Assembly: GCA_013821605.1 (NCBI GenBank)
Contig: JACDGP010000002.1
Location: 46,645 to 102,049 of the forward strand
DNA from: Herpetosiphonaceae bacterium
GTDB taxonomy: Bacteria > Chloroflexota > Chloroflexia > Chloroflexales > Kallotenuaceae
DNA: 55,405 nt
Direction of reading: 5' to 3'
Under the pieces are notes generated by a model. That model saw only the letters and a program-made list of their open reading frames with translations, had not been told where the DNA came from and did no database searches. How positions within the stretch are numbered: position 1 is the stretch's first letter; each line of letters opens with the position of its first letter. Below are positions 1 to 55,405 of the stretch, piece after piece. A program made the position numbers and the translations under genes.

Positions 1-1953
1 CAGCTGCACCAGGCCCCACATAAAGGGTGCGACGATCACGAGCATGATTGTGAATACCACGAATTCTGCAAACAATGGATGCTGGTCGATGAACCATAAC
101 AAAAAGCCGTAGAGCGCGACGGTCCCAAGGAGCAGGCTAGTAATGAGTCCAACCCGTTGCCAGTCTTGAATGCCGGACTGTTCTTGTGGCCGGTAAATAT
201 CTTCGAGCCAGGCTTGTGGCTCGTTCGGCACGAAGCTGTACTTCCCCTCAAAAATCATATCGCCAATGTTACCAAGCACCTGGAGGTTGCGAATATAGCC
301 CGTATGACTACCGGCCGGGTTCGGCCAACGATATGAGGCAATGCGGACGTTATCAACGCGTTGTCGCCGGATATCGATATGCTCACCCACAATCGTATGC
401 AGCGGTCCGCTGATCGCATCCCCCTGGTCCCAGTAATTGACCCAATGGACATGCGGCTCGTTGCTATAGCTAAAGGGCACCGTACTGAGATCCCCCCGCA
501 GATCGCTAACCACCTGCAGGTAGATCGGGATCTTGGAGTGCATTGTGGCGAAAAAGTATTCCACCTTGTTGATGGGGCTGCCCATCGTCACGAAATGGGT
601 CAGCTTGGCCAACATCTGGCTAGTATCATCCGTAAGGCTAGCTCCGGCCATCAAGCGTTGGGGACGATGCAATCCGAGTATTGTGTCTAGCGCAATCACC
701 GTTCCAAGGCTGTGGGCAACCACGACGATGCGCTTACAGTGTACGTCGCGTAACATGTGCCGCATGACTGCCATCGTGTTTTGCAGAATGGCTTGCTTAT
801 GTTGGTACTTGACATCGGTCTCTTGATAGGTGACGTATTGTTGCACATCACCTAAATGATCGCGCAGCGGCTTGAGCAAGATTGCCACTAAACCGGCAGC
901 GGCTACGGCGGCCAACGATGCTTTGGCACGTAACAGAAAGCCCACTACCTGTGCCAGTACACTTCTGGCAACTTCCAGAGTCGCCCTCAGCCGCCCTAGC
1001 ACGGTTGCAGGAACCGGCACGCCCTGAGCACTCCGAGGAGGTGGCGTTTGTGTCGCTACGACGATCTGCTGTGCGATGAAGCGGATCAAGACGTGGAATG
1101 GGCCGGATAAGAGGACACTAAGGCCACCTACCGCTAATGCCAATAAGCCGAACAAGCCCAAGATCATCACGAGGGTGGTGCCCAAGTAGCGCCACTGCTG
1201 CTGGATATGCGTCCGGTGCCAATGTATGGCCCAGGCTTTGACTTGAGGTGCTGATAATGGAACGGGAGCTCCACGCACTACCTGCGGCGGATGCTCTTCG
1301 AGATACAACAAGAATTCATCGAATGTTCCGCGTGGATAGCGTGGATCGCTATATGTTTCCGGCTGCCCAAAGCCGCGGTAACAATCCATCAGATGTTGCA
1401 GGACTTGTACCGACCGGCGCTCGCGCTGGGATAATTGCTCCTCTTGGCGCTCATACCGTTGCTCAAAAATACCATACAACGTCGCCAGCCGTAGTGCTTG
1501 CATCTCACGCCAAGGTGCCTGCAATACGGCAAAAGGTCGTAGCCATTGCCGAGTGACCCATAACACTACTGAGACAGCATTGGTGCCACCGACGGCCAGT
1601 GGCGCCCAATACGCTTCATAAAATCGGATGCGCGGTGTAGGCTGGAGGGCATCCTGTATCATCATCGGCCCGACCTGCGGATTGCGAACCTCTTGATAAA
1701 CGACCGTCTGCGGCTCACTCGGATCACTACCAGGCTCTTCGTAAACATGGTGATCCAGCAAGTGGGGTTCGGGATAGCGCGCCGGATCGGCCTGGTGCCG
1801 GCTGCCAATGAGCATATCAAGCTGCTGAACGAGGCTGCTGACTGCTTCATGCCGGCGCTGCTGGCCCATGCCGTGGAAATAGACCACCGCCGTATAATCC
1901 TCGGTGTCGGGTATTCCCATCCCCTTTGGCACCAGCCTAGTGTTGCCCCTCAT
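1..1953 (-). CDS. Membrane-anchored alpha/beta-hydrolase-like protein, 3' end cut by window edge
   Basis: The frame stays open from an ATG at 1953 to the left edge (651 codons, no stop), so the C-terminus is missing. GGAGG lies 10 bases before the ATG. The N-terminus has a hydrolase-type strand followed by an HGMGQ motif (about residues 22-31). A nucleophile elbow AHSLG puts the likely catalytic serine at about residue 415. Hydrophobic segments at about 258-284 and 345-360, and again near the truncated end, suggest membrane anchoring with the hydrolase core between them. The start overlaps the stop of the upstream ybaK-like gene as ATGA, so translation is probably coupled. The substrate is unknown; lipase or esterase activity is only an inference from the fold. 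Confidence 0.75.
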   Translation of the reverse strand, partial: MRGNTRLVPKGMGIPDTEDYTAVVYFHGMGQQRRHEAVSSLVQQLDMLIGSRHQADPARYPEPHLLDHHVYEEPGSDPSEPQTVVYQEVRNPQVGPMMIQDALQPTPRIRFYEAYWAPLAVGGTNAVSVVLWVTRQWLRPFAVLQAPWREMQALRLATLYGIFEQRYERQEEQLSQRERRSVQVLQHLMDCYRGFGQPETYSDPRYPRGTFDEFLLYLEEHPPQVVRGAPVPLSAPQVKAWAIHWHRTHIQQQWRYLGTTLVMILGLFGLLALAVGGLSVLLSGPFHVLIRFIAQQIVVATQTPPPRSAQGVPVPATVLGRLRATLEVARSVLAQVVGFLLRAKASLAAVAAAGLVAILLKPLRDHLGDVQQYVTYQETDVKYQHKQAILQNTMAVMRHMLRDVHCKRIVVVAHSLGTVIALDTILGLHRPQRLMAGASLTDDTSQMLAKLTHFVTMGSPINKVEYFFATMHSKIPIYLQVVSDLRGDLSTVPFSYSNEPHVHWVNYWDQGDAISGPLHTIVGEHIDIRRQRVDNVRIASYRWPNPAGSHTGYIRNLQVLGNIGDMIFEGKYSFVPNEPQAWLEDIYRPQEQSGIQDWQRVGLITSLLLGTVALYGFLLWFIDQHPLFAEFVVFTIMLVIVAPFMWGLVQL

Positions 1954-2426
1954 GTCTGGAGGTCCTCCAAATCAATCACTTGTGCACCTGTCACATGGAT
2001 GAGGTCGGTCGGACGCAGACGGAGGTTAATACCACGCTGACCGGCGCTAACATACAGTTCTTCCCAATGCATAGAGCTACTGTCCAGATAAACCGTGAAG
2101 TCCTTGCCGAGGAGCGCCAAGGCCGAGATGCCTCCAACCAGCAGCCCGGTCAAAGTTTCAGCCTCCTTTTGGCTGGCCATCCGCACGCGCTTCTCGCCAA
2201 CCGCCGCCGCACACCGCTTCAAGTCCAACTCACGGTCAGAGGGTATGATCACGAGCAGGGGGCGACCGCGCTCCCGCAGCACGACCAGGGTCTTAAAGAC
2301 CCGCGCGGCGGGCTCACCGATCGCGGCTGCTACACCATCGCCTGAGTGAATCGTAGGCGCGAAGGTGATCGGGGTATACACAATTCCCCGCTGATCGAGG
2401 GCTCGCATCGCGTTCGTTTTTGTCAT
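1950..2426 (-). CDS. ybaK: YbaK/EbsC-type aminoacyl-tRNA deacylase
   Basis: A 158-residue protein of the length and pattern of the YbaK/ProX editing family, which hydrolyses misacylated tRNA such as Cys-tRNA(Pro) in the cytoplasm. The family lysine lies in the FKTLVV stretch (about residue 45). The later GGIS motif followed by small hydrophobic residues (about 97-106) matches the family's substrate loop. No ribosome-binding site precedes the ATG. Instead a promoter ends 9 bases upstream, suggesting a nearly leaderless transcript. The 3' end overlaps the hydrolase gene by four bases. The exact tRNA substrate cannot be told from sequence. Confidence 0.8.
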   Translation of the reverse strand: MTKTNAMRALDQRGIVYTPITFAPTIHSGDGVAAAIGEPAARVFKTLVVLRERGRPLLVIIPSDRELDLKRCAAAVGEKRVRMASQKEAETLTGLLVGGISALALLGKDFTVYLDSSSMHWEELYVSAGQRGINLRLRPTDLIHVTGAQVIDLEDLQT

Positions 2427-2435
2427 AACTGGGCT

Positions 2436-2464
2436 ATTATCGCTGATTAACAGCGCGGCCTCAA
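2436..2464 (-). promoter_or_regulatory. Predicted promoter for ybaK-like gene, near-leaderless
   Basis: Minus-strand TTGAGG (2464-2459), a 17-base spacer and GATAAT (2441-2436) fit sigma-70 spacing. Only nine bases separate the -10 box from the ATG at 2426, so the transcript should begin at or within a few bases of the start codon. The site occupies the whole gap between the BY-kinase stop and this gene. Confidence 0.5.
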
Positions 2465-3127
2465 CTATGTCCCGTAATAGCTATACTGCGCTTGGTCCCC
2501 TTTGACATTAGTTAGAACCACGCCAACGACGTTGGCATTGACTTTGTCGAGCAGTTGGTGGGCCTCACGCGCTCGGTCACGCTTGGTGTCGCCTGCACGA
2601 AAGACCAGCAACACCCCGTCGACCGCAGTTGCCAGCACAGCGGCATCCGTAACGGCGTTGATCGGAGGCGTATCAAACAGCACCATATCGGCATATTCGC
2701 GCAGCTTCAGAATAATCTCTTTCATCCGCTTCGATCCGAGAATATCGGCGGGTCGTGGTGGCGTCGGGCCACTTGGAAGGACGACCAGTCCGGGAATATC
2801 GGTTTTTTGGGCCAATAATCCGGCGTCCTCACGCAACATCATCGTCGTGAGGCCTTGCTCGTTGGGTAGGTTAAAGATCGTGTGTAAGGTTGGGCGCCGC
2901 AGGTCGCAGTCAACCAGGATCACCCGTTGCTCGCCTTGTGCAATGGTGACGGCCAGATTCGCGAGCGTGGTTGACTTGCCCTCGTTCGGTGCTGTGCTGG
3001 TCGCCAGCAGCGTGCGTAGCGGCTTATCTAACGAAGCGAATTGGATGTTGGTGCGCAACGCGCGGTAGGCTTCCGCAGCAGCAGAACGGGGTTCGCGAAT
3101 CGTAACCAGATCACTGGCGTTTGGCAT
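2465..3127 (-). CDS. BY-kinase / CpsD-type tyrosine kinase of polysaccharide export
   Basis: Cytoplasmic ATPase partner of a Wzz-type protein, controlling chain length and export of an extracellular polysaccharide. With the ATG at 3127 it has 220 residues: Walker A APNEGKST (about 46-53), Walker A' ILVDCDLRRP (about 70-79), Walker B VLFDTPP (about 153-159). A short C-terminal tyrosine patch YSYY would be the autophosphorylation cluster. AAGGAA lies just upstream of this ATG. A TTG 18 bases earlier has no such site, so the shorter start was chosen. It overlaps the upstream Wzz gene by 17 bases, so kinase and membrane activator are separate proteins as in Gram-positive CpsC/CpsD. Confidence 0.88.
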   Translation of the reverse strand: MPNASDLVTIREPRSAAAEAYRALRTNIQFASLDKPLRTLLATSTAPNEGKSTTLANLAVTIAQGEQRVILVDCDLRRPTLHTIFNLPNEQGLTTMMLREDAGLLAQKTDIPGLVVLPSGPTPPRPADILGSKRMKEIILKLREYADMVLFDTPPINAVTDAAVLATAVDGVLLVFRAGDTKRDRAREAHQLLDKVNANVVGVVLTNVKGDQAQYSYYGT

Positions 3128-3848
3128 ACGGTTCCTTTCGTTCAACGATGCCTGCGGTAACGGCTACTGGACGGCGCGGTCGCCGCACGCTCCTTTGCGC
3201 GGTGCCCGCTGGAATCTGGCTCAGCGTGGGCAGGCCAACGAAGCGCTCCACATCCCCAGGCGTCTTTAACGTGTCGTCTAGATATTCGAGCACAAACGCT
3301 AACAAAGTGCCCAGAATCAGGCCCAGCACGCCACCGGCCAGCGTATTTATTTTCGTCTGGGGCTTGGCCTTGAAAACCGGCGTGGGGCTTTCCCGATCAA
3401 TTTGATAACGATCCTGACCATCGGATAGCCGATTTTTCTCGGCTACCTTCGCGACCAGTGCATCACCGATTGCATTAATAATGCGTGGCGGATCGGTCGT
3501 ATTAGGACTATCAGCCTCGATCGTGATCGTAGATTCGATTGGCTGGGGCTGCATGCGTACATTCGCCAGTAGTGTTTCGGCCGGCACATCGAGCCGCAAG
3601 TCTTGCGAAATCTGTTCAAATTTGTCTGGATTATGGACTTGGCGGATAAAAAGATTCAGCGCGTTGGCGATGAAGCTATACCCACCCGAGTCCACCCGAT
3701 TAATTGAGATGATATATGAGGCTTGCGCTCGGTAGGTCGGGCGCTGCAGTCTCGAGATGCCGAGTGCTACCAGGGCTGCGGATAGGCCAACGAGCCCGAT
3801 CAGCCACCAGCGTTTGCGTAGTACCGTGAGGTAGTCCTGTAAACGCAT
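3111..3848 (-). CDS. Wzz/CpsC-type chain-length determinant, BY-kinase activator
   Basis: A 245-residue inner-membrane protein. A transmembrane helix at about 15-33 follows a short N-terminal tail. There is an exported domain with the family's coil (about 40-165), and a second helix at about 170-190 preceded by a proline-containing stretch. The cytoplasmic tail is basic. This is the Wzz/CpsC layout; such proteins activate the BY-kinase encoded next. Its ATG overlaps the stop of the preceding Wzz gene by one base (TAATG). Confidence 0.85.
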   Translation of the reverse strand: MRLQDYLTVLRKRWWLIGLVGLSAALVALGISRLQRPTYRAQASYIISINRVDSGGYSFIANALNLFIRQVHNPDKFEQISQDLRLDVPAETLLANVRMQPQPIESTITIEADSPNTTDPPRIINAIGDALVAKVAEKNRLSDGQDRYQIDRESPTPVFKAKPQTKINTLAGGVLGLILGTLLAFVLEYLDDTLKTPGDVERFVGLPTLSQIPAGTAQRSVRRPRRPVAVTAGIVERKEPYAKRQ

Positions 3849-4564
3849 TACCGTTTCCTTGTTGCTTGCGCGGGGATCGCGCCGATGACGTAGAAACCTA
3901 AGGTTTCTACGTCGTGCGCCTCTTTGATCGATTGGTCAAGGTAATGGAGCAAAAAGGCGATGCCAACTGCCAACAGCAGGGCCAGCAGCGACCGCAGTAT
4001 CACATCAAGGGCTAACCCCAGTAGGCCTTTGGACGGCACGGCCTTATCAGGTGCATCGAGGACGGAAACGTCAAGTTGGATGCCCTGGCGGTCGCGCTTC
4101 CAATAACCTAACCCGTTGTCGGTCAGCATCGCCGTCGCTCCCTGGGCAATCCAGATGGCCTGTTGCGGCGTGCTTGAGTTGACTGCCAGGTATACAGTAC
4201 GATGTTTACGATCGGGCTTGCCGATGCTTTTGCTGATTTGAGTTGCATCCAGCGTTAGCCCATGCTGTTGGGCAATCCAGTGTTGAATGTCGTTGGCGAA
4301 TTGTTGGGTTTGCACGACCTGTAAAACGTCGTCGTCGACATACTCGGTCGCTACCCAATTGTAATAGTTGTTTTCGTCGGGTAGCGTCAGGGACGGCTGG
4401 ACGGTGGCAATCGGTCGTTGGGTGATAACCATAGACGTTTTAGCGACATAGCTGCGTGGCAAAAGGAGGCCTAGCCCTACCGTCAGCACCGCGACCAGCA
4501 GGGGTAAGCCTAGGACGATGCGCCACGCATTGCGAACAATCTGCCAATACTGTCGTAATTCCAT
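3848..4564 (-). CDS. Second Wzz-type polysaccharide co-polymerase
   Basis: A 238-residue protein with the same two-helix plan as its neighbour: helices at about 14-34 and 184-206 around an exported domain with FAND-type family residues. It lies three bases after the GT4 stop and one base into the next Wzz gene. Two adjacent, divergent Wzz proteins may form a hetero-oligomer or set two chain lengths; the sequence cannot tell. No clear ribosome-binding site precedes the ATG, so translation may depend on the upstream gene. Confidence 0.8.
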   Translation of the reverse strand: MELRQYWQIVRNAWRIVLGLPLLVAVLTVGLGLLLPRSYVAKTSMVITQRPIATVQPSLTLPDENNYYNWVATEYVDDDVLQVVQTQQFANDIQHWIAQQHGLTLDATQISKSIGKPDRKHRTVYLAVNSSTPQQAIWIAQGATAMLTDNGLGYWKRDRQGIQLDVSVLDAPDKAVPSKGLLGLALDVILRSLLALLLAVGIAFLLHYLDQSIKEAHDVETLGFYVIGAIPAQATRKR

Positions 4565-4567
4565 AAT

Positions 4568-5761
4568 TTACTGCGGGTCAAGCATACCCGAAGTTTGCTC
4601 CATGCTAGCTGATTGATGCATCATACCTCCCTGAGACGTCGCGATACTGGCTGCGATTCGTTCTTTGAAACGTTCCCGGCGGTATTGTTGGGCATGCTCA
4701 GCAATGTGCTTGTTATCCCAATCATCAAGCCGTGATTGGGCGAGGGCCACTGCGAGGGCCGCTGCCGTTTGTTGATGAAAGAACCGTCCGGTTACGCCGT
4801 CGATCACCGTTTCAAGAGTCCCCCCCGCAGCATAAGCGACCACGGGCCGTCCAGCAGCCATCGCTTCGACCGGCTGGATACCGGCATCTTCGTCGCCCGC
4901 AGTAATGTAGGCACGACAACGCCGGTATAAATCGTGGAGCGTCGCTTCATCGACGTGTCCTACAAACCGCACAGTCGCTCCGGCGCCGCGCTCAAGCTCC
5001 GCTCGGTCGCGCCCGGCCCCGAAAACAATCAACGGCAGCTTGAGGGCAGTACATGCTTCGACAACCAGATCAACGCGCTTATAGGGCACCAACCGCCCAC
5101 CCGTGAGGTAGAAATCTTCTGCCGGGAGCGGAGGCTCGGGTGGCGGTAGATCGACCGGAGGTGGTATCACCAGTGCTGACCGGCCATAGGAGTGTTCAAT
5201 GCGACCGGCTACCTCGTGCGAGTTGGCAATAAACAGATCGACTCGTTGCGCTGTCGCCACATCCCAGCGCCGGAAGAGTGCCATTAGTAGTTGGAGCAGA
5301 GCTGCTGCGGTTCGACCTAGTCCCTCGCGCGCGACATACTGCTCCGTGCGCCAGGCGAAGCGCATCGGCGTATGACAATAACAAATATGACAAGCATCTG
5401 CGCGGCGGTGGACGGCCTTAGCATAGGCGCTGGATGAGGAGATGATCAGATCATAGTCGTGGAGATCGAGGCTCTCGAAAATGAACGGGTAGAGCCAGAA
5501 GTAGAGCCGGAAACGCCGTCGCCACTGCGGCAAGTGTTGCATCCACGATGGCCGGATGTCCCAGCTACGATACTCATCAGGCATGGCTTCCGAATCATAG
5601 ATCGAGGTATACACTGGTGCATCAGGATAGAGCTCATGCAAGGCTTCCAGCACACGCTCCGCGCCCCCATACTGGTTGAGGTAATCGTGGACTAAAGCCA
5701 CCCGTGGTTCTTTCACGACCTGCGATAATAGCATGCAGGCCACTGTCTGTCGAGTAGACAT
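4568..5761 (-). CDS. GT4-family glycosyltransferase
   Basis: GT-B fold glycosyltransferase likely adding a sugar to a lipid-linked polysaccharide intermediate on the cytoplasmic side of the membrane. The first Rossmann half starts at VALVHDY with GGAERV close by. The C-terminal half has the donor-site pattern GGRLVPYKRVD (about 221-231), and a GDEDAGIQPVEAMAAGRPVV stretch matches the GT4 E-x7-E motif. Length (397) is normal. The start is uncertain: the first ATG has no good ribosome-binding site, and the family homology begins about 18 residues in. The acceptor and sugar are unknown. Confidence 0.82.
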   Translation of the reverse strand: MSTRQTVACMLLSQVVKEPRVALVHDYLNQYGGAERVLEALHELYPDAPVYTSIYDSEAMPDEYRSWDIRPSWMQHLPQWRRRFRLYFWLYPFIFESLDLHDYDLIISSSSAYAKAVHRRADACHICYCHTPMRFAWRTEQYVAREGLGRTAAALLQLLMALFRRWDVATAQRVDLFIANSHEVAGRIEHSYGRSALVIPPPVDLPPPEPPLPAEDFYLTGGRLVPYKRVDLVVEACTALKLPLIVFGAGRDRAELERGAGATVRFVGHVDEATLHDLYRRCRAYITAGDEDAGIQPVEAMAAGRPVVAYAAGGTLETVIDGVTGRFFHQQTAAALAVALAQSRLDDWDNKHIAEHAQQYRRERFKERIAASIATSQGGMMHQSASMEQTSGMLDPQ

Positions 5762-5818
5762 AAACGTTGTGGTCCGGGCTGCGATGCTGGCAATACCGGT
5801 GCGACGATTGAACGGACT

Positions 5819-5859
5819 ACTCCTGAGTACCGGCTGCTCACGCGCCGGTACTCAGGAGT
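5819..5859 (-). terminator. Perfect 15-bp palindrome with stop codon in the loop
   Basis: Arms 5819-5833 and 5845-5859 are exact inverted repeats around an 11-base loop. On the minus strand the 5' arm is made of the last codons of the GT4 gene ending at 5838. The TGA lies in the loop, and the 3' arm follows it. No U-run follows, so it may stabilise the mRNA end or cause weak termination. The rlmI end has the same design. Confidence 0.6.
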
Positions 5860-6905
5860 TGTTGATACACATCGAGGAGCCCCAGCGCCAGCTGTTCGTA
5901 ACCAAATTGTGCTACGATTTTGGCGCGTGCGGCTACTCCCATCGCCGACCGTAGCTGCAGGTCGTCGGCTAGACGTGTGATCTTTTCGACATAATCGTCT
6001 ATGTCATCGCGACGGCAGAGATAGCCTGTTACTCCATCGTCGACAACCTCTGGAAGTGCCCCAGCGTCGGTCGTTACCACCGGACGTCCACACGCACCTG
6101 CTTCGGCGGCGACGATACCAAAACCTTCGACACGTGTGGGAAAAAGCAGCAGATCACAACTCTGGTAGGCGGCGACTAGACCAGCTCGATCAGGTGTGCC
6201 GATTGGGACCATGCGCGGATGTGGTGGTGCTGCTTGTACGGTTTGAAAGCTCTCGGTATAAAACAGGGTGTGGTCGAGGGGCAAACGATCCATAATCTGG
6301 GGCAGTAGGTCAAAGCCTTTACGCCGGGTGCGATTGCCGACGAAGAGCAGCCGGATACGCGCATTCGTTGTTGGCAATCCGTGGTCGGAGCGCCCACCGT
6401 CGGCGGTGGGCACAAATACGTCGGTGTCGATGCCATCATAGACCACGGTGGTGCTGAGCTTGCCGTAGACTAGCGCCGTTTGTTGTTGCGTGTAACGTGA
6501 TACGCACACGACCCCGTCGGCCCGTTTGATCGAGAGCCCATCGTAGAGGTATTCCAGCGTATGGTAAAACAAGCGCTGTGCCGGTGACGAGTAAGGTTGG
6601 AGCTGGGGATCGGTCGTGAGGTGATGCACCGTCGTTACGAGTGGGAGGCCGCGGCGCTTCAGTGCCCAGGCGACGCGCGAGCGCCCCTGGACGATGTCGA
6701 AACCTTGCCACCAGCGCGGGCCAAGCAGCAACGGAGCCGCAAATGGCGCGAAGTTAGCCCAATGCGGCAGGCGGCGCAGCATGGGGCTATGGCCTGCCCG
6801 CTGGACCGAACGCGTGATATTTTGGATGCCAAGATCGACACCGCCCTTGCCAATGGGCGACACGTAGAGCGGGTGCAAGTTACGTCGTGTGTCGCCGTAC
6901 ATCAT
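5838..6905 (-). CDS. GT4-family glycosyltransferase
   Basis: Glycosyltransferase of the polysaccharide cluster. The N-terminal half begins after a PIGKGGVDLG loop; the C-terminal half has FVGNRTRRKGFDLL and a FPTRVEGFGIVAAEAGACGRPVV motif containing the E-x7-E signature. From the ATG at 6905 it has 355 residues. This start overlaps the epimerase stop as ATGA, so the 33-residue upstream extension, which shows no family similarity, was rejected. It is the second GT4 here, consistent with stepwise assembly of a repeat unit. The donor sugar may be the product of the neighbouring reductase, but that is inference. Confidence 0.83.
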   Translation of the reverse strand: MMYGDTRRNLHPLYVSPIGKGGVDLGIQNITRSVQRAGHSPMLRRLPHWANFAPFAAPLLLGPRWWQGFDIVQGRSRVAWALKRRGLPLVTTVHHLTTDPQLQPYSSPAQRLFYHTLEYLYDGLSIKRADGVVCVSRYTQQQTALVYGKLSTTVVYDGIDTDVFVPTADGGRSDHGLPTTNARIRLLFVGNRTRRKGFDLLPQIMDRLPLDHTLFYTESFQTVQAAPPHPRMVPIGTPDRAGLVAAYQSCDLLLFPTRVEGFGIVAAEAGACGRPVVTTDAGALPEVVDDGVTGYLCRRDDIDDYVEKITRLADDLQLRSAMGVAARAKIVAQFGYEQLALGLLDVYQQLLSTGA

Positions 6906-7873
6906 GCGCCTGCCGACAGCCGGACACGGTCGCGCCAATAGGCCAGAATCCGTCGGAGCGACTCGTCGAGTGGAATCTGGGGCTGCCAACCAGTTGCCTC
7001 GCACAGCTTGCTATTGTCGCCTTGCAAAAGGGGCTCATCGGCGGGGCGCAACCGCGTCGGGTCGGTCGCGACCTGCAAAGGAATGTTGGCCAACTGAAGA
7101 TAAATGTCGAGCAAATCGTGGATGCGCGGTGCACGGCCTGAGCACAGGTTATAAACCTCCCCGACAGTGCCATGATCCAGGAGCAACCACAAGCCACGCA
7201 CCGCGTCTTCAACATCAAGGAAGTCACGACGGCTGTCGAGGTTGCCAACTGCGATCACGGTGGGCCCCAGGCCGGCCTCGGCTTCGGCCACCTGCCTGGC
7301 AAAGGTTTGAGCAGAGGTGCGGCTATCCTGGCGTGAGCCGATGTGAATAAACGAGCGGGTCAGGTAGATCTGCTGGCCGTAGGATTGGGCTGCTTGATAG
7401 CCGAGCATTTCTTGAGCAGCCTTGGAAACGCCATATGGTGACAGTGGACGGAGTGGTCGCTCTTCGCTGATCGGGTTATCTTCGGGCCGGATCAGCCCGT
7501 AGCTGGCGGCAGAACCTGCAATATGGATCTGGGCAGCCGGTACATAGCGCCGGGCTGCTTCCAGGAGATTGAGCGTGCCCATGACGTTGGCTTTGAGTGT
7601 CGTAGCTGGTGCGCTCCACGACTCGCTGGGGTAGCTTTGCGCGGCAAGATGAAAGATTCGGTCCGGGCGAATATGCTTGATCGCGGTCGCGACCGCGAAC
7701 GGATCTTCGATGTCCCCTTCGCTCCACTGCACCTTGTCGCGCAGGTGGCGAATATTGTCTTCAGACGAGCGCCAACGCTTAAAGCCCCATAGCTCGTGCT
7801 CACCTTGCGCCACAACGAAATCCGCGAGATGCGAACCGATGAGCCCCGTAATGCCGGTAATCAAAATGCGCAT
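6902..7873 (-). CDS. NAD-dependent sugar-nucleotide epimerase/dehydratase (GDP-mannose dehydratase/reductase-like)
   Basis: Extended short-chain dehydrogenase of 323 residues. The nucleotide-binding motif GITGLIGSHL is at residues 7-16, and the catalytic pair is in SPYGVSK (about 148-154), with an upstream serine in the GSAASYG stretch. The overall pattern is nearest to GDP-mannose 4,6-dehydratase and the GDP-4-keto-6-deoxymannose reductases that make GDP-rhamnose. It probably supplies a deoxysugar nucleotide to the two GT4 enzymes. It lies five bases after the methyltransferase gene and overlaps the next GT by four. The exact reaction cannot be fixed from sequence. Confidence 0.83.
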   Translation of the reverse strand: MRILITGITGLIGSHLADFVVAQGEHELWGFKRWRSSEDNIRHLRDKVQWSEGDIEDPFAVATAIKHIRPDRIFHLAAQSYPSESWSAPATTLKANVMGTLNLLEAARRYVPAAQIHIAGSAASYGLIRPEDNPISEERPLRPLSPYGVSKAAQEMLGYQAAQSYGQQIYLTRSFIHIGSRQDSRTSAQTFARQVAEAEAGLGPTVIAVGNLDSRRDFLDVEDAVRGLWLLLDHGTVGEVYNLCSGRAPRIHDLLDIYLQLANIPLQVATDPTRLRPADEPLLQGDNSKLCEATGWQPQIPLDESLRRILAYWRDRVRLSAGA

Positions 7874-7878
7874 ATGCT

Positions 7879-9039
7879 CTACCGCGGCTTCTCAACCAGG
7901 ATAAAGTACGGGCCGGTGCGTAAGCGACCCCACAGGATCACGTCTAGTTCCATCAACGAGGTGAGTAGATACAGCCCCCAGTAGACCGGGCTGCGCGGTG
8001 AGAGCTGTTTGCGAATGCGGCGGCGCGCCACAATCTCGCGTTGTGTACCTTCGCCGCCATGCGTTTCCCCATGATCTGTGTGGGGTTGGGCTGGACGCCG
8101 CTTGTGGGCTAGGAGCGCTTCGCCGAGCTTCATGAGCACATGTTCGACAAACGACGTAACGACGGTGTTCCAGAAGCGCACCTCGATGACCCGCAGGCCT
8201 GCGCGCTCCATGGCAGCCCGCACGTCCTCGTAGGTCGGCAAGGCTTTGACATGGTCGGACTTGCGACGGGCTTCGCGCTCGAAGTCATAAACGCCACGGT
8301 TGACGAACCATTGCCCAAGCCGCTTCGAGGCGTCGATCACGGCCTGTAAGTGTGACAACTCTTTGGTATTCGAGAAGGCGGCCAGTCGACCGCCCGGGCG
8401 GAGCACCCGCGCAGTTTCGCGTAGATAGTCGTCGATCACATCGAGCGGAAAGTGCTCCAGCACATCGACCGACAGGGCTTTGTCGAAGACATCGTCGGCG
8501 AATGGTAATCGTCGTGCGTCGGCTTTCGCTAACGCGAGCAACTGCTTGGCCTCGTCGGCATACAAGGTCGCTGGGTCGCTGCCAACCGAGAGGGCTACTG
8601 CCGGGGCATACCAGACCCCGAAGCGCCCATTGCCGCAGCCATTATCGAGAAAGATGTCGCTTGGCCGGAAACGGAGCAAGCGCCGCAAAATGCGCTCGCG
8701 TACGCCCGCAGCGAGGAGGGGCGGTGCGAGATCGCGGTAATCGAGTTCTTCGGCCATCTCGGCTTCTTCGGTCACATATTTCGATACATAGCCAAAGGCC
8801 GCAGTGCGCGGCATGAGGTCAACGAAGCCATCCCCAAATGGGTAGACGGTCTGGCAGCACAGACAGTGCACGCCGTCGGCTTCGACATAAAGATCACGGC
8901 TGCTACAGGTCGGACACTGGAGCAGCCGGTAAAATGCAGGGGACAACATGGAATAAATCAATCCATCAACTGGTTTAGGGGCAAACATGGCCCCTGCGTT
9001 GGAGCTCGCAGGCGGGGCGAACCGAAGCCATTCTACCAT
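7879..9039 (-). CDS. Class I SAM-dependent methyltransferase with N-terminal zinc ribbon
   Basis: The N-terminal part has CPTC and later CLCC, a zinc-ribbon-like segment common in methyltransferases of the UbiE/Trm112-linked type. The core has the SAM-binding motif DNGCGNGRFG, an acidic motif II and DVLEHFP, followed by a proline/histidine-rich linker and a hydrophobic C-terminal part. It is the first gene of the polysaccharide cluster and may methylate a sugar or lipid intermediate. The start at 9039 has GAGGA upstream. The longest frame (from 9111) would run through the rlmI promoter and start codon and is less likely; 8988 and 8949 are alternatives. Confidence 0.72.
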   Translation of the reverse strand: MVEWLRFAPPASSNAGAMFAPKPVDGLIYSMLSPAFYRLLQCPTCSSRDLYVEADGVHCLCCQTVYPFGDGFVDLMPRTAAFGYVSKYVTEEAEMAEELDYRDLAPPLLAAGVRERILRRLLRFRPSDIFLDNGCGNGRFGVWYAPAVALSVGSDPATLYADEAKQLLALAKADARRLPFADDVFDKALSVDVLEHFPLDVIDDYLRETARVLRPGGRLAAFSNTKELSHLQAVIDASKRLGQWFVNRGVYDFEREARRKSDHVKALPTYEDVRAAMERAGLRVIEVRFWNTVVTSFVEHVLMKLGEALLAHKRRPAQPHTDHGETHGGEGTQREIVARRRIRKQLSPRSPVYWGLYLLTSLMELDVILWGRLRTGPYFILVEKPR

Positions 9040-9073
9040 AAGCATCCTCGGATGCTGCGACGGACGCTTTTCG

Positions 9074-9102
9074 TTGACAGCGCCCAATGGTCCTTTTATA
9101 GT
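9074..9102 (+). promoter_or_regulatory. Strong predicted promoter of rlmI, leaderless
   Basis: TTGACA (9074-9079), an exact 17-base spacer and TATAGT (9097-9102). The rlmI ATG at 9110 is seven bases after the -10 box, where transcription should start, and no Shine-Dalgarno sequence lies between. Confidence 0.75.
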
Positions 9103-9109
9103 AGCCAGC

Positions 9110-10312
9110 ATGAAACTACCTGTCGTCAGAGTTGAGCCAAGCTTGCGTCAGACGCTGAGCATCGGCCATCCGTGGATCTACCGTACCCAACTGCATGACG
9201 AGCCGAATCGTGAAAGCGGGAGTTGGGTTGAGGTGCGTGCGGGCAATTTCTCGGCGATTGGGCTATGGGATGACGAGGGCGCAATTGCGATCCGACTCTT
9301 CAGTCGTTCATTGTTGCCCGACGCGCGTTGGCTGCGAGCGCGCGTCCAGGAGGCCTGGCTGGCCCGCGAGCCGTTGCGTAGGACGGAGACGACGGCCTAC
9401 CGCTGGCTGTATGGCGAAAGCGAAGGTGTGCCGGGGCTCACGGTCGATCTCTACGGCCCGTTTGCCGTGATACGCAGTTATGCCAGCAGCCTTGAAGGGT
9501 TAGTGGAGCCGGTCTCTGATGCTTTACGGGCGGCGACGCCACTCCAAGGGATTGTGTGGCGACGCCACCGGGGCGAAGGGAGCGAGGAAGGTAACGAACA
9601 TACGAGCGTGGATGCGGGCAAGGTACAACTCCTGTGGGGTCAGCTACCTCCTGAAGACTTAATCGTGCGTGAACATGGCCTACAATTTCGCGCGAATCTC
9701 TTGCAAGGCCAAAAGACCGGCTTATTCCTTGACCAGCGCGAAAACCGGAAGCTGCTTGCCGAGTATGCGCGCGGACGGAGCATGCTGAACTGCTTTGCGT
9801 ATACTGGGGCCTTCGGTGTCTATGCCTTGCGCGGCGGCGCGACCACGGTCACAAGTTGTGACTTGGCCGCCGCAGCTGCCGAAGAAAGTCGCAGCAACCT
9901 GCTGCTTAATGGCTATGACCCTGACGCGCATCCCTTCATGGTCACCGATTGCTTCGACCTGCTCGGAGAGTTCGTGCAGCGCAAGCGCAGCTTCGATATG
10001 GTGGTGCTGGATCCGCCGAGCTTCGCACACTCGCGCCGCCAACTGCCAGGGGCACTCCGCGCGTACGGTCGCTTGAATACGTTAGGCATCCAGTGTGTCG
10101 CGCCCGGCGGTCTGCTGGCTACGGCGAGTTGTACGGCGCAGGTTGGGCTGGATGAGTTTCGATCCATGCTGGCCGGTGCCGCGCAAGCGGCAGGACGGCG
10201 GCTGATCATCATCCATGAAGCAGGGCAACCGCTCGATCATCCCGTCGCCGCGCACTTCCCCGAAGGCCGCTATCTCAAGTTCGTGTTGACACGCGTGTTA
10301 CCGCTGGTCTGA
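9110..10312 (+). CDS. rlmI: RlmI-type 23S rRNA cytosine-5 methyltransferase
   Basis: Likely methylates C5 of a cytosine in 23S rRNA (C1962 in E. coli numbering). The PUA-like N-terminal domain begins with the typical HPWIYRTQ (about 19-26). The Rossmann core has GLFLDQRENR, then NCFAYTGAFGVYALRGGA as SAM motif I. VLDPPSFA is motif IV, and TASCT gives the catalytic cysteine region. The 400-residue length is normal. The start was set by the promoter and by homology beginning at KLPVV; the longer open frame from 8987 lies upstream of the promoter. The last seven codons form one arm of a perfect hairpin. Confidence 0.88.
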   Translation: MKLPVVRVEPSLRQTLSIGHPWIYRTQLHDEPNRESGSWVEVRAGNFSAIGLWDDEGAIAIRLFSRSLLPDARWLRARVQEAWLAREPLRRTETTAYRWLYGESEGVPGLTVDLYGPFAVIRSYASSLEGLVEPVSDALRAATPLQGIVWRRHRGEGSEEGNEHTSVDAGKVQLLWGQLPPEDLIVREHGLQFRANLLQGQKTGLFLDQRENRKLLAEYARGRSMLNCFAYTGAFGVYALRGGATTVTSCDLAAAAAEESRSNLLLNGYDPDAHPFMVTDCFDLLGEFVQRKRSFDMVVLDPPSFAHSRRQLPGALRAYGRLNTLGIQCVAPGGLLATASCTAQVGLDEFRSMLAGAAQAAGRRLIIIHEAGQPLDHPVAAHFPEGRYLKFVLTRVLPLV

Positions 10313-10347
10313 TCTCCACGCTCCAGGACCAGCGGTAACACGCGTGT
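10289..10347 (+). terminator. Perfect 21-bp palindrome with rlmI stop codon in the loop
   Basis: Arms 10289-10309 and 10327-10347 match exactly over 21 bases with a 17-base loop that starts with the rlmI TGA. It lies in the gap to the convergent pgsA-like gene, so it could act for both strands. There is no U-run on either side, so classical intrinsic termination is not certain. Confidence 0.6.
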
Positions 10348-10429
10348 GGTCGAGATCCGCTCCATCATGGGTGCCATCTTCTACCGACTGCGTACCAGAT
10401 GCCAATGGCGGCATGGACTATGCACTCGG

Positions 10430-11002
10430 CTAACGGCCCTCCAACCCTTGCCCCCGTAACCATCGCCAGTAACGCCGACCATATTCGACTAATGAGATCG
10501 CCAGCGGCAGCAGCGTAAAGTTAAGCAGGCGCCGCCCCCATGGCTGGACATCGAGCATATATAATAACAACGCTCCAGTCAATGACACCGTCGTTGCTTT
10601 GCCTGCGTAATTCGATGCCACTACCTGCGACGACTCGCGAAAGATAAGTGCTGTGCCTGTCACAATCGCTGCATCCCGCCCCAGCAGCAAATAGGTAATC
10701 CACCACGGCAAATGATGCCGCACACTCATTGCCACCGCGACGCTGTCCAATGTCAGCTTGTCAGCGATTGGGTCAAGGATCTTACCAAGTTCCGAGACCT
10801 CCCCACGTGACCGGGCCAACGGACCATCGACCGCATCCGTCGCCATCCCAACTGCGATCACCAGCAATGCTTTCCGCTCACCGTCCGGGCGTAGCAAAAA
10901 GTTGACGGTCGGAGCGACCAACACCAGCCGGAAGAGTGATAACCAGTTCGCAGGATAACGCAGTTCTTGTCGCGTAAAGACTCTACGCATCGTCTGCAAC
11001 AC
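10430..11002 (-). CDS. pgsA: CDP-alcohol phosphatidyltransferase (PgsA-like)
   Basis: Integral membrane enzyme transferring a phosphatidyl group from CDP-diacylglycerol to an alcohol, most likely glycerol-3-phosphate. The complete family signature DG-x2-AR-x8-G-x3-D-x3-D is present, running from DAVDGPLAR to LDPIADK. Several hydrophobic helices follow. The length of about 190 residues fits PgsA. The GTG at 11002 is preceded by GGAGG at five bases; an ATG at 10990 or a GTG at 11038 are alternatives. It overlaps the upstream membrane-protein gene, in a cinA-led operon; pgsA next to cinA is a common bacterial arrangement. Confidence 0.8.
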   Translation of the reverse strand: MLQTMRRVFTRQELRYPANWLSLFRLVLVAPTVNFLLRPDGERKALLVIAVGMATDAVDGPLARSRGEVSELGKILDPIADKLTLDSVAVAMSVRHHLPWWITYLLLGRDAAIVTGTALIFRESSQVVASNYAGKATTVSLTGALLLYMLDVQPWGRRLLNFTLLPLAISLVEYGRRYWRWLRGQGLEGR

Positions 11003-11618
11003 TAGCACCTCCATAGCTTGGAACATGAGGGCTTTCACGTTGTAAACGTCCTGTCCAAGCGGCTGTCAAACCTGCCAGCACTGCAAGTGCGCTCAGCGCC
11101 AACAGTGGCGACCACAACAGCAGCACCACCACCAGCAGCAACAGCAGATGCTTGGTCATTTCCAGCAGCATCAGCACCAACGCACCTCGTGCAATAGCAA
11201 CATACTCACGGACCCATGCCGAAAACCAGTACACTGCCGTGCCGCCAAAGAAGCAAGCAACGGCTAGGGGCTGGACCGGCAGCGGCGTTGGCACCGCCGC
11301 CACAATCAATGCAGCGACCAGCGGGCGTAGCAACGATTGCAGGCGCGCGTGCAGATGCGCATTGCCCATTCTCAACGGTGCGAGGTATTGCCCATCACGC
11401 ACCCGGATCGGGACAAAATACAGATTGGCGAATGCTTGCAAGATCGCCAGCAACGCAATGATGGTCAGACTCCAGCCATGTGCAAATGGCAGAAGTTCAG
11501 GCTGCAGCGCAATGCCATGATTGAACGTTAAGAGTCCTAGGGCCAGCAGCGCCAGTGGTGCATCCAGCCCTGCTAGCACCACCAGTGCTACACCTAGGAC
11601 CCCTAGATGCCAGGTCAT
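10983..11618 (-). CDS. Multi-spanning membrane protein, DUF4126-like
   Basis: A 211-residue, very hydrophobic protein with five or six predicted helices. The ALLALLQ-type second helix, a short basic link and a LRPLVAALIVAA helix resemble the DUF4126 family, whose function is unknown. The assignment is tentative, from the spacing of helices and glycine/proline pattern. It lies between a DUF4013-like gene and the pgsA-like gene, overlapping the latter, so it is probably made together with them. Confidence 0.6.
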   Translation of the reverse strand: MTWHLGVLGVALVVLAGLDAPLALLALGLLTFNHGIALQPELLPFAHGWSLTIIALLAILQAFANLYFVPIRVRDGQYLAPLRMGNAHLHARLQSLLRPLVAALIVAAVPTPLPVQPLAVACFFGGTAVYWFSAWVREYVAIARGALVLMLLEMTKHLLLLLVVVLLLWSPLLALSALAVLAGLTAAWTGRLQRESPHVPSYGGASVADDA

Positions 11619-11635
11619 GCCATCACATACATCTG

Positions 11636-12370
11636 TTATCGCCTGTGAGCTTCAGCAAACCTGCGCCGTTCAAGCTCAGCTACAGCCGCAGCATACAACT
11701 GAACGACCACGAGCCGAGCGTAAAAAAAGCTGCTCATCCCCAACCAGATCACTCCGAGCCGTATCCACCCACTAAGTGGCACCGACCAACCGAGCGCCAG
11801 TACGACCAGTGCGAGGGCATAAAATGGCAGCGTTTGCAGCCGTGCCGGTCCATACGCGGTCAGCGCAGGTTGTCGTAATCCCTGCCGTATTAGCTTGGTC
11901 TCAAGCGCCGCGCTGATGCCGCCGTCCCGCACAAACAGCACCTTGCTCACGATTCCGGCACTGCTTGCCCAGACCAGCACCACATAACCTGCAACGAGTA
12001 TAGCAAGCACCTGTGTGATAGTCTGGCGCAGCGGCCCTTCAATCCAGATGCCCATGATCAGGCTCACTACCAGCACACCAAAGGCACCAAGTAGGCAGGG
12101 AAACGCAAAGAAGAAAAAATCAATAATGATCCCGAAAAAGCCGATCAGCAACTTGGTGCTCCAATCGGCCCAGCGCGGCAAGGGCGTCGGAAACCCACGC
12201 TGAATATTTTCGATGCTTTCAAGCTGATAACCTTCAGCGATCGACCAGCCAACAATACTCGTTAGCAGTGCTCCCCCGATCAGCACCTTGTACCACCAAT
12301 GCCCGTCACGGTGGATATTTCCCAAGGCAGCTTTAAGGGTTGCTGCGGGCGGCTGTTGTCCTACGTACAC
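11636..12370 (-). CDS. Multi-spanning membrane protein, DUF4013-like
   Basis: A 244-residue protein. A soluble N-terminal stretch is followed by hydrophobic helices at about 27-47, 78-110, 118-145 and 185-230. A GGISAALETKLIRQGL-like amphipathic segment sits between helices, as in DUF4013 proteins of unknown function. It starts with GTG at 12370, three bases after the cinA stop, with GGAG six bases upstream. It is probably cotranscribed with cinA and pgsA. Confidence 0.6.
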   Translation of the reverse strand: MYVGQQPPAATLKAALGNIHRDGHWWYKVLIGGALLTSIVGWSIAEGYQLESIENIQRGFPTPLPRWADWSTKLLIGFFGIIIDFFFFAFPCLLGAFGVLVVSLIMGIWIEGPLRQTITQVLAILVAGYVVLVWASSAGIVSKVLFVRDGGISAALETKLIRQGLRQPALTAYGPARLQTLPFYALALVVLALGWSVPLSGWIRLGVIWLGMSSFFYARLVVVQLYAAAVAELERRRFAEAHRR

Positions 12371-12373
12371 GCC

Positions 12374-13561
12374 CTACTCCATTCGTTCGAGGCGTCGCCG
12401 CAGCATTTCGACGGCCGAGACAGCCAAAATATCATAACCCGTCTCAATATGCAGGTCGAAGCCGCGCGCCGCGTACTCCGTGGTTATACCATCGCTCAAC
12501 GCTAAATGCACCAGTGTCGATCCTTCTGCCGCCTGACCCTCACACATCGCCGCTAACCCAAAGACCGGACTGGCCACTTTCCCCGCCTGTTGAGCCGCCA
12601 CCTGCGCCTCATGCTCAACTTGAAGTTGAGTCAACGGTCGAGTGCTGGCCGTAATGATGACACTGCCAGCCTTGAGGGCCGCTCGTCCTCCCTCAACGCT
12701 GGCCAGTAATTGAAAGACCGGTGCCTTGACCAATGTTTCCCGCAGGTGCAACACCATCGGTTGCTGTGCCAACAAGCGCCCTACATGTTCTTCAAGCTTT
12801 TCATCAGCGAGCAAATGCGTACCGAAGCGTTCAGTCATCGTCGCCAGCAGCGGAGCTATCAGTGCCTCAGCTTCTTCCCGCGTGTTCGCGCTTGCCGCCA
12901 ATCGGATGGTATGCTGCCCACCTTTGGCTGTAATTCCGACCACCGGATTCGGGAGGTTAAAGAACTCTGCGATCCGCTCACCTGCAGCAGCTTCTGTAAG
13001 ACCGCTTACATGCACTTCGCGCACAACCCGTACTGTATTGACGCCCTTCTGTTCGCGCAGGAACGGCAGCAAGGCGTGCTCGGTCAACCATTTCAATTCG
13101 CTCGGTACCCCCGGCAGTGCGGCAATCAATCGTCCCTCGCGTTCAGCAACAAAGGCTGGTGCCGTACCGCGTGGGTTACGTATAACGAACGCGCCTTGCG
13201 GTACGTAGGCTTGCTGACGATTCGAAGGGCTCATCGTCCGCTTAAACGTGGCGAAACGCGCGGCGATCTCATCCAGCAACTCCTGGTGAAACTCAAGTGG
13301 CCGGTCGAGTGCCTGCGCGATGGCCTCGCGTGTCAAGTCATCACCGGTCGGCCCGAGACCACCAGAGCAGATCACGAGTTCGCTGCGTTCGCTGGCGCGG
13401 CGAATCAGCTCTACCATGACCGGCAGGTCATCGTTTACCAGAGTGACCCGCACGACCGGCACTCCCACATCACCTAGTTGACGAGCTAAGTAGGCGCTGT
13501 TGGTATCGACCGTAACCCCTAGCAGCAGTTCGGTCCCAATCGCAATAATTTCTGCATTCAT
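12374..13561 (-). CDS. cinA: CinA-family protein
   Basis: The N-terminal MoCF domain starts at AEIIAIGTELLLG and has SGGLGPTGDDLT (about 66-77), the molybdopterin-binding-like motif. Next is the central COG1058 part with ALPGVPSE, then a C-terminal CinA/PncC-like domain from about residue 255. In related proteins the two halves are an ADP-ribose pyrophosphatase and an NMN deamidase of pyridine nucleotide salvage. The C-terminal domain here looks divergent: the usual GxxxxxGGL and SxG stretches of PncC are poorly kept, so deamidase activity is doubtful. It leads the four-gene operon. Confidence 0.85.
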   Translation of the reverse strand: MNAEIIAIGTELLLGVTVDTNSAYLARQLGDVGVPVVRVTLVNDDLPVMVELIRRASERSELVICSGGLGPTGDDLTREAIAQALDRPLEFHQELLDEIAARFATFKRTMSPSNRQQAYVPQGAFVIRNPRGTAPAFVAEREGRLIAALPGVPSELKWLTEHALLPFLREQKGVNTVRVVREVHVSGLTEAAAGERIAEFFNLPNPVVGITAKGGQHTIRLAASANTREEAEALIAPLLATMTERFGTHLLADEKLEEHVGRLLAQQPMVLHLRETLVKAPVFQLLASVEGGRAALKAGSVIITASTRPLTQLQVEHEAQVAAQQAGKVASPVFGLAAMCEGQAAEGSTLVHLALSDGITTEYAARGFDLHIETGYDILAVSAVEMLRRRLERME

Positions 13562-13707
13562 ACATACCCTACCCGGTCTAAGGTTGCTAGCTATGAATCA
13601 AGCAGCGCAGACACGCGAATACGAGCTCGCTCGCTACGCGTGCTGCGCCTTCCAACGCTACACGACACTCAGCACCATCAACGACCTCGGCGTGCGGCAC
13701 TCGGCAC

Positions 13708-13941
13708 TCACACCTTGACGAGCGTTGTATCACCTTCCGCTACGCGCGTATTGAACTCGGCCCATAGCTCAGCCTCACGCTCTTTGGCCGCCTGCTTGCC
13801 GCTGTTCACGGCCCCATCCCACAACAGCGCCAAGTTACTGCGCGTTTCATCACCAGTCTTGGGCGTGGTAAACACAATGACGCCTGCCCCCACGACCGCG
13901 CCGAATAATAGTCCGCCCACAAACTTCCCAAAACTGCCCAT
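13708..13941 (-). CDS. YtxH-domain small protein
   Basis: A 77-residue protein with a glycine-rich hydrophobic N-terminal helix (about 4-26), the TTPKTGDETR motif typical of YtxH proteins, and a charged helical tail. YtxH proteins are membrane-associated and often linked to general stress; the function is unknown. GGAGGA precedes the ATG and a promoter lies about 50 bases upstream, so it is a single-gene unit. Confidence 0.75.
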   Translation of the reverse strand: MGSFGKFVGGLLFGAVVGAGVIVFTTPKTGDETRSNLALLWDGAVNSGKQAAKEREAELWAEFNTRVAEGDTTLVKV

Positions 13942-13993
13942 GATCGGCTCCTCCGTCAGCTATAGCATCTATCGAGATTACTTCGTTGCGTCG

Positions 13994-14023
13994 ATTATAC
14001 GTTACGACTGCTCTGCCTAGCAA
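13994..14023 (-). promoter_or_regulatory. Predicted promoter of ytxH-like gene
   Basis: Minus-strand TTGCTA (14023-14018), an 18-base spacer and TATAAT (13999-13994), in the gap between thrS and the ytxH-like gene. A normal Shine-Dalgarno site lies just before the ATG, so this transcript has a leader of about 50 bases. Confidence 0.5.
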
Positions 14024-14111
14024 TCCCTGCACCGCCAACGAGTAACGAGCTATCAGCCATGAGAACTGAGTAAAGGCGCACGGTAAGGTCCACCCCTTGC
14101 CAAACTTGCTC

Positions 14112-14165
14112 TCGTCCTCAGTCCTCAGTCCTCAACACTCATTACTTCGTCCTCGTTACTCCGTC
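14112..14165. repeat. Degenerate GTCCTC-type low-complexity repeat
   Basis: Short repeats of a TCCTCAG-like heptamer, first exact then degenerate, run through the region after the thrS stop and into its last codons. No protein or hairpin is evident. It may be replication-slippage filler. Confidence 0.5.
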
Positions 14166-15964
14166 CTGTCCTTCCGGGACCGCGCCTCTTCCAGCATGCG
14201 CTCTTGCACGGCGTTGACCGGCAGCGCACCCAAATCCAAGCCATGGCGTAACCGTACAGCCATCGCATTGGCTTCTTGTTCCTTATCGCCGATCACCAGC
14301 ATATACGGCACCTTTTGCAACTGTGCCCGTCGAATCTTGTTATTCATACGCTCGCTACTCGCATCGACCTCCACCCGCAGACCGGCTGCTTTGAACTGCC
14401 TCGCGACGCCATACGCGTACGCTGCATGCCGATCAGCAATGGGCACCAGGACGGCTTGTACCGGTGCCAGCCACACGGGAAATGCACCAGCGAAATGTTC
14501 GATCACCATCCCAAAAAAGCGTTCCCACGAGCCCGTCACGGCTCGGTGGATTAGCACCGGCGTATGCGCCTGACCATCCTCACCAATATATTCACATCCC
14601 AGGCGAGTTGGTTGAATGAAATCGACCTGAATCGTCGAAAGCTGCCATTCGCGGCCCAGCACATCGCGCGCAATAAAGTCGGCTTTCGGACCGTAGAAGG
14701 CTGCCTCACCCTCGGCCGGCACATACTCGACATCATTCGCGTCCAGCGCAGATATCAGGGCTGCTGTCGCTTTGTCCCACTTTTCGTCGTCGGCGACATA
14801 CTTGCCTTCTGTGTCACGCAACGAGAGCCGCACATAGTAGCTTTCAAAGCCATACGTATTGAATACCTCGCGAATCAGCTGCAAAGCCAAGCTGAACTCG
14901 CTCCCGATCTGCTCCGGCGTGCAGAAGACGTGGCAATCATCTTGCGTGAGCGCGCGCACACGCGTCATGCCGCTCAACTCGCCAGTTTTTTCATAGCGGT
15001 AGAGCGTAGCAAACTCGGCCCAGCGCAGCGGCAACTCGCGGTAAGAGTGTAAGCCCATCTCTTTGTACAAGGTCATGTGCGACGGGCAGTTCATGGCCTT
15101 TAGCCGGAAGACCAGACCATGCTCGGCATCCTCAACCATCGGCGGAAACATCGCATCGCTATAATGTTCCAGATGGCCTGAACGAGCATACAATGACTCT
15201 TTGACCAGATTGCCCGTCCATACATGCTCGTAGCCATAGCGTGTCTGCGTTTCTCGGACGTACTCCTCCATGAGATAACGCATGATCTCCCCTTTAGGTG
15301 TCAGCAGCGGTAAGCCCGGGCCGACATCATCAGAGAAGTAGAACAAGCCTAGATCTTTGCCAAGCTTTCGGTGGTCGCGCTTCTTCGCCTCCTCCAGCTT
15401 GTACAAGTAATCATCGAGTTCTTTACGCGATGGCCAAACTGTGCCATAAATGCGTTGCAGTTGCGGTCGCTTTTCGTCACCGCGCCAATACGCCCCTGAG
15501 ACGCGCAGCAGCTTAAACGCATCCGGCTTGATCGTCCCCGTCGAGTCGACATGCGGCCCCTTGCACAGATCCTCAAACGTATCATGTTTATACGTTGAGA
15601 TAACTTTATTCCCCGCCGCAGCCTTTTCGCCGTACTCATCCTGACCCTGGGCCAACCCCTCGATTAACTCCAGCTTATAAGGCTGGTCATGGAACAGTTG
15701 GCGCGCCTCCGCCGCCGATACTTCTCGGTAGTGAAAAGGATGTTTGCCTTGCACGATGCGCCGCATCCGCTTCTCGATCTCTTGCAGATCATCCGGTGTC
15801 AACGCCCGTGGCAGGTCGAAATCATAGTAGAAACCATTCTCCACGGGCGGCCCGATGGCAATTTTGCCTTCGGGGAACATTTCCAGCACCGCCTCTGCCA
15901 TCACATGCGCCGTTGAGTGGCGCAGTTTATACAGAGGATCATTGTCGGCTGTAACAACTGGCAT
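14156..15964 (-). CDS. thrS: Threonyl-tRNA synthetase, without TGS domain
   Basis: Charges tRNA-Thr and hydrolyses mischarged Ser-tRNA-Thr. The editing domain has HSTAH (about 16-20) and a later CKGPHVDS. The class II core has motif 2 around YRYEKTGELSGMTRVR, and zinc ligands appear in NCPSH, DDCHVF and LIHRA. A C-terminal anticodon-binding domain follows. At 602 residues it starts directly at the editing domain and lacks the roughly 60-residue TGS domain found in E. coli ThrS. AAGGAGG is placed well before the ATG at 15964. It is the second gene of a T-box-controlled operon. Confidence 0.95.
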   Translation of the reverse strand: MPVVTADNDPLYKLRHSTAHVMAEAVLEMFPEGKIAIGPPVENGFYYDFDLPRALTPDDLQEIEKRMRRIVQGKHPFHYREVSAAEARQLFHDQPYKLELIEGLAQGQDEYGEKAAAGNKVISTYKHDTFEDLCKGPHVDSTGTIKPDAFKLLRVSGAYWRGDEKRPQLQRIYGTVWPSRKELDDYLYKLEEAKKRDHRKLGKDLGLFYFSDDVGPGLPLLTPKGEIMRYLMEEYVRETQTRYGYEHVWTGNLVKESLYARSGHLEHYSDAMFPPMVEDAEHGLVFRLKAMNCPSHMTLYKEMGLHSYRELPLRWAEFATLYRYEKTGELSGMTRVRALTQDDCHVFCTPEQIGSEFSLALQLIREVFNTYGFESYYVRLSLRDTEGKYVADDEKWDKATAALISALDANDVEYVPAEGEAAFYGPKADFIARDVLGREWQLSTIQVDFIQPTRLGCEYIGEDGQAHTPVLIHRAVTGSWERFFGMVIEHFAGAFPVWLAPVQAVLVPIADRHAAYAYGVARQFKAAGLRVEVDASSERMNNKIRRAQLQKVPYMLVIGDKEQEANAMAVRLRHGLDLGALPVNAVQERMLEEARSRKDRTE

Positions 15965-15991
15965 AACTACCTCCTTAACGGTACCTCATTA

Positions 15992-16588
15992 TCATTGCAG
16001 TGTAATTGTCACAATACCTTGCCCAAGCTCCACGCCGGTTACCCGGCGGTTCAGTGAAGCAAGGTCACTGTTCAAACTGTCTTCCATCACGTGTACAAAG
16101 GGCTGGATGTCAACAAAAAAGTTTGCTGGCGGTCCCAATTGCGGGTTGGTTGCCACAATCCGTCCGTTCTGCACTGCTACGCCCGCCTGCGCCGTGCTGG
16201 TGAAACCGCGGACGGCAACGTCCGCAGTGATCACTCCTGGTACAAAATGCACGACGACACTATCAATCCCCTGGAACTGATCCTTGTGGTCTTGTAACCA
16301 CTGGTTCGCATCAGCCTCGCTAATGACAATGCGACCGGCTGGTACATCTGCTGGGGCAAGATTCTCTTGGGGCACAGGTTGAGGATTAGTCTGATCGGGT
16401 ACGGTCCCCCCTGGCACCTGCTGCGCGATCCGTCGCTGGATCACCCGCGTAAGCAACGGCCGACCCACATAGCGAATCAAGAGGAGGCTCCCAAGTACCA
16501 CCAAAATCAGGGCGGCCAGGGCAACCAGTAGACAGCGACCGGCCGATGATCCGCGCCGCCGTTCCTCATATTCATATCGATAGCTCAA
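15992..16588 (-). CDS. Small membrane-anchored protein of unknown function under T-box control
   Basis: 198 residues: a charged tyrosine/arginine-rich N-terminal tail, one transmembrane helix (about 20-43), a proline/glutamine linker (about 60-85), then an exported domain of about 110 residues with beta-strand character. I do not recognise a family with confidence; the exported part vaguely resembles DUF2140/LptC-like beta-rich domains. It begins with TTG and has AAGGAG at five bases. It is the first gene after the thrS T-box terminator and only 27 bases before thrS, so it is expressed when charged tRNA-Thr is low. Confidence 0.65.
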   Translation of the reverse strand: MSYRYEYEERRRGSSAGRCLLVALAALILVVLGSLLLIRYVGRPLLTRVIQRRIAQQVPGGTVPDQTNPQPVPQENLAPADVPAGRIVISEADANQWLQDHKDQFQGIDSVVVHFVPGVITADVAVRGFTSTAQAGVAVQNGRIVATNPQLGPPANFFVDIQPFVHVMEDSLNSDLASLNRRVTGVELGQGIVTITLQ

Positions 16589-16599
16589 AATAGCTCCTT

Positions 16600-16895
16600 A
16601 AAACAAAACACCTCCATCCCCAAGGGACGAAGGCTTGCTCCGTGGTTCCACCCTGCTTGAGCACGTGCTGCTCATTGGCCGCTCCCGCACTCACTCATAA
16701 GCCCGTTAACGGGAGCTACTCGTAGCCGCCTACTCAATGCAATGCATCCTTCGGGGCCAAGCTCAGAGATGGTTTTCGCGCCGGTCATGGTGGCGGTGCT
16801 CGCAGCCGTTGGCACCCCCGCTCTGTAACCCGATCTCGCCGCTACTCGTCCTCGTCATCGCCACACTCGCCAATACCGGCGGTGTCTATTCAACT
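16600..16895 (-). promoter_or_regulatory. T-box riboswitch (threonine)
   Basis: Transcribed leader of about 295 bases. In order it has an AGTA box after GACGAGGACG, stem-I distal elements (AGAGCGGGGG and GCTGCGAGC), and a likely specifier ACC (Thr) at 16773-16771 followed by TCTGAGC. The T-box proper, AGGGTGGAACCACGG, is at 16654-16640. A terminator hairpin (16633-16611) with a T-rich tail follows. Uncharged tRNA-Thr should favour the antiterminator and turn on the anchored-protein gene and thrS. The T-box and terminator are clear; the specifier position is inferred from its context and the downstream gene. Confidence 0.9.
16601..16633 (-). terminator. T-box leader terminator
   Basis: On the minus strand a ten-pair stem (arms about 16633-16624 and 16620-16611, with two G-U pairs) and a tiny loop, followed by TGTTTTGTTT. 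It directly follows the T-box motif and would compete with the T-box antiterminator. Confidence 0.8.
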
Positions 16896-16901
16896 AGCAG
16901 T

Positions 16902-16930
16902 ATTCTAACGGGTGCACATACCGCTGTCAA
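16902..16930 (-). promoter_or_regulatory. Promoter of the T-box/thrS operon
   Basis: Minus-strand TTGACA (16930-16925), a 17-base spacer and TAGAAT (16907-16902), starting right after the stop codon of the HTH gene. Transcription should begin near 16895. Confidence 0.8.
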
Positions 16931-17647
16931 TCACGACTCATCTGATCTCGTTCCCGTTCCAAGTGCCTGTGTTATCAACCCTTGTGCAAGCGCATCAAGA
17001 TAGCGCCGGATGGCGACATCATAATAATCAATGGCGCAAACGCCCTTATATCCTGCGTACGTAGATGACTTACCCTCAGTACGAGCATCTACGTAAACTC
17101 GTAGGCACCGTTGAATGCGGGTTACACTGACCCAGTATTGACTAATCTCATCAAGATCTTGGTCAGCCCGAGTAAAAATAGTGATGCGAAACTTAGCCTC
17201 GTCAATTCCAAAGCTAGTTCGGAGCAAGTACAACCAGTAGCGAATGATATTCTCATTACTGTTGGCAAATCTGAATGTATCCTTACCTTTGCTTTCCTCG
17301 CCAAGGTACAACATCGCCGCCGCAATATGGTTCGCATGATGCTGCTGTTCCAGTGTCGCCAGGAGCGCTTCGGCCTTTTGCCGCTCTGCCTCGATCCGGG
17401 CTAAGCGTGCCGCCTTGTTTTTTTCTGCGGCTATATTACGTGCGCCTTTGGCAAATCCTACATCCCGCCGCTTTTCAGCTATGCGGGCTTGTTGTTCCAT
17501 CGTGAGCTTTATGCCTTGTACCCAACCGAGCAACGTATTACGAGGCGGACCAAGCTTCACAGAGATTTCAGTTAACGAAAAGCCTTCTCGCCGCAAACGC
17601 CGTGCTTCCTCACGTAGCTCTTCTGAGTAATAAGTGCCGCGTGGCAT
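16931..17647 (-). CDS. HTH protein with LAGLIDADG-like C-terminal domain
   Basis: 238 residues from an ATG with AGAGG seven bases upstream; the first 14 codons of the longer frame add nothing recognisable. An N-terminal helix-turn-helix (about 5-45, EEARRLRREGFSLTEISVKL) is followed by a basic helix. The C-terminal domain (about 110-225) has LYLGEESKGKDTFRFANSN, IIRYWLYLLRTSFG, and a late GVCAIDYYDVAIRRYLDAL. This pattern is common in actinobacterial and Chloroflexota hypotheticals. It recalls the WhiA/homing-endonuclease fold, without an obvious nuclease site, so a DNA-binding regulator is the likelier role. It sits between tRNA-Val and the thrS operon. Confidence 0.6.
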   Translation of the reverse strand: MPRGTYYSEELREEARRLRREGFSLTEISVKLGPPRNTLLGWVQGIKLTMEQQARIAEKRRDVGFAKGARNIAAEKNKAARLARIEAERQKAEALLATLEQQHHANHIAAAMLYLGEESKGKDTFRFANSNENIIRYWLYLLRTSFGIDEAKFRITIFTRADQDLDEISQYWVSVTRIQRCLRVYVDARTEGKSSTYAGYKGVCAIDYYDVAIRRYLDALAQGLITQALGTGTRSDES

Positions 17648-17704
17648 AGAGCAACCTCTAGTGATGGTAGACAGGGGCAGTGTTCCCAAATGCTGTAAGA
17701 ATCA

Positions 17705-17736
17705 AAACAGCCAGAAGTTTGAACTCCTAGCTGTTT
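17705..17736 (-). terminator. Terminator after tRNA-Val
   Basis: A 15-pair stem including two G-U pairs with a two-base loop, flanked by AAA and TTT runs, so it could terminate both ways. On the minus strand it follows the tRNA by five bases and is followed by a short T-run. Confidence 0.75.
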
Positions 17737-17741
17737 ATACC

Positions 17742-17818
17742 TGGTGGGCGATATGTGACTCGAACACATGACCTCGTCGATGTCAACGACGCGCGCTAAC
17801 CAACTGCGCCAATCGCCC
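17742..17818 (-). tRNA. tRNA-Val (GAC)
   Basis: A complete cloverleaf on the minus strand: seven-pair acceptor GGGCGAT/ATCGCCC, D-arm GCGC...GCGC, anticodon stem CGTCG/CGACG with loop TTGACAT (anticodon GAC), and T-arm ATGTG/CACAT around TTCGAGT. The discriminator is A, and CCA is encoded at 17744-17742. It has its own promoter and terminator. Confidence 0.96.
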
Positions 17819-17830
17819 GGAACGCCGCCG

Positions 17831-17859
17831 ATTATAGCAGATGCACTATGAGTTGGCAA
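17831..17859 (-). promoter_or_regulatory. Promoter of tRNA-Val
   Basis: Minus-strand TTGCCA (17859-17854), a 17-base spacer and a perfect TATAAT (17836-17831), 12 bases before the tRNA 5' end. Confidence 0.8.
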
Positions 17860-17882
17860 GCGCAGATCGTAGCATAGATCAG

Positions 17883-18572
17883 CTACTCCTTCACTAATCC
17901 TACCAGTGGATCGAGCCTGTCCCACGTCCCATAGGAAGCTGTTGGTCGGAAACGAGCAAACAGATCTTCGCGATACCATCCCTCACTACGCGTCCGCCTG
18001 ATGACCTCTTTATGCAAGGGGTGATCGTATGCAAAGGCCTGCGCGCTCCGTAGGTCATGCCATAAGCTAAAGGTTGCCTGAAAGAGCAACGGAACCTCGC
18101 CTAACCCCACCGATGCGATCAAGCCAGGCTGGCGGCCCAGTTGCACCGTAACCGGAGCGGACGCTTGCAGGAAGGTGTGGACCGAGCGGGGACGAATTGC
18201 AGCCCGTGTCAGAATCGCCCAGGGGCTCCCATCCACCTCGGCCGTGGGCAACGCCTCAGCGAAAGGATTGGTGCGACCCCATACGCCGTGCCATCGCACG
18301 GGTGCCAGGCGTACCGTCCAAACCTCCTCAGCCAACCGCCGGTAGCGACGCATAATCCGAGAGTTCGTCTCAAATGCATCCAAAGCTGCTGCATTATCCC
18401 ATACCGTAAACAATCCATAGCGTTGAGGCTCCCATGGACCGGCCGCTAGGCCACGACTACTACCTAGCAGGCGCCAGAAGCTCAAGCCTGGCGTGCGCCT
18501 CAGCCAAAATCGGTCAAGGCCCATATGCAAAAGTGCCTGGGGAACCCCACGTAAGGGATAACGTATCAGCAT
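17883..18572 (-). CDS. crtA: CrtA-like (spheroidene monooxygenase family) carotenoid oxygenase
   Basis: Heme-linked oxygenase family that adds keto groups to linear carotenoids. Family signatures: RTPGLSFWRLLGSSRG (N-terminal third), WDN and F-x-TNS, and the long C-terminal block from ATFSLWHDL through YDHPLHKEVI to GWYREDLFARF. The ATG at 18572 gives 229 residues, a little short of the usual 230-250, and begins in the first strand of the fold, so a slightly earlier TTG is possible. It lies 64 bases after the carotenoid-type glycosyltransferase. Together they suggest a keto-carotenoid glycoside; the phytoene genes are not in this window. Confidence 0.82.
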   Translation of the reverse strand: MLIRYPLRGVPQALLHMGLDRFWLRRTPGLSFWRLLGSSRGLAAGPWEPQRYGLFTVWDNAAALDAFETNSRIMRRYRRLAEEVWTVRLAPVRWHGVWGRTNPFAEALPTAEVDGSPWAILTRAAIRPRSVHTFLQASAPVTVQLGRQPGLIASVGLGEVPLLFQATFSLWHDLRSAQAFAYDHPLHKEVIRRTRSEGWYREDLFARFRPTASYGTWDRLDPLVGLVKE

Positions 18573-18636
18573 CAAGGCGGCCAGTGGGTTATTGCCTTGT
18601 GCGGTCGACAGCTCGCGGTTCGCGGATGAGGTAGAG

Positions 18637-19779
18637 CTATTGATAAACTCGCCCCTTCCATGTGACGCCCCGCCCGAAGCGTAGCGTGAGCCAGGCCCAG
18701 CCCGCCAAAGCAAAATAGCTTAACGTCCCCAGTGGGTACAAGAGTGCCCACAGCGGATTGAGCCCATGGAGTCGTCTGAGCATGTACCCCCAATACGTCA
18801 TCGTCATCGCCCACATGAGCAACCCCCAAGCGGCAACCTCGCCCCCGCGCCGCTGACCGTGCGACCGCAGTCCTAAGCCGACCAGCAGCACGTTAAAGGG
18901 CAGAAACGCCAAGAGCGCCTGTTGCGTCCCGCCCCAGGCTGCCCGCCGCCCGCCCGCCGCGTAGCCGGCCCAGGCATTTTTGCGTAACCCTTCTGAAACC
19001 TCGCTCCAACGTGTATACATCCGCACTCGCATCAGATCTGGACCGCCAACTGCCCGGAGACGATAGCCTTGGCTCTTGACCAGCATCCCTAGTTCCGTGT
19101 CCTCTAGCACCGATGCGCGCACTGCCTGATGCCCTCCACTGGCAAAATACACCTCACGCCGTATGAGAATGCATTGGCCGTTTGCCAACGCAACCGGCGA
19201 CTGTGGATCGTTAACCAGTTCGAGCGGAAAGGCTGCCTGTATCAAACCTACGAAGGCGGGCATCAAGACCCGCTCCCAAAACGTGTCGAGCTCAAGAAAC
19301 GGCAGCAGTGTTAGCAGGTCGAGTTGCTCTCGCATGCCATATTGCATAAGTGTCGTAATCAAGCCCGGAGCAGGGGCAGTATCAGCATCAAGGAACAGTA
19401 GCCAGGGTGCTGTTGTCAACCGGGCACCTTGCCAGCAGGCCCAGCACTTCCCGGCCCAACCGAGCGGTAGCTCTACGCCTTCCACCACGCGTAACCCGGG
19501 GATACATCCGGTATAGCCGGCTGCGAGGGCAGCGGTTCCATCGCTGGAACGATCATTCAATACTAGCGTATCAAAACAACGTGTTGTTTGCGCTGCTAGA
19601 CCATCCAGCAAACGCCCGATGCGTACGGCCTCGTCTCGTGCTGGCACGATCACCGACACCGCTGCATGCTCCACCGGCAGCTGGGCCTCAAGCAGCGGCA
19701 CCTTGCGACCTGCTAGCAGATTATGCACCAAGAGCGCCCCGCCACTAAGTGTCAGAAGGCCAAGCCCCAGTCGTACCAT
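18637..19779 (-). CDS. GT2 glycosyltransferase, CrtQ/CruC-like (carotenoid glycosylation)
   Basis: Membrane glycosyltransferase of family 2. One N-terminal helix (about 1-22) precedes the GT-A domain: SVIVPARDEA, LNDRSSDGT, and the metal-binding LFLDADT. GWAGKCWACWQGA is typical of carotenoid glucosyltransferases (4,4'-diaponeurosporenoate or hydroxychlorobactene type). Then come EDTELG and three C-terminal helices. The ATG at 19779 has AAGGA eight bases upstream; the frame opens 18 bases earlier. With the CrtA-like gene it should decorate carotenoids at the inner membrane. Confidence 0.8.
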   Translation of the reverse strand: MVRLGLGLLTLSGGALLVHNLLAGRKVPLLEAQLPVEHAAVSVIVPARDEAVRIGRLLDGLAAQTTRCFDTLVLNDRSSDGTAALAAGYTGCIPGLRVVEGVELPLGWAGKCWACWQGARLTTAPWLLFLDADTAPAPGLITTLMQYGMREQLDLLTLLPFLELDTFWERVLMPAFVGLIQAAFPLELVNDPQSPVALANGQCILIRREVYFASGGHQAVRASVLEDTELGMLVKSQGYRLRAVGGPDLMRVRMYTRWSEVSEGLRKNAWAGYAAGGRRAAWGGTQQALLAFLPFNVLLVGLGLRSHGQRRGGEVAAWGLLMWAMTMTYWGYMLRRLHGLNPLWALLYPLGTLSYFALAGWAWLTLRFGRGVTWKGRVYQ

Positions 19780-19826
19780 CAGAACCGTCCTTGCCATTTA
19801 GGAGTATTAAAGGTAATGAATACTCT

Positions 19827-19855
19827 GTATCATGCTACCATGACCAGCATGTCAC
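19827..19855 (-). promoter_or_regulatory. Possible promoter for carotenoid gene pair
   Basis: Minus-strand GTGACA (19855-19850), a 17-base spacer and TGATAC (19832-19827). Both boxes deviate from consensus. It lies in the divergent gap between the glycosyltransferase and the large sigma-like gene. Confidence 0.35.
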
Positions 19856-19904
19856 GTGGGCACTGTCGCCGACGTCTGACATCTGACAAGCGAATTGAGG
19901 GTCT

Positions 19905-22900
19905 ATGTCGATACCGGAGAGCGCCCAACGTGCTCGCACACGCTACGCAGCCGCGCTCTACCGTAGTGCCTTGCTGCGGGATCCCCATCCAGCCCGCGCA
20001 GGACGTGCCGTCATTACCGCTTTTGGGGCTATCACGTGGGATAACGTCCTCCTTGATGACCAGCTGGAAGCACGGCTCGTCGCCAACTTCCCACCGCTAC
20101 CGCGCTTCCAGCAGCGCCCATCACAGTCACCGGTTAACCTGCCGGCCACTTTTTGCGCACTTTCGCCCAGTACACGTCTCGCACTTGGGCTACGTATTGT
20201 GCGGGGCATGGCTACTCCTCTGATTGCCCAGGCCCTCTGGCTAGCCCTGCCCGAAGCACAAACCCTCCTCATTGAAGGGGGGCGGGCGATGAGTGGTGCT
20301 ACTGACACCCTGGGAGGAGCATGCCGGAGTTGCTGGAGTGGCCGCCTTGATGATCCGAATGCTGGCCGCAGCCACATGCTGACCTGCTCTACCTGCCGTG
20401 TCGCCATTCCCCGCTGGGAGCAAGCCGAACGAACCCTCAGTGAGCATCTAGGGCGAGCGCTAGGCAGTCTCTCTCTACCCCCTGCCATTGATGAAGCGCT
20501 CACCGCGAGTCTTGACCCAAGCACCCATACCGGCCATACGCTGCTCTGGCATCGGCCTGCCGTCTTGCAAAGCGTGCTGGTACTTTGCACACTGCTCACA
20601 CTTCTGCTGCTGTTCTGGCCATGGAGGACCGACAAGCTCTCAGCTACGGCCTCGGCAGCATTACCGCCCGCCGCTATTGTCGCAGCTGCGCGCAACACAT
20701 ATGCCGCCGTTCCCCAGGTTTCTGGCTTTCTCCATCGACGCTGGGCGATCACACTCGGCCAGCCCCAGCTCAATTTTCAAGCCGATGAGTGGGTCGACCC
20801 CGCACATCCCGAGCGCCACCGCATGCAACTCGTGGCTGACCGCAGGGTCGCCGAGTGGGAAGTGGGCGATGGTCAAGACCACTTGCTCTATATGAGCAAC
20901 CTAGTGCCCTACTTCTGTGGAGCTTCTCCCATCGGCGTCCAAAGTCATACCAACGAGCGGAATAGTTGGACCATGGGCCCCACTCAACAAGCTGCGATAC
21001 GTACCGTTCGCTGGCACCATGGACCGTGGGCCACCGGTCTCCATTATCTGGATCTCGCTGCCACGGCTGATACCCTCCGCTCGTTGGGCATCGCTGGCAG
21101 CGGCTCCGCTGCCACCCTTACCCTCTCTGCTGAAGGGCGTGCCATCAGCGGCACATTACTTCTACGCTTCGACCCCGTGAGCCATGCGCTCCGCGAAGTC
21201 CGCGAGTTGCAGCACAACAATGGTCAGACCGAAGAACGCGTTCCATGGCAACTAAGGAGCACTGAGACGCTTGACGAGCAAACTGTCGCTCCACATGATC
21301 TGCTCACCTCCTATCCTGACGACAACCAGCCTCCGCTCGTTGAGCGCACCTCGCCTATCATCGATGATGGTTGTCCGCTTACCGGCTCTGAACAAACGCA
21401 AAGTTTGCCCCGCCTTCTGATGATGCCGAACCTGGGTCCGCTCATTGGACTATCAGCCCTGCCCACCGGCCTGAACCAGGCGCTCGTCGTCGGCCCACCT
21501 GATCCAGCTGCTCCAAATGGCTTTAACCAGCAGTTTCGACTCGAAATCAACAACCTGCACGTTGTCTACATTGGATCTGCCAAACGGCTCGTGCTTGTCC
21601 CGGAAGCTCCGCCCATTGCCGGCGATCATCTCGTCGCGGCCGGTCCTTGGCGTGTTCATTTCTTTCCACCGGAAGTGCCAACCGTCTTAACAGCCGTTCT
21701 TCAACCTGCTGCCATAGGGAATGAACAGTTCCATAATGGGAGCAGCCGGGGCAATTATGTGCGCGTACTGGCCGAAGGCTGGACCCGCGATGAACTGCTC
21801 GCTGTCCTCGCCACTGCCCGACCCTTGCGTGTTGATGACTGGGCGAATGCTCCTGATCGCTTCTACGCAACTGCGTCACTCCCAGCAGCCGTGCAAGCCC
21901 ATCTGCTGACTCTGTTTGCAGCCTCCCGCATCACTCCTGGTCAAAGTCATCATCTGGTCGTGGTGGAAACGACGCGTCAGGCTCCGTTCTTTGCCGGTCT
22001 CGCCGACCCGTATCACACGCCTGCCGCACTCTGGCCTGCCGAACGGCGCCAGGAGAGTTGGATCGCCTATGGCAAAGGCGGCCGCGAGGCGCGTGCCCTC
22101 CGCTTGACGAGCGACATGATGGGCCATGTGGTGGCGGCGCAATGGCACGATGAGCAGACATGGCGTAGCTATGATGCTGCGAGTACCACCGTCATCGCCC
22201 AGCCATATCGCGCTGGCGCGCAGCGTGTCGGCGATGCCGTTCTGCCGCTCGCTGCTGCCTGGCAGTGGCAGTGGCATACCTTAGACGATGGCAGCGCTGT
22301 GGCCGAACAACTCCAACCACTGGAAGCCTTGCCGGGGAATGCCGGCCTCGCCAGCAGCGAGGTCGTGTACCTGGACAACTGGACCAACGACTTGGCCACC
22401 GACAGCGCACTTGGTCGGGCCTTCTTTGACAGGCAGGGACACCTTCGGGGTCGGGAAACACTAGCGATCCTGAAAGCAGCCACTTCTGGTACGGAAAACC
22501 ATCTAGGCGTGACTGCGACAACGCCTGTAACCTCGACGGTCATGATCAATCGGGCTGTCATCGAGCAAGACGAATGGTTACCATCAATTCCGGCAAGTAC
22601 CTTCGAATGGACTCTCCCTCCGGGCACCAAGGAGGCTTCCGCCGACAATTTGCTAACCTTCTACCCCTACTTCAATGATCCGCCCGTTAAGGTGCGCAAC
22701 ATCACCGACGCAGCGGCCACGATGCCCTTTACGGTCTGGGACTGGGGACCCACCTGGACGCCTCTAGAGGAAGCACCCGCTTTGAGCGGAATCCTGCAAC
22801 AACCACCCCATACTGGCCAATCGCCGCCGGTCATGCGCGGAACGATCGGCAGTGCCGTTAGTCTGGGGGTGGCCATTGATGCTCATTATGTGCTCGATAA

Positions 22901-23204
22901 CCGCTCTGTTGATCTGCTCCAAGGACCGGCTTCACTGCTACGCCAGCTCCTTCAACAAACTGCGCCCGCGTGGATATCTGCCGAGCAGCGTGTCGTCATG
23001 ATCAATACACAGCCCCGGACGGTGTGGCTGATGCGTGGTACAACCCAAAAAAGTGGTATCAATATCTATTATAACCGGTGGATTGTTTTCGAGATGGATG
23101 GAACCTTATTTTTTCTTCGTGCCGATGTGCAAGATGCGGATCTTGATAAAATTGTTCAACACCTTGACGGGTTGCGACAGGTAGTCCCGCAGCGCCAGCC
23201 GTAA
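19905..23204 (+). CDS. Large membrane protein: sigma-like N-terminus, ZAS zinc motif, one TM, duplicated exported domain (copy 1)
   Basis: 1099 residues. Residues 10-50 resemble ECF sigma region 2 (YAAALYRSALL... AVITAF). Residues 87-128 resemble region 4 with a helix-turn-helix (LSPSTRLALGLRIVRGM... IAQAL). No clear region 2.4 lies between. Then come CRSC (140-143) and HMLTCSTC (157-164), the HxxxCxxC motif of zinc-binding anti-sigma factors; a helix at 219-238; and about 860 exported residues. The exported part looks like two rounds of a LolA/RseB-like unit plus a DUF4367-like unit. A weak GAGG precedes the ATG. The next gene is a collinear paralogue 17 bases away. I infer a sensor in which sigma-like and anti-sigma-like parts share one chain; the function is unproven. 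Confidence 0.7.
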   Translation: MSIPESAQRARTRYAAALYRSALLRDPHPARAGRAVITAFGAITWDNVLLDDQLEARLVANFPPLPRFQQRPSQSPVNLPATFCALSPSTRLALGLRIVRGMATPLIAQALWLALPEAQTLLIEGGRAMSGATDTLGGACRSCWSGRLDDPNAGRSHMLTCSTCRVAIPRWEQAERTLSEHLGRALGSLSLPPAIDEALTASLDPSTHTGHTLLWHRPAVLQSVLVLCTLLTLLLLFWPWRTDKLSATASAALPPAAIVAAARNTYAAVPQVSGFLHRRWAITLGQPQLNFQADEWVDPAHPERHRMQLVADRRVAEWEVGDGQDHLLYMSNLVPYFCGASPIGVQSHTNERNSWTMGPTQQAAIRTVRWHHGPWATGLHYLDLAATADTLRSLGIAGSGSAATLTLSAEGRAISGTLLLRFDPVSHALREVRELQHNNGQTEERVPWQLRSTETLDEQTVAPHDLLTSYPDDNQPPLVERTSPIIDDGCPLTGSEQTQSLPRLLMMPNLGPLIGLSALPTGLNQALVVGPPDPAAPNGFNQQFRLEINNLHVVYIGSAKRLVLVPEAPPIAGDHLVAAGPWRVHFFPPEVPTVLTAVLQPAAIGNEQFHNGSSRGNYVRVLAEGWTRDELLAVLATARPLRVDDWANAPDRFYATASLPAAVQAHLLTLFAASRITPGQSHHLVVVETTRQAPFFAGLADPYHTPAALWPAERRQESWIAYGKGGREARALRLTSDMMGHVVAAQWHDEQTWRSYDAASTTVIAQPYRAGAQRVGDAVLPLAAAWQWQWHTLDDGSAVAEQLQPLEALPGNAGLASSEVVYLDNWTNDLATDSALGRAFFDRQGHLRGRETLAILKAATSGTENHLGVTATTPVTSTVMINRAVIEQDEWLPSIPASTFEWTLPPGTKEASADNLLTFYPYFNDPPVKVRNITDAAATMPFTVWDWGPTWTPLEEAPALSGILQQPPHTGQSPPVMRGTIGSAVSLGVAIDAHYVLDNRSVDLLQGPASLLRQLLQQTAPAWISAEQRVVMINTQPRTVWLMRGTTQKSGINIYYNRWIVFEMDGTLFFLRADVQDADLDKIVQHLDGLRQVVPQRQP

Positions 23205-23221
23205 ACCAGAAACGAGAGGAT

Positions 23222-26200
23222 ATGTCCATTCCCCAAAATGCCGACCGCGCTCGCAACCGCTATGCTGCTGTTCTGTATCGCAGTGCTCTCCTACGTGACC
23301 CTGATGCTACGCGTGCTGGTCAGGCCATAATCACAGCTTGGAGCCACCTCGACTGGGATATCCTGCCGCTCGATGACCAGATCGAGTTGCGTTTGATCGC
23401 TGCATTACCACCTATCCCGCGTTTCCGTTGGAAGCGCCGAGCTTCGTTTGCCCCCATCCCTGCTAGTTTTTGGACATTGTCACCCCCGACACGGCTTGCT
23501 CTTGGTCTGCGCCTTCTGCGCGGTATGGGTAGCCCTGCAATTGCTCGTGCCCTGAATCTATCTTTACTCGAGACCCAAAATCTCCTTCTTGATGGACTGC
23601 TCCGCAGCAGCGGCATCACCTGTAGCAGCGACCTAGAGTGCCGACATTGTATGCTCGCACGTCTTGATGACGCCTCCGGCGAACGAGCGCATCTGCTCAA
23701 CTGCGCGCACTGTCGCGAAACTATCCCGCAGCTCGAACGCTATGAAGCTGAACTTGCTCAGCAGCTTGGTCGTGCTGTTGGCAGCATCGGATTACCACAC
23801 GCCGTTGATGATGCTCTGGTCGCCACCTTTCGCACAACAGGGAGCGGCAAGCGCGGTGAGGCTCCACTGTGGCAGCGACCATTCGTCTGGCAGGTAACAA
23901 CCGTCGGTCTCGTGGTACTGGGACTGGCGCTCCTCTTTAGGTCGCATACAAATCGACCGGCTGTAAGTGTAATGCTGGGTGACCGCGTTGCGTCAGCCAA
24001 AGTGATCATCGATGATGCTCGTCGCCAATACGATACAGTTCCCGTCGTGTCAGGTATCCTCCATCGCCGCTGGGCCATCAACCTTGATCGACCCCAGCTT
24101 AGCTTACAGGCTGATGAATGGGTCGATCCACAACAGCCTGGCCGCCATCGCATGCAATTGATGACTGATCAAAATACTCGAGAATGGCAGGTTGGTGATG
24201 GCGCTGAGGAACTCCGCTACGTTAGCAGCCTTGCGCCATGGTTCTGTGGCATAGTGCCACCTGGTGTTGATATCCATAATAGCCAACAAAATATCTGGCA
24301 TATTGCGGCGCAAGAACAGGCTGAGATGCGGCAAGCACGCTGGCATCATGGGCCTTGGGCAATTGGTCTCCAATATCTCGACCTCGCGGCGGCCGGCCAA
24401 CTACGATCACTCGGTACAGCCGGTGATGGCAGTGATGCGGCCCTGACGATTTCTGCCGAAGGACCCGCGATTGATGGCACGCTGTTATTGCGCTTCGACC
24501 CCGTATCCCATGCCTTGAAAGAAGTCCGGCAACTTCGCACCAACAACGGCCAAACCGAAGAGCGCGTGCCCTGGCGCCTCGTGCTCAATGCAACAATTGA
24601 TCGCGATCAGGCACAGCAAACTGGCATCCTCATTCGCTATCCCGGTGATGCACTACCGGACAGCGTGCAGCGGGCGCTACCGATCATCGACCGTGCCTGT
24701 CCCTTGACTGGGCCTGAACAAGCCCAAAGCCTTCCACGCCTCCTTGCCAGCCAAGGTCAAGCATCTGGACAACTCTGGGGTCTACCTACGCTGCCACTCG
24801 GCATAGACCGCGCCATGATTATTGGCCCGGGCGACCCTGCTAATCCGGGCAACCATGGCGGACCCGGTGCCTCCGATCTTAATACCATGCGCATCGTCTA
24901 TATTGGTGCTACGAAGCGCCTTGTTCTCATGCCGGGTGGACAACAGTTTGGGATCAACCAGCCAGCCCAAACTGGTCCATGGCAAATATCGTTCTTCCCC
25001 TCAGGGATGCCGACAATACTACGCGGGACCTTGCAACACACTTCAACGGTCCAGCTAGGGCGCGGCTTTGGGCAACGCAACGGCATACGTGTGCAAGCCG
25101 AAGGCTGGACCAAAGAAGAGTTACTCCCGTTGCTGGCAAGCGTGCGTCCTCTAAGCTTGGAGGACTGGGCTCGCTCTCCTGACCGCTTCTACGAGCCGGT
25201 TCCGCTCGATCCCACATTACGGGAGCGCCTGCTGCATATTATCAACGCCTCCCAACCACAGGCCGAACGTATCCACCATCGGGTTGTTCTAACCACGACT
25301 CGCCAGAACCCGGCCGAAGTTACTTTAACCGATCCCTACCATCTGCCGACTGGCAAATGGCCTCCCGTCCGGCGTGTCGAAAGTTGGAGTGAAGTGGATC
25401 CTACGAGTGGGACGACGCTACGCTGGCGCGAGGTGTCGACCGACACACAGGGCCGCTCGTTGACAGCTGAATGGAATGACGGGCAAGTGCTCCATAGTTA
25501 TACAGCCGTCAGCAACAGTGTCATCACGGAAACGGCATCGTCGGCCATTTCCGCACCACTCAATCCTGCCGCCGATCTCCTTCGCAATACCGATTGGCAG
25601 TGGACTACGCAGGCTGATGGCACACTTATCGCCGAGCATGCTCAGGTATTACCATGGCAAGGTTTCGACGGTTTATACCAACCATGGACGCTTGATGATT
25701 GGACAACCGATCTCGGCCTGCGCCATGGCATCGAGCGACTCATCTTTAATGCCGATGGCACTCTACAAGCGCGCGAAATTCTTGCTGCGCCGCGCACCAA
25801 TGCACAGTCTGCGCCAGTAACCACTGTTCTGGTCCATCGCGAGGTGGTCCTGCAGGACGAGTGGCTTCCCACTGCTTCCGATGCCAGCTTTACGTGGAAT
25901 GCAGATCCTGGTGCGGTCGAGATTGGTCGCTTTGCCCTGGACTCGCTTTCGACGCCACAGGCTCTCGGTCCGCAACCTCACTCGCTTGAAGAGGCAGCCG
26001 CTGCCGTACCATTTCCCATTTGGGCCTGGTCCCGTAACAACTCTACCTTTGCTGGCCCTGCTTCCAATGTTCCATCCCAATTTGCGAATGATGAACCCTT
26101 GCTAGGTCGGGCCAGTATTGAGCAAGCACTTAATTTGGGTGTCGCCGTTCAGCTACGTTACGATCTTCCGTATGGGCCATTAGAGCTGCTGGAAGGACCT

Positions 26201-26455
26201 TCCCCAGTGCTTCGACGCCTCCTCCAACAAACGGCACCCCGATGGACAACGTCCGAGCCTCGTCAAGTGACCATCCATGGCCAATCGCACGAACTCTGGA
26301 TCATGGATGGCAAGAGCAGCAATAATTCGTGGCTTGTCTTCGAGCTTGACCAAACCCTGTTTTTTATGCATTTTGGAGGGCCGCCGGCTGACGTGCAAGC
26401 TGTTATCGATCATCTCGGCGACTTGCAGGTTGTTACGCCCTCCCAACATACCTGA
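23222..26455 (+). CDS. Large membrane protein, paralogue of preceding gene (copy 2)
   Basis: 1077 residues, collinear with copy 1: sigma region 2-like 10-50, region 4-like 87-128, CRHC at 140-143, HLLNCAHC at 157-164 (identical cysteine and histidine positions) and a membrane helix at about 221-239. Long shared blocks appear in the exported part: HRRWAI, WVDP, FDPVSHAL-EVR, NNGQTEERVPW, CPLTG-EQ-QSLPRL and LLRQLLQQTAP-type ends. By eye roughly half the residues match. The linker between the region 4-like part and CRHC has diverged most. GAGAGG is close to the ATG. The pair arose by tandem duplication and probably shares a transcript with the downstream PyrK-like gene. Confidence 0.7.
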   Translation: MSIPQNADRARNRYAAVLYRSALLRDPDATRAGQAIITAWSHLDWDILPLDDQIELRLIAALPPIPRFRWKRRASFAPIPASFWTLSPPTRLALGLRLLRGMGSPAIARALNLSLLETQNLLLDGLLRSSGITCSSDLECRHCMLARLDDASGERAHLLNCAHCRETIPQLERYEAELAQQLGRAVGSIGLPHAVDDALVATFRTTGSGKRGEAPLWQRPFVWQVTTVGLVVLGLALLFRSHTNRPAVSVMLGDRVASAKVIIDDARRQYDTVPVVSGILHRRWAINLDRPQLSLQADEWVDPQQPGRHRMQLMTDQNTREWQVGDGAEELRYVSSLAPWFCGIVPPGVDIHNSQQNIWHIAAQEQAEMRQARWHHGPWAIGLQYLDLAAAGQLRSLGTAGDGSDAALTISAEGPAIDGTLLLRFDPVSHALKEVRQLRTNNGQTEERVPWRLVLNATIDRDQAQQTGILIRYPGDALPDSVQRALPIIDRACPLTGPEQAQSLPRLLASQGQASGQLWGLPTLPLGIDRAMIIGPGDPANPGNHGGPGASDLNTMRIVYIGATKRLVLMPGGQQFGINQPAQTGPWQISFFPSGMPTILRGTLQHTSTVQLGRGFGQRNGIRVQAEGWTKEELLPLLASVRPLSLEDWARSPDRFYEPVPLDPTLRERLLHIINASQPQAERIHHRVVLTTTRQNPAEVTLTDPYHLPTGKWPPVRRVESWSEVDPTSGTTLRWREVSTDTQGRSLTAEWNDGQVLHSYTAVSNSVITETASSAISAPLNPAADLLRNTDWQWTTQADGTLIAEHAQVLPWQGFDGLYQPWTLDDWTTDLGLRHGIERLIFNADGTLQAREILAAPRTNAQSAPVTTVLVHREVVLQDEWLPTASDASFTWNADPGAVEIGRFALDSLSTPQALGPQPHSLEEAAAAVPFPIWAWSRNNSTFAGPASNVPSQFANDEPLLGRASIEQALNLGVAVQLRYDLPYGPLELLEGPSPVLRRLLQQTAPRWTTSEPRQVTIHGQSHELWIMDGKSSNNSWLVFELDQTLFFMHFGGPPADVQAVIDHLGDLQVVTPSQHT

Positions 26456-26462
26456 CCGATCT

Positions 26463-27236
26463 ATGCTTGAACTTGCACCGCCAATTGTTGCTACCGCGCA
26501 GCTTGCTCCGTACTTTGACGCGCTGATATTCGGCGAGCCTGCTCTGGCTCAAACCGCCCAACCGGGACAGTTCGTAGCCGTGAGAATGGCGCACGCGGAT
26601 AGCTATGATCCCGTTCATCGTTTTGGTCTGCCGATCGCTGGCATTGATCGGGATGCAAATACGATCACCTTGCTCTCGCCTACCACCGGTGGGTTCCGGG
26701 ACCGCAGCAACCTGCGCGTTGGCGATACGCTTAACCTGCTCGGACCACTCGGTCAAGGCTGGTTAACCGAGCCGCGCACCCGCCAACTCCTGCTCCTCGG
26801 CACGGTCGCGACTGTCGGCAGTCTCCTTGCCCTCGCTGCGGACGGACTACGCCGCCAGTGTGCTGTGACGCTAATACTGGGTGGTCCCATCGGTCCCGGC
26901 TTACCGGCACAACTAATTCCTTCGGCTGTCGAATACCACCTGGGACGGGGACCCGATCCCGCTGCTGTTGCGCTTGAACTCTTAGACGATGCGAGCCTCC
27001 GCTGGGCCGACGCGATCTATACCACGCTACCGGCAGCGGCTTGGCCGATCCTGGCCAATCGCATCGAACAGATACGTATGCGTTGGGAGCGTGGCTTTGC
27101 TCAAGTCGCCGTGGACCTTACCGTACCATGTGCCGTCGGCGTATGTGGAGTATGTGAGCTACCGGTGGGCCGTAAAGCCAAATTGATCTGCATCAATGGT
27201 CCCATCTTCGACCTACGTGACCTAACGCGTGGGTAG
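26463..27236 (+). CDS. PyrK-like flavin/[2Fe-2S] electron-transfer protein, lone and divergent
   Basis: 257 residues with the ferredoxin-reductase fold of dihydroorotate dehydrogenase electron-transfer subunits. The FAD barrel spans about 10-95. The C-terminal cysteine cluster C-x4-C-x2-C followed by a cysteine after about 12 residues (about 221-241) fits the PyrK [2Fe-2S] site. Two points are odd. There is no pyrD beside it, and the usual GGG-x-GxAP NAD-binding loop is replaced by GTVATVGSLLAL, so NAD binding may be lost. It starts seven bases after the large paralogue with no visible ribosome-binding site. A redox partner role for that system is only an inference. Confidence 0.65.
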   Translation: MLELAPPIVATAQLAPYFDALIFGEPALAQTAQPGQFVAVRMAHADSYDPVHRFGLPIAGIDRDANTITLLSPTTGGFRDRSNLRVGDTLNLLGPLGQGWLTEPRTRQLLLLGTVATVGSLLALAADGLRRQCAVTLILGGPIGPGLPAQLIPSAVEYHLGRGPDPAAVALELLDDASLRWADAIYTTLPAAAWPILANRIEQIRMRWERGFAQVAVDLTVPCAVGVCGVCELPVGRKAKLICINGPIFDLRDLTRG

Positions 27237-27300
27237 TGGTGCAGCGTGTAACCATGCTGAAAGGGAGCATCCCTAGCTTTCTCTCCTTGCGGTCCTCAAG

Positions 27301-27328
27301 TTGCTTATGGAATCAAGTAGAATACAAT
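27301..27328 (+). promoter_or_regulatory. Possible promoter of dynamin-like gene
   Basis: TTGCTT (27301-27306), a 16-base spacer and TACAAT (27323-27328), about 20 bases before the GTG start of the GTPase gene, in a 111-base gap. Confidence 0.45.
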
Positions 27329-27347
27329 CCGACGGAAAGGATGCGGC

Positions 27348-29114
27348 GTGCTGGGCTTGTTGGGCAAACGTAAACTCCTGGGGCAGCGCCAGGAAAAACT
27401 CTTGGCGGAAGAGCGGGCAGTCATTGAGCGCTTGCAACGTGTACTTGCTGGTCTCGGCACAGATGTACAGGTGAACGACCTGCGTACGCTCGCCGATGCG
27501 GCGCTCCATCTTGATGAACTCTTCCTGCTGGTTGTGGCCGGTGAGTTCAACTCAGGCAAGTCATCATTTATTAATGCGTTGATCGGGCAGCCGGTGCTAC
27601 GGGAAGGCGTTACCCCGACGACCGACCAGATCAACATTTTGAAATACGGCGATCATCCGGCTGAGCAGCATCGCGACGAGTATGTGCTTGAAATCCTGTA
27701 TCCTGCTCCCGTCCTCAGGGAGATCAATGTTGTCGACACTCCCGGCACCAACGCCATCATCCGTCGTCATGAAGAACTGACCCGCGATTTCATCCCGCGC
27801 TCCGATCTCGTCCTATTTGTAACCTCTGCCGACCGTCCCTTTACCGAGTCAGAGCGTGCCTTCTTGCAGCGTATCCGCGAGTGGGGCAAAAAGATCGTAA
27901 TTGTGATCAACAAGATCGATATTTTACAGCCTGCCGAGGTCCAACAGGTCCTAGCGTTCGTGCGCGATAATGCCGGGCCATTACTGGGGCGCTCGCCCGA
28001 AGTCTTTGGCCTCTCGGCCCGTCTGGCACAGCGCGCCAAAAGCAACAACGGTGATCCTGCGGCTTGGCAAGCGAGCGGCTTCGAAGCGATCGAGCGCTAT
28101 ATTACTGATACACTGGATGAGGAAGAGCGGATTCGATTAAAGCTGTTGAACCCTTTGGGAGTCACTGGCTCACTCAATGCCAAATACAAAACGCTGGTCG
28201 ATAACCGCCTGACCGTCTTACGCGAGGATTTCGCGACGCTTGACAGCATCGACAAGCAAATCGATCTGTATCGTGACGACTTACAACGCGATTTCAAGTT
28301 TCATCTCACCGAGATCGAGAACCTCTTAAACGAGATGGAACTGCGCGGTATGAGCTTTTTTGATGACACGGTACGCATCGGTCGGATGTTCGACTTGATG
28401 AAAAAGGATCGTATTCGGACCGAGTTTGAGGATAAGGTCGTCGGCGATACACCACAATTGATCGAAGCACGCGTTCAAGCTATTATCGACTGGCTGGTTG
28501 AACGACAACTGCGCCTGTGGAAAAGTGTTACTGAGTATCTGAATCGGCGTCGGCTGTCCCAGAACCGCGAAGATATGCTGGGCGAGGTTGGCACCTCCTT
28601 TGAGTACAACCGCAAAAATCTGATCGAGTCGGTTGGACGTACCGCGCGAGATGTCGTGAGTCAATACGACCGGCAAGCCGAATCCGCTGAACTGGCACAA
28701 TCGGTCCAAAGCGCGATGGCCGCCACAGCACTATTAGAGGTTGGAGCCGTTGGTATGGGCGGCATCTTGGTGGCCGTGCTCACTGGTGTCGCAGCGGACT
28801 TCACCGGCTTGCTGGCGGCGAGCGCCGTTGCGGCAATGGGCTTTTATATTATTCCGAGCAAGCGCAAACAGGCGAAGAGCGACTTCCATGCCAAGATTAG
28901 TGAATTGCGTGATCAGCTAGCGCGCACGATTAACCGCCAAGTTGGTAGCGAAATGGAAGCATCGATTGCTCAGATCCGGGAAGCTATGGGCCCATATACC
29001 CGTTTCGTACGCTCACAACGCGATACCTTAGGTGGTATTGAGACTGAGCTAGCGCAGATTGAAACACTCCTTGGGCGCCTGCGCGGCGAAATTGGTCGCG
29101 ATCCAACCGCCTAA
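27348..29114 (+). CDS. Bacterial dynamin-like GTPase
   Basis: 588 residues. The GTPase domain has G1 GEFNSGKSS (about 65-73), a TPTTD switch (G2), G3 DTPG and G4 NKID. It is followed by a long helical region (about 255-460), a strongly hydrophobic paddle-like segment (about 460-505: GAVGMGGILVAVLTGVAADFTGLLAASAVAAM, quoted here in part as two halves), and a final coiled-coil tail. This is the plan of bacterial dynamin-like proteins, which bind and remodel membranes. The start is a GTG with GAAAGG upstream. Such proteins often come in pairs; here there is only one. Confidence 0.85.
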   Translation: MLGLLGKRKLLGQRQEKLLAEERAVIERLQRVLAGLGTDVQVNDLRTLADAALHLDELFLLVVAGEFNSGKSSFINALIGQPVLREGVTPTTDQINILKYGDHPAEQHRDEYVLEILYPAPVLREINVVDTPGTNAIIRRHEELTRDFIPRSDLVLFVTSADRPFTESERAFLQRIREWGKKIVIVINKIDILQPAEVQQVLAFVRDNAGPLLGRSPEVFGLSARLAQRAKSNNGDPAAWQASGFEAIERYITDTLDEEERIRLKLLNPLGVTGSLNAKYKTLVDNRLTVLREDFATLDSIDKQIDLYRDDLQRDFKFHLTEIENLLNEMELRGMSFFDDTVRIGRMFDLMKKDRIRTEFEDKVVGDTPQLIEARVQAIIDWLVERQLRLWKSVTEYLNRRRLSQNREDMLGEVGTSFEYNRKNLIESVGRTARDVVSQYDRQAESAELAQSVQSAMAATALLEVGAVGMGGILVAVLTGVAADFTGLLAASAVAAMGFYIIPSKRKQAKSDFHAKISELRDQLARTINRQVGSEMEASIAQIREAMGPYTRFVRSQRDTLGGIETELAQIETLLGRLRGEIGRDPTA

Positions 29115-29321
29115 GTAGTGTACCATTACGGGCACGTAGTCCACCAGTAGCCTAGCTGCTACCATGGGCGGTGGTCGCACCGAATCGATCACTTCGGTAA
29201 CTGCATCACCAAATTCGATACAACGCTGTACGCTGCTTAGGACCGAACCTCCAAGTCGTGGTCGGACAGGCTATGGTACCCCTTGTGGCAACCGACAGCG
29301 AGGTAGCACCAGGAGCACTCT

Positions 29322-29924
29322 ATGGAAGCGTTGCGCGTGCTTGTTGTTGAGCAAACTGAAGAGATAGGCCTGGAACTGCGAGGTATTGCCGCAAGTTTGG
29401 GACATTCAGCCATTGTTGCTGTCGACGGGGAAGAAGCTTTAGGTTACTTGCATGCCTTGCCATTCGATGCGATCGTGGCTGAGTATGGCCTGCCTGACAT
29501 GGATGCTATTACGTTGCTGGGACGCGTCCGCACCGAGTGGTCGCAGATCCCGATGGTCATGCTTACGACGGATGCCGCTGGTGGTCATGCATTAGAGGCT
29601 TACGAGCGCGGTGTGTGCGATGTACTCCGTAAGCCGGTGGCTGCGCCGTGGCTCGCCATCGCCTTCCAGCGCGTAGCGGAGCAATTGGAGCTGATTCAGC
29701 TCCGTGAGGCCACCGTTGTGTCTCCTCAACAACTCGCTTACCGTTTTGCGCATGCCATTAATAATCCACTTTCTGTCATGTTCGGTCTCGTCCAGCTGAT
29801 GTTGGGTAGCGATGAACTGCCACCGTCGCTCCGCGAGGACGTGCAAATGCTGGCTGACAACACTCTGCGACTCACCCAGATTGTTAAAAATCTTACACAG
29901 ATGGCAGTGGTGGACGATCTATAG
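29322..29924 (+). CDS. Degenerate receiver domain fused to a lone H-box (DHp-like) domain
   Basis: 200 residues. The receiver fold spans 5-120, but the phospho-acceptor Asp is Glu54 (VAEYGLPDMD) and the usual acidic pair is Glu10-Gln11. The threonine at about 82-83 and Lys104 are kept. A helix links to RFAHAINNPLSVMFG (about 141-155), an H-box like that of histidine kinases with His144, and a second helix to the end. There is no ATP-binding domain. Glu may mimic phosphorylation, and the H-box could receive phosphate from another kinase or simply dimerise. AGGAGC lies before the ATG. Confidence 0.7.
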   Translation: MEALRVLVVEQTEEIGLELRGIAASLGHSAIVAVDGEEALGYLHALPFDAIVAEYGLPDMDAITLLGRVRTEWSQIPMVMLTTDAAGGHALEAYERGVCDVLRKPVAAPWLAIAFQRVAEQLELIQLREATVVSPQQLAYRFAHAINNPLSVMFGLVQLMLGSDELPPSLREDVQMLADNTLRLTQIVKNLTQMAVVDDL

Positions 29925-29938
29925 CCGCTCCACGAGCC

Positions 29939-30760
29939 CTAGCTACTGCCTACATCTCTGCTCTTCGGTTGGTCCATGGCAGTGCGGAGGCTATGGGTAA
30001 AAGCCTTGACCTCATCTAAGCCATGCTCCACGCTTTGCTCAACAAGATTAATCAACGCTGAGCCAACAATCACACCGTCGGCGACGCTCGCAACTTCCTG
30101 CGCCTGACTAGGCTGCGAAACACCAAAGCCGACAGCCAACGGGACCTTAGTCTCATTTCGCACGCGGGCCAGAAAGTGCGGCAAGTTAGCTGCAATTGTA
30201 CTCCGTGCACCGGTTACACCGGTCAATGAAACACAGTAAATAAAGCCCGATGCCAACGCCGCCACCTGCTTGATGCGGGCATCGGTCGAAGTCGGTGCGA
30301 CAAAAAAGATCAGATCGAGGTCGTAAACCCGGCAAGCATCATGAAGCGCACCTGCTTCTTCAGGCGGCAGATCGGGAACGATAAAGCCATCTGCGCCCGC
30401 CTCAGCCGCATCCCGGGCAAAAGCTTCTAGGCCGTATTGCAGCAGCGGATTATAATACCCCATAAAAATCAGCGGTACTTGAAGCCCATCAGCACGCAAC
30501 TGGCGGACCGTTTGCAAGCAGTGCCGCACGTTCACTTTATTCGCCAGCGCTTGCTGCGTCGCTTTTTGAATCGTGACACCATCAGCCAGTGGATCGGAGA
30601 AGGGCACACCCAACTCGATCATATCGGCTCCCGCTGCGACCAAAGCCGGCACAATCTCACGAGCCGCATGCATCGTTGGGTAACCGACGGTCAAGTACAT
30701 AATTAAGGCCTGACGATCTGTCTGGGCCAGGCGTTGGAAAACAGCAGCGATACGGGACAT
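29939..30760 (-). CDS. trpA: Tryptophan synthase alpha subunit
   Basis: TIM-barrel enzyme cleaving indole-3-glycerol phosphate to indole and glyceraldehyde 3-phosphate, in complex with TrpB. The signature LGVPFSDPLADGVTIQ (about 50-65) contains the catalytic acid, and GYYNPLL, PDLPPEE and SLTGVTGAR follow. Length 273 is normal. GGAGGAG precedes the ATG. It is separated from trpB by plsY, an MFS gene, DAAO and an unknown gene, all in the same direction. Confidence 0.95.
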   Translation of the reverse strand: MSRIAAVFQRLAQTDRQALIMYLTVGYPTMHAAREIVPALVAAGADMIELGVPFSDPLADGVTIQKATQQALANKVNVRHCLQTVRQLRADGLQVPLIFMGYYNPLLQYGLEAFARDAAEAGADGFIVPDLPPEEAGALHDACRVYDLDLIFFVAPTSTDARIKQVAALASGFIYCVSLTGVTGARSTIAANLPHFLARVRNETKVPLAVGFGVSQPSQAQEVASVADGVIVGSALINLVEQSVEHGLDEVKAFTHSLRTAMDQPKSRDVGSS

Positions 30761-30806
30761 ACACGGACTCCTCCCCGACTAAAATGTTCGGTAGCATACT
30801 TTCTGA

Positions 30807-31445
30807 TTAAGCCACATAAAAGCTCTCCCGTAGATCAGGGAGGTGTTTGATGACAATCGCGATGGCTAAGACGACACCCGCCGTCAGCAGGAGCTGGTTA
30901 TGCGTCCAGTACCATAATGCTACGGGAACCAGGGCTAGCGCAATCACAGTCGGCCAGGTCTCGTCTTTCCGCCGCTCTGGTCCAAGCGGCAACAGGAACT
31001 GTAGGCCAAAGACCACAAAGAAGATCACAATCATCAAGATAAACGTGGGCCAGTTCATGATCAGCAACACAGCGAGACCCGTCGCCAGTCCTTTGCCTCC
31101 CATCCGCCGCAGCCAGCGCTTCCAGCCACCACCGTGCTCATGCCGTGCCGCCCACAACAGCCAAATCGAACAGCAATGGCCGACGATAGCCACTCCGCCT
31201 GCCAAGGCAGCCGCATCGCGACCAATGAGTACGCGTGCGACCAGCATTGCGATTGCACCTTTGGCGGCGTCAAGCGCTCCCGCAAAGAGGCCGGGCAGTT
31301 TGCCGACCGACCGAATCGTATTCATAGCTCCCGTATTGCCCGAGCCGGTATGCCGCAGATCAATGCCACCAATGTAGGAAGCGACCAGTACTGCAAATGG
31401 AATGGCACCCAGTAGATACGCAAAGACGAGAACGGCAAGGACCAT
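30807..31445 (-). CDS. plsY: Glycerol-3-phosphate acyltransferase PlsY
   Basis: Membrane enzyme transferring an acyl group from acyl-phosphate to glycerol-3-phosphate, the first step of phospholipid synthesis. Family motifs: GSGNTGAMN (about 34-42), a GHC stretch, and GGKGLATG (about 115-122); several membrane helices. Length 212 is normal. Its ATG overlaps the stop of the MFS gene (TGATG), so the two are coupled. Confidence 0.92.
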   Translation of the reverse strand: MVLAVLVFAYLLGAIPFAVLVASYIGGIDLRHTGSGNTGAMNTIRSVGKLPGLFAGALDAAKGAIAMLVARVLIGRDAAALAGGVAIVGHCCSIWLLWAARHEHGGGWKRWLRRMGGKGLATGLAVLLIMNWPTFILMIVIFFVVFGLQFLLPLGPERRKDETWPTVIALALVPVALWYWTHNQLLLTAGVVLAIAIVIKHLPDLRESFYVA

Positions 31446-32770
31446 CAGCGTACCCCCCGTACCTTATTCACCAGCACCGTGCCTAGGATGAAACACGTGA
31501 TCGCCAAGGCAAACATTAATGTATAGCCAAGTTGGGGGTGGAGGTTGCCGCTCCGCCGGTCGATCAGTTGAAAGGTACTGAGCACAAAGCCGGCAATTGG
31601 CACGGCTGTAAACTGGGGCAAGGTGTTGGTAACGTGCCAGACCCCCATGTCCTTGGCATAATCCACCTCCGAAGGCAGAATATCCGTAGCCAGTGCCCAA
31701 TCCACAGCTTGGTAAGCACCATAGCCTAAGCCGAAGACGATCCCAAGCAACACCACTAGGCTGAAGGAGTGCGTCACCGCCAGCAGGATGACCACCACCG
31801 TTTGGAGCAGACCCGAGGTATAGACCATTACCTTACGACCATAGCGGTCCGACAAGGTCCCACCAAAGTAGGCCCCGACTAAGCCCCCAAGTAATAATGG
31901 CAGAAAAAATAGGCTGGCCGCGAACGATGGGTCGTCGGTCAACTTCCTGCCGAAAAAGCGGAAGGGCGCGCCTAGCACATCTTGCATATAGAAGCGCATG
32001 TTGACCTGGATCATCAATGTACCACCCAACACCAGCAGGCGCGTCAAAAAGACCCAGGTGAAATCCCGCGAGTGAAACGGTGTCACCAAGCCCCGCAAGA
32101 ATGAGGGCCAGCGAAACGGCACGCCCGAGGTGTTCGTGACCGGTTCATGCACTGTCAGCACGGTCCCCAGCATCCCTGCCACCATAAAGGCGGCGATCAG
32201 CCAGTATGCACCTCGAGTGCCTATGCTAGCTAAGGCGAAGCCGAAGGCCACTCCAACGCCGCTTCCTAGCACATTCATGAATCCTTGCCATCCCGACGCT
32301 GAGCCACGCTGCGCTGGTGGCACCATATCTGGAATCAAGGCTGAATAAGGCGCTGTAGCCAAATTGTTGAAAAGCTCAATGCCCATAAAGGCCAGCGCAT
32401 AGGGCACAACAGCTGCTCTAGTCGCGGGCAGATACGCCAGCAGAATTAAGCAGATGACGTTGCCGGCGGTTCCTACCACCAGCCAAGGCGTACGACGGCC
32501 CCAGCGCGTATGCCAGCGATCCGACATGGCACCGAAGATCGGCGCTGCGACCATCGACACGAGCGCTCCGATCCCCAAGATAACGCCCAGTGTCGTTTCT
32601 TTGAAGTCATGCCCACCGATCGCTTCCGCCTGAACTGGTAACAGCAGTTGTAAAATTGCGCCCCAATGCACGGCGGTCGCGAACCAATAGAGGCTCAACA
32701 TCGCTTGTCGGTACGTTGACAAGCGTGGACGAACAGGGGCGGCAAGCGACTCAGCCGTAGCCATGGCCAT
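31445..32770 (-). CDS. MFS transporter (SLC45/GPH-like)
   Basis: 441 residues, 12 predicted helices. The motif after helix 2, SDRWHTRWGRRTPWLVVG (about 84-101), and its second-half counterpart TLSDRYGRK resemble sugar-cation symporters of the SLC45/GPH type. Substrate unknown. GGAG lies eight bases before the ATG. It overlaps plsY by one base, an unusual pairing of a transporter with a phospholipid-synthesis gene. Confidence 0.82.
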   Translation of the reverse strand: MAMATAESLAAPVRPRLSTYRQAMLSLYWFATAVHWGAILQLLLPVQAEAIGGHDFKETTLGVILGIGALVSMVAAPIFGAMSDRWHTRWGRRTPWLVVGTAGNVICLILLAYLPATRAAVVPYALAFMGIELFNNLATAPYSALIPDMVPPAQRGSASGWQGFMNVLGSGVGVAFGFALASIGTRGAYWLIAAFMVAGMLGTVLTVHEPVTNTSGVPFRWPSFLRGLVTPFHSRDFTWVFLTRLLVLGGTLMIQVNMRFYMQDVLGAPFRFFGRKLTDDPSFAASLFFLPLLLGGLVGAYFGGTLSDRYGRKVMVYTSGLLQTVVVILLAVTHSFSLVVLLGIVFGLGYGAYQAVDWALATDILPSEVDYAKDMGVWHVTNTLPQFTAVPIAGFVLSTFQLIDRRSGNLHPQLGYTLMFALAITCFILGTVLVNKVRGVR

Positions 32771-32918
32771 ACGTTGTCTCCGGGGTATCTCGGGAAGGAG
32801 GCAGCATGCTGCCCATACAGATTATAACATGGAGTTGCTGCGGCACCACACGTTGGTAACCTCAGGGGGAGCCGTATGACTAGAGGTTATCATCAAGCGT
32901 GTGAGCAGTGCTCCAGCC

Positions 32919-33875
32919 CTACGCCAGGTACTGCTGTACCAACTGCAACACATCCTGCGCGCAGCCCCACGACAAGGTGAAGCCGGAGCCGCCATGGCCG
33001 TAGTTATGAACGACGACCTTACCCTCCGCGAGCTGCTCGGCTTCTAGCCGCACCGCCGGGCGTCCAGGCCGCAGACCAACCTTGTGCTCCAGTACGGGCT
33101 CGTCGGCAAGCCCAGGGATTAATGCCGCGCAGTCACGTTGAATTCGCGCTGCGGTAGCGCTGTCAGGAGTTGTGTCCCAATTATCGACATCGACCGTACC
33201 ACCACACACGATGCCATCGGCACGCGGGATTACATAGACGGTTGAGTGCGGACCATGATCATCCAGAAAAAAGGATACATCGGCGCGGGGCGCGAGACGT
33301 AGGATTTGACCGCGGATCGGATACATCGAGCCGTCTCCGACCAGTTCGCGTGCCCCTAGCCCGCTACAATTGATGACGAGACGGCGGTCTTCGCATGCTT
33401 CGTTGATCGAGGCGAGCGTACGTTGGACGAACGTGCCACCGGCCTGCGTGAAGCGGTCAAGCAGGTACCCGAGGTAGCGCGGCGTTTCCATGATCGGGGC
33501 CTCGAAGACAAAGCCATCAACAACCGGCGGTTGCAGTTCGTCTGGTCGCAGCCGCCGGAACAGCCGCACGATATCGCGCCACGGCGGCTCGTCTGCAGGA
33601 TAGCGAAACAGTTCACGCCCGGTTTGCAGTACGACACCACTAGTCGGGTCATCTGCCAGCTTGACCAGCACCTGATAAGTTGCTCCCGACCAAGCCATAA
33701 CCTGGTCGATTGGGTAGGCATGGAACGGATGCCAGATCGCAGCTGCTACGCTTGATGTCGTGCGCGGCCAAGGCTCGCGGGCCCATATTGTGACGGGTAA
33801 GCTCGCTTCGCTCAGGACCACCCCGCAGGTCAGGCCGGCTACGCCTCCGCCAATAATGCCAATGCCGTCAATCAT
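32919..33875 (-). CDS. D-amino-acid oxidase-type FAD enzyme
   Basis: 318 residues. N-terminal dinucleotide motif GIIGGGVAGLTCG (about 5-17). The C-terminal signature VVHNYGHGGSGFTLSWGCA (about 287-305) is the D-amino-acid oxidase hallmark. An arginine in GLRPGRP is placed to bind the substrate carboxylate. It probably deaminates D-amino acids to keto acids, or less likely oxidises glycine-like amines. It overlaps the upstream membrane-protein gene by four bases and sits at the end of the arg-trp run. Confidence 0.87.
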   Translation of the reverse strand: MIDGIGIIGGGVAGLTCGVVLSEASLPVTIWAREPWPRTTSSVAAAIWHPFHAYPIDQVMAWSGATYQVLVKLADDPTSGVVLQTGRELFRYPADEPPWRDIVRLFRRLRPDELQPPVVDGFVFEAPIMETPRYLGYLLDRFTQAGGTFVQRTLASINEACEDRRLVINCSGLGARELVGDGSMYPIRGQILRLAPRADVSFFLDDHGPHSTVYVIPRADGIVCGGTVDVDNWDTTPDSATAARIQRDCAALIPGLADEPVLEHKVGLRPGRPAVRLEAEQLAEGKVVVHNYGHGGSGFTLSWGCAQDVLQLVQQYLA

Positions 33876-34345
33876 CCTTCAGTTGTCCCTGTCAAGAGGT
33901 CGTTCTCTTCTTCCGGCAACGTATCTTCCTCACTTCCCACTCCACAGACCTGCTTGACGGCTGGGCGATAGAGCAGCCACCAGAGCGGGAAGAGGGTAAA
34001 CGGAACCAGTGCGATCACCCGCTGCTGTGCACACAACAGCACCAACGACAGGACGGCCGCACCACCTACCGTCGCCGTTGCCCAATCCCAACTGTTCCAT
34101 GTCGCCTGCAGCAGCTTATAAAGCACGAAGGCGATGATGACTGCGACTGCGAGGGCGAAGATGCCGTCGATCAGCAGGTGACCCCCGAAACGTAGCACGT
34201 CTTCCCGAAACTGACCGACGGCCGTTTCGGCTGCAACCTCGTGTCGTCGCCAGTCAAGCAGTCGGGTCACTGCGATCACCAGCCACGCTAAACTACCCAC
34301 ACCACCATAGCCCACGGCAATTTTATACAATATAGCATCATTCAT
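33872..34345 (-). CDS. Small membrane protein of unknown function
   Basis: 157 residues with about four hydrophobic helices (roughly 10-27, 58-80, 88-108 and 112-127) and an acidic C-terminal tail (SEEDTLPEEEND). I recognise no family. It begins four bases after the trpB stop and overlaps the D-amino-acid oxidase start as ATGA, so it is translated with both. Confidence 0.6.
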   Translation of the reverse strand: MNDAILYKIAVGYGGVGSLAWLVIAVTRLLDWRRHEVAAETAVGQFREDVLRFGGHLLIDGIFALAVAVIIAFVLYKLLQATWNSWDWATATVGGAAVLSLVLLCAQQRVIALVPFTLFPLWWLLYRPAVKQVCGVGSEEDTLPEEENDLLTGTTEG

Positions 34346-34349
34346 AAAC

Positions 34350-35540
34350 TTAGATTGTCACGCCTAGCACATCGGCCATGGTAAAGATATCCTTGTCACC
34401 CCGTCCCGATAGATTTACCAAAATAATGTGCTCGACCGAGAGTGTCGGTGCCAAACGCATCGCTTCTGCTACGGCATGCGCGGATTCGAGCGCTGGAATA
34501 ATACCTTCGGTCCGGCACAAGACCTGGAATGCGTTTAGCGCGTCGGCGTCGGTCGCGTCCACATACACGGCCCGCCCACTATCGTGCAAAAAGGCGTGCT
34601 CAGGACCGATCGAGGCATAATCCAGTCCCGCCGAGACCGAGAAGGTCGGTGAAATCTGACCATCCTCGTCCTGCAAGACATACGAACGCGTGCCGTGCAA
34701 AACTCCCGGACGGCCACCCGAGAAGCGTGCTGCATGCCGACCGGTCGCAACACCTTGCCCGCCCGCTTCGACACCACGCAGCTCCACCTCGCTATCGTGT
34801 AAAAAGGGGTGGAAGATGCCGATGGCGTTCGAGCCACCGCCCACACAGGCGATCACAACATGTGGTAGTCGGCCAGTCTCCTCTAACACTTGCACCCGCG
34901 CTTCACGCCCAATGACCGATTGAAAGTCTCGTACCATCGTCGGATAAGGATGGGGGCCAAGGGCCGAGCCAAGCAAGTAATAGGAGTCTGTATTGGTGAC
35001 CCAGTCGCGCATCGCCTCGTTGATCGCATCCTTCAAGGTTTGCGAGCCGGAGGTGACGGGACACACTTCGGCTCCAAGCAGCTTCATGCGAAAGACATTG
35101 GGGCGCTGGCGCGCTATATCTTCGACGCCCATGTACACTACGCAGTCCAGCCCAAGCAAAGCGCAAACGGTGGCTGTTGCAACCCCATGCTGACCGGCAC
35201 CGGTTTCCGCAATAATGCGCTGCTTGCCCATGCGTTTTGCAAGCAGCCCCTGACCCAGCGCGTTATTAATCTTATGCGCGCCCGTATGTGCTAAGTCTTC
35301 ACGCTTCAGCCAGATTTGGGCACCGCCGCACTCGGTCGTCAGCCGTTTAGCAAAGGTTACCGGGGTCGGGCGACCGGTGTAGGTGCGATGTAAATAGTTG
35401 AGTTCTTCAAAGAATGTGGGATCGGCTAGGGCTGCGTTATAGGCGCGTTCCAGCTCGATCACCGAGGGCATTAATGTTTCGGGAACATATGCGCCCCCGA
35501 AATCGCCAAAGCGCCCCGGCACATTGCGTTCTGTGGTCAT
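34350..35540 (-). CDS. trpB: Tryptophan synthase beta subunit
   Basis: PLP enzyme joining indole and serine. Starts at the ATG at 35540 with GGAG six bases upstream, giving 396 residues, the usual TrpB1 length; the 78-codon upstream extension is spacer. The PLP lysine lies in [19 protein letters not shown] (about 83-101), then ETGAGQHG and the phosphate-binding GGGSNAIG. A predicted promoter lies 40 bases upstream, so it may be expressed both from the arg operon and alone. Confidence 0.95.
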
Positions 35541-35580
35541 GCTTGCTCCAACCCTGGGCAAATGCCATTCAAGTACTTCC

Positions 35581-35609
35581 ATTCTACCCGTACCAGGGAT
35601 GAGCCGCAA
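35581..35609 (-). promoter_or_regulatory. Possible internal promoter for trpB
   Basis: Minus-strand TTGCGG (35609-35604), a 17-base spacer and TAGAAT (35586-35581) in the 82-base gap between carA and trpB, the longest gap in this operon. Confidence 0.45.
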
Positions 35610-35622
35610 GGCAGAGCCACTG

Positions 35623-36771
35623 CTAGCTTGAGGAGCTTCGCCCTTCGCGCATGAGTTCGACAAAATGGCCGAAATGCGGGTCCGCGTCGTGTGGTCCCGG
35701 TGCGGCTTCCGGGTGGTATTGCACCGAGAAGGCGGGATAGCCCTTGTGCTGAAGACCTTCCACTGTCCCATCATTCAGGTTGAGGTGCGTTATTTCGATC
35801 TCGGGCGGCAAGCCCTCGGCAGCGACCGCGAAGCCGTGATTCTGAGCAGTAATTTCGACATGGCCGCTATGCAACTCTTGCACCGGGTGGTTCGCGCCAT
35901 GATGTCCATAGGGCAGCTTGAAGGTTGCACCGCCAACGGCCAGACCCATCAGTTGATGACCCAGGCAAATACCAAAGACTGGCACCTGCCCTAGCAACCG
36001 TTGGATATTAGCAATCGCATAGCCTAAGGTTGCGGGGTCACCCGGCCCGTTCGACAAGAATACGCCCTCGGGCTTGAGCGCCAATACGACCGCGGCGGAC
36101 GTATCGGCGGGCACGACCGTTACCTCGCAGCCATGATCGACGAGCTTGCGCAAGATATTGCGCTTCAGGCCAAAATCATAGGCGACGACCTGTAGAGGTG
36201 GCCCCTCCTGCGGTCGGCGTTGGTCATCTTGCTGGTCGCCAACAAACCAGTCGGGCGGTGTACCCTCCGTCCAATGGTAGATTGTGCGTGTACCAACACC
36301 GCTTGCCAGATCCAAGCCGAGCATGGGGGGCGCCTGGCGCGCTTGTGCTACCAACTCTGCAATCTCATCCTGCTCGGTCGAAATTACCGCGCGCATGGCA
36401 CCGCGCTCCCGCAAATGGCGGGTCAGGGCACGGGTATCGACCTCCGACAAGGCGACAATATCATGGTCACGCAGGTACTGGCTCAAACTCTTCTCGGCGC
36501 GCCATGATGAATAATCATCGGCATACTGGCGCACCACAAAACCAGCCACAAAGGGCCGCTCGGCCTCGCGGTCAAACTGGTTAACGCCGGTATTGCCGAT
36601 ATGTGCCGCAGTCATAGTCACGATCTGGCCAGCATACGATGGGTCTGTCAGCACTTCCTGGTAGCCCGTCATTGCTGTGGCGAAGACGAGCTCGCCGGTC
36701 GTTTCTCCCGACGCACCAAATGAGCGACCACGAAACACGCGGCCATCTTCTAGCACCAGTACTGCATCCAT
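35623..36771 (-). CDS. carA: Carbamoyl-phosphate synthase small (glutaminase) subunit
   Basis: Supplies ammonia from glutamine for carbamoyl phosphate. Starts at the ATG at 36771, preceded by GGGAG; 382 residues. The N-terminal CarA domain ([26 protein letters not shown]) precedes the class I glutaminase with the catalytic Cys in FGICLGHQ and His-Glu in QYHPEA. It sits 31 bases after argD, consistent with carbamoyl phosphate for arginine. No carB or argF is in the window. Confidence 0.95.
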
Positions 36772-36802
36772 CAGCCTGCTCCCAACTTGCTTCGCATAAT
36801 GC

Positions 36803-37996
36803 TCAGTCCAACACTTCCAGAGCATGTCGTAAGATCGAAACGGCTTCGTCCACATCGTGGCGCTCGATAATGAGCGGTGGGACGAGGCGAATCACATCAT
36901 CGCCTGCCGTCGCGACCAACAGGCCATCTTCTTGCGCTGCATCGCGGACCGCGGCAGCACTGCCTGCAACCTGCACACCGCGCATGAGGCCGCGCCCGCG
37001 TACCTCCACAACCTTGCCATGTAAACCCTGCAGCTCACCGAGCCGCTGGCCCAAGTAGGCGCCAACCTCACGCACATGTGCCAGAAACTGAGGATCGCTG
37101 AGCTTGCGAAAGACTGTGAGTGCCACCGCGCATACGAGTGGTCCACCTGCGAAGGTCGAACCGTGATCACCGGCATGAATAAAGCTTGCGACCTGATCCG
37201 TGATCAAAATTGCGCCAATCGGTAAACCACCGCCCAAGGGCTTCGCGGCAACCAAGATATCGGGCCGGACCCCGTTCGCCTGATAAGACCACAACACGCC
37301 GCTCCGACCGCCACCGGCCTGGATTTCGTCAACGATCAAGTAGGCATGGACGCGATCACATAGCTCCCGGAGCTTATGGAGAAAGGCATCCGAGGCACTG
37401 TTAATGCCGCCCTCGCCCTGAATCGGTTCCACGATCACCGCGCAAACGTCGTCGGTAATCGCCGCTTCGGCCGCTGCGAGATCGTTATAGGGCGCGAAGC
37501 GAACACCCGGCATGACGGGCATGAAAGGCAATCGGTATTTCTCACGTGCCGTCGCTGCGACTGCGCCCATCGTGCGGCCATGGAATGAACCTTCAAAGGC
37601 GACAATTGTGGTTTTATCCGGCAGGTGTTGTCCGTAGCTCGCTTTGCGGGCGAACTTGAAGGCGCCCTCGACTGCCTCAGTTCCCGAGTTGGCGAAGAAG
37701 ACCTTGTCCGCAAAACTCGTTTCGACCAACAACTTGGCCAACTCGATGCCGGGTACGGTGAGGTAGAGGTTTGAGGTGTGCACCAACTTGGGGGCCTGTT
37801 CGATGAGTGCGGCAGTGATGGCGGGATCGGCGTGGCCTAGGGCATTGACCGCGATGCCGGCCACGAAATCGAGATAGCGTCGTCCTTCGGTATCCCAAAC
37901 TTCCGCACCTCGACCGTGATCGAGGACCAACTGCCGTGTACCATAGTTGGGTACAAAATAGTGCTCGGCTGCTGCAATCAATTGTTGTGTGTTCAC
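36803..37996 (-). CDS. argD: Acetylornithine aminotransferase
   Basis: Class III PLP aminotransferase making N-acetylornithine; 397 residues. PLP-site features: [15 protein letters not shown] (about 103-117), [19 protein letters not shown], and the catalytic lysine in VAAKPLGGG. The usual DEVQTGxGRTG is slightly altered to QAGGGRSG. It overlaps argB by four bases. Confidence 0.93.
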
Positions 37997-38745
37997 GCTT
38001 GCTCCTGGTCGCTAGTGATACGGGTTCCCCCGTCCTGTAAGCCGGCGATATTTGTGATACGCACCGAACGCACGCTTGCCAAGGCTCCCATGGCCGCGCG
38101 CACCTTCGGGATCATGCCTCCAACGATCGTGCCCTGCGCAATCTCATGCTCGATCTCCCCGGCCGTCAGCTGTGGCACAACAGCGCCCTTGAGGAGCACA
38201 CCGGGCACGTTTGAGATAAAGATCAGTTCGTCCGCTTGGAGTGCGGCAGCAATCGCTAGGGCGGCGTGATCGGCATTCACATTGGTGGGTGCATGGTCGG
38301 TTTGATCGACCGAGACCGGCGAGACGACCGGCAACCAATTCTGAGCAAGTAGGCTATGCAGAACCTCCACGCGCACCGCCACAATTTCACCAACCCGGCC
38401 CAAGTCACGTTCTTGGGGCCGCAGCGGCACGGTGCGAAGCAGATCGAGGTCGACACCGCTGATACCGATGGCTGGGAGCCCGGCCGCGTTGAGTAGCCGC
38501 GTCAGGCGCTTATTGATCGTGCCCGAGAGGACCTGCTCGACCACTACCATTGCCTCCCGATCGGTGGCGCGTATGCCATCCACCATTTCGAACTGGAGCT
38601 TTGCCTGTCCTAATGCGGCGGCAATTTCTTTGCCGCCGCCATGCACGATCACACCCGGCCTGTTCAACGTACGGAGTGCGCGGGAGAAGCTGTCGAGGAA
38701 CGCGGGTTGATCGATCTCGTTACCACCAATTTTAAGGACGAACAT
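37993..38745 (-). CDS. argB: Acetylglutamate kinase
   Basis: Phosphorylates N-acetylglutamate. Amino-acid-kinase fold: KIGGNEI (5-11), VHGGGKEI (about 34-41), substrate block NVNADHAALAIAAAL, and ATP-site GGMIPKV. At 250 residues it lacks the N-terminal helix that makes arginine-inhibited kinases hexameric, so it is probably not feedback-inhibited by arginine (inference from the family). AGGGG precedes the ATG; the 66-base gap to argC is one of the longer gaps in this operon. Confidence 0.92.
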   Translation of the reverse strand: MFVLKIGGNEIDQPAFLDSFSRALRTLNRPGVIVHGGGKEIAAALGQAKLQFEMVDGIRATDREAMVVVEQVLSGTINKRLTRLLNAAGLPAIGISGVDLDLLRTVPLRPQERDLGRVGEIVAVRVEVLHSLLAQNWLPVVSPVSVDQTDHAPTNVNADHAALAIAAALQADELIFISNVPGVLLKGAVVPQLTAGEIEHEIAQGTIVGGMIPKVRAAMGALASVRSVRITNIAGLQDGGTRITSDQEQA

Positions 38746-38811
38746 GGTTACCCCTGATCCTTGTTCCTTCGCCCACTCAGGGACAAAGGCACAGGAAGCT
38801 TGCGCGTGATG

Positions 38812-39822
38812 CTAGAGTGGTAAGGCGGTAGTCTCGGCGAATCCGAACATGCAATTCATGTTCTGCACGGCCTGACCCGATGCGCCTTTGAGTAGGTTAT
38901 CCTCAGCCGAGGTGATGATCCAGTTGCCACGATCATCAGCGGGCTGCACCTGGACTACACAACGGTTGGTATGTAATACATAGGCTACATTCGGCAGCTT
39001 ATCCGGCGGGAGCAGATGTACGAACGGCTCGGGATCGTAGCGCTTGGCGTAGAGGTTACGTACAGTCACGGGGTCGATATCACGCGCAAGACGCACGTAG
39101 ATCGTCGATAGGATACCGCGGTTGATCGGCAGCAGGTGCGGCGAGAAGAGGATGTGCACTTCGCTACCGGCAGCAGTAAGCTCTTGTTCCATCTCGGGAA
39201 TGTGCTGGTGCACATGGCCGATTTTGTAGGGCGAGAAGTTTTCGTTGGCTTCCACAAAATGGTTCGCCAGTGAAAGGGAGCGTCCGGCACCGCTGACACC
39301 TGACTTCGCATCCACAATCACTTGGTCGGGTAATAAGCCGGCCTCGGCCAGGGGTAGCAGGCCCAGGATCACACTGGTTGGATAGCAGCCGGGATTGGCA
39401 ACGAGTCGTGCCTCACCAAGCGCGGCGCGATAACGCTCCGGTAGGCCATAGACAGTTTGTGCCAATAACTCGGGGGCGCTGTGGGTATGCTTGTACCACT
39501 GGTCATAGGCCGCACGGTTATGCAAACGAAAGTCGGCTGACAGGTCGATGACGCGCGCGCCAGCTGCGAGAGCGGCTTGTACGGTTGGAATAGTGGTTCC
39601 ATGCGGCAGGCAACAAAAGACGATGTCACACGCTGTAGGGTCGGCTTGCTCAGCCGTAATCAAGGGCAGGTTGTCGACCGTGTTAAAGGCGTCGCTGAGG
39701 TGCTTGCCGGCGAACGAGCGCGAGGTCGCGAAGGTAAGCTTGACCTCGGGATGGCGGCGTAACAGGCCGATCAACTCGTAGCCGGTATAGCCGGTCGCAC
39801 CATAAATGCCAACGTTAATCAT
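38812..39822 (-). CDS. argC: N-acetyl-gamma-glutamyl-phosphate reductase
   Basis: NADP enzyme of arginine synthesis; 336 residues from the ATG at 39822, which has AAAGGG upstream. GIYGATGYTGYELIGLL is the nucleotide site, the active-site Cys is in VANPGCYPT (about 144-152), and the later histidine is in the IGHVHQHIPE region. It starts ten bases after the acetyltransferase stop. Confidence 0.95.
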   Translation of the reverse strand: MINVGIYGATGYTGYELIGLLRRHPEVKLTFATSRSFAGKHLSDAFNTVDNLPLITAEQADPTACDIVFCCLPHGTTIPTVQAALAAGARVIDLSADFRLHNRAAYDQWYKHTHSAPELLAQTVYGLPERYRAALGEARLVANPGCYPTSVILGLLPLAEAGLLPDQVIVDAKSGVSGAGRSLSLANHFVEANENFSPYKIGHVHQHIPEMEQELTAAGSEVHILFSPHLLPINRGILSTIYVRLARDIDPVTVRNLYAKRYDPEPFVHLLPPDKLPNVAYVLHTNRCVVQVQPADDRGNWIITSAEDNLLKGASGQAVQNMNCMFGFAETTALPL

Positions 39823-39832
39823 AAGACACCCT

Positions 39833-40351
39833 TTATTGCTCCTTTTGGAGGACACGCACCATCGCGATCTCGTCGCAACAGCTTTGCTTGGGACACGTCA
39901 CACAATCTTGCCAGACTTTCTGTGACAAGGTGTCCTTGGGCACGATCAGGAAGCCGAGCTTGGTAAAAAATGGTACCTGATACGTCAGCGCAAAGACCGT
40001 GGGGATACGCAGGGTTTGGGCCTCCTTGATCAAGGGCTCGACCAGTCTCCGGCCGAGCCCCTGCCCCTGGTAGGCGGGAGCAACGGCCAATGAGACAATT
40101 TCGGAGAGATCACGCCAGGTAACCTTCAAGCCAGCACAACCAACTACTTGCCCATCGGCCTCGGCCACGACAAAATCGCGCACGTTGTTATAGAGTTGGG
40201 CTAGTGTTTTGGGTAACATCAAGCCGTCGGCAGCATAGCCATTAATCAGGCCGGCCATCGCCTCGACATCCTCGACGGATGCCCGGCGCACCCGTGCTCG
40301 TACCTCTGGTTCGTGCCGCTGTGGCACGAATACATCAATCGACGTGATCAT
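39833..40351 (-). CDS. argA: Short-type N-acetylglutamate synthase (GNAT)
   Basis: 172 residues, GNAT fold. VRRASVEDV starts the domain; the acetyl-CoA loop is VAPAYQGQGLGRRLV (about 89-103), followed by FALTYQVPFFTKLGF. A cysteine-rich tail, DCVTCPKQSCCDE, is typical of the short NAGS proteins that lack the kinase-like domain. It would make the first acetylglutamate while ArgJ recycles acetyl groups. It overlaps the argH end by 17 bases. Confidence 0.88.
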   Translation of the reverse strand: MITSIDVFVPQRHEPEVRARVRRASVEDVEAMAGLINGYAADGLMLPKTLAQLYNNVRDFVVAEADGQVVGCAGLKVTWRDLSEIVSLAVAPAYQGQGLGRRLVEPLIKEAQTLRIPTVFALTYQVPFFTKLGFLIVPKDTLSQKVWQDCVTCPKQSCCDEIAMVRVLQKEQ

Positions 40352-41726
40352 CTGTTATCCCACAGGCCGCGTGTGCGGCTGCTAGTTGAACTTTGATGGC
40401 GGCAGGAGCCGTGCCGCCGACGACCATGCGTTGGGCCACTGAACGGTGCGGATCCCAGATCGACTCATAGTGCTCCGTTAGAGCCGGATGCACTGCCACT
40501 AATTCGGCGGCGGGTAACTCGCGTAGCGGCAACTCGAGCACTTCCCCGCGCCGCACTAATTGTCCAACCAAGCCGTGGGCCTCGCGGAAAGGCACGCCAG
40601 CCCGCACCAGCATGTCGGCCACATCGGTTGCCAGCATGCCGTCATCCAGGCTGCTCGCCATGCGTTCGAGGTGGAACTGCAAGGTCGTGACGACGCCGGC
40701 GACGACCGGCAAGGTTAAGGCCAGGGTATCGAAGGTGTCGAACAGCGGCTCTTTATCTTCTTGCAGGTCTTTGTTATAGGTTGAGGGCAAGCCCTTGAGC
40801 GTTGTCAGCAGCGCGACTAAATTCCCCAACAAGCGGCCCGATTTGCCACGCGTTAGCTCTAACGAATCGGGGTTTTTCTTTTGTGGCATGAGCGAGGAGC
40901 CCGTCGAATAGCTATCGGCGACGGTCACAAAGCCCCATTCGGCCGAGCTATACAGGATCAGATCTTCGGCCAGCCGCGACAAGTGTGTGCCGATCAAGGC
41001 CCCGGCAAACAGCACCTCTGCTACGAAGTCGCGGTCGGCTACGGCATCCATCGAGTTCGGAGTGAGGGCATCGAACTCCAACAACTGAGCCAGCAACTGA
41101 CGGTCGATGCCGAGGGCGTTACCGGCCAGAGCACCCGCGCCGAGAGGCAATACATTCACGCGTTGCCGCGCTTGGGTCAGGCGCTCACGGTCGCGCTGCA
41201 AGGGCCAAAACAAGGACAGGAGCCAGTGTGCCACGAGGACCGGCTGTGCCCGCTGCAGATGAGTATAGCCGGGCATGAGTGCCTCACCAACTTCCTCCGC
41301 GCGCCGAAGCAGGGCGGTTTGGACGGCGCAAAGCTGCTTGTCCAGGCCGTCGATCTGCTCCCGCGTATACAGCCGTAGATCGGTCGCGACCTGATCGTTG
41401 CGCGAACGGCCGGTATGCAGCTTGCCAGCAACCGGCCCAACTAAGGCATACAGGCGCCGCTCGACCGCCGTATGTATATCCTCGTCGCCGGCGCCCGCCA
41501 CAAACCCGCCAGCATCGAACTCGGCCTCGACTAGATGTAAGCCGCTCGTAAGTTGTGCACACTCGTTAGGTGTGAGCAAACCGACTGCTTCAAGGGCAGC
41601 GGCATAGGCCAGCGAACCGCGAATGTCGACTGCGTACAACCGCCAGTCGAAGCCGATCGATGCGTTGAACTGCTCCATGAGTGCATCCGTTGCACCCTCA
41701 AAACGCCCACCCCACTGCTTGTGCAT
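40335..41726 (-). CDS. argH: Argininosuccinate lyase
   Basis: Last step to arginine plus fumarate. 463 residues from the ATG at 41726, where the family starts with KQWGGRF. Motifs: HTGRSRNDQVATDLRLY, GYTHLQRAQP with the catalytic His, and the signature GSSLMPQKKNPD. The 43-codon upstream frame has no homology. GAGGG lies about 13 bases upstream, a rather long spacing. Confidence 0.95.
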   Translation of the reverse strand: MHKQWGGRFEGATDALMEQFNASIGFDWRLYAVDIRGSLAYAAALEAVGLLTPNECAQLTSGLHLVEAEFDAGGFVAGAGDEDIHTAVERRLYALVGPVAGKLHTGRSRNDQVATDLRLYTREQIDGLDKQLCAVQTALLRRAEEVGEALMPGYTHLQRAQPVLVAHWLLSLFWPLQRDRERLTQARQRVNVLPLGAGALAGNALGIDRQLLAQLLEFDALTPNSMDAVADRDFVAEVLFAGALIGTHLSRLAEDLILYSSAEWGFVTVADSYSTGSSLMPQKKNPDSLELTRGKSGRLLGNLVALLTTLKGLPSTYNKDLQEDKEPLFDTFDTLALTLPVVAGVVTTLQFHLERMASSLDDGMLATDVADMLVRAGVPFREAHGLVGQLVRRGEVLELPLRELPAAELVAVHPALTEHYESIWDPHRSVAQRMVVGGTAPAAIKVQLAAAHAACGITDDHVD

Positions 41727-41778
41727 CGGAAACGTTTCACCCTCAGCTCCTCCCCCGTTATGACGGGTGAGGGACGCA

Positions 41779-43011
41779 TTACGTCCGGTAATCGGCATTG
41801 ATCGAGACATATTCGTGTGATAGGTCGCAGGTCCAGACGGTGGCCGCTTCGTCACCCAGGCCGAGATCGAGCGTGATTGTCACTTCCGGCTTGGCCAGCG
41901 TGGCGTGTGCATCGGCTTCCTCATAGGGTAGTGGCGCACCATCTGCCAGCAGTTGGAGTTGGTCGAACCACAGTGCTAGGCGCCGCGGATCGAGTGGCAC
42001 CCCCGCCCGTCCGGCGGCCATCAATACGCGGCCCCAGTTAGCATCGGCTCCAAAAATGGCGGTTTTGACCAGCGGTGAGTTCGCGATGGTTTTGGCGATG
42101 CGCATCGCCTCACCAAACGAGCGACCGTGCTCTACCTTGATCGTGACGAACTTGGTAGCACCTTCGCCATCACGCGCCACCTGCTTGGCCAATTCGGCGG
42201 CGACAACCGTCAAGGCGTCGCGGAACTGGAGCCAGCTTGGTGTTCCAGCCATTAGCGGTGCACCACCTGCCCGACCATTAGCCAGTACGACGAGTGTATC
42301 ATTGGTGCTCGTATCGCCATCAACTGTCATGGCATTAAAGGAACGGTCAGTGGCGTAGCGTAAGGCAGATTGGAGCGCCGGAGGGTCGATCACGGCGTCG
42401 GTGCAAATGATCGCCAGCATCGTCGCCATATTGGGCTCGATCATACCGGAGCCCTTGCACATGCCGCTGATGGTGATCGGCACGCCATCGATCATGACTC
42501 GCCCAGCTGCCTCTTTGGGCCGTGTATCAGTCGTCATGATCGCCTGCGCCGCCAGATGCCCGCTTCCTACGCTGGGTGCAAGTGCTTTGGCGGCAGTCCA
42601 GATCCCGACACGCAACCGATCCATCGGCAGTTGTTGTCCGATCACACCGGTCGACATAACCAGCACGGAGTGACGGTCAAGGTTCAGCGCCGCAGCAACG
42701 GCTTCGGCAGTCGCAGCAGTGTTGGCGCTGCCTTGCTCGCCCGTGACCGCATTCGCACAACCACTGTTAATAACTACAGCGCGTATACCGGCGGGGTTCT
42801 GGGCCAGTACCTGTTGGTCGAATAAAACTGGGGCGGCCTTGACGGCGTTTTGCGTGAAAACACCGGCTGTGACACAGGGGCTGGTGCTGCTGACCAGTGC
42901 GACATCCAAGCCACCCCGCTTTTTGATACCGGCGGCCACGCCAGCCGCCATGAAGCCCGGCGCCGTCGTCACCGCGCCAGATGCTAGTAACTCAATTATG
43001 CTTTCCATCAC
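41779..43011 (-). CDS. argJ: Ornithine acetyltransferase / N-acetylglutamate synthase
   Basis: Transfers acetyl from acetylornithine to glutamate. 410 residues. The self-cleavage site and nucleophile threonine lie in PNMATMLAII (about 194-203), so the precursor should split into alpha and beta chains. GFMAAGVAAGIK is the N-terminal signature. It begins with adjacent GTG and ATG codons two bases after the argG stop; either may be used. Confidence 0.94.
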   Translation of the reverse strand: MMESIIELLASGAVTTAPGFMAAGVAAGIKKRGGLDVALVSSTSPCVTAGVFTQNAVKAAPVLFDQQVLAQNPAGIRAVVINSGCANAVTGEQGSANTAATAEAVAAALNLDRHSVLVMSTGVIGQQLPMDRLRVGIWTAAKALAPSVGSGHLAAQAIMTTDTRPKEAAGRVMIDGVPITISGMCKGSGMIEPNMATMLAIICTDAVIDPPALQSALRYATDRSFNAMTVDGDTSTNDTLVVLANGRAGGAPLMAGTPSWLQFRDALTVVAAELAKQVARDGEGATKFVTIKVEHGRSFGEAMRIAKTIANSPLVKTAIFGADANWGRVLMAAGRAGVPLDPRRLALWFDQLQLLADGAPLPYEEADAHATLAKPEVTITLDLGLGDEAATVWTCDLSHEYVSINADYRT

Positions 43012-43013
43012 CT

Positions 43014-44267
43014 TTAGTCGCGTGTAACGTGCGTGGGTAGCTGCGCGGCTTGGCCGGCACCATCCTCAGCAGCCAGCAGGGCCTCAACCTTGAGGGGTAA
43101 GCCGTAGAGGTGAATAAAGCCCTCGGCATCGCGCTGGTTATAGACCTCTTCCTCACCAAAGGTGGCGAAATCCTCGCGATATAACGAGGCAGGCGAGCGG
43201 CGACCGATGACAATGGCCTGGCCACGGTGGAGCTTGAGTCGAACCTCACCGGTCACGTTGCGCTGGGTATCCTGGACGAAGTGGTCAAGATGCTGGCGCA
43301 GCGGCGTAAACCAACGCCCGTTGTAGACCAGGTCGGCATAATCCAGGGCGACGCGGTCTTTATAATGTAGGGTCTCGCGATCAAGCGTCAATGACTCGAG
43401 TTCACGATGCGCCGTCACCCAGATGGTGCCGCCGGGCGTTTCATAGACACCATGCGACTTCATGCCAACCAGCCGATTCTCGACCAGATCGATGCGCCCA
43501 ATGCCATGCTTGCTGCCCAGTTCATTGAGCGTCAACAACAGCTCGACCTGCCCGAGTCGTTGGCCGTTCACGGCTACCGGCACGCCCTGCTCAAAGGCCA
43601 GCACCAGTGTTTCGGCTTGGGCCGGGGCGGTTTCGGGATCGGCGGTGAGAGTGAACATGTCGGCTTCCGGCTCGTTCCAGGGGTCTTCGAGCACGCCGCC
43701 TTCATGCGAGATATGCCAGATGTTGCGGTCGCGACTATAGATTTTGCGCTCGGTCTGGGCAATGGGCACATGGTGGGCATGGGCGTAGCGGATCGCATCT
43801 TCGCGCGACCGAATCTCCCACTCGCGCCACGGCGCAATGACTGTCAGTTGTGGATTGAGGGCCATATAGGTCAACTCGAAGCGAACCTGATCATTACCCT
43901 TGCCCGTGCAACCATGGGCCACGGCGTCCGCGCCATAACGGCGGGCGACTTCCACCTGGCGCTTAGCAATCAGCGGACGAGCCATCGAGGTGCCCAACAG
44001 ATATTTGCGCTCGTAGACGGCACCGGCTTGGACGGTCGGCAGGATATAGTCGCGAATGAACTCTTCGCGCAGGTCTTCGATGATACAGGCTGCGGCCCCA
44101 CTGGCCAGCGCCTTCGTTTCAAGGCCGCCGAGTTCCTCTTCCTGCCCAAGGTCCGAGCAGTAGCAGATGATTTCGGCATCGTAATGCTCGCGCAGCCACG
44201 GCACGATAATCGAGGTATCCAGACCGCCCGAGTAGGCCAACACAATTTTCTGAACCGCTTTTGTCAT
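43014..44267 (-). CDS. argG: Argininosuccinate synthase
   Basis: ATP-dependent joining of citrulline and aspartate; 417 residues. The P-loop-like [10 protein letters not shown] (about 11-20) and the later [12 protein letters not shown] block identify it. GGAGGGG is just upstream of the ATG at 44267. It is the first structural gene after the predicted arginine attenuator, so the whole arg run depends on that leader. Confidence 0.96.
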
Positions 44268-44302
44268 GTAACCCCTCCGCCTCAGGGCGTATTGAACGAC
44301 AA

Positions 44303-44330
44303 ACGAGTGCCTTGGTTGTTCAGCACTCGT
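44303..44330 (-). other. Second hairpin in argG leader
   Basis: Perfect eight-pair stem ACGAGTGC/GCACTCGT with a 12-base loop between the attenuator and argG. It is not followed by a U-run, so it may shape translation or mRNA stability of argG. Confidence 0.5.
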
Positions 44331-44341
44331 CATCGAGCAAC

Positions 44342-44375
44342 AAAAAAGCAGTTTCGGCCTTTGGGCGAAACTGCT
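44342..44375 (-). terminator. Attenuator terminator of arg operon
   Basis: On the minus strand AGCAGTTTCG pairs perfectly with CGAAACTGCT around a nine-base loop (44375-44347), followed by TTTTTG. It is a strong intrinsic terminator inside the leader, 75 bases before argG. Its 5' arm overlaps the segment that can pair with the upstream antiterminator strand. Confidence 0.88.
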
Positions 44376-44404
44376 TACTCAACATTCTTATCAGGCAAGC
44401 ACAT

Positions 44405-44467
44405 CTACCCAAACGATCGGTTTGGCTCCGTACACAAACGGCGCGGTGCTCGCAATACGCATTTCAT
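44405..44467 (-). CDS. Arginine leader peptide (20 aa)
   Basis: ATG at 44467, stop TAG at 44407-44405. Arginine codons stand at positions 6 (CGA), 9 and 10 (CGC CGT) and 17 (CGA), four of 20 residues. The ATG lies eight bases after the -10 box, so it is probably read from a leaderless transcript. Segment 1 of the attenuator (44453-44446) lies in codons 5-8, over the first Arg codon. A ribosome at the stop codon would cover segment 2 (44402-44395). This is the layout expected for a peptide that senses charged tRNA-Arg. Confidence 0.75.
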   Translation of the reverse strand: MKCVLRAPRRLCTEPNRSFG

Positions 44468-44475
44468 GGGGAGAG

Positions 44476-44504
44476 AGTATAGCAGGGTTAGTCTGCGGAT
44501 GCAA
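44476..44504 (-). promoter_or_regulatory. Promoter of arg operon
   Basis: Minus-strand TTGCAT (44504-44499), a 17-base spacer and TATACT (44481-44476). Start of transcription is expected close to 44468, at the leader-peptide ATG. Confidence 0.75.
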
Positions 44505-44557
44505 CCGCCGTTTGCCATTGCGCTCCGGCGCCACCCGATGAAGCATCATCTCGATAT

Positions 44558-46066
44558 TTAGGAGCGTCGCAGAAGGTCGTCGCGCACACGCTGTTTCAAG
44601 AGCTTGCCAAGCGCATTGCGTGGTAAGTGGTCAACGAAATCCACGCGGCGCGGCTTTTTATAGCTAGCCAAATGCTCGCGACAAAAGGCGATCAACGCTT
44701 CCGCCGTCAACAACGGATCGGTCCGCACGACCGCCGCCACCACCTGCTCGCCCAAATCGGGGTCTGGGAGGCCAACCACGGCCACCTCAGCCACGCCGGG
44801 GCATTGCTGGAGCACCTCCTCAACCTCGCGCGGATAGATGTTATACCCACCACTTATGATCAACTCCTTCGCCCGACCAGTGATCGTAAAATAGCCATCG
44901 ATGCTATAGCGTCCAACATCACCCGTCCGAAACCAGCCGTCAGCCGTGAAGCTTGCGGTCGTTGCCTCAGGCTGCTGCCAATAGCCCTTGAACACGTGCG
45001 GTCCCCATACCTCGATCTCACCATCGTTCTCCGATGGGAGCAACTCACGGGTCCGCAGGTCGACGATGCGGGCAGCCTGTCCTGGGAAAGGAGCGCCGAC
45101 GGTGCCGGGCCGCCGCTCACCATGGTACGGGTTGGTCAAGTTCATGAGCGTCTCAGTCATCCCATACCGTTCCAGAATTGGCTGCCCGAACAACTCGGCA
45201 AACTCCCGAAAGGTTGGGGGACTGAGCGGTGCGCTTCCCGAAACATATAAGCGCAGTGCAGGGGGCTTCTCCGCCCGTTGCGCAGCTTCTTGGACGAGCC
45301 GAGTGTACATCGTCGGCACGCCAAAAAACATGGTAATAGGCTCGGTCAGCAAGACCTCGTAGACCTCTGGGGCAGTGAAACGACGTCGGAGGTCCATGCT
45401 CGCCCCGCTGACCAGTGTGCCATGCACACCGACCATCAAGCCATGCACATGGAAGAGGGGCAGACAAAGCAGGAGATGGTCTTGGGCGGCCCATTCCCAG
45501 GCCGTGATGATCGCGGTAATGTTGCTCATGAGGTTACGGTGTAGCAGCATCGCCCCTTTGCTGAGTCCGGTAGTCCCTGAGGTATAAGCGATCACCGCCA
45601 GATCATCACTTTGGGGGAGCGGGACCAACGGCAATACGGTATCACGCGCAAAGTCGTTGAGTTCCGGCCCAGTTTCAACGACCCGTGCAAGTGCTGGCAG
45701 TTCGCTCCGAATACGGTCCAACTCTGGCCGTAAGCCAGGATCGATTACGCACAGTCGTACACCGGCATCGCTGAGAATATGGCGCAGTTCGACCTGCCGG
45801 TACTGCGTGTTGACCAGCACGACCACTCCACGGGCGAGATGAGTGCCCAGGTAGGCCACGAGAAACTCGGGCGAATTGTCCATGAAGAGCGCAACCCGCT
45901 CGCTTGGTGCGAGGCCCCAGGCGAGTAGGGCACCGGCGAACAACCGGACACGCTCGGCAAGCTGTGCATAAGTGAGCGTGATGCCCTCAAATATGAAGCA
46001 GTGCTTGGCGGGCGTTCGTTCGCTCCAAGCAAGAAAGGTTTCTACGACGGAAGATGCTGCTGCCAT
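44558..46066 (-). CDS. MatB-like (malonyl-CoA synthetase-type) acyl-CoA synthetase
   Basis: AMP-binding enzyme activating a carboxylic acid with ATP and CoA; 502 residues. P-loop YTSGTTGLSKGAM (about 161-173), ERYGMTETLMN with the following NPYHGERRPGTVG block close to the MatB pattern, GWFRTGDVG, and the C-terminal catalytic lysine region NALGKLLK. Malonate is the likeliest substrate from the RYGMTE-NPY-RRPGTVG pattern, but medium-chain acids are possible. It overlaps the MBL hydrolase gene by 25 bases, so the two are coupled. Confidence 0.82.
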   Translation of the reverse strand: MAAASSVVETFLAWSERTPAKHCFIFEGITLTYAQLAERVRLFAGALLAWGLAPSERVALFMDNSPEFLVAYLGTHLARGVVVLVNTQYRQVELRHILSDAGVRLCVIDPGLRPELDRIRSELPALARVVETGPELNDFARDTVLPLVPLPQSDDLAVIAYTSGTTGLSKGAMLLHRNLMSNITAIITAWEWAAQDHLLLCLPLFHVHGLMVGVHGTLVSGASMDLRRRFTAPEVYEVLLTEPITMFFGVPTMYTRLVQEAAQRAEKPPALRLYVSGSAPLSPPTFREFAELFGQPILERYGMTETLMNLTNPYHGERRPGTVGAPFPGQAARIVDLRTRELLPSENDGEIEVWGPHVFKGYWQQPEATTASFTADGWFRTGDVGRYSIDGYFTITGRAKELIISGGYNIYPREVEEVLQQCPGVAEVAVVGLPDPDLGEQVVAAVVRTDPLLTAEALIAFCREHLASYKKPRRVDFVDHLPRNALGKLLKQRVRDDLLRRS

Positions 46067-46923
46067 GTATGACCCTCATGAGGTGTGACTGTCCAGCAGG
46101 GAAAGCGGTCCCCGTCGTGTGCAAGTGACACGTCGCCACGAATAGTGCCTTCGCCGGCTCCGGCGTAGATCCGCTCACGGATCTCGGCGTCGGCAACCTG
46201 GTCCCAGCGCGGATGAAAATGGACCACGACGGTGTTGCCGATCGCTCGCCCCGCGAGGAAGCGCCCTAATTCGACCGGATCGACGTGTGCCAGTTCGGCG
46301 ATCAGCAGATCGCAGGGCTCGACAAAGGGTGCCATCTCGTCCGACCCCTGCGGGCCATGCAGATTACCGGCGTAGACGACGCGGCAGGCCGCGAATTCGT
46401 ACACGGCGCAGTAGCTTTCCGCAGCATAGGTGCGATCACGGAGACGTGGGATTTCGGTGACGCGCTGGCTCACCCATGACAGGTGCGCGTTGGGATAGGC
46501 GCGCAGCATGCCGCCGCCTGGCAGCTCGACCAGCCCGGTCAGGGGCAGCCAGCGGATTGGGAAGCCAAGCCATTCCTCGAACAGGTAGCTGGCGTCTAGA
46601 TACGCCTTGAAAGCGGGAATGCCCTCTGCGGGTGCGAGGATGATAAGTTCGTCACGCTTCTCGAGATGCATACAGGTCTTGAGCAGTTGGATGAGGCCAG
46701 CGTGGTGATCGGCATGCATATGCGAGATGAAGATGCTGCGAATGCGGCGATGGTCATAGCCATGGCGCATTAGCAACGAACTTGCTCCATCTCCCGCATC
46801 CAAGATCAGGTGGCTCTCGCCCTCATCCGGAGTGTGCTGTGTCAGTATGATCGTTTGGCCGAAGCGATGGTGTGCCGGCAGGCCCGATGCTGTGCCGAGT
46901 GTGCAGATTTCGATGTTCGCCAC
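46042..46923 (-). CDS. MBL-fold metallohydrolase
   Basis: 293 residues from the GTG at 46923, which has AAAGG eight bases before it. Metal-binding HMHADHHAG (about 77-85), a later AGNLHG stretch, an aspartate-containing LLIAELAH, and a final VVHFHPRWD are in the order of the RNase Z/arylsulfatase-like group. The longer frame upstream crosses the likely promoter region and was not used. Overlap with the acyl-CoA synthetase suggests a linked role, perhaps thioester or ester hydrolysis, but no substrate is evident. Confidence 0.78.
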   Translation of the reverse strand: MANIEICTLGTASGLPAHHRFGQTIILTQHTPDEGESHLILDAGDGASSLLMRHGYDHRRIRSIFISHMHADHHAGLIQLLKTCMHLEKRDELIILAPAEGIPAFKAYLDASYLFEEWLGFPIRWLPLTGLVELPGGGMLRAYPNAHLSWVSQRVTEIPRLRDRTYAAESYCAVYEFAACRVVYAGNLHGPQGSDEMAPFVEPCDLLIAELAHVDPVELGRFLAGRAIGNTVVVHFHPRWDQVADAEIRERIYAGAGEGTIRGDVSLAHDGDRFPCWTVTPHEGHTWQQHLPS

Positions 46924-46988
46924 TGTCCTGACCTTTCGTGTGTCATCCGTATTTGCCACAGCTACACATGGGTAGACCCTGCTTTCTT

Positions 46989-47070
46989 CAGTCTGTGCAA
47001 GTACTATAGCCAGTCTGTCAACCATTGGGGAGTGCCCTCAGTAGGATATGATAAGGTGGCCGACAGACTG
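46989..47070. repeat. Three CAGTCTGT elements between divergent genes
   Basis: Two direct copies start at 46989 and 47011, 22 bases apart (about two helical turns). A third, inverted copy ends at 47070. The second and third form a perfect nine-base inverted repeat (47011-47019 and 47062-47070). They lie between the MBL and MATE genes and could bind a regulator of either. Confidence 0.45.
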
Positions 47071-47133
47071 GATAAGGTTCTCGCCATGTTGCGGTAGGGT
47101 CGTAAAATGGGAGGATGAAGAGAAGGATCGGCT

Positions 47134-48546
47134 ATGGCCGTTGAGCAAGAAGTGGTGATGGGGGACAATCTCGGGGAGACCGCTGGAGGATCGCCTTCGG
47201 AACTGCGGCGGCGTGTCTTGGGATTGGCCTGGCCGGTGATCGGCGAGAATCTGTTTGAGACCCTACTGGGTATCGTGGATACGCTGCTCGTCGCAGGCCT
47301 CGGTACTGCGGCGCTCGCCGGGGTCGGCAGTGGGCTGCAGATCATGTTCTTTCTGCTGGCCGCGTTATCGGCACTCTCAGTCGGCAGTTCGATCCTCGTG
47401 GCTCAGGCCGTGGGTGCACGGGACTTGGCACTGGCCAGCCGCCTTGCACGCCAGTCGTTGCTCTGGAGTGTGCTCCTTTCTGTGCCGCTCGCGTTCGCCG
47501 GCTTGCTGCTTGCGGGTCCGATCATCGGCATCTTCGGTATGGCACCGGAGGTCGCCCACATCGGCACGGCCTATCTGCAGGTGACGATGGGCACCGTCGT
47601 CGTACTGGTCGCTTTGGTAATTGGGGGTGGGGCACTGCGCGGGGCGGGCGACTCGCGTACGCCGATGATTGTCACGGCCATCGCCAACATCGTGAACATC
47701 GGGCTGGCCTACGGCCTGATCTACGGCCACTTCGGTCTGCCGGCGCTCGGCGCGGTTGGGAGTGCCTGGGCGACCTTTATCGCACGTGCGATGGCGCTGC
47801 TGCTCTTGAGCCGCGCGCTCTGGCAGGGGCGGAACGGCGTCGGCATCGCGGGGAGCGGCGGCTGGCGACCGGAGTGGTTGGTCGCGTACCGGGTGCTGAA
47901 GCTGGGTATCCCAGCTGCTGTTGAGCAGATCATGATGTCAACAGCCTTCTTGTTCCTGACGATCCTGGTGGCGCACCTCGGCACGGACACGCTCGCAGCA
48001 CAGCGCATCTCGCTCTCGGCGCTTTCCTTCTCCTTCCTGCCGGGCGTCGGCTTTAGCATCGCGGCCACAGCGCTGGTCGGTCAGAGTGTAGGTGCACGCC
48101 GTCCCCGCGACGCGGCAGGCGTAGCGCGGGTCGCCACCACCTGGGCAGTGCTCTGGATGAGCACCATCGGCGTGCTGATTTTCGTCTTCGCGACGCCGAT
48201 CATGCACCTGTTCACGACGGAGCCGAACGTCATCGGCATCGGGGCCAGCGGATTGCGCGTAGTGGCGCTGACACAGCCCTTATGGGCGGTGGGGCTAGTT
48301 CAGTCAGGGGCCTTGCGCGGTACCGGTGATACACGCTTTCCGCTCGTGATGAGTGCGGCGGGCACGTGGACGGCGGTACTACTGGTGTGGCTAGTCCTGC
48401 GCTTCATCGGAGGCGGCCTGCCGGTGGTCTGGGGCGGTTTCCTGGTGACGTCACCGATCACCGCGCTGCTCACCTGGCGGCGCTTCCGCCAGCGCGTACG
48501 CGAGCTTGAGGCCATGTGGCCCCATACGACGAGGACTGAGGGGTGA
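47134..48546 (+). CDS. MATE-family efflux transporter
   Basis: 470 residues with 12 predicted helices in two similar halves: IGENLFETLLGIVDTLLVAGLG in the first (about 33-54, given here by position) and the equivalent IPAAVEQIMMS in the second. ALRGAGDSRTPM and GALRGTGDTRFP are the paired MATE motifs. It exports cationic drugs or metabolites using sodium or proton gradients; the substrate is unknown. GAGAAGGA precedes the ATG. Confidence 0.9.
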   Translation: MAVEQEVVMGDNLGETAGGSPSELRRRVLGLAWPVIGENLFETLLGIVDTLLVAGLGTAALAGVGSGLQIMFFLLAALSALSVGSSILVAQAVGARDLALASRLARQSLLWSVLLSVPLAFAGLLLAGPIIGIFGMAPEVAHIGTAYLQVTMGTVVVLVALVIGGGALRGAGDSRTPMIVTAIANIVNIGLAYGLIYGHFGLPALGAVGSAWATFIARAMALLLLSRALWQGRNGVGIAGSGGWRPEWLVAYRVLKLGIPAAVEQIMMSTAFLFLTILVAHLGTDTLAAQRISLSALSFSFLPGVGFSIAATALVGQSVGARRPRDAAGVARVATTWAVLWMSTIGVLIFVFATPIMHLFTTEPNVIGIGASGLRVVALTQPLWAVGLVQSGALRGTGDTRFPLVMSAAGTWTAVLLVWLVLRFIGGGLPVVWGGFLVTSPITALLTWRRFRQRVRELEAMWPHTTRTEG

Positions 48547-48566
48547 GGCAGCAGTGGCTAGCTATG

Positions 48567-48624
48567 GACAGCTCCTGTGGCGGCAGGTGGGGCTTGGAGC
48601 CTTGGTCGCCAACAGGAGCTTGTC
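48567..48624. repeat. Imperfect inverted repeat after MATE gene
   Basis: Arms 48567-48582 and 48607-48624 pair over 16 positions with two single-base bulges. It lies 20 bases after the MATE stop in the gap to the convergent YciE-type gene. No strong U-run follows; it may be a weak bidirectional terminator. Confidence 0.5.
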
Positions 48625-48649
48625 GAGGGATATGGATTGATTTGTTTGT

Positions 48650-49159
48650 TTAGTGCCCTGCTTGCTGCACACTCATAGCAGCCTGTAAAAGCTGTGGCAT
48701 GGTTTGCTCGATCTTCTGTGAGGTCTGTTCTTCTTGTTGCAAATTGCGCCGCAGCAGCGTGACGATCTCGCTTTGGCCCATGAGTTCGGCACCTGTGATC
48801 AGACCACGGTATGAGGCAATCTCGTAATGCTCGACTTTATCGGCGGTGCCGGCAATCAGCGTATCGCGGATCTGCGGGTTGGCGGACGACTCCTTCATAC
48901 CTTTTTCGCCCTCGCTGACGAGTCCTTGCGCGGCGTCACAGGCGACGCGCTTGGGCTTCTGTCCCAGCAGGCTGAAAACCTGGTCCAAGTTCTGAATGTG
49001 CTGCTGAGTTTGCGTGATGTGCTCTTGGATCATGGTTTGTAATAACGGGTTGCTTGCGTTCTGCAGCATCTTTTGCTGCCCTTCCAGGAAGCGATGCTCG
49101 GCGTCATAAATATCGCCGACCTCATGCGAAAACTTTTCGTCCAACGTGTTGATAGCCAT
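48650..49159 (-). CDS. YciE/DUF892 ferritin-like protein
   Basis: 169 residues, all helical, of the DUF892 (YciE/YciF) family. It begins with DEKFSHEVGDIYDAEHRFLEGQ, and glutamate/histidine pairs recur in each of four helices (DAEH, EHITQTQQH, KVEHYE, EEQTSQK), suggesting a di-metal site. Members are linked to osmotic or general stress. ATG at 49159 has AAGGAG nine bases upstream. Confidence 0.85.
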   Translation of the reverse strand: MAINTLDEKFSHEVGDIYDAEHRFLEGQQKMLQNASNPLLQTMIQEHITQTQQHIQNLDQVFSLLGQKPKRVACDAAQGLVSEGEKGMKESSANPQIRDTLIAGTADKVEHYEIASYRGLITGAELMGQSEIVTLLRRNLQQEEQTSQKIEQTMPQLLQAAMSVQQAGH

Positions 49160-49342
49160 CTCCAACTACTCCTTCTCATAGCTTGCCAGCGGCTGCTCTG
49201 CCCGCCAGTTCCAGTCTACGTGCGGACCGTAATCTGCAACCGGCATGCCACCACACTTAGTGTTTTCTTATCGGGCCATTAGCCTGCCCTTACATACACG
49301 TGCTTCAACTGATCGTATTATTAGGGGAAAGAGGACTCACGT

Positions 49343-50017
49343 ATGCCAACTATTCTGGTCGCCGACGACGACCGAAAAATCGTTGATATGTTGCGACGCA
49401 CCCTGCTGTATGAGGGTTACCACGTCGTCACGGCCGCCGATGGCCAAGAAGCACTATCGCAGGCTCAACTGCAACGGCCCGATGCCATCATTCTGGACTG
49501 GCTGATGCCGGGCCTGGACGGTATCACAGTGGCGCAGCGCTTGCGTTCCGGTGGTACAACGCCAATCTTAATGCTGACCGCGCGTGACACGATCCAGGAT
49601 CGTGTGGAGGGGCTTGATAGTGGGGCGGATGATTATCTGGTCAAGCCTTTCGCCCCGGCGGAGCTGTTGGCACGGGTTCGTGCGCTCCTGCGCCGTAGTG
49701 ACAGTGCGCAAACCGAAAAGCCACTCAACTACGCCGACTTGTATCTTTATCCCTCAACCCGCGAGACGCGGCGCGCGGAGCGTTCGTTCACGCTGAGTGC
49801 GAAGGAGTTTGATCTGCTCGCCTATTTACTGCGCTATCCCCGCCAAGTCCTGACCCGTGAGCGGATTCTACAGGCAGTTTGGGGCTACGACTTCGGCGGT
49901 GATGGCAATGTGTTGGAAGTCTACATCGGCTACCTGCGATCTAAAACTGAAGCAGGTGGTGAGCCACGACTGATCCAGACTGTCCGTGGTGTCGGCTATG
50001 TCATTCGCGAAGCCTAA
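49343..50017 (+). CDS. OmpR/PhoB-type response regulator
   Basis: 224 residues. Receiver with the acidic pair at 9-10 (ADDDR), phospho-acceptor Asp in [12 protein letters not shown] (about 51), Thr and Lys in LTAR and VKPF. The C-terminal winged helix has [13 protein letters not shown] and TVRGVGY. AGAGGA precedes the ATG. It is one base away from its kinase gene and close to htrA, so it may control that protease. Confidence 0.94.
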
Positions 50018-50018
50018 T

Positions 50019-51398
50019 ATGTCGTTACGCCTACGCCTGACTTTGCTGTATAGCACGATCTTGGCGCTGACGCTCGTCGGCTTGAGTGCGGTCATTTACC
50101 TGAGCGTAGCACAAGTCACGCAACATTCGCTGCAAAGCACACTCGTTGCTGAAGCGCAGCGTGTACGTGGAATACGCTCAAGCAATGACCTTGAGCCGCC
50201 CGATCTCCCTTTCGCCGGCGTCGACACCTTTGTGCAGGCGCGCGATAGTCAAGGGAGTGTGCTGGCTCGTACGACTAATCTACGGAATGCCGTTCTACCA
50301 CTTAGCCCAGCCGGCCTGCAGGCCGTCCAACAGGGACAACCAGTCTTTGAAACCGTTGCCGTAGATGGCAGCAATTTGCTGGTTTATAGTACGCCGGTAT
50401 TATACCGGGGACGCATTCCGGGCATTATCCAGGTTGCCCGCTCGCGTGTAGACCAGCAGCGTTCGCTTGCCACACTTGGCAGTTTGCTGCTGATCGGTAG
50501 TGGCATCGTGACGCTGGTTGCCTTTGGTAGCGGCTGGCTGCTCGCAGGCATTGCGTTACAGCCGATGAAGCGCCTCACCCAGACCGCCGATACCATTGGC
50601 CGCGAACGCGATTTTACCCAGCGCGTTGAGTACCAGGGACCTCAGGATGAAGTTGGCCAGTTGGCACTAACGCTGAATCGGATGCTGGCTGCCCTGCAAG
50701 CCGCCTATGATCAGGTTGCTCAGGCGCTGTACGCTCAGCGCCGCTTTGTTGCAGATGGCTCGCATGAACTTCGCACGCCCCTCACGACGATACGTGGCAA
50801 CCTGGCTTTGCTGCAACATGAGCCGCCGATCAGTGAAGCTGATCGCGTCGCCGTATTACATGACAGTGCCGATGAGGCCGAGCGCATGAGTCGTCTGGTG
50901 CATGATCTACTCGTTCTGGCGCGTGCCGATGCCGGTCAGCCGTTACACTTGGATGCTGTCCCAGTGCAGCCATTGCTGGCAGAAATCGCGCGGCATGCTC
51001 GCATTGTAGCTCCCGAACACACTGTGATGCTTGGCGATCTGCCCTATGTGCTCGCCGTTGCCGATCCTGACTCGCTCAAACAAGTCGTGCTCATTCTGGT
51101 TGATAACGCGCTCAAATTTACGGCCCCGCAAGGTACTGTGACCATTGCAGCTACGGCGACGGCCTCCCACGTTGCGATCAGTGTGCGTGATACCGGCCCG
51201 GGCATCGATCCCGCTAAGCTGCCCCATATCTTTGAGCGCTTTTATCGCGGTGATGCGTCACGCACAGGGACGGGTATGGGTCTTGGCCTGGCCATTGCCC
51301 AAACCCTGGTGACGGCTATGCAGGGGACGCTGGTGGTTGAAAGCCAGGTTGGGCAGGGCAGTTTATTCACCCTTACCCTACCCCAAGCACAGACTTAG
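50019..51398 (+). CDS. Sensor histidine kinase (HAMP, HisKA, HATPase)
   Basis: 459 residues. Two membrane helices (about 9-29 and 153-176) flank an exported sensor domain of about 120 residues. HAMP follows, then the H-box DGSHELRTPLTTIRG, N-box NALKF, and G-boxes DTGPGID and GMGLGLA. The ATG at 50019 follows the regulator stop by one base. It is the membrane partner of that regulator; the signal is unknown. Confidence 0.93.
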   Translation: MSLRLRLTLLYSTILALTLVGLSAVIYLSVAQVTQHSLQSTLVAEAQRVRGIRSSNDLEPPDLPFAGVDTFVQARDSQGSVLARTTNLRNAVLPLSPAGLQAVQQGQPVFETVAVDGSNLLVYSTPVLYRGRIPGIIQVARSRVDQQRSLATLGSLLLIGSGIVTLVAFGSGWLLAGIALQPMKRLTQTADTIGRERDFTQRVEYQGPQDEVGQLALTLNRMLAALQAAYDQVAQALYAQRRFVADGSHELRTPLTTIRGNLALLQHEPPISEADRVAVLHDSADEAERMSRLVHDLLVLARADAGQPLHLDAVPVQPLLAEIARHARIVAPEHTVMLGDLPYVLAVADPDSLKQVVLILVDNALKFTAPQGTVTIAATATASHVAISVRDTGPGIDPAKLPHIFERFYRGDASRTGTGMGLGLAIAQTLVTAMQGTLVVESQVGQGSLFTLTLPQAQT

Positions 51399-51504
51399 AA
51401 GCTGCTTATCGTACCATCAGCCTGCTCTTAGCGTTCCCTTACCGTTTCCTCAGCTTGCAGATTTATCCTATCAACATACAAACAAGAACACGAGGAGACG
51501 ACAG

Positions 51505-52851
51505 ATGTTACAGGATGATCAAGGGGCCAACTGGTCCGAGACGCATAACACTCCAACAGTGAGCCCTGCTCCAGAGGTGGATCAGGTACATAATCAACCG
51601 GCGGTTTCGGCTCCGGCGGTGACTCCTGCGGTCGCCCAGCGCCGTCAGCGCCGTGGCATGTCGGGATTGCTGGTGGCTGCGATGGTCGGCAGCGCGATCG
51701 GTGGTGGTGCAATTGGTACAGTTGCTACCAGCCATTTGCTCGCACCGCGCGCTACGCAGACGGTTATGACTACCCCAGCGCTTGCGCTGCAGGCCGCCGG
51801 CCAAACCAAGCAGGTCCCTCAAGCGGATAATGTCGCCGGACGGGTTTATAGCGCAGTCGGTCCAGCGGTCGTGCGTATTGATACCACCACCACAACAGGT
51901 CGCGGTGGGGTCCTATCCGGTAGCGGCTCTGGTATCGTTGTCGACGCCCGCGGCTATATTTTGACAAATGAGCATGTCGTTGACGGTTCCCAGACCGTCA
52001 AGGTTATCTTCAGTACCGGCACCATGGTGACGGGACAAGTAGCCGGGACCGACACGGGCGACGACCTAGCGATCGTCAAAGTCGCACTACCCGCGAACAC
52101 GCCGGTGGCGACATTGGGCAATTCGGATCAGACGCAGGTCGGTGATACGGCGATTGCGATCGGCACGCCTTTTGGACTGGATGAGACGGTCACACAAGGC
52201 ATTATCAGCGCGGTCCATCGTGACTACCAGTCGGGCAATTCGCCCATCCAGCGCAATTTGCTGCAGACCGATGCGCCAATTAATCCTGGTAATTCTGGTG
52301 GACCACTATTGAATGCGCAGGGCGAGGTCATTGGCATCAATACGATGATCGAGAGCCCGATTCGTGGGTCGGTGGGTGTCGGTTTCGCCATTCCGTCGAA
52401 CACCGCCAAAAACCTGATCCCGCAACTTGAGACCGGTGCCCAACTGCAACGTGCTTGGCTCGGCATTCAGGGTATGGACTTGGACGCGACGATTGCGAAG
52501 GCTCAGGGGCTGAGTGTGCAATCGGGTGTGCTGGTGACGGCGGTGGTGCCGAACGGCCCGGCCGCTCAGGCCGGCCTGCAGGGCTCACCCGACCAGAGCG
52601 CACAGAATTCCTTACCGGGTGCCCAGGGCCAAAACGGTCAGGACCCTAGTGGCAATGCGCAGATCCCAACCGGTGGCGATGTTATCACTCGAGTAGATAG
52701 CACCACTATCACCAACATGAAGCAGTTAGCCGGCTACGTCGCAGGGCACAAGTCGGGCGATACGCTCACGCTGACGATCCTACGCAACGGCAAGGAACAA
52801 CAGATCAAGGTTACGCTGCAAGCTTGGCCTGCCACCACAAACAACGGGTAA
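51505..52851 (+). CDS. htrA: HtrA/DegP-type serine protease with PDZ domain
   Basis: 448 residues from the ATG at 51505 with GAGGAG eight bases before. A proline/alanine-rich cytoplasmic stretch, one membrane helix (about 49-75), and the protease domain with His in TNEHVVDG, Asp in DDLAIVKV and Ser in GNSGGPLL. One C-terminal PDZ domain is interrupted by a roughly 30-residue Q/G/N/P-rich insert. It acts outside the membrane on misfolded proteins. Its place after a two-component pair suggests envelope-stress control. Confidence 0.94.
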   Translation: MLQDDQGANWSETHNTPTVSPAPEVDQVHNQPAVSAPAVTPAVAQRRQRRGMSGLLVAAMVGSAIGGGAIGTVATSHLLAPRATQTVMTTPALALQAAGQTKQVPQADNVAGRVYSAVGPAVVRIDTTTTTGRGGVLSGSGSGIVVDARGYILTNEHVVDGSQTVKVIFSTGTMVTGQVAGTDTGDDLAIVKVALPANTPVATLGNSDQTQVGDTAIAIGTPFGLDETVTQGIISAVHRDYQSGNSPIQRNLLQTDAPINPGNSGGPLLNAQGEVIGINTMIESPIRGSVGVGFAIPSNTAKNLIPQLETGAQLQRAWLGIQGMDLDATIAKAQGLSVQSGVLVTAVVPNGPAAQAGLQGSPDQSAQNSLPGAQGQNGQDPSGNAQIPTGGDVITRVDSTTITNMKQLAGYVAGHKSGDTLTLTILRNGKEQQIKVTLQAWPATTNNG

Positions 52852-52874
52852 ACACATTCTGTTCCTTACCTATG

Positions 52875-52904
52875 GCAACGGCCTGGCAATCGCCAGGCCG
52901 TTGC
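52875..52904 (+). terminator. Terminator after htrA
   Basis: Perfect 13-pair stem with a four-base loop, followed by TGTTGTCTT. It lies 23 bases after the htrA stop and could also serve the convergent gene. Confidence 0.85.
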
Positions 52905-52932
52905 TGTTGTCTTAAAGACACGCTTGTGTCGT

Positions 52933-54087
52933 TTAGGCCGGCGGATTCGTCGCTACGTCGTCACGATAGCGGAGGAGGGCTCCGACGCCTTCGTGTTGGT
53001 CAAGGTACTCGCTGGCTTCTACAACCTGGATCGCCGAGCCCTGTTGCACTGCCCGTGTTGTAAAGAGTTCGCGCAAGTCAGCCTGCTGGAGTTCGGCGCC
53101 GTCATATGGGCATTTATCACGTAGTCCGGCACGGATCGTTCCACAATTGGGGCACTCACCACCGACGGCGTTGAAATTCTGGTGCATGATCAAGGTCATG
53201 ACCTGGCCCTTGCTCAGTGCCATGGCCGTGTCAGAGACACCGGCTACGCCGAGACCATTGCGCGCAACTTCGCCTTCCATTTGGGCAACGTCATCAGCTT
53301 CTTGTTTGTGTTCAACGTCGCGCATCATCGGGTCGATCACTTCCATGATCGACTGGAGGTTGCTCTGGATATCCAGCTTGACATAGTCAACCAGCTTTTC
53401 CTTGATCTGATCCGGCAGGTTTTCGAGTACGATCCCTTTAGTCGAGTCATTGCCGGCGACAATCACATGTTGTACGTCATAGCGCTTAATGATTCGTGCT
53501 AGCTCTTGGCCGATATCCTTGGTATGCGCCTTGATTAGATTATCGGTCCGACGCTGGAAGATCATTTGATCCGGACCACCCGACTGGAAGTGCTTGATCT
53601 CCTCGGCGGCTTCGGTCTCGGCAACCTGCTCGGCAGCATTCAAGGAGATAACCAGAATGCGCGACTCTTGCGCATCGGCCAGCACGACTGCATAGGTTTC
53701 ATAATCGTCTATCATGCGTGCGAGGTTAAAGACGTGTGGATAGCGATCTTCCACGATCTGGTTTTCAACTGGCACCTGCAGTGGCAGGGTCATCCAAACG
53801 TCGTCAGCATTGCAGGCAAAGATCGCGAGGGTGGTGGCATCCGGCGGTGCCTCCGTGTCCACATAGGTCATAATGCGCTCGCGGTCGGCATTAAAGCTAT
53901 CTAGCCCATGGTCCCGCTCTTTGACCCGCTCGGCAATCATGTCGAGTTCCTGGGTCAAGGCCTGCATCGTCTCCTGGCGCCGACCATTGCCGTCGGGGTG
54001 CCAATTCAGGTACAGACTGAGAAATGGATGTTCTGTGATCGAATGTGCGGTCAGGGTTTCGAGTATTGATTGAAGGTTAAGTGCCAT
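52933..54087 (-). CDS. Bacterial eRF1/Vms1-like protein (baeRF type)
   Basis: 384 residues. The N-terminal eRF1-like domain is followed by a middle domain whose key loop is GGPDQMIFQRR (about 169-179), matching the GxxQ-like variant of the catalytic GGQ in Vms1-type peptidyl-tRNA hydrolases. A third domain has HVIVAGNDSTKG and a zinc pair CPNC...CPYDG (about 315-330). Relatives release stalled peptides from ribosomes or tRNA; the bacterial members are little studied. AAGGAG lies nine bases before the ATG. Confidence 0.75.
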   Translation of the reverse strand: MALNLQSILETLTAHSITEHPFLSLYLNWHPDGNGRRQETMQALTQELDMIAERVKERDHGLDSFNADRERIMTYVDTEAPPDATTLAIFACNADDVWMTLPLQVPVENQIVEDRYPHVFNLARMIDDYETYAVVLADAQESRILVISLNAAEQVAETEAAEEIKHFQSGGPDQMIFQRRTDNLIKAHTKDIGQELARIIKRYDVQHVIVAGNDSTKGIVLENLPDQIKEKLVDYVKLDIQSNLQSIMEVIDPMMRDVEHKQEADDVAQMEGEVARNGLGVAGVSDTAMALSKGQVMTLIMHQNFNAVGGECPNCGTIRAGLRDKCPYDGAELQQADLRELFTTRAVQQGSAIQVVEASEYLDQHEGVGALLRYRDDVATNPPA

Positions 54088-54252
54088 AATGCATCGCTCC
54101 TTGTAATGTTATACTCCTGCTTGCTCGTGTGGAGGATATAATATTATACATGCCGTGAGCAACCTTTGTACCGTGACAATCCTTATCCGGTGATTACTCA
54201 CATCTCGGCTTCAGGCGAAGGCCTGAGCCTTGCGGCTTTGGTCCCGATGCTC

Positions 54253-55405
54253 TTACTGCACGACGACCGGTACAATGGTTTGAGCACGTGATGTTTGGCC
54301 GATGGCAATGATTTTATGCGTGCCCTTGCCCGTTCCCCGCGGCACTGTAAAGACAACGGCGCCGGCATCTTTGAAGGTGCCCTGAATACTGGTGTGACCG
54401 GTGCCAAGCGGACGAGCGCTGGTATCCCAGTACAGCTTCACGGCTTCCGTAGAGCCGAAGCCAAAACCGGAACCGGTCATGGTGCTGCCACTTGACACAG
54501 TTCCCGGTGCCAGGACGAAAACGGGTTGGACCGAGTAGGTGGTAGCAGCCGAGATACCGCTTGACTGGCCGACTGCAAACAGCGTATGCACGCCAAATGT
54601 CGCTTCCGGGACCGTCGCGCTCGCCTGGAAGGAGCCATCAGGAGTGGTCGTCGCCGTGGAGAGCACTGGCGAGGAGACGGCGTCGTTGTGGATGCTCACG
54701 GTTTCGCTCGGTCCAAATTGGGTACCATTGAGGCTGATGACCTGCTGGAAGGAGCCGCTCGCGGGGCTCATTGCCAGCGAACCGGCACCGATTGAAAAGG
54801 CGTAGAAGGTATTGCTACTTGTACTACCCCACCTGTCATAGCCGGAACCCCAATAGACAACACCATGGGAAATGGCAGGACCCGCCGCGACCGAGCCACC
54901 ACTAGCGAAGGTCCAGCGGATGGCACCCGTGGCAGCGTCCAACGCGTACATATGCCCAACGCTGTCGAGGGCCGCCACATAGACGACACCGTTCGCTACC
55001 GTTACTGCAGCAACGTCCACGGCATTGTACGGGTCAGCTGTTTGCCATAGAAGCTTGCCGGTAGCGGGATCGAGCGCACTCCATGCTCCACCTGTGACCG
55101 TTTGGCCCGCGGGCACAAGTTTATAGGCGTCATGATGCGAGTTTGCGATAGCAACATAGATCCTTGTCCCGTCGGTCGCCGTCCCCCATTGGATACCGCC
55201 GATCTTCCCGCTTGGTCCAACGGCGGTAGACCAGAGAACACCACCCGTGTCAGGGTCGATTGCCCAATAAATCCCGCTTTTCTGGCCGGCTCCGAGGACG
55301 GTCTGTAGGTGCCCGTTGATGTTTGCCTGGAAGAGGTTTGCGCCGGCACCGAAGTCAAAATCAGGGCTAGCCGGCAACGGGCAGTTGGAGCGCGGTCCGG
55401 AAGGG
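54253..55405 (-). CDS. PQQ-type beta-propeller protein with C-terminal Ig-like repeats, 5' end cut by window edge
   Basis: The frame continues to the right edge, so the start is missing; a TTG at 55377 is internal, since family-like residues (a Cys, then PASPDFDFG) precede and include it. Propeller repeats: GIYWAIDPDTGGVLWST, WSALDPATGKLLWQT, MYALDAATGAIRWTF, the YxxD-x-TG-xxxW pattern of PQQ enzymes such as polyvinyl alcohol dehydrogenase. From about residue 205 of the visible part two repeats of about 90 residues resemble Ig/IPT domains. Probably exported; catalytic PQQ residues are not visible here. Confidence 0.72.
   Translation of the reverse strand, partial: PSGPRSNCPLPASPDFDFGAGANLFQANINGHLQTVLGAGQKSGIYWAIDPDTGGVLWSTAVGPSGKIGGIQWGTATDGTRIYVAIANSHHDAYKLVPAGQTVTGGAWSALDPATGKLLWQTADPYNAVDVAAVTVANGVVYVAALDSVGHMYALDAATGAIRWTFASGGSVAAGPAISHGVVYWGSGYDRWGSTSSNTFYAFSIGAGSLAMSPASGSFQQVISLNGTQFGPSETVSIHNDAVSSPVLSTATTTPDGSFQASATVPEATFGVHTLFAVGQSSGISAATTYSVQPVFVLAPGTVSSGSTMTGSGFGFGSTEAVKLYWDTSARPLGTGHTSIQGTFKDAGAVVFTVPRGTGKGTHKIIAIGQTSRAQTIVPVVVQ

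Follow-up and report, generated by a model that had tools for sequence, protein, structure and literature searches.

Two adjacent genes in the stretch of DNA analysed here (the window, 55,405 nucleotides) raise the question of what a single membrane polypeptide does with both a sigma-like and an anti-sigma-like part. A sequence-only reading had proposed that such a chain could hold its DNA-binding part at the membrane until proteolysis, or act as a membrane-bound transcription factor, and knew of no described family with this order of parts. We revisited both genes with profile searches, structure predictions and a survey of the phylum.

Layout of the chains and extent of the family

As Table 1 shows, the two genes lie on the + strand, with a gap of 17 bases between them. 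Both products carry cysteines at 140, 143, 161 and 164 and HxxxCxxC at 157-164, and each has a single hydrophobic segment (19-residue windows starting at 217-224 in P0001 and at 220-222 in P0002). The open reading frames and cysteine positions thus confirm the two paralogues of 1099 and 1077 aa that had been described, with their parts at the same positions, and the hydropathy profile confirms one membrane helix followed by ~850 exported residues in each.

Table 1. Coordinates in the window of the two genes and of the parts assigned to their products.
Feature	Positions	Strand	Remark
Gene 1 (P0001), 1099 aa, pseudo-sigma / ZAS / TM / two LolA-RseB-like exported units	19905..23204	+	
Putative pseudo-sigma2, gene 1, residues 1-66	19905..20102	+	region 2.2 contact residues lost
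Putative pseudo-sigma4 helix-turn-helix, gene 1, residues 80-131	20142..20297	+	recognition helix net charge -1
Class I anti-sigma (ZAS) domain, gene 1, residues 136-205	20310..20519	+	
C140, first predicted zinc ligand, gene 1	20322..20324	+	invariant, 13 aligned homologues
HxxxCxxC, gene 1, residues 157-164	20373..20396	+	
Membrane helix, gene 1, residues 217-237	20553..20615	+	hydropathy; helix 219-236 in model
Juxtamembrane linker, gene 1, residues 238-252	20616..20660	+	pLDDT <50 at 238-252
Exported unit 1, LolA-type domain as in RseB, gene 1, residues 253-469	20661..21311	+	fold match
Exported unit 1 remainder, gene 1, residues 470-654	21312..21866	+	equivalent homologue region aligns with RseB second domain
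Exported unit 2, LolA-like, gene 1, residues 657-915	21873..22649	+	fold match
Unit 2 C-terminal region, gene 1, residues 916-1099	22650..23201	+	no fold assigned
Gene 2 (P0002), 1077 aa, tandem paralogue	23222..26455	+	parts ordered as in gene 1
Putative pseudo-sigma + ZAS, gene 2, residues 1-205	23222..23836	+	
HxxxCxxC, gene 2, residues 157-164	23690..23713	+	
Membrane helix, gene 2, residues 220-240	23879..23941	+	hydropathy
Exported region, gene 2, residues 253-1077	23978..26452	+	homologous to gene 1 units 1 and 2

The window lies on contig C190 of a 5.9 Mb genome, which has a third long copy on contig C11. On contig C158, a 50-aa reading frame (L012:1501-1650, G000:C158) matches the family N-terminus with 58% identity over 45 residues and then ends in a stop; it is likely the remnant of a further family copy. 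Elsewhere in the window, positions 29322-29924 encode a receiver domain followed by HisKA in only 200 aa, with the ATPase domain absent from the frame, and a 252-aa frame on the - strand (16931-17689) has a helix-turn-helix-like start and is without a Pfam match.

A first scan of the genome contigs with the three local paralogues gave no match; a later scan with another alignment gave eleven named loci. The profile of the three local N-termini finds homologues in 27 genomes of the class, as well as weak matches in three more genomes, which were rejected as family members because, judging by sequence, L038 and L041 are ordinary anti-sigma factors and L042 is an ordinary ECF sigma factor. With a wider profile and an ectodomain profile, a search of 400 genomes of the phylum extends the family to 38 genomes, among them Chloroflexus islandicus, Oscillochloris and other Chloroflexales; all 38 belong to that one order. 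Ectodomain matches always share an open frame with an N-terminal profile match, and in the 400 genomes the ectodomain was not found apart from the N-terminal part. Most members are 660-750 aa long. The extra length of the window proteins, of members of the same family and of the OHK40 protein (L045, 1133 aa) corresponds to a second exported unit. An assembly or frame error was rejected, as one open frame with the same part order is seen in 38 genomes.

Among the neighbours of the family gene, both in the window and in those Chloroflexaceae loci that were read, no gene could be recognised as coding for an ECF or an anti-sigma factor. In some Chloroflexaceae only, the gene directly upstream encodes a MoxR-type AAA ATPase (L043:3846-4889, L045:6751-7731, L051:1956-2933); it was not adopted as a partner.

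The cytoplasmic part: sigma fold, anti-sigma domain and contact residues

Pfam and NCBIfam scans of full-length P0001 and P0002 gave no match, and the sigma and ZAS assignments therefore rest on family profiles; the Pfam families matched by most members are zf-HC2 (9/27) and Sigma70_r4_2 (8/27). The 27 family N-termini align with 17 ECF sigma factors of the window's own genome over 128 columns that span both sigma domains (hhalign probability 98.1, E 1.1e-13). Against PDB sequences the family profile gives sixteen distinct hmmsearch matches below 0.01 (best 2.9e-10), each of them an ECF sigma factor or a PhyR-type response regulator. Structure prediction also yields a sigma-type fold. In the model of a compact homologue (L043, pLDDT 77.5), the best fold match of the sigma part is anti-sigma-bound RpoE (5uxx, Z 12.7, 146 residues), and PhyR in the PhyR/NepR complex (4qic) is matched with Z 12.2; the predicted P0001 model matches PhyR with Z 9.9 and rmsd 3.0. 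Polymerase-bound SigH chains align to the L043 model only with an rmsd of ~27, which suggests that this predicted model has the compact arrangement. An ECF sigma2-sigma4 fold at residues ~1-131 of both window proteins is, as anatomy, well supported, in line with the region 2-like and region 4-like parts named by the sequence-only reading.

The ZAS part aligns with nine anti-sigma factors of the window's own genome (hhalign probability 93.4, E 2.4e-7), while the cross-controls, ZAS against sigma factors and the sigma part against anti-sigma factors, return a probability of 0.4. The Hx3Cx2C motif with an upstream Cys that marks a class I anti-sigma domain (ASDI/ZAS) is present, with HxxxCxxC in 35/39 homologues (the 27 aligned members and 12 more) and 32 with the upstream Cys, so that assigning residues 157-164 to the ZAS motif has proved sound. 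Of the four homologues without it, one is a fragment of 151 aa, too short to reach the motif. L027, L112 and L142 have lost HxxxCxxC and keep the remaining architecture; the ZAS half is thus conserved, though not strictly. In shuffled residues 1-215 the motif arises in 0.2-0.3% of cases, and a chance motif was rejected given its identical position in both chains and its conservation in homologues. The CxxC read at 140-143 fared less well: both cysteines are present in both chains, but only C140 is invariant in 13 aligned homologues, C143 being common only to the three long copies of the window's genome. CxxC is therefore not a family motif, and a conserved redox pair was rejected. C140 is predicted to be the first zinc ligand, with H157, C161 and C164.

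The good conservation of this domain, both in its motif and in its dN/dS of 0.13-0.38, is what one would expect if the protein were a membrane anti-sigma factor for a separate, true ECF sigma factor, with the sigma-like part either left over from an earlier function or serving as an internal plug by which the ZAS domain is tuned. For several ECF sigma factors of the window's genome no zf-HC2 match was detected close by, and unpaired sigma factors may thus exist. ZAS genes, however, usually adjoin their sigma gene, and none is recognised here; moreover, the sigma-like half occurs in every full-length homologue, as a mere remnant need not. We regard this alternative as unlikely.

What the sigma fold lacks is the set of residues with which a sigma factor works. 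The three region 2.2 contact positions, which we take to be equivalent to sigma70 D403, Q406 and E407, are D/E (17/17), Q (15/17; Q or A 17/17) and D/E (17/17) in the 17 ECF sigma factors, versus D/E in 2/27, Q in 1/27 and D/E in 0/27 family members in the joint alignment; no paper on sigma70 core-binding mutants was found in the open-licence literature. The strict motif [DE]xxQ[DE] occurs in 0/39 homologues versus 14/17 same-genome ECFs, and the region 2.3 W in 0/27 versus 17/17. The sigma4 recognition helix has a mean charge of -0.7 in the family versus +3.1 in the ECFs (p 4e-8), and its GTVKxR-type motif is absent from all homologues examined. The standalone ECFs closest to the family profile retain the region 2.2, region 2.3 and sigma4 residues. 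In RNA polymerase, the clamp helices of beta-prime are the contact site for regions 2.1 and 2.2 (PMC7406223). The absence of a distinct region 2.4, already noted from the sequence alone, is confirmed and belongs to a wider loss that takes in regions 2.2, 2.3 and 4.2.

With the polymerase- and DNA-contact residues gone, the sigma part most likely takes part in protein-protein exchange without transcription start; by its residues it is probably a disarmed decoy and not a functional sigma factor. In five close pairs, dN/dS is 0.24-0.41 for the sigma2-like part and 0.05-0.60 for the sigma4-like part. Values below 1 in both parts indicate that the pseudo-sigma is not freely decaying, and those of 0.5-0.6 reached in some pairs indicate a modest constraint on the sigma4-like part; overall, purifying selection on the pseudo-sigma appears moderate.

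These losses also bear on the idea that the chain is a working ECF sigma factor, tethered to the membrane until regulated proteolysis sets it free, as is proposed for ECF52 (SCO4117) and shown for IutY. Such a protein would share its part order with ECF48/52/53 (PMC8999054), would have precedents in the truncation data on SCO4117 (PMC5826349) and in the proteolytic release of IutY (PMC5411451), and would fit both the intact sigma fold of the predicted L043 model and the M50 site-2 proteases encoded in the window's genome. The family-wide loss of the region 2.2 residues, the region 2.3 W and the basic sigma4 helix, all kept by the nearest standalone ECFs, nevertheless makes it very unlikely. 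The membrane-bound transcription factor of the sequence-only reading is accordingly disfavoured, whereas the fusion of sigma-like, ZAS, membrane and exported parts on which it was built stands, on profiles and folds.

On sequence grounds, the family most likely goes back to a sigma gene and an adjacent anti-sigma gene that became fused. Outside the Chloroflexales, the family profile breaks at the sigma/ZAS junction in the phylum search: in other orders, frames of ~180-230 aa, with the size and place of standalone ECFs, match columns ~4-136, and separate frames match columns ~141-250, the anti-sigma part. In four loci (L149, L152, L153 and, in the window's own genome, L154), an ordinary ECF is followed in the same frame by a ZAS anti-sigma, with one to three stop codons and a handful of residues between them, and the family profile reads through ECF, stop(s) and ZAS. 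Loci of this kind suggest a possible route to such a fusion.

The exported part and a possible envelope relay

The 14 best Foldseek PDB matches of the compact homologue's ectodomain are all RseB/MucB (E 2e-8 to 1e-5); MucB 6jau stands at 2e-8, with LolA later at 3e-4. RseB 3m4w aligns with Z 12.6 over 264/276 residues (rmsd 5.5), covering both RseB domains. Since the RseB score is approached to within 1 Z by LolA-type chains, the safe wording is that the ectodomain is predicted to have a lipid-binding fold of LolA type, joined to a second domain that resembles the one in RseB. The P0001 model is weak overall (pLDDT 58.8), with residues 470-654 poorly confident, and matches the large domain of RseB only; the two-domain RseB/MucB fold is found on the compact homologue. 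Within P0001, residues 253-469 match RseB 2v43 (Z 10.8, 168 residues, rmsd 4.8) and residues 657-915 the LolA-type carrier 4mxt (Z 11.5, 170 residues, rmsd 3.8). The RseB likeness has no sequence counterpart in Pfam at E up to 1 or in PDB sequences at E up to 10. In sequence, units 1 and 2 are not alike (hhalign probability 1.7), and although both match LolA folds, a duplication of unit 1 is not supported.

Fold matches to LolA, LprG and LolB-type proteins, an ectodomain that takes up over half the length of the protein and the loss of zinc ligands in some relatives would all suit a membrane-anchored carrier of lipids or lipoproteins (LolA/LprG-like), whose cytoplasmic sigma/anti-sigma part is a structural anchor only. 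An anchor of this sort hardly accounts for a cytoplasmic order kept in 38 genomes with both cytoplasmic parts under purifying selection, and we consider it quite unlikely.

We favour, at a little under even odds (about 0.45), the reading that each gene encodes a one-chain envelope relay of pseudo-sigma, ZAS domain, membrane helix and RseB/LolA-type sensor that works by partner exchange. The sensor, with two LolA-like units in the window copies and one RseB-like unit in most relatives, would bind a lipid or lipoprotein. At rest, the pseudo-sigma would occupy the ZAS domain in cis. Binding of the ligand outside would alter the chain, or would expose the linker at 238-252, a possible site-1 cleavage region judging by the gene 1 model, to site-1 and then site-2 proteolysis. 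Once freed or opened, the pseudo-sigma/ZAS piece would bind true ECF sigma factors or their anti-sigma factors, and the whole would amount to a membrane-held counterpart of PhyR. A bolder version, in which a sigmaE-RseA-RseB-type relay has been drawn into one polypeptide with the sigma as a decoy in cis, giving a lipid-gated switch, tethered to the membrane, that would release or capture true ECFs across the Chloroflexales, is tentative and somewhat doubtful.

If the relay reading is true, sigma mimicry, known from PhyR, would have evolved in a distant phylum in a membrane-bound form, by a route in which a sigma gene was first fused with the anti-sigma that belongs to it and with a sensor resembling RseB, after which the sigma was disarmed. 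The family would offer a compact system in which to probe RseB-type sensing where the envelope differs from that of Proteobacteria. It would also advise caution, as sigma-like domains that escape Pfam and NCBIfam may serve in regulation instead of initiating transcription.

Comparison with known systems

The view that no described family has this order does not hold. The actinobacterial ECF48, ECF52 and ECF53 are described as sigma-ZAS-TM-ectodomain chains (PMC8999054), and the same succession of sigma2, sigma4, zinc finger, membrane helix and exported domain in one chain is found here. The order is thus already known; what is new is the lineage, a sigma that is apparently disarmed and a sensor of RseB/LolA-like type, and the combination of pseudo-sigma and such a sensor was not found described in the accessible open-licence literature. 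ECF48/52/53 are annotated ECF sigma factors, whereas the Chloroflexales family has a degenerate sigma and the window proteins are without a recognisable sigma domain in Pfam or NCBIfam. SCO4117 of Streptomyces (ECF52), which has been studied and affects transcription (PMC5826349), differs further in its proline-rich, carbohydrate-binding ectodomain, that of the family being RseB/LolA-like.

In IutY of Pseudomonas putida (ECF243), too, one membrane polypeptide contains both the sigma and the anti-sigma; its sigma, however, is active, serving iron cell-surface signalling after release by Prc and RseP (PMC5411451). PhyR is described as having a correct ECF structure with degenerate promoter and core regions (PMC8103513), and the family resembles it in combining an ECF fold (Z 12.2 and 9.9) with degenerate polymerase- and promoter-contact regions. 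PhyR is soluble, is fused to a receiver domain and titrates NepR, whereas Pfam finds no receiver domain in P0001 or P0002, and in the family the presumed sigma mimic shares its chain with a ZAS domain, a helix that spans the membrane and a sensor of lipid type.

The RpoE-RseA-RseB system has the same three roles in the same order: sigma factor, membrane anti-sigma factor and RseB-like periplasmic regulator. There the roles fall to three proteins and the sigma is functional; here they are found along one chain, with a probable pseudo-sigma and a likeness to RseB at the level of fold only.

Follow-up and report, generated by a model that had tools for sequence, protein, structure and literature searches.

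Two very long reading frames follow one another on the forward strand of a contig from a Herpetosiphonaceae bacterium (JACDGP010000002.1; the window is the whole stretch of 55,405 nucleotides analysed here), and the question they raise is what their large exported regions are built of and what such proteins may do. Protein 1 (P0001, 1099 aa, 19905..23204) and protein 2 (P0002, 1077 aa, 23222..26455) are 46% identical and have the same architecture; the second starts 17 bases past the stop codon of the first. Each chain runs from an ECF-sigma-like domain through an anti-sigma-like zinc-finger segment and a single transmembrane helix to two exported RseB-type modules, an assignment we hold with high confidence. 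The membrane helix (residues ~217-242, 20553..20630 in protein 1; residues ~220-240, 23879..23941 in protein 2) is in both cases the sole 19-residue-window stretch scoring above 1.6. In protein 1, exported unit 1 (RseB-like, 20649..21875, a homologue of the unit 1 that was modelled for protein 2) and exported unit 2 (LolA-like plus DUF4367-like, 21891..23201, matching the unit-2 profile) were delimited as aligned slices. The initial annotation had placed one exported region at 20685-26440. This span covers two reading frames and includes the cytoplasmic N-terminus of protein 2; the exported parts lie at ~20649-23201 in protein 1 and ~23987-26452 in protein 2. Neither window protein matched any Pfam family, even at E up to 10; scans of both against NCBIfam, PADLOC and the PDB sequences yielded nothing usable, and the profiles of units 1 and 2 found no match in the PDB.

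Unit 1 was assigned by its fold. The AF2 model of the protein 2 copy is good (pLDDT 80.5, pTM 0.82), and its best Foldseek matches are RseB (2v42, E 4.4e-9) and MucB (6jau, E 2.3e-8). VIA, run on the whole models of units 1 and 2 and thus barely probing the small domains, aligned unit 1 to RseB 3m4w (Z 10.9, rmsd 5.9, 259 aligned, model 2..389) and 2v42 (Z 10.9, 274 aligned); together with MucB 6jau these structures cover model positions 2..391, which corresponds to both RseB domains. The alignment to LolA-like 4mxt (Z 12.5, model 1..230) reveals a LolA-type half-barrel at residues ~256-470 (23987..24631), and the lipid binder LprG is matched with Z of 8 to 9. The small domain that follows (residues ~481-650, 24662..25171) occupies the place of the second RseB domain. 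Its similarity to DUF4367 (score 18.5, 0/60 shuffles as good) extends over just 13 columns. The DUF4367 label proposed for both units fits unit 1 only in the sense of a small domain at this place, and sequence comparison did not confirm it there. C342 and C493 both occur in all 12 own-family rows and both are missing from all 27 other rows with letters at these positions (three gapped rows were dropped), a pattern that amounts to one clade difference. Their co-occurrence is as would be expected of a disulphide in an exported domain, and they may be regarded as a candidate disulphide with the weight of that one difference.

As the initial annotation had claimed, the second half repeats the LolA-like pattern seen in the first. 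HHalign of the unit 1 profile (41 rows) against that of unit 2 (19 rows) gave a score of 33.0 over 184 columns, in register (positions 44-248 versus 51-256), while the best of 60 column shuffles reached 21.8 and a reversed profile scored 12.0. When the unit 1 profile was restricted to two-unit proteins, the comparison gave 38.3, which none of 30 shuffles attained. The strands named in the annotation pair up in this alignment, WVDP with ESW and LRFDPVSHALKEVR with LIFNADGTLQARE. The proposal that the YIG-KRLVL...EGWTRDELLAVL block comes back as FEMDGTLFFLRADV...LDKIVQHL was not borne out: the two small domains score 11.1 in HHalign, 25/60 shuffles do equally well or better, and this similarity was dropped as unsupported.

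Structure prediction was less informative for unit 2, which models poorly (pLDDT 56) but still matches RseB and LolA. Its top Foldseek match is RseB 2v42 with E 1.2e-6 but TM 0.25, followed by LolA, and in VIA the RseB rows span only the LolA-like part of this low-confidence model. The alignment to 4mxt (Z 11.3, model 13..246) again contains the half-barrel of LolA, here at residues ~664-874 (25211..25843), to which the profile matches also point. The small domain (residues ~919-1070, 25976..26431) was delimited by the alignment to lipoproteins described below and by a VIA match of model positions 317..418 to DcrB 6e8a (Z 7.0, rmsd 3.0, 85 aligned). That one exported chain carries two RseB/LolA-type modules is backed by fold for unit 1 and, for unit 2, by profile comparison, weaker fold matches and a free-standing homologue.

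Unit 2 is related to LolA+DUF4367 lipoproteins of the same order (family B), with which it aligns over 286 columns covering both domains (E 1.2e-6). These lipoproteins clear the Pfam cut-off for DUF4367 (PF14285), and the DUF4367 label is thus retained for unit 2, whose small domain is homologous to DUF4367 as part of this alignment; alone it is not clearly significant (1/60 shuffles as good), and a whole-genome search with PF14285 at E up to 0.1 had no match at the window genes. A free-standing unit 2 is found in another class (E 1.2e-31 over 391/411 positions). Unit 2 scores 55 with the lipoprotein family versus 33 with unit 1, and because it is closer to the lipoproteins, it may as well have been captured as have arisen by internal duplication; to speak of "two repeats" may accordingly mislead, judging from these sequence comparisons. 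Duplication of unit 1 would agree with the tandem arrangement of the units and their homology in the LolA-like part, and faster change in unit 1 could yield the same pattern of scores. Yet the higher score with lipoproteins, the existence of the free-standing form and the lack of a match between unit 1 and the lipoprotein family (13/60 shuffles as good) all speak against it, and we regard such an origin as possible but rather doubtful.

Full-length relatives were found in 45 of the 82 genomes of the host order, and in 14 of those 45 they carry two units, so calling the doubled module unusual was fair. An initial scan of the genome contigs with P0002 detected no relative. Unit-1-only proteins occur naturally, and the sigma-like and membrane parts are retained with unit 1 in one-unit and two-unit proteins alike. 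The boundary suggested near residue 660 agrees with these relatives: all 23 aligned single-unit proteins have only short unaligned tails past P0002 positions 658-681, the larger end positions in some rows being stray tail residues placed by the aligner. Restriction of unit 2 to the lineage of the window was ruled out, since it is present in three families of the order; in the unit-2 tree the f2 and f4 copies group together. Profiles and trees omit the frameshifted or truncated L020/L052 and L021 and the distant L066, L068, L069 and L071, frameshifted L067 was retained as a unit-2 piece, and the structure alignments leave out an unrelated 703-aa reading frame of L061 that had been picked by length. 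Overall, the initial observation is confirmed in part and its interpretation finds partial support; the finding is largely right.

On the cytoplasmic side, residues 1-130 of protein 2 (23222..23611) form a degenerate ECF sigma2-sigma4 domain. In HHalign, the family N-terminus scored 69.5 over 130 columns (E 3e-11) with 17 ECF sigma factors that this genome encodes, whereas 40 shuffles reached 13.5 at best. The contact residues are lost: a recognition-helix arginine present in 13 of 17 ECFs is found in 2 of 39 family rows, another goes from 10/17 to 0/39, and the acidic/Q signature of region 2.2 is gone at the aligned positions, the conserved sigma contacts being absent. An ECF profile search of the genome likewise had no match at the window genes. 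Transcription output is doubtful because this profile misses the domain and because region 2.2 and the recognition helix no longer have these residues. The anti-sigma-like segment (residues 134-205, 23621..23836) was recognised by its cysteine pattern, C140/C143 and C161-x2-C164, in 42 rows. In relatives it gives weak zf-HC2 and antisigmaE matches, and 6 of the 12 own-family proteins have none of the zinc-ligand cysteines left. Sigma2-sigma4 homology, zinc-finger segment and transmembrane helix follow one another in the order of ECF48/52/53-type fusions, and no sigma or anti-sigma gene neighbours were seen in the loci inspected.

Could the N-terminus nevertheless still be active as an ECF sigma factor and bind RNA polymerase after proteolysis, as in IutY and as proposed for ECF48/52/53? 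The homology spanning sigma2 to sigma4 would fit, fused sigma factors activated by RIP are described (PMC8999054), and one relative that does not belong to the main family, L071, is matched better by a sigma profile (TIGR02983, E 1.4e-7, under that profile's cut-off). The near-complete loss of the recognition-helix arginines and of the region-2.2 signature makes a canonical tethered sigma factor unlikely.

We find the architecture and its probable mechanism best explained by a one-chain envelope-stress sensor working like a joined RpoE-RseA-RseB, a reading to which we give somewhat better than even chances; the sensor role itself is inferred from fold and architecture. How the chain would signal is more tentative, and we put it a little short of even. 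The half-barrels would bind an acyl ligand of the envelope, such as a lipid or a lipoprotein, and gain or loss of this ligand would alter the shielding of the membrane-adjacent stretch by the modules. A site-1 protease would cut this stretch and the RseP-type site-2 protease would cut within the membrane, setting the cytoplasmic sigma/zinc-finger fragment free. An RseP-family protease is encoded in the genome (206.9 bits, cut-off 147.55). Similar steps are described for the hydrophobic cavity of MucB, a lipid sensor that governs the cleavage of MucA (PMC7400510), for RseB release and RIP of RseA (PMC8103513), and for the sigma/anti-sigma fusion IutY, subject to RIP by Prc and RseP (PMC8999054). 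As the usual polymerase- and DNA-contact residues are lost, the freed fragment would more likely target another sigma or anti-sigma factor than serve as a normal sigma. With two modules, one chain may respond to two ligands or fire only after two events. A fuller scenario is speculative, and we consider it less probable than its failure: a sigma-E-type pathway condensed into a single polypeptide in this Chloroflexota order, its second module probably taken over from a LolA+DUF4367 lipoprotein and since lost repeatedly among relatives, giving a two-input lipid/lipoprotein gate whose pseudo-sigma output would target other sigma or anti-sigma factors.

Alternatively, the half-barrels might shuttle or hold lipids like LolA, LprG and LppX, in a membrane-anchored lipid or lipoprotein carrier whose cytoplasmic part is a leftover anchor. 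The VIA matches across both units include LolA, LprG, LprF and LppX, unit 2 has homologues among free lipoproteins, and zinc ligands and sigma contacts are eroded, all in keeping with such a carrier. We think it improbable, as retention of the sigma-like and membrane parts with unit 1 in one-unit and two-unit proteins is hard to square with a dead anchor, and RseB is the top Foldseek match of both units. That the likeness of the two units is fortuitous, as the failure of the small domains to match on their own and the low confidence of the unit 2 model might suggest, is hardly credible given a score reached by none of 60 shuffles and the same PDB families found by both units.

Sigma factor, anti-sigma factor and RseB are separate proteins in E. 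coli. In this Chloroflexota chain all three appear fused, with the sensor doubled. Unit 1 shares with RseB/MucB of E. coli and P. aeruginosa the order of a LolA-like and a small second domain, aligning over both, and an extracytoplasmic module adjoins an anti-sigma-like transmembrane segment. Unlike RseB, a separate periplasmic protein, the window modules are doubled and covalently part of a sigma/anti-sigma chain, and the window proteins lack a Pfam MucB_RseB match. LolA is a free, soluble carrier in the periplasm, whereas these half-barrels follow a transmembrane helix in a chain of 1077-1099 aa. The LolA+DUF4367 lipoproteins (e.g., L064, ~390 aa) have the domain order of unit 2 but are free, with their own signal sequence and without a sigma or zinc-finger part. 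ECF48, ECF52, ECF53 (SCO4117) and IutY (ECF243) also combine sigma, zinc-finger/anti-sigma, transmembrane and extracytoplasmic parts in one chain (PMC8999054, PMC5826349). However, these reports describe the extracytoplasmic parts as proline-rich/carbohydrate-binding or siderophore-signalling, not RseB-type, in Actinobacteria or Pseudomonas, and with a functional sigma domain that is degenerate in the window proteins. B. subtilis SsdC (YdcC) has a membrane-anchored RseB-like domain facing outside, described in that account without a sigma part and with a role in spore shape (PMC7769602). Sigma/anti-sigma fusions are thus already known, while a description of a doubled RseB-type sensor on one was not found in the open-access literature.

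To our knowledge, the way in which RseB-type domains relay envelope lipid signals to anti-sigma factors is known only for systems of separate proteins. A sensor inseparable from its sigma/anti-sigma chain suggests that release of free RseB is not the sole possible mode of signalling, and the one-unit and two-unit relatives constitute a natural comparison of what the second sensor contributes.

The two giant proteins are encoded by the plus-strand genes at 19905-23204 (protein 1, 1099 aa) and 23222-26455 (protein 2, 1077 aa), which are separated by 17 bases and whose products share 46% identity. The window (G000:C190:46645-102049) lies in a 5.88 Mb genome of 259 contigs. Elsewhere this genome has a third copy that a contig end interrupts (C11), a C-terminal fragment on a different contig (C93) and an N-terminal scrap of 43 residues (C158). 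Pfam and NCBIfam returned no family for either window protein at E up to 10, and PADLOC gave no match at E up to 1. At least two genomes carry the giant gene as a tandem pair (window 19905-26455 and locus L058, with two adjacent full-length copies), and four other genomes of the window's own family (f1) have two copies on separate contigs. A 252-aa ORF on the minus strand of the window (16931-17689) has, by eye, a helix-turn-helix-like start and is possibly mobile or regulatory.

The fold and the order of parts in the chain were computed: a sigma-like domain, a zinc-finger anti-sigma-like segment, one membrane helix and two exported units. The initial annotation had placed the split of the exported part near residue 660. 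This is where the one-unit relatives end: such proteins occur naturally, and all of those aligned (23/23) have short tails past protein 2 residue 658-681. For two of them all forward frames downstream were checked, and no second unit was found. A relative on G001:C4 matches in unit 1 and in the LolA-like half of unit 2, but nothing in it matches the last small domain.

The exported region had been annotated as two LolA/RseB-like plus DUF4367-like units. Profile comparison of the two units with each other shows the repeat for the LolA-like parts but not for the small domains. HHalign aligned unit 1 with unit 2 in register over 184 columns (score 33.0), while none of 60 column shuffles scored as high (maximum 21.8) and the reversed profile reached 12.0. 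HHalign itself reports a probability of just 13%; what carries the case is the shuffles, the register and further evidence from the family and the structures. Unit 1 taken from two-unit proteins alone scored 38.3 against unit 2, and from one-unit proteins alone 23.5 over 77 columns (0/30 shuffles, maximum 20.6). The LolA-like parts alone scored 32.7 (0/60 shuffles as high), whereas the small domains scored 11.1, equalled by 25 of 60 shuffles, so no similarity between them is shown.

Unit 2 has closer relatives elsewhere. The unit-2 part of the family profile also matches lipoproteins of about 390 aa from the same order, in which Pfam finds LolA_like below cut-off (E 7.7e-6) and DUF4367 above it (26.4 bits, cut-off 22.1). 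Against a profile of 27 of these lipoproteins, unit 2 scored 55 (E 1.2e-6, probability 91%) over 286 columns spanning both domains (0/60 shuffles, maximum 23.3), while unit 1 was undetected (13/60 shuffles equally good). The Pfam DUF4367 model itself found no window gene in a search of the genome. A genome from another class of the phylum (G413) encodes a free-standing 433-aa unit 2 that has a hydrophobic N-terminal segment, matches unit 2 at E 1.2e-31 over 391/411 positions and lacks any Pfam match. Together with the lipoprotein match, this indicates by sequence comparison that unit 2 is a discrete module with free relatives, nearer to those than to unit 1. Tandem DUF4367-type stretches, two or three per chain, were also seen elsewhere in the order (L082, G056:C46, 481-aa ORF; G005:C123:20631-21392; G004:C1147).

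The predicted structure of unit 1 (protein 2 residues 256-668, 8 sequences; pLDDT 80.5, pTM 0.82) is of the RseB/LolA type. Foldseek placed RseB 2v42 (E 4.4e-9) and MucB 6jau (2.3e-8) first, then LolA and LprG; VIA gave 4mxt (Z 12.5), RseB 3m4w (Z 10.9, 259 aligned, rmsd 5.9, model 2..389), MucB (Z 9.9) and LprG (Z 9.0). Unit 2 (650-1077) also matched RseB and LolA, but its model has low confidence (pLDDT 56, pTM 0.45), which makes these matches weak evidence by themselves: RseB 2v42 at E 1.2e-6 but TM 0.25, LolA 7arm at 1.3e-5, 4mxt at Z 11.3 over model 13..246 and DcrB 6e8a at Z 7.0, rmsd 3.0, over 317..418.

A single-sequence search matched 6/6 genomes of the family and 15/82 of the order, and a 20-row profile 105/158 of the class. 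Many of the latter matches cover model positions about 4-160 only, often in ORFs of 200-300 aa, and are ordinary sigma factors. The protein was counted only at E < 1e-50. Among the matches listed, at least 45 of the order's 82 genomes have it (f1 6/6; other families f2 31/41, f3 0/9, f4 8/26), and none of the remaining 76 of the class does. Unit 2, counted where the match runs beyond model position 760, is present among the matches listed in 14 of these 45 genomes (f1 6, f2 6, f4 2), in some of which it is fragmented across contigs or interrupted by frame breaks. A search with unit 1 alone through 400 genomes of the phylum matched 28, every one within the order and one of them (G048) by a weak partial match. 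The two-unit gene of G026 and that of G022 are each divided between frames (L020 1249-3495 and 3468-4445, reverse-strand coordinates; L067), possibly through decay or an assembly error. L071 (707 aa), L069 (744 aa) and L068 (728 aa) are more distant relatives with partial similarity in the exported part; the sigma-like N-terminus of L071 is better kept (TIGR02983 E 1.4e-7, below cut-off). In three genomes of the Chloroflexus-like genus g6 a gene which we take to code for a MoxR-like AAA ATPase lies directly upstream of the one-unit gene on the same strand (L075 4149-5120 and 5316-7355; L073 and L076 are arranged alike).

Mapped on a 39-row tree of the sigma part plus unit 1, the one-/two-unit trait requires a minimum of three changes. 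If unit 2 was gained once, several losses would be implied; independent gains are possible. In the unit-2 tree, the window's own, other f1 and f2/f4 copies group as vertical descent would predict.

The N-termini of the family are homologous to ECF sigma factors: HHalign against 17 ECFs encoded in the window's genome scored 69.5 (E 3e-11) over 130 columns, where the best of 40 shuffles reached 13.5. They are degenerate, however. The recognition-helix arginines are kept in 2/39 family rows at the first position and 0/39 at the second, versus 13/17 and 10/17 ECFs, the region-2.2 acidic/Q signature is lost, and a standard ECF search of the window's genome did not return the window genes. The window proteins and the f2/f4 relatives have the cysteines of a zinc-finger anti-sigma pattern, all of which are lost in 6/12 f1 proteins. 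The genome encodes an RseP-family protease.

RseB guards RseA against cleavage and is released by a lipid signal (PMC8103513), the MucB cavity senses lipid (PMC7400510), and sigma/anti-sigma fusions switched on by intramembrane proteolysis are described (PMC8999054). Fusion of sigma and anti-sigma parts is therefore already known, and an RseB-like domain on a membrane anchor is known from SsdC (PMC7769602). Neither an RseB-type sensor joined to a sigma/anti-sigma fusion nor a doubled sensor was found in searches of an open-access library. In the light of the RseB/MucB and fusion-proteolysis papers, the best reading of the chain is an envelope sensor in one piece whose RseB-type head is doubled. 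We infer its ligand, cleavage and output, and the worn sigma domain argues that this output would be indirect.
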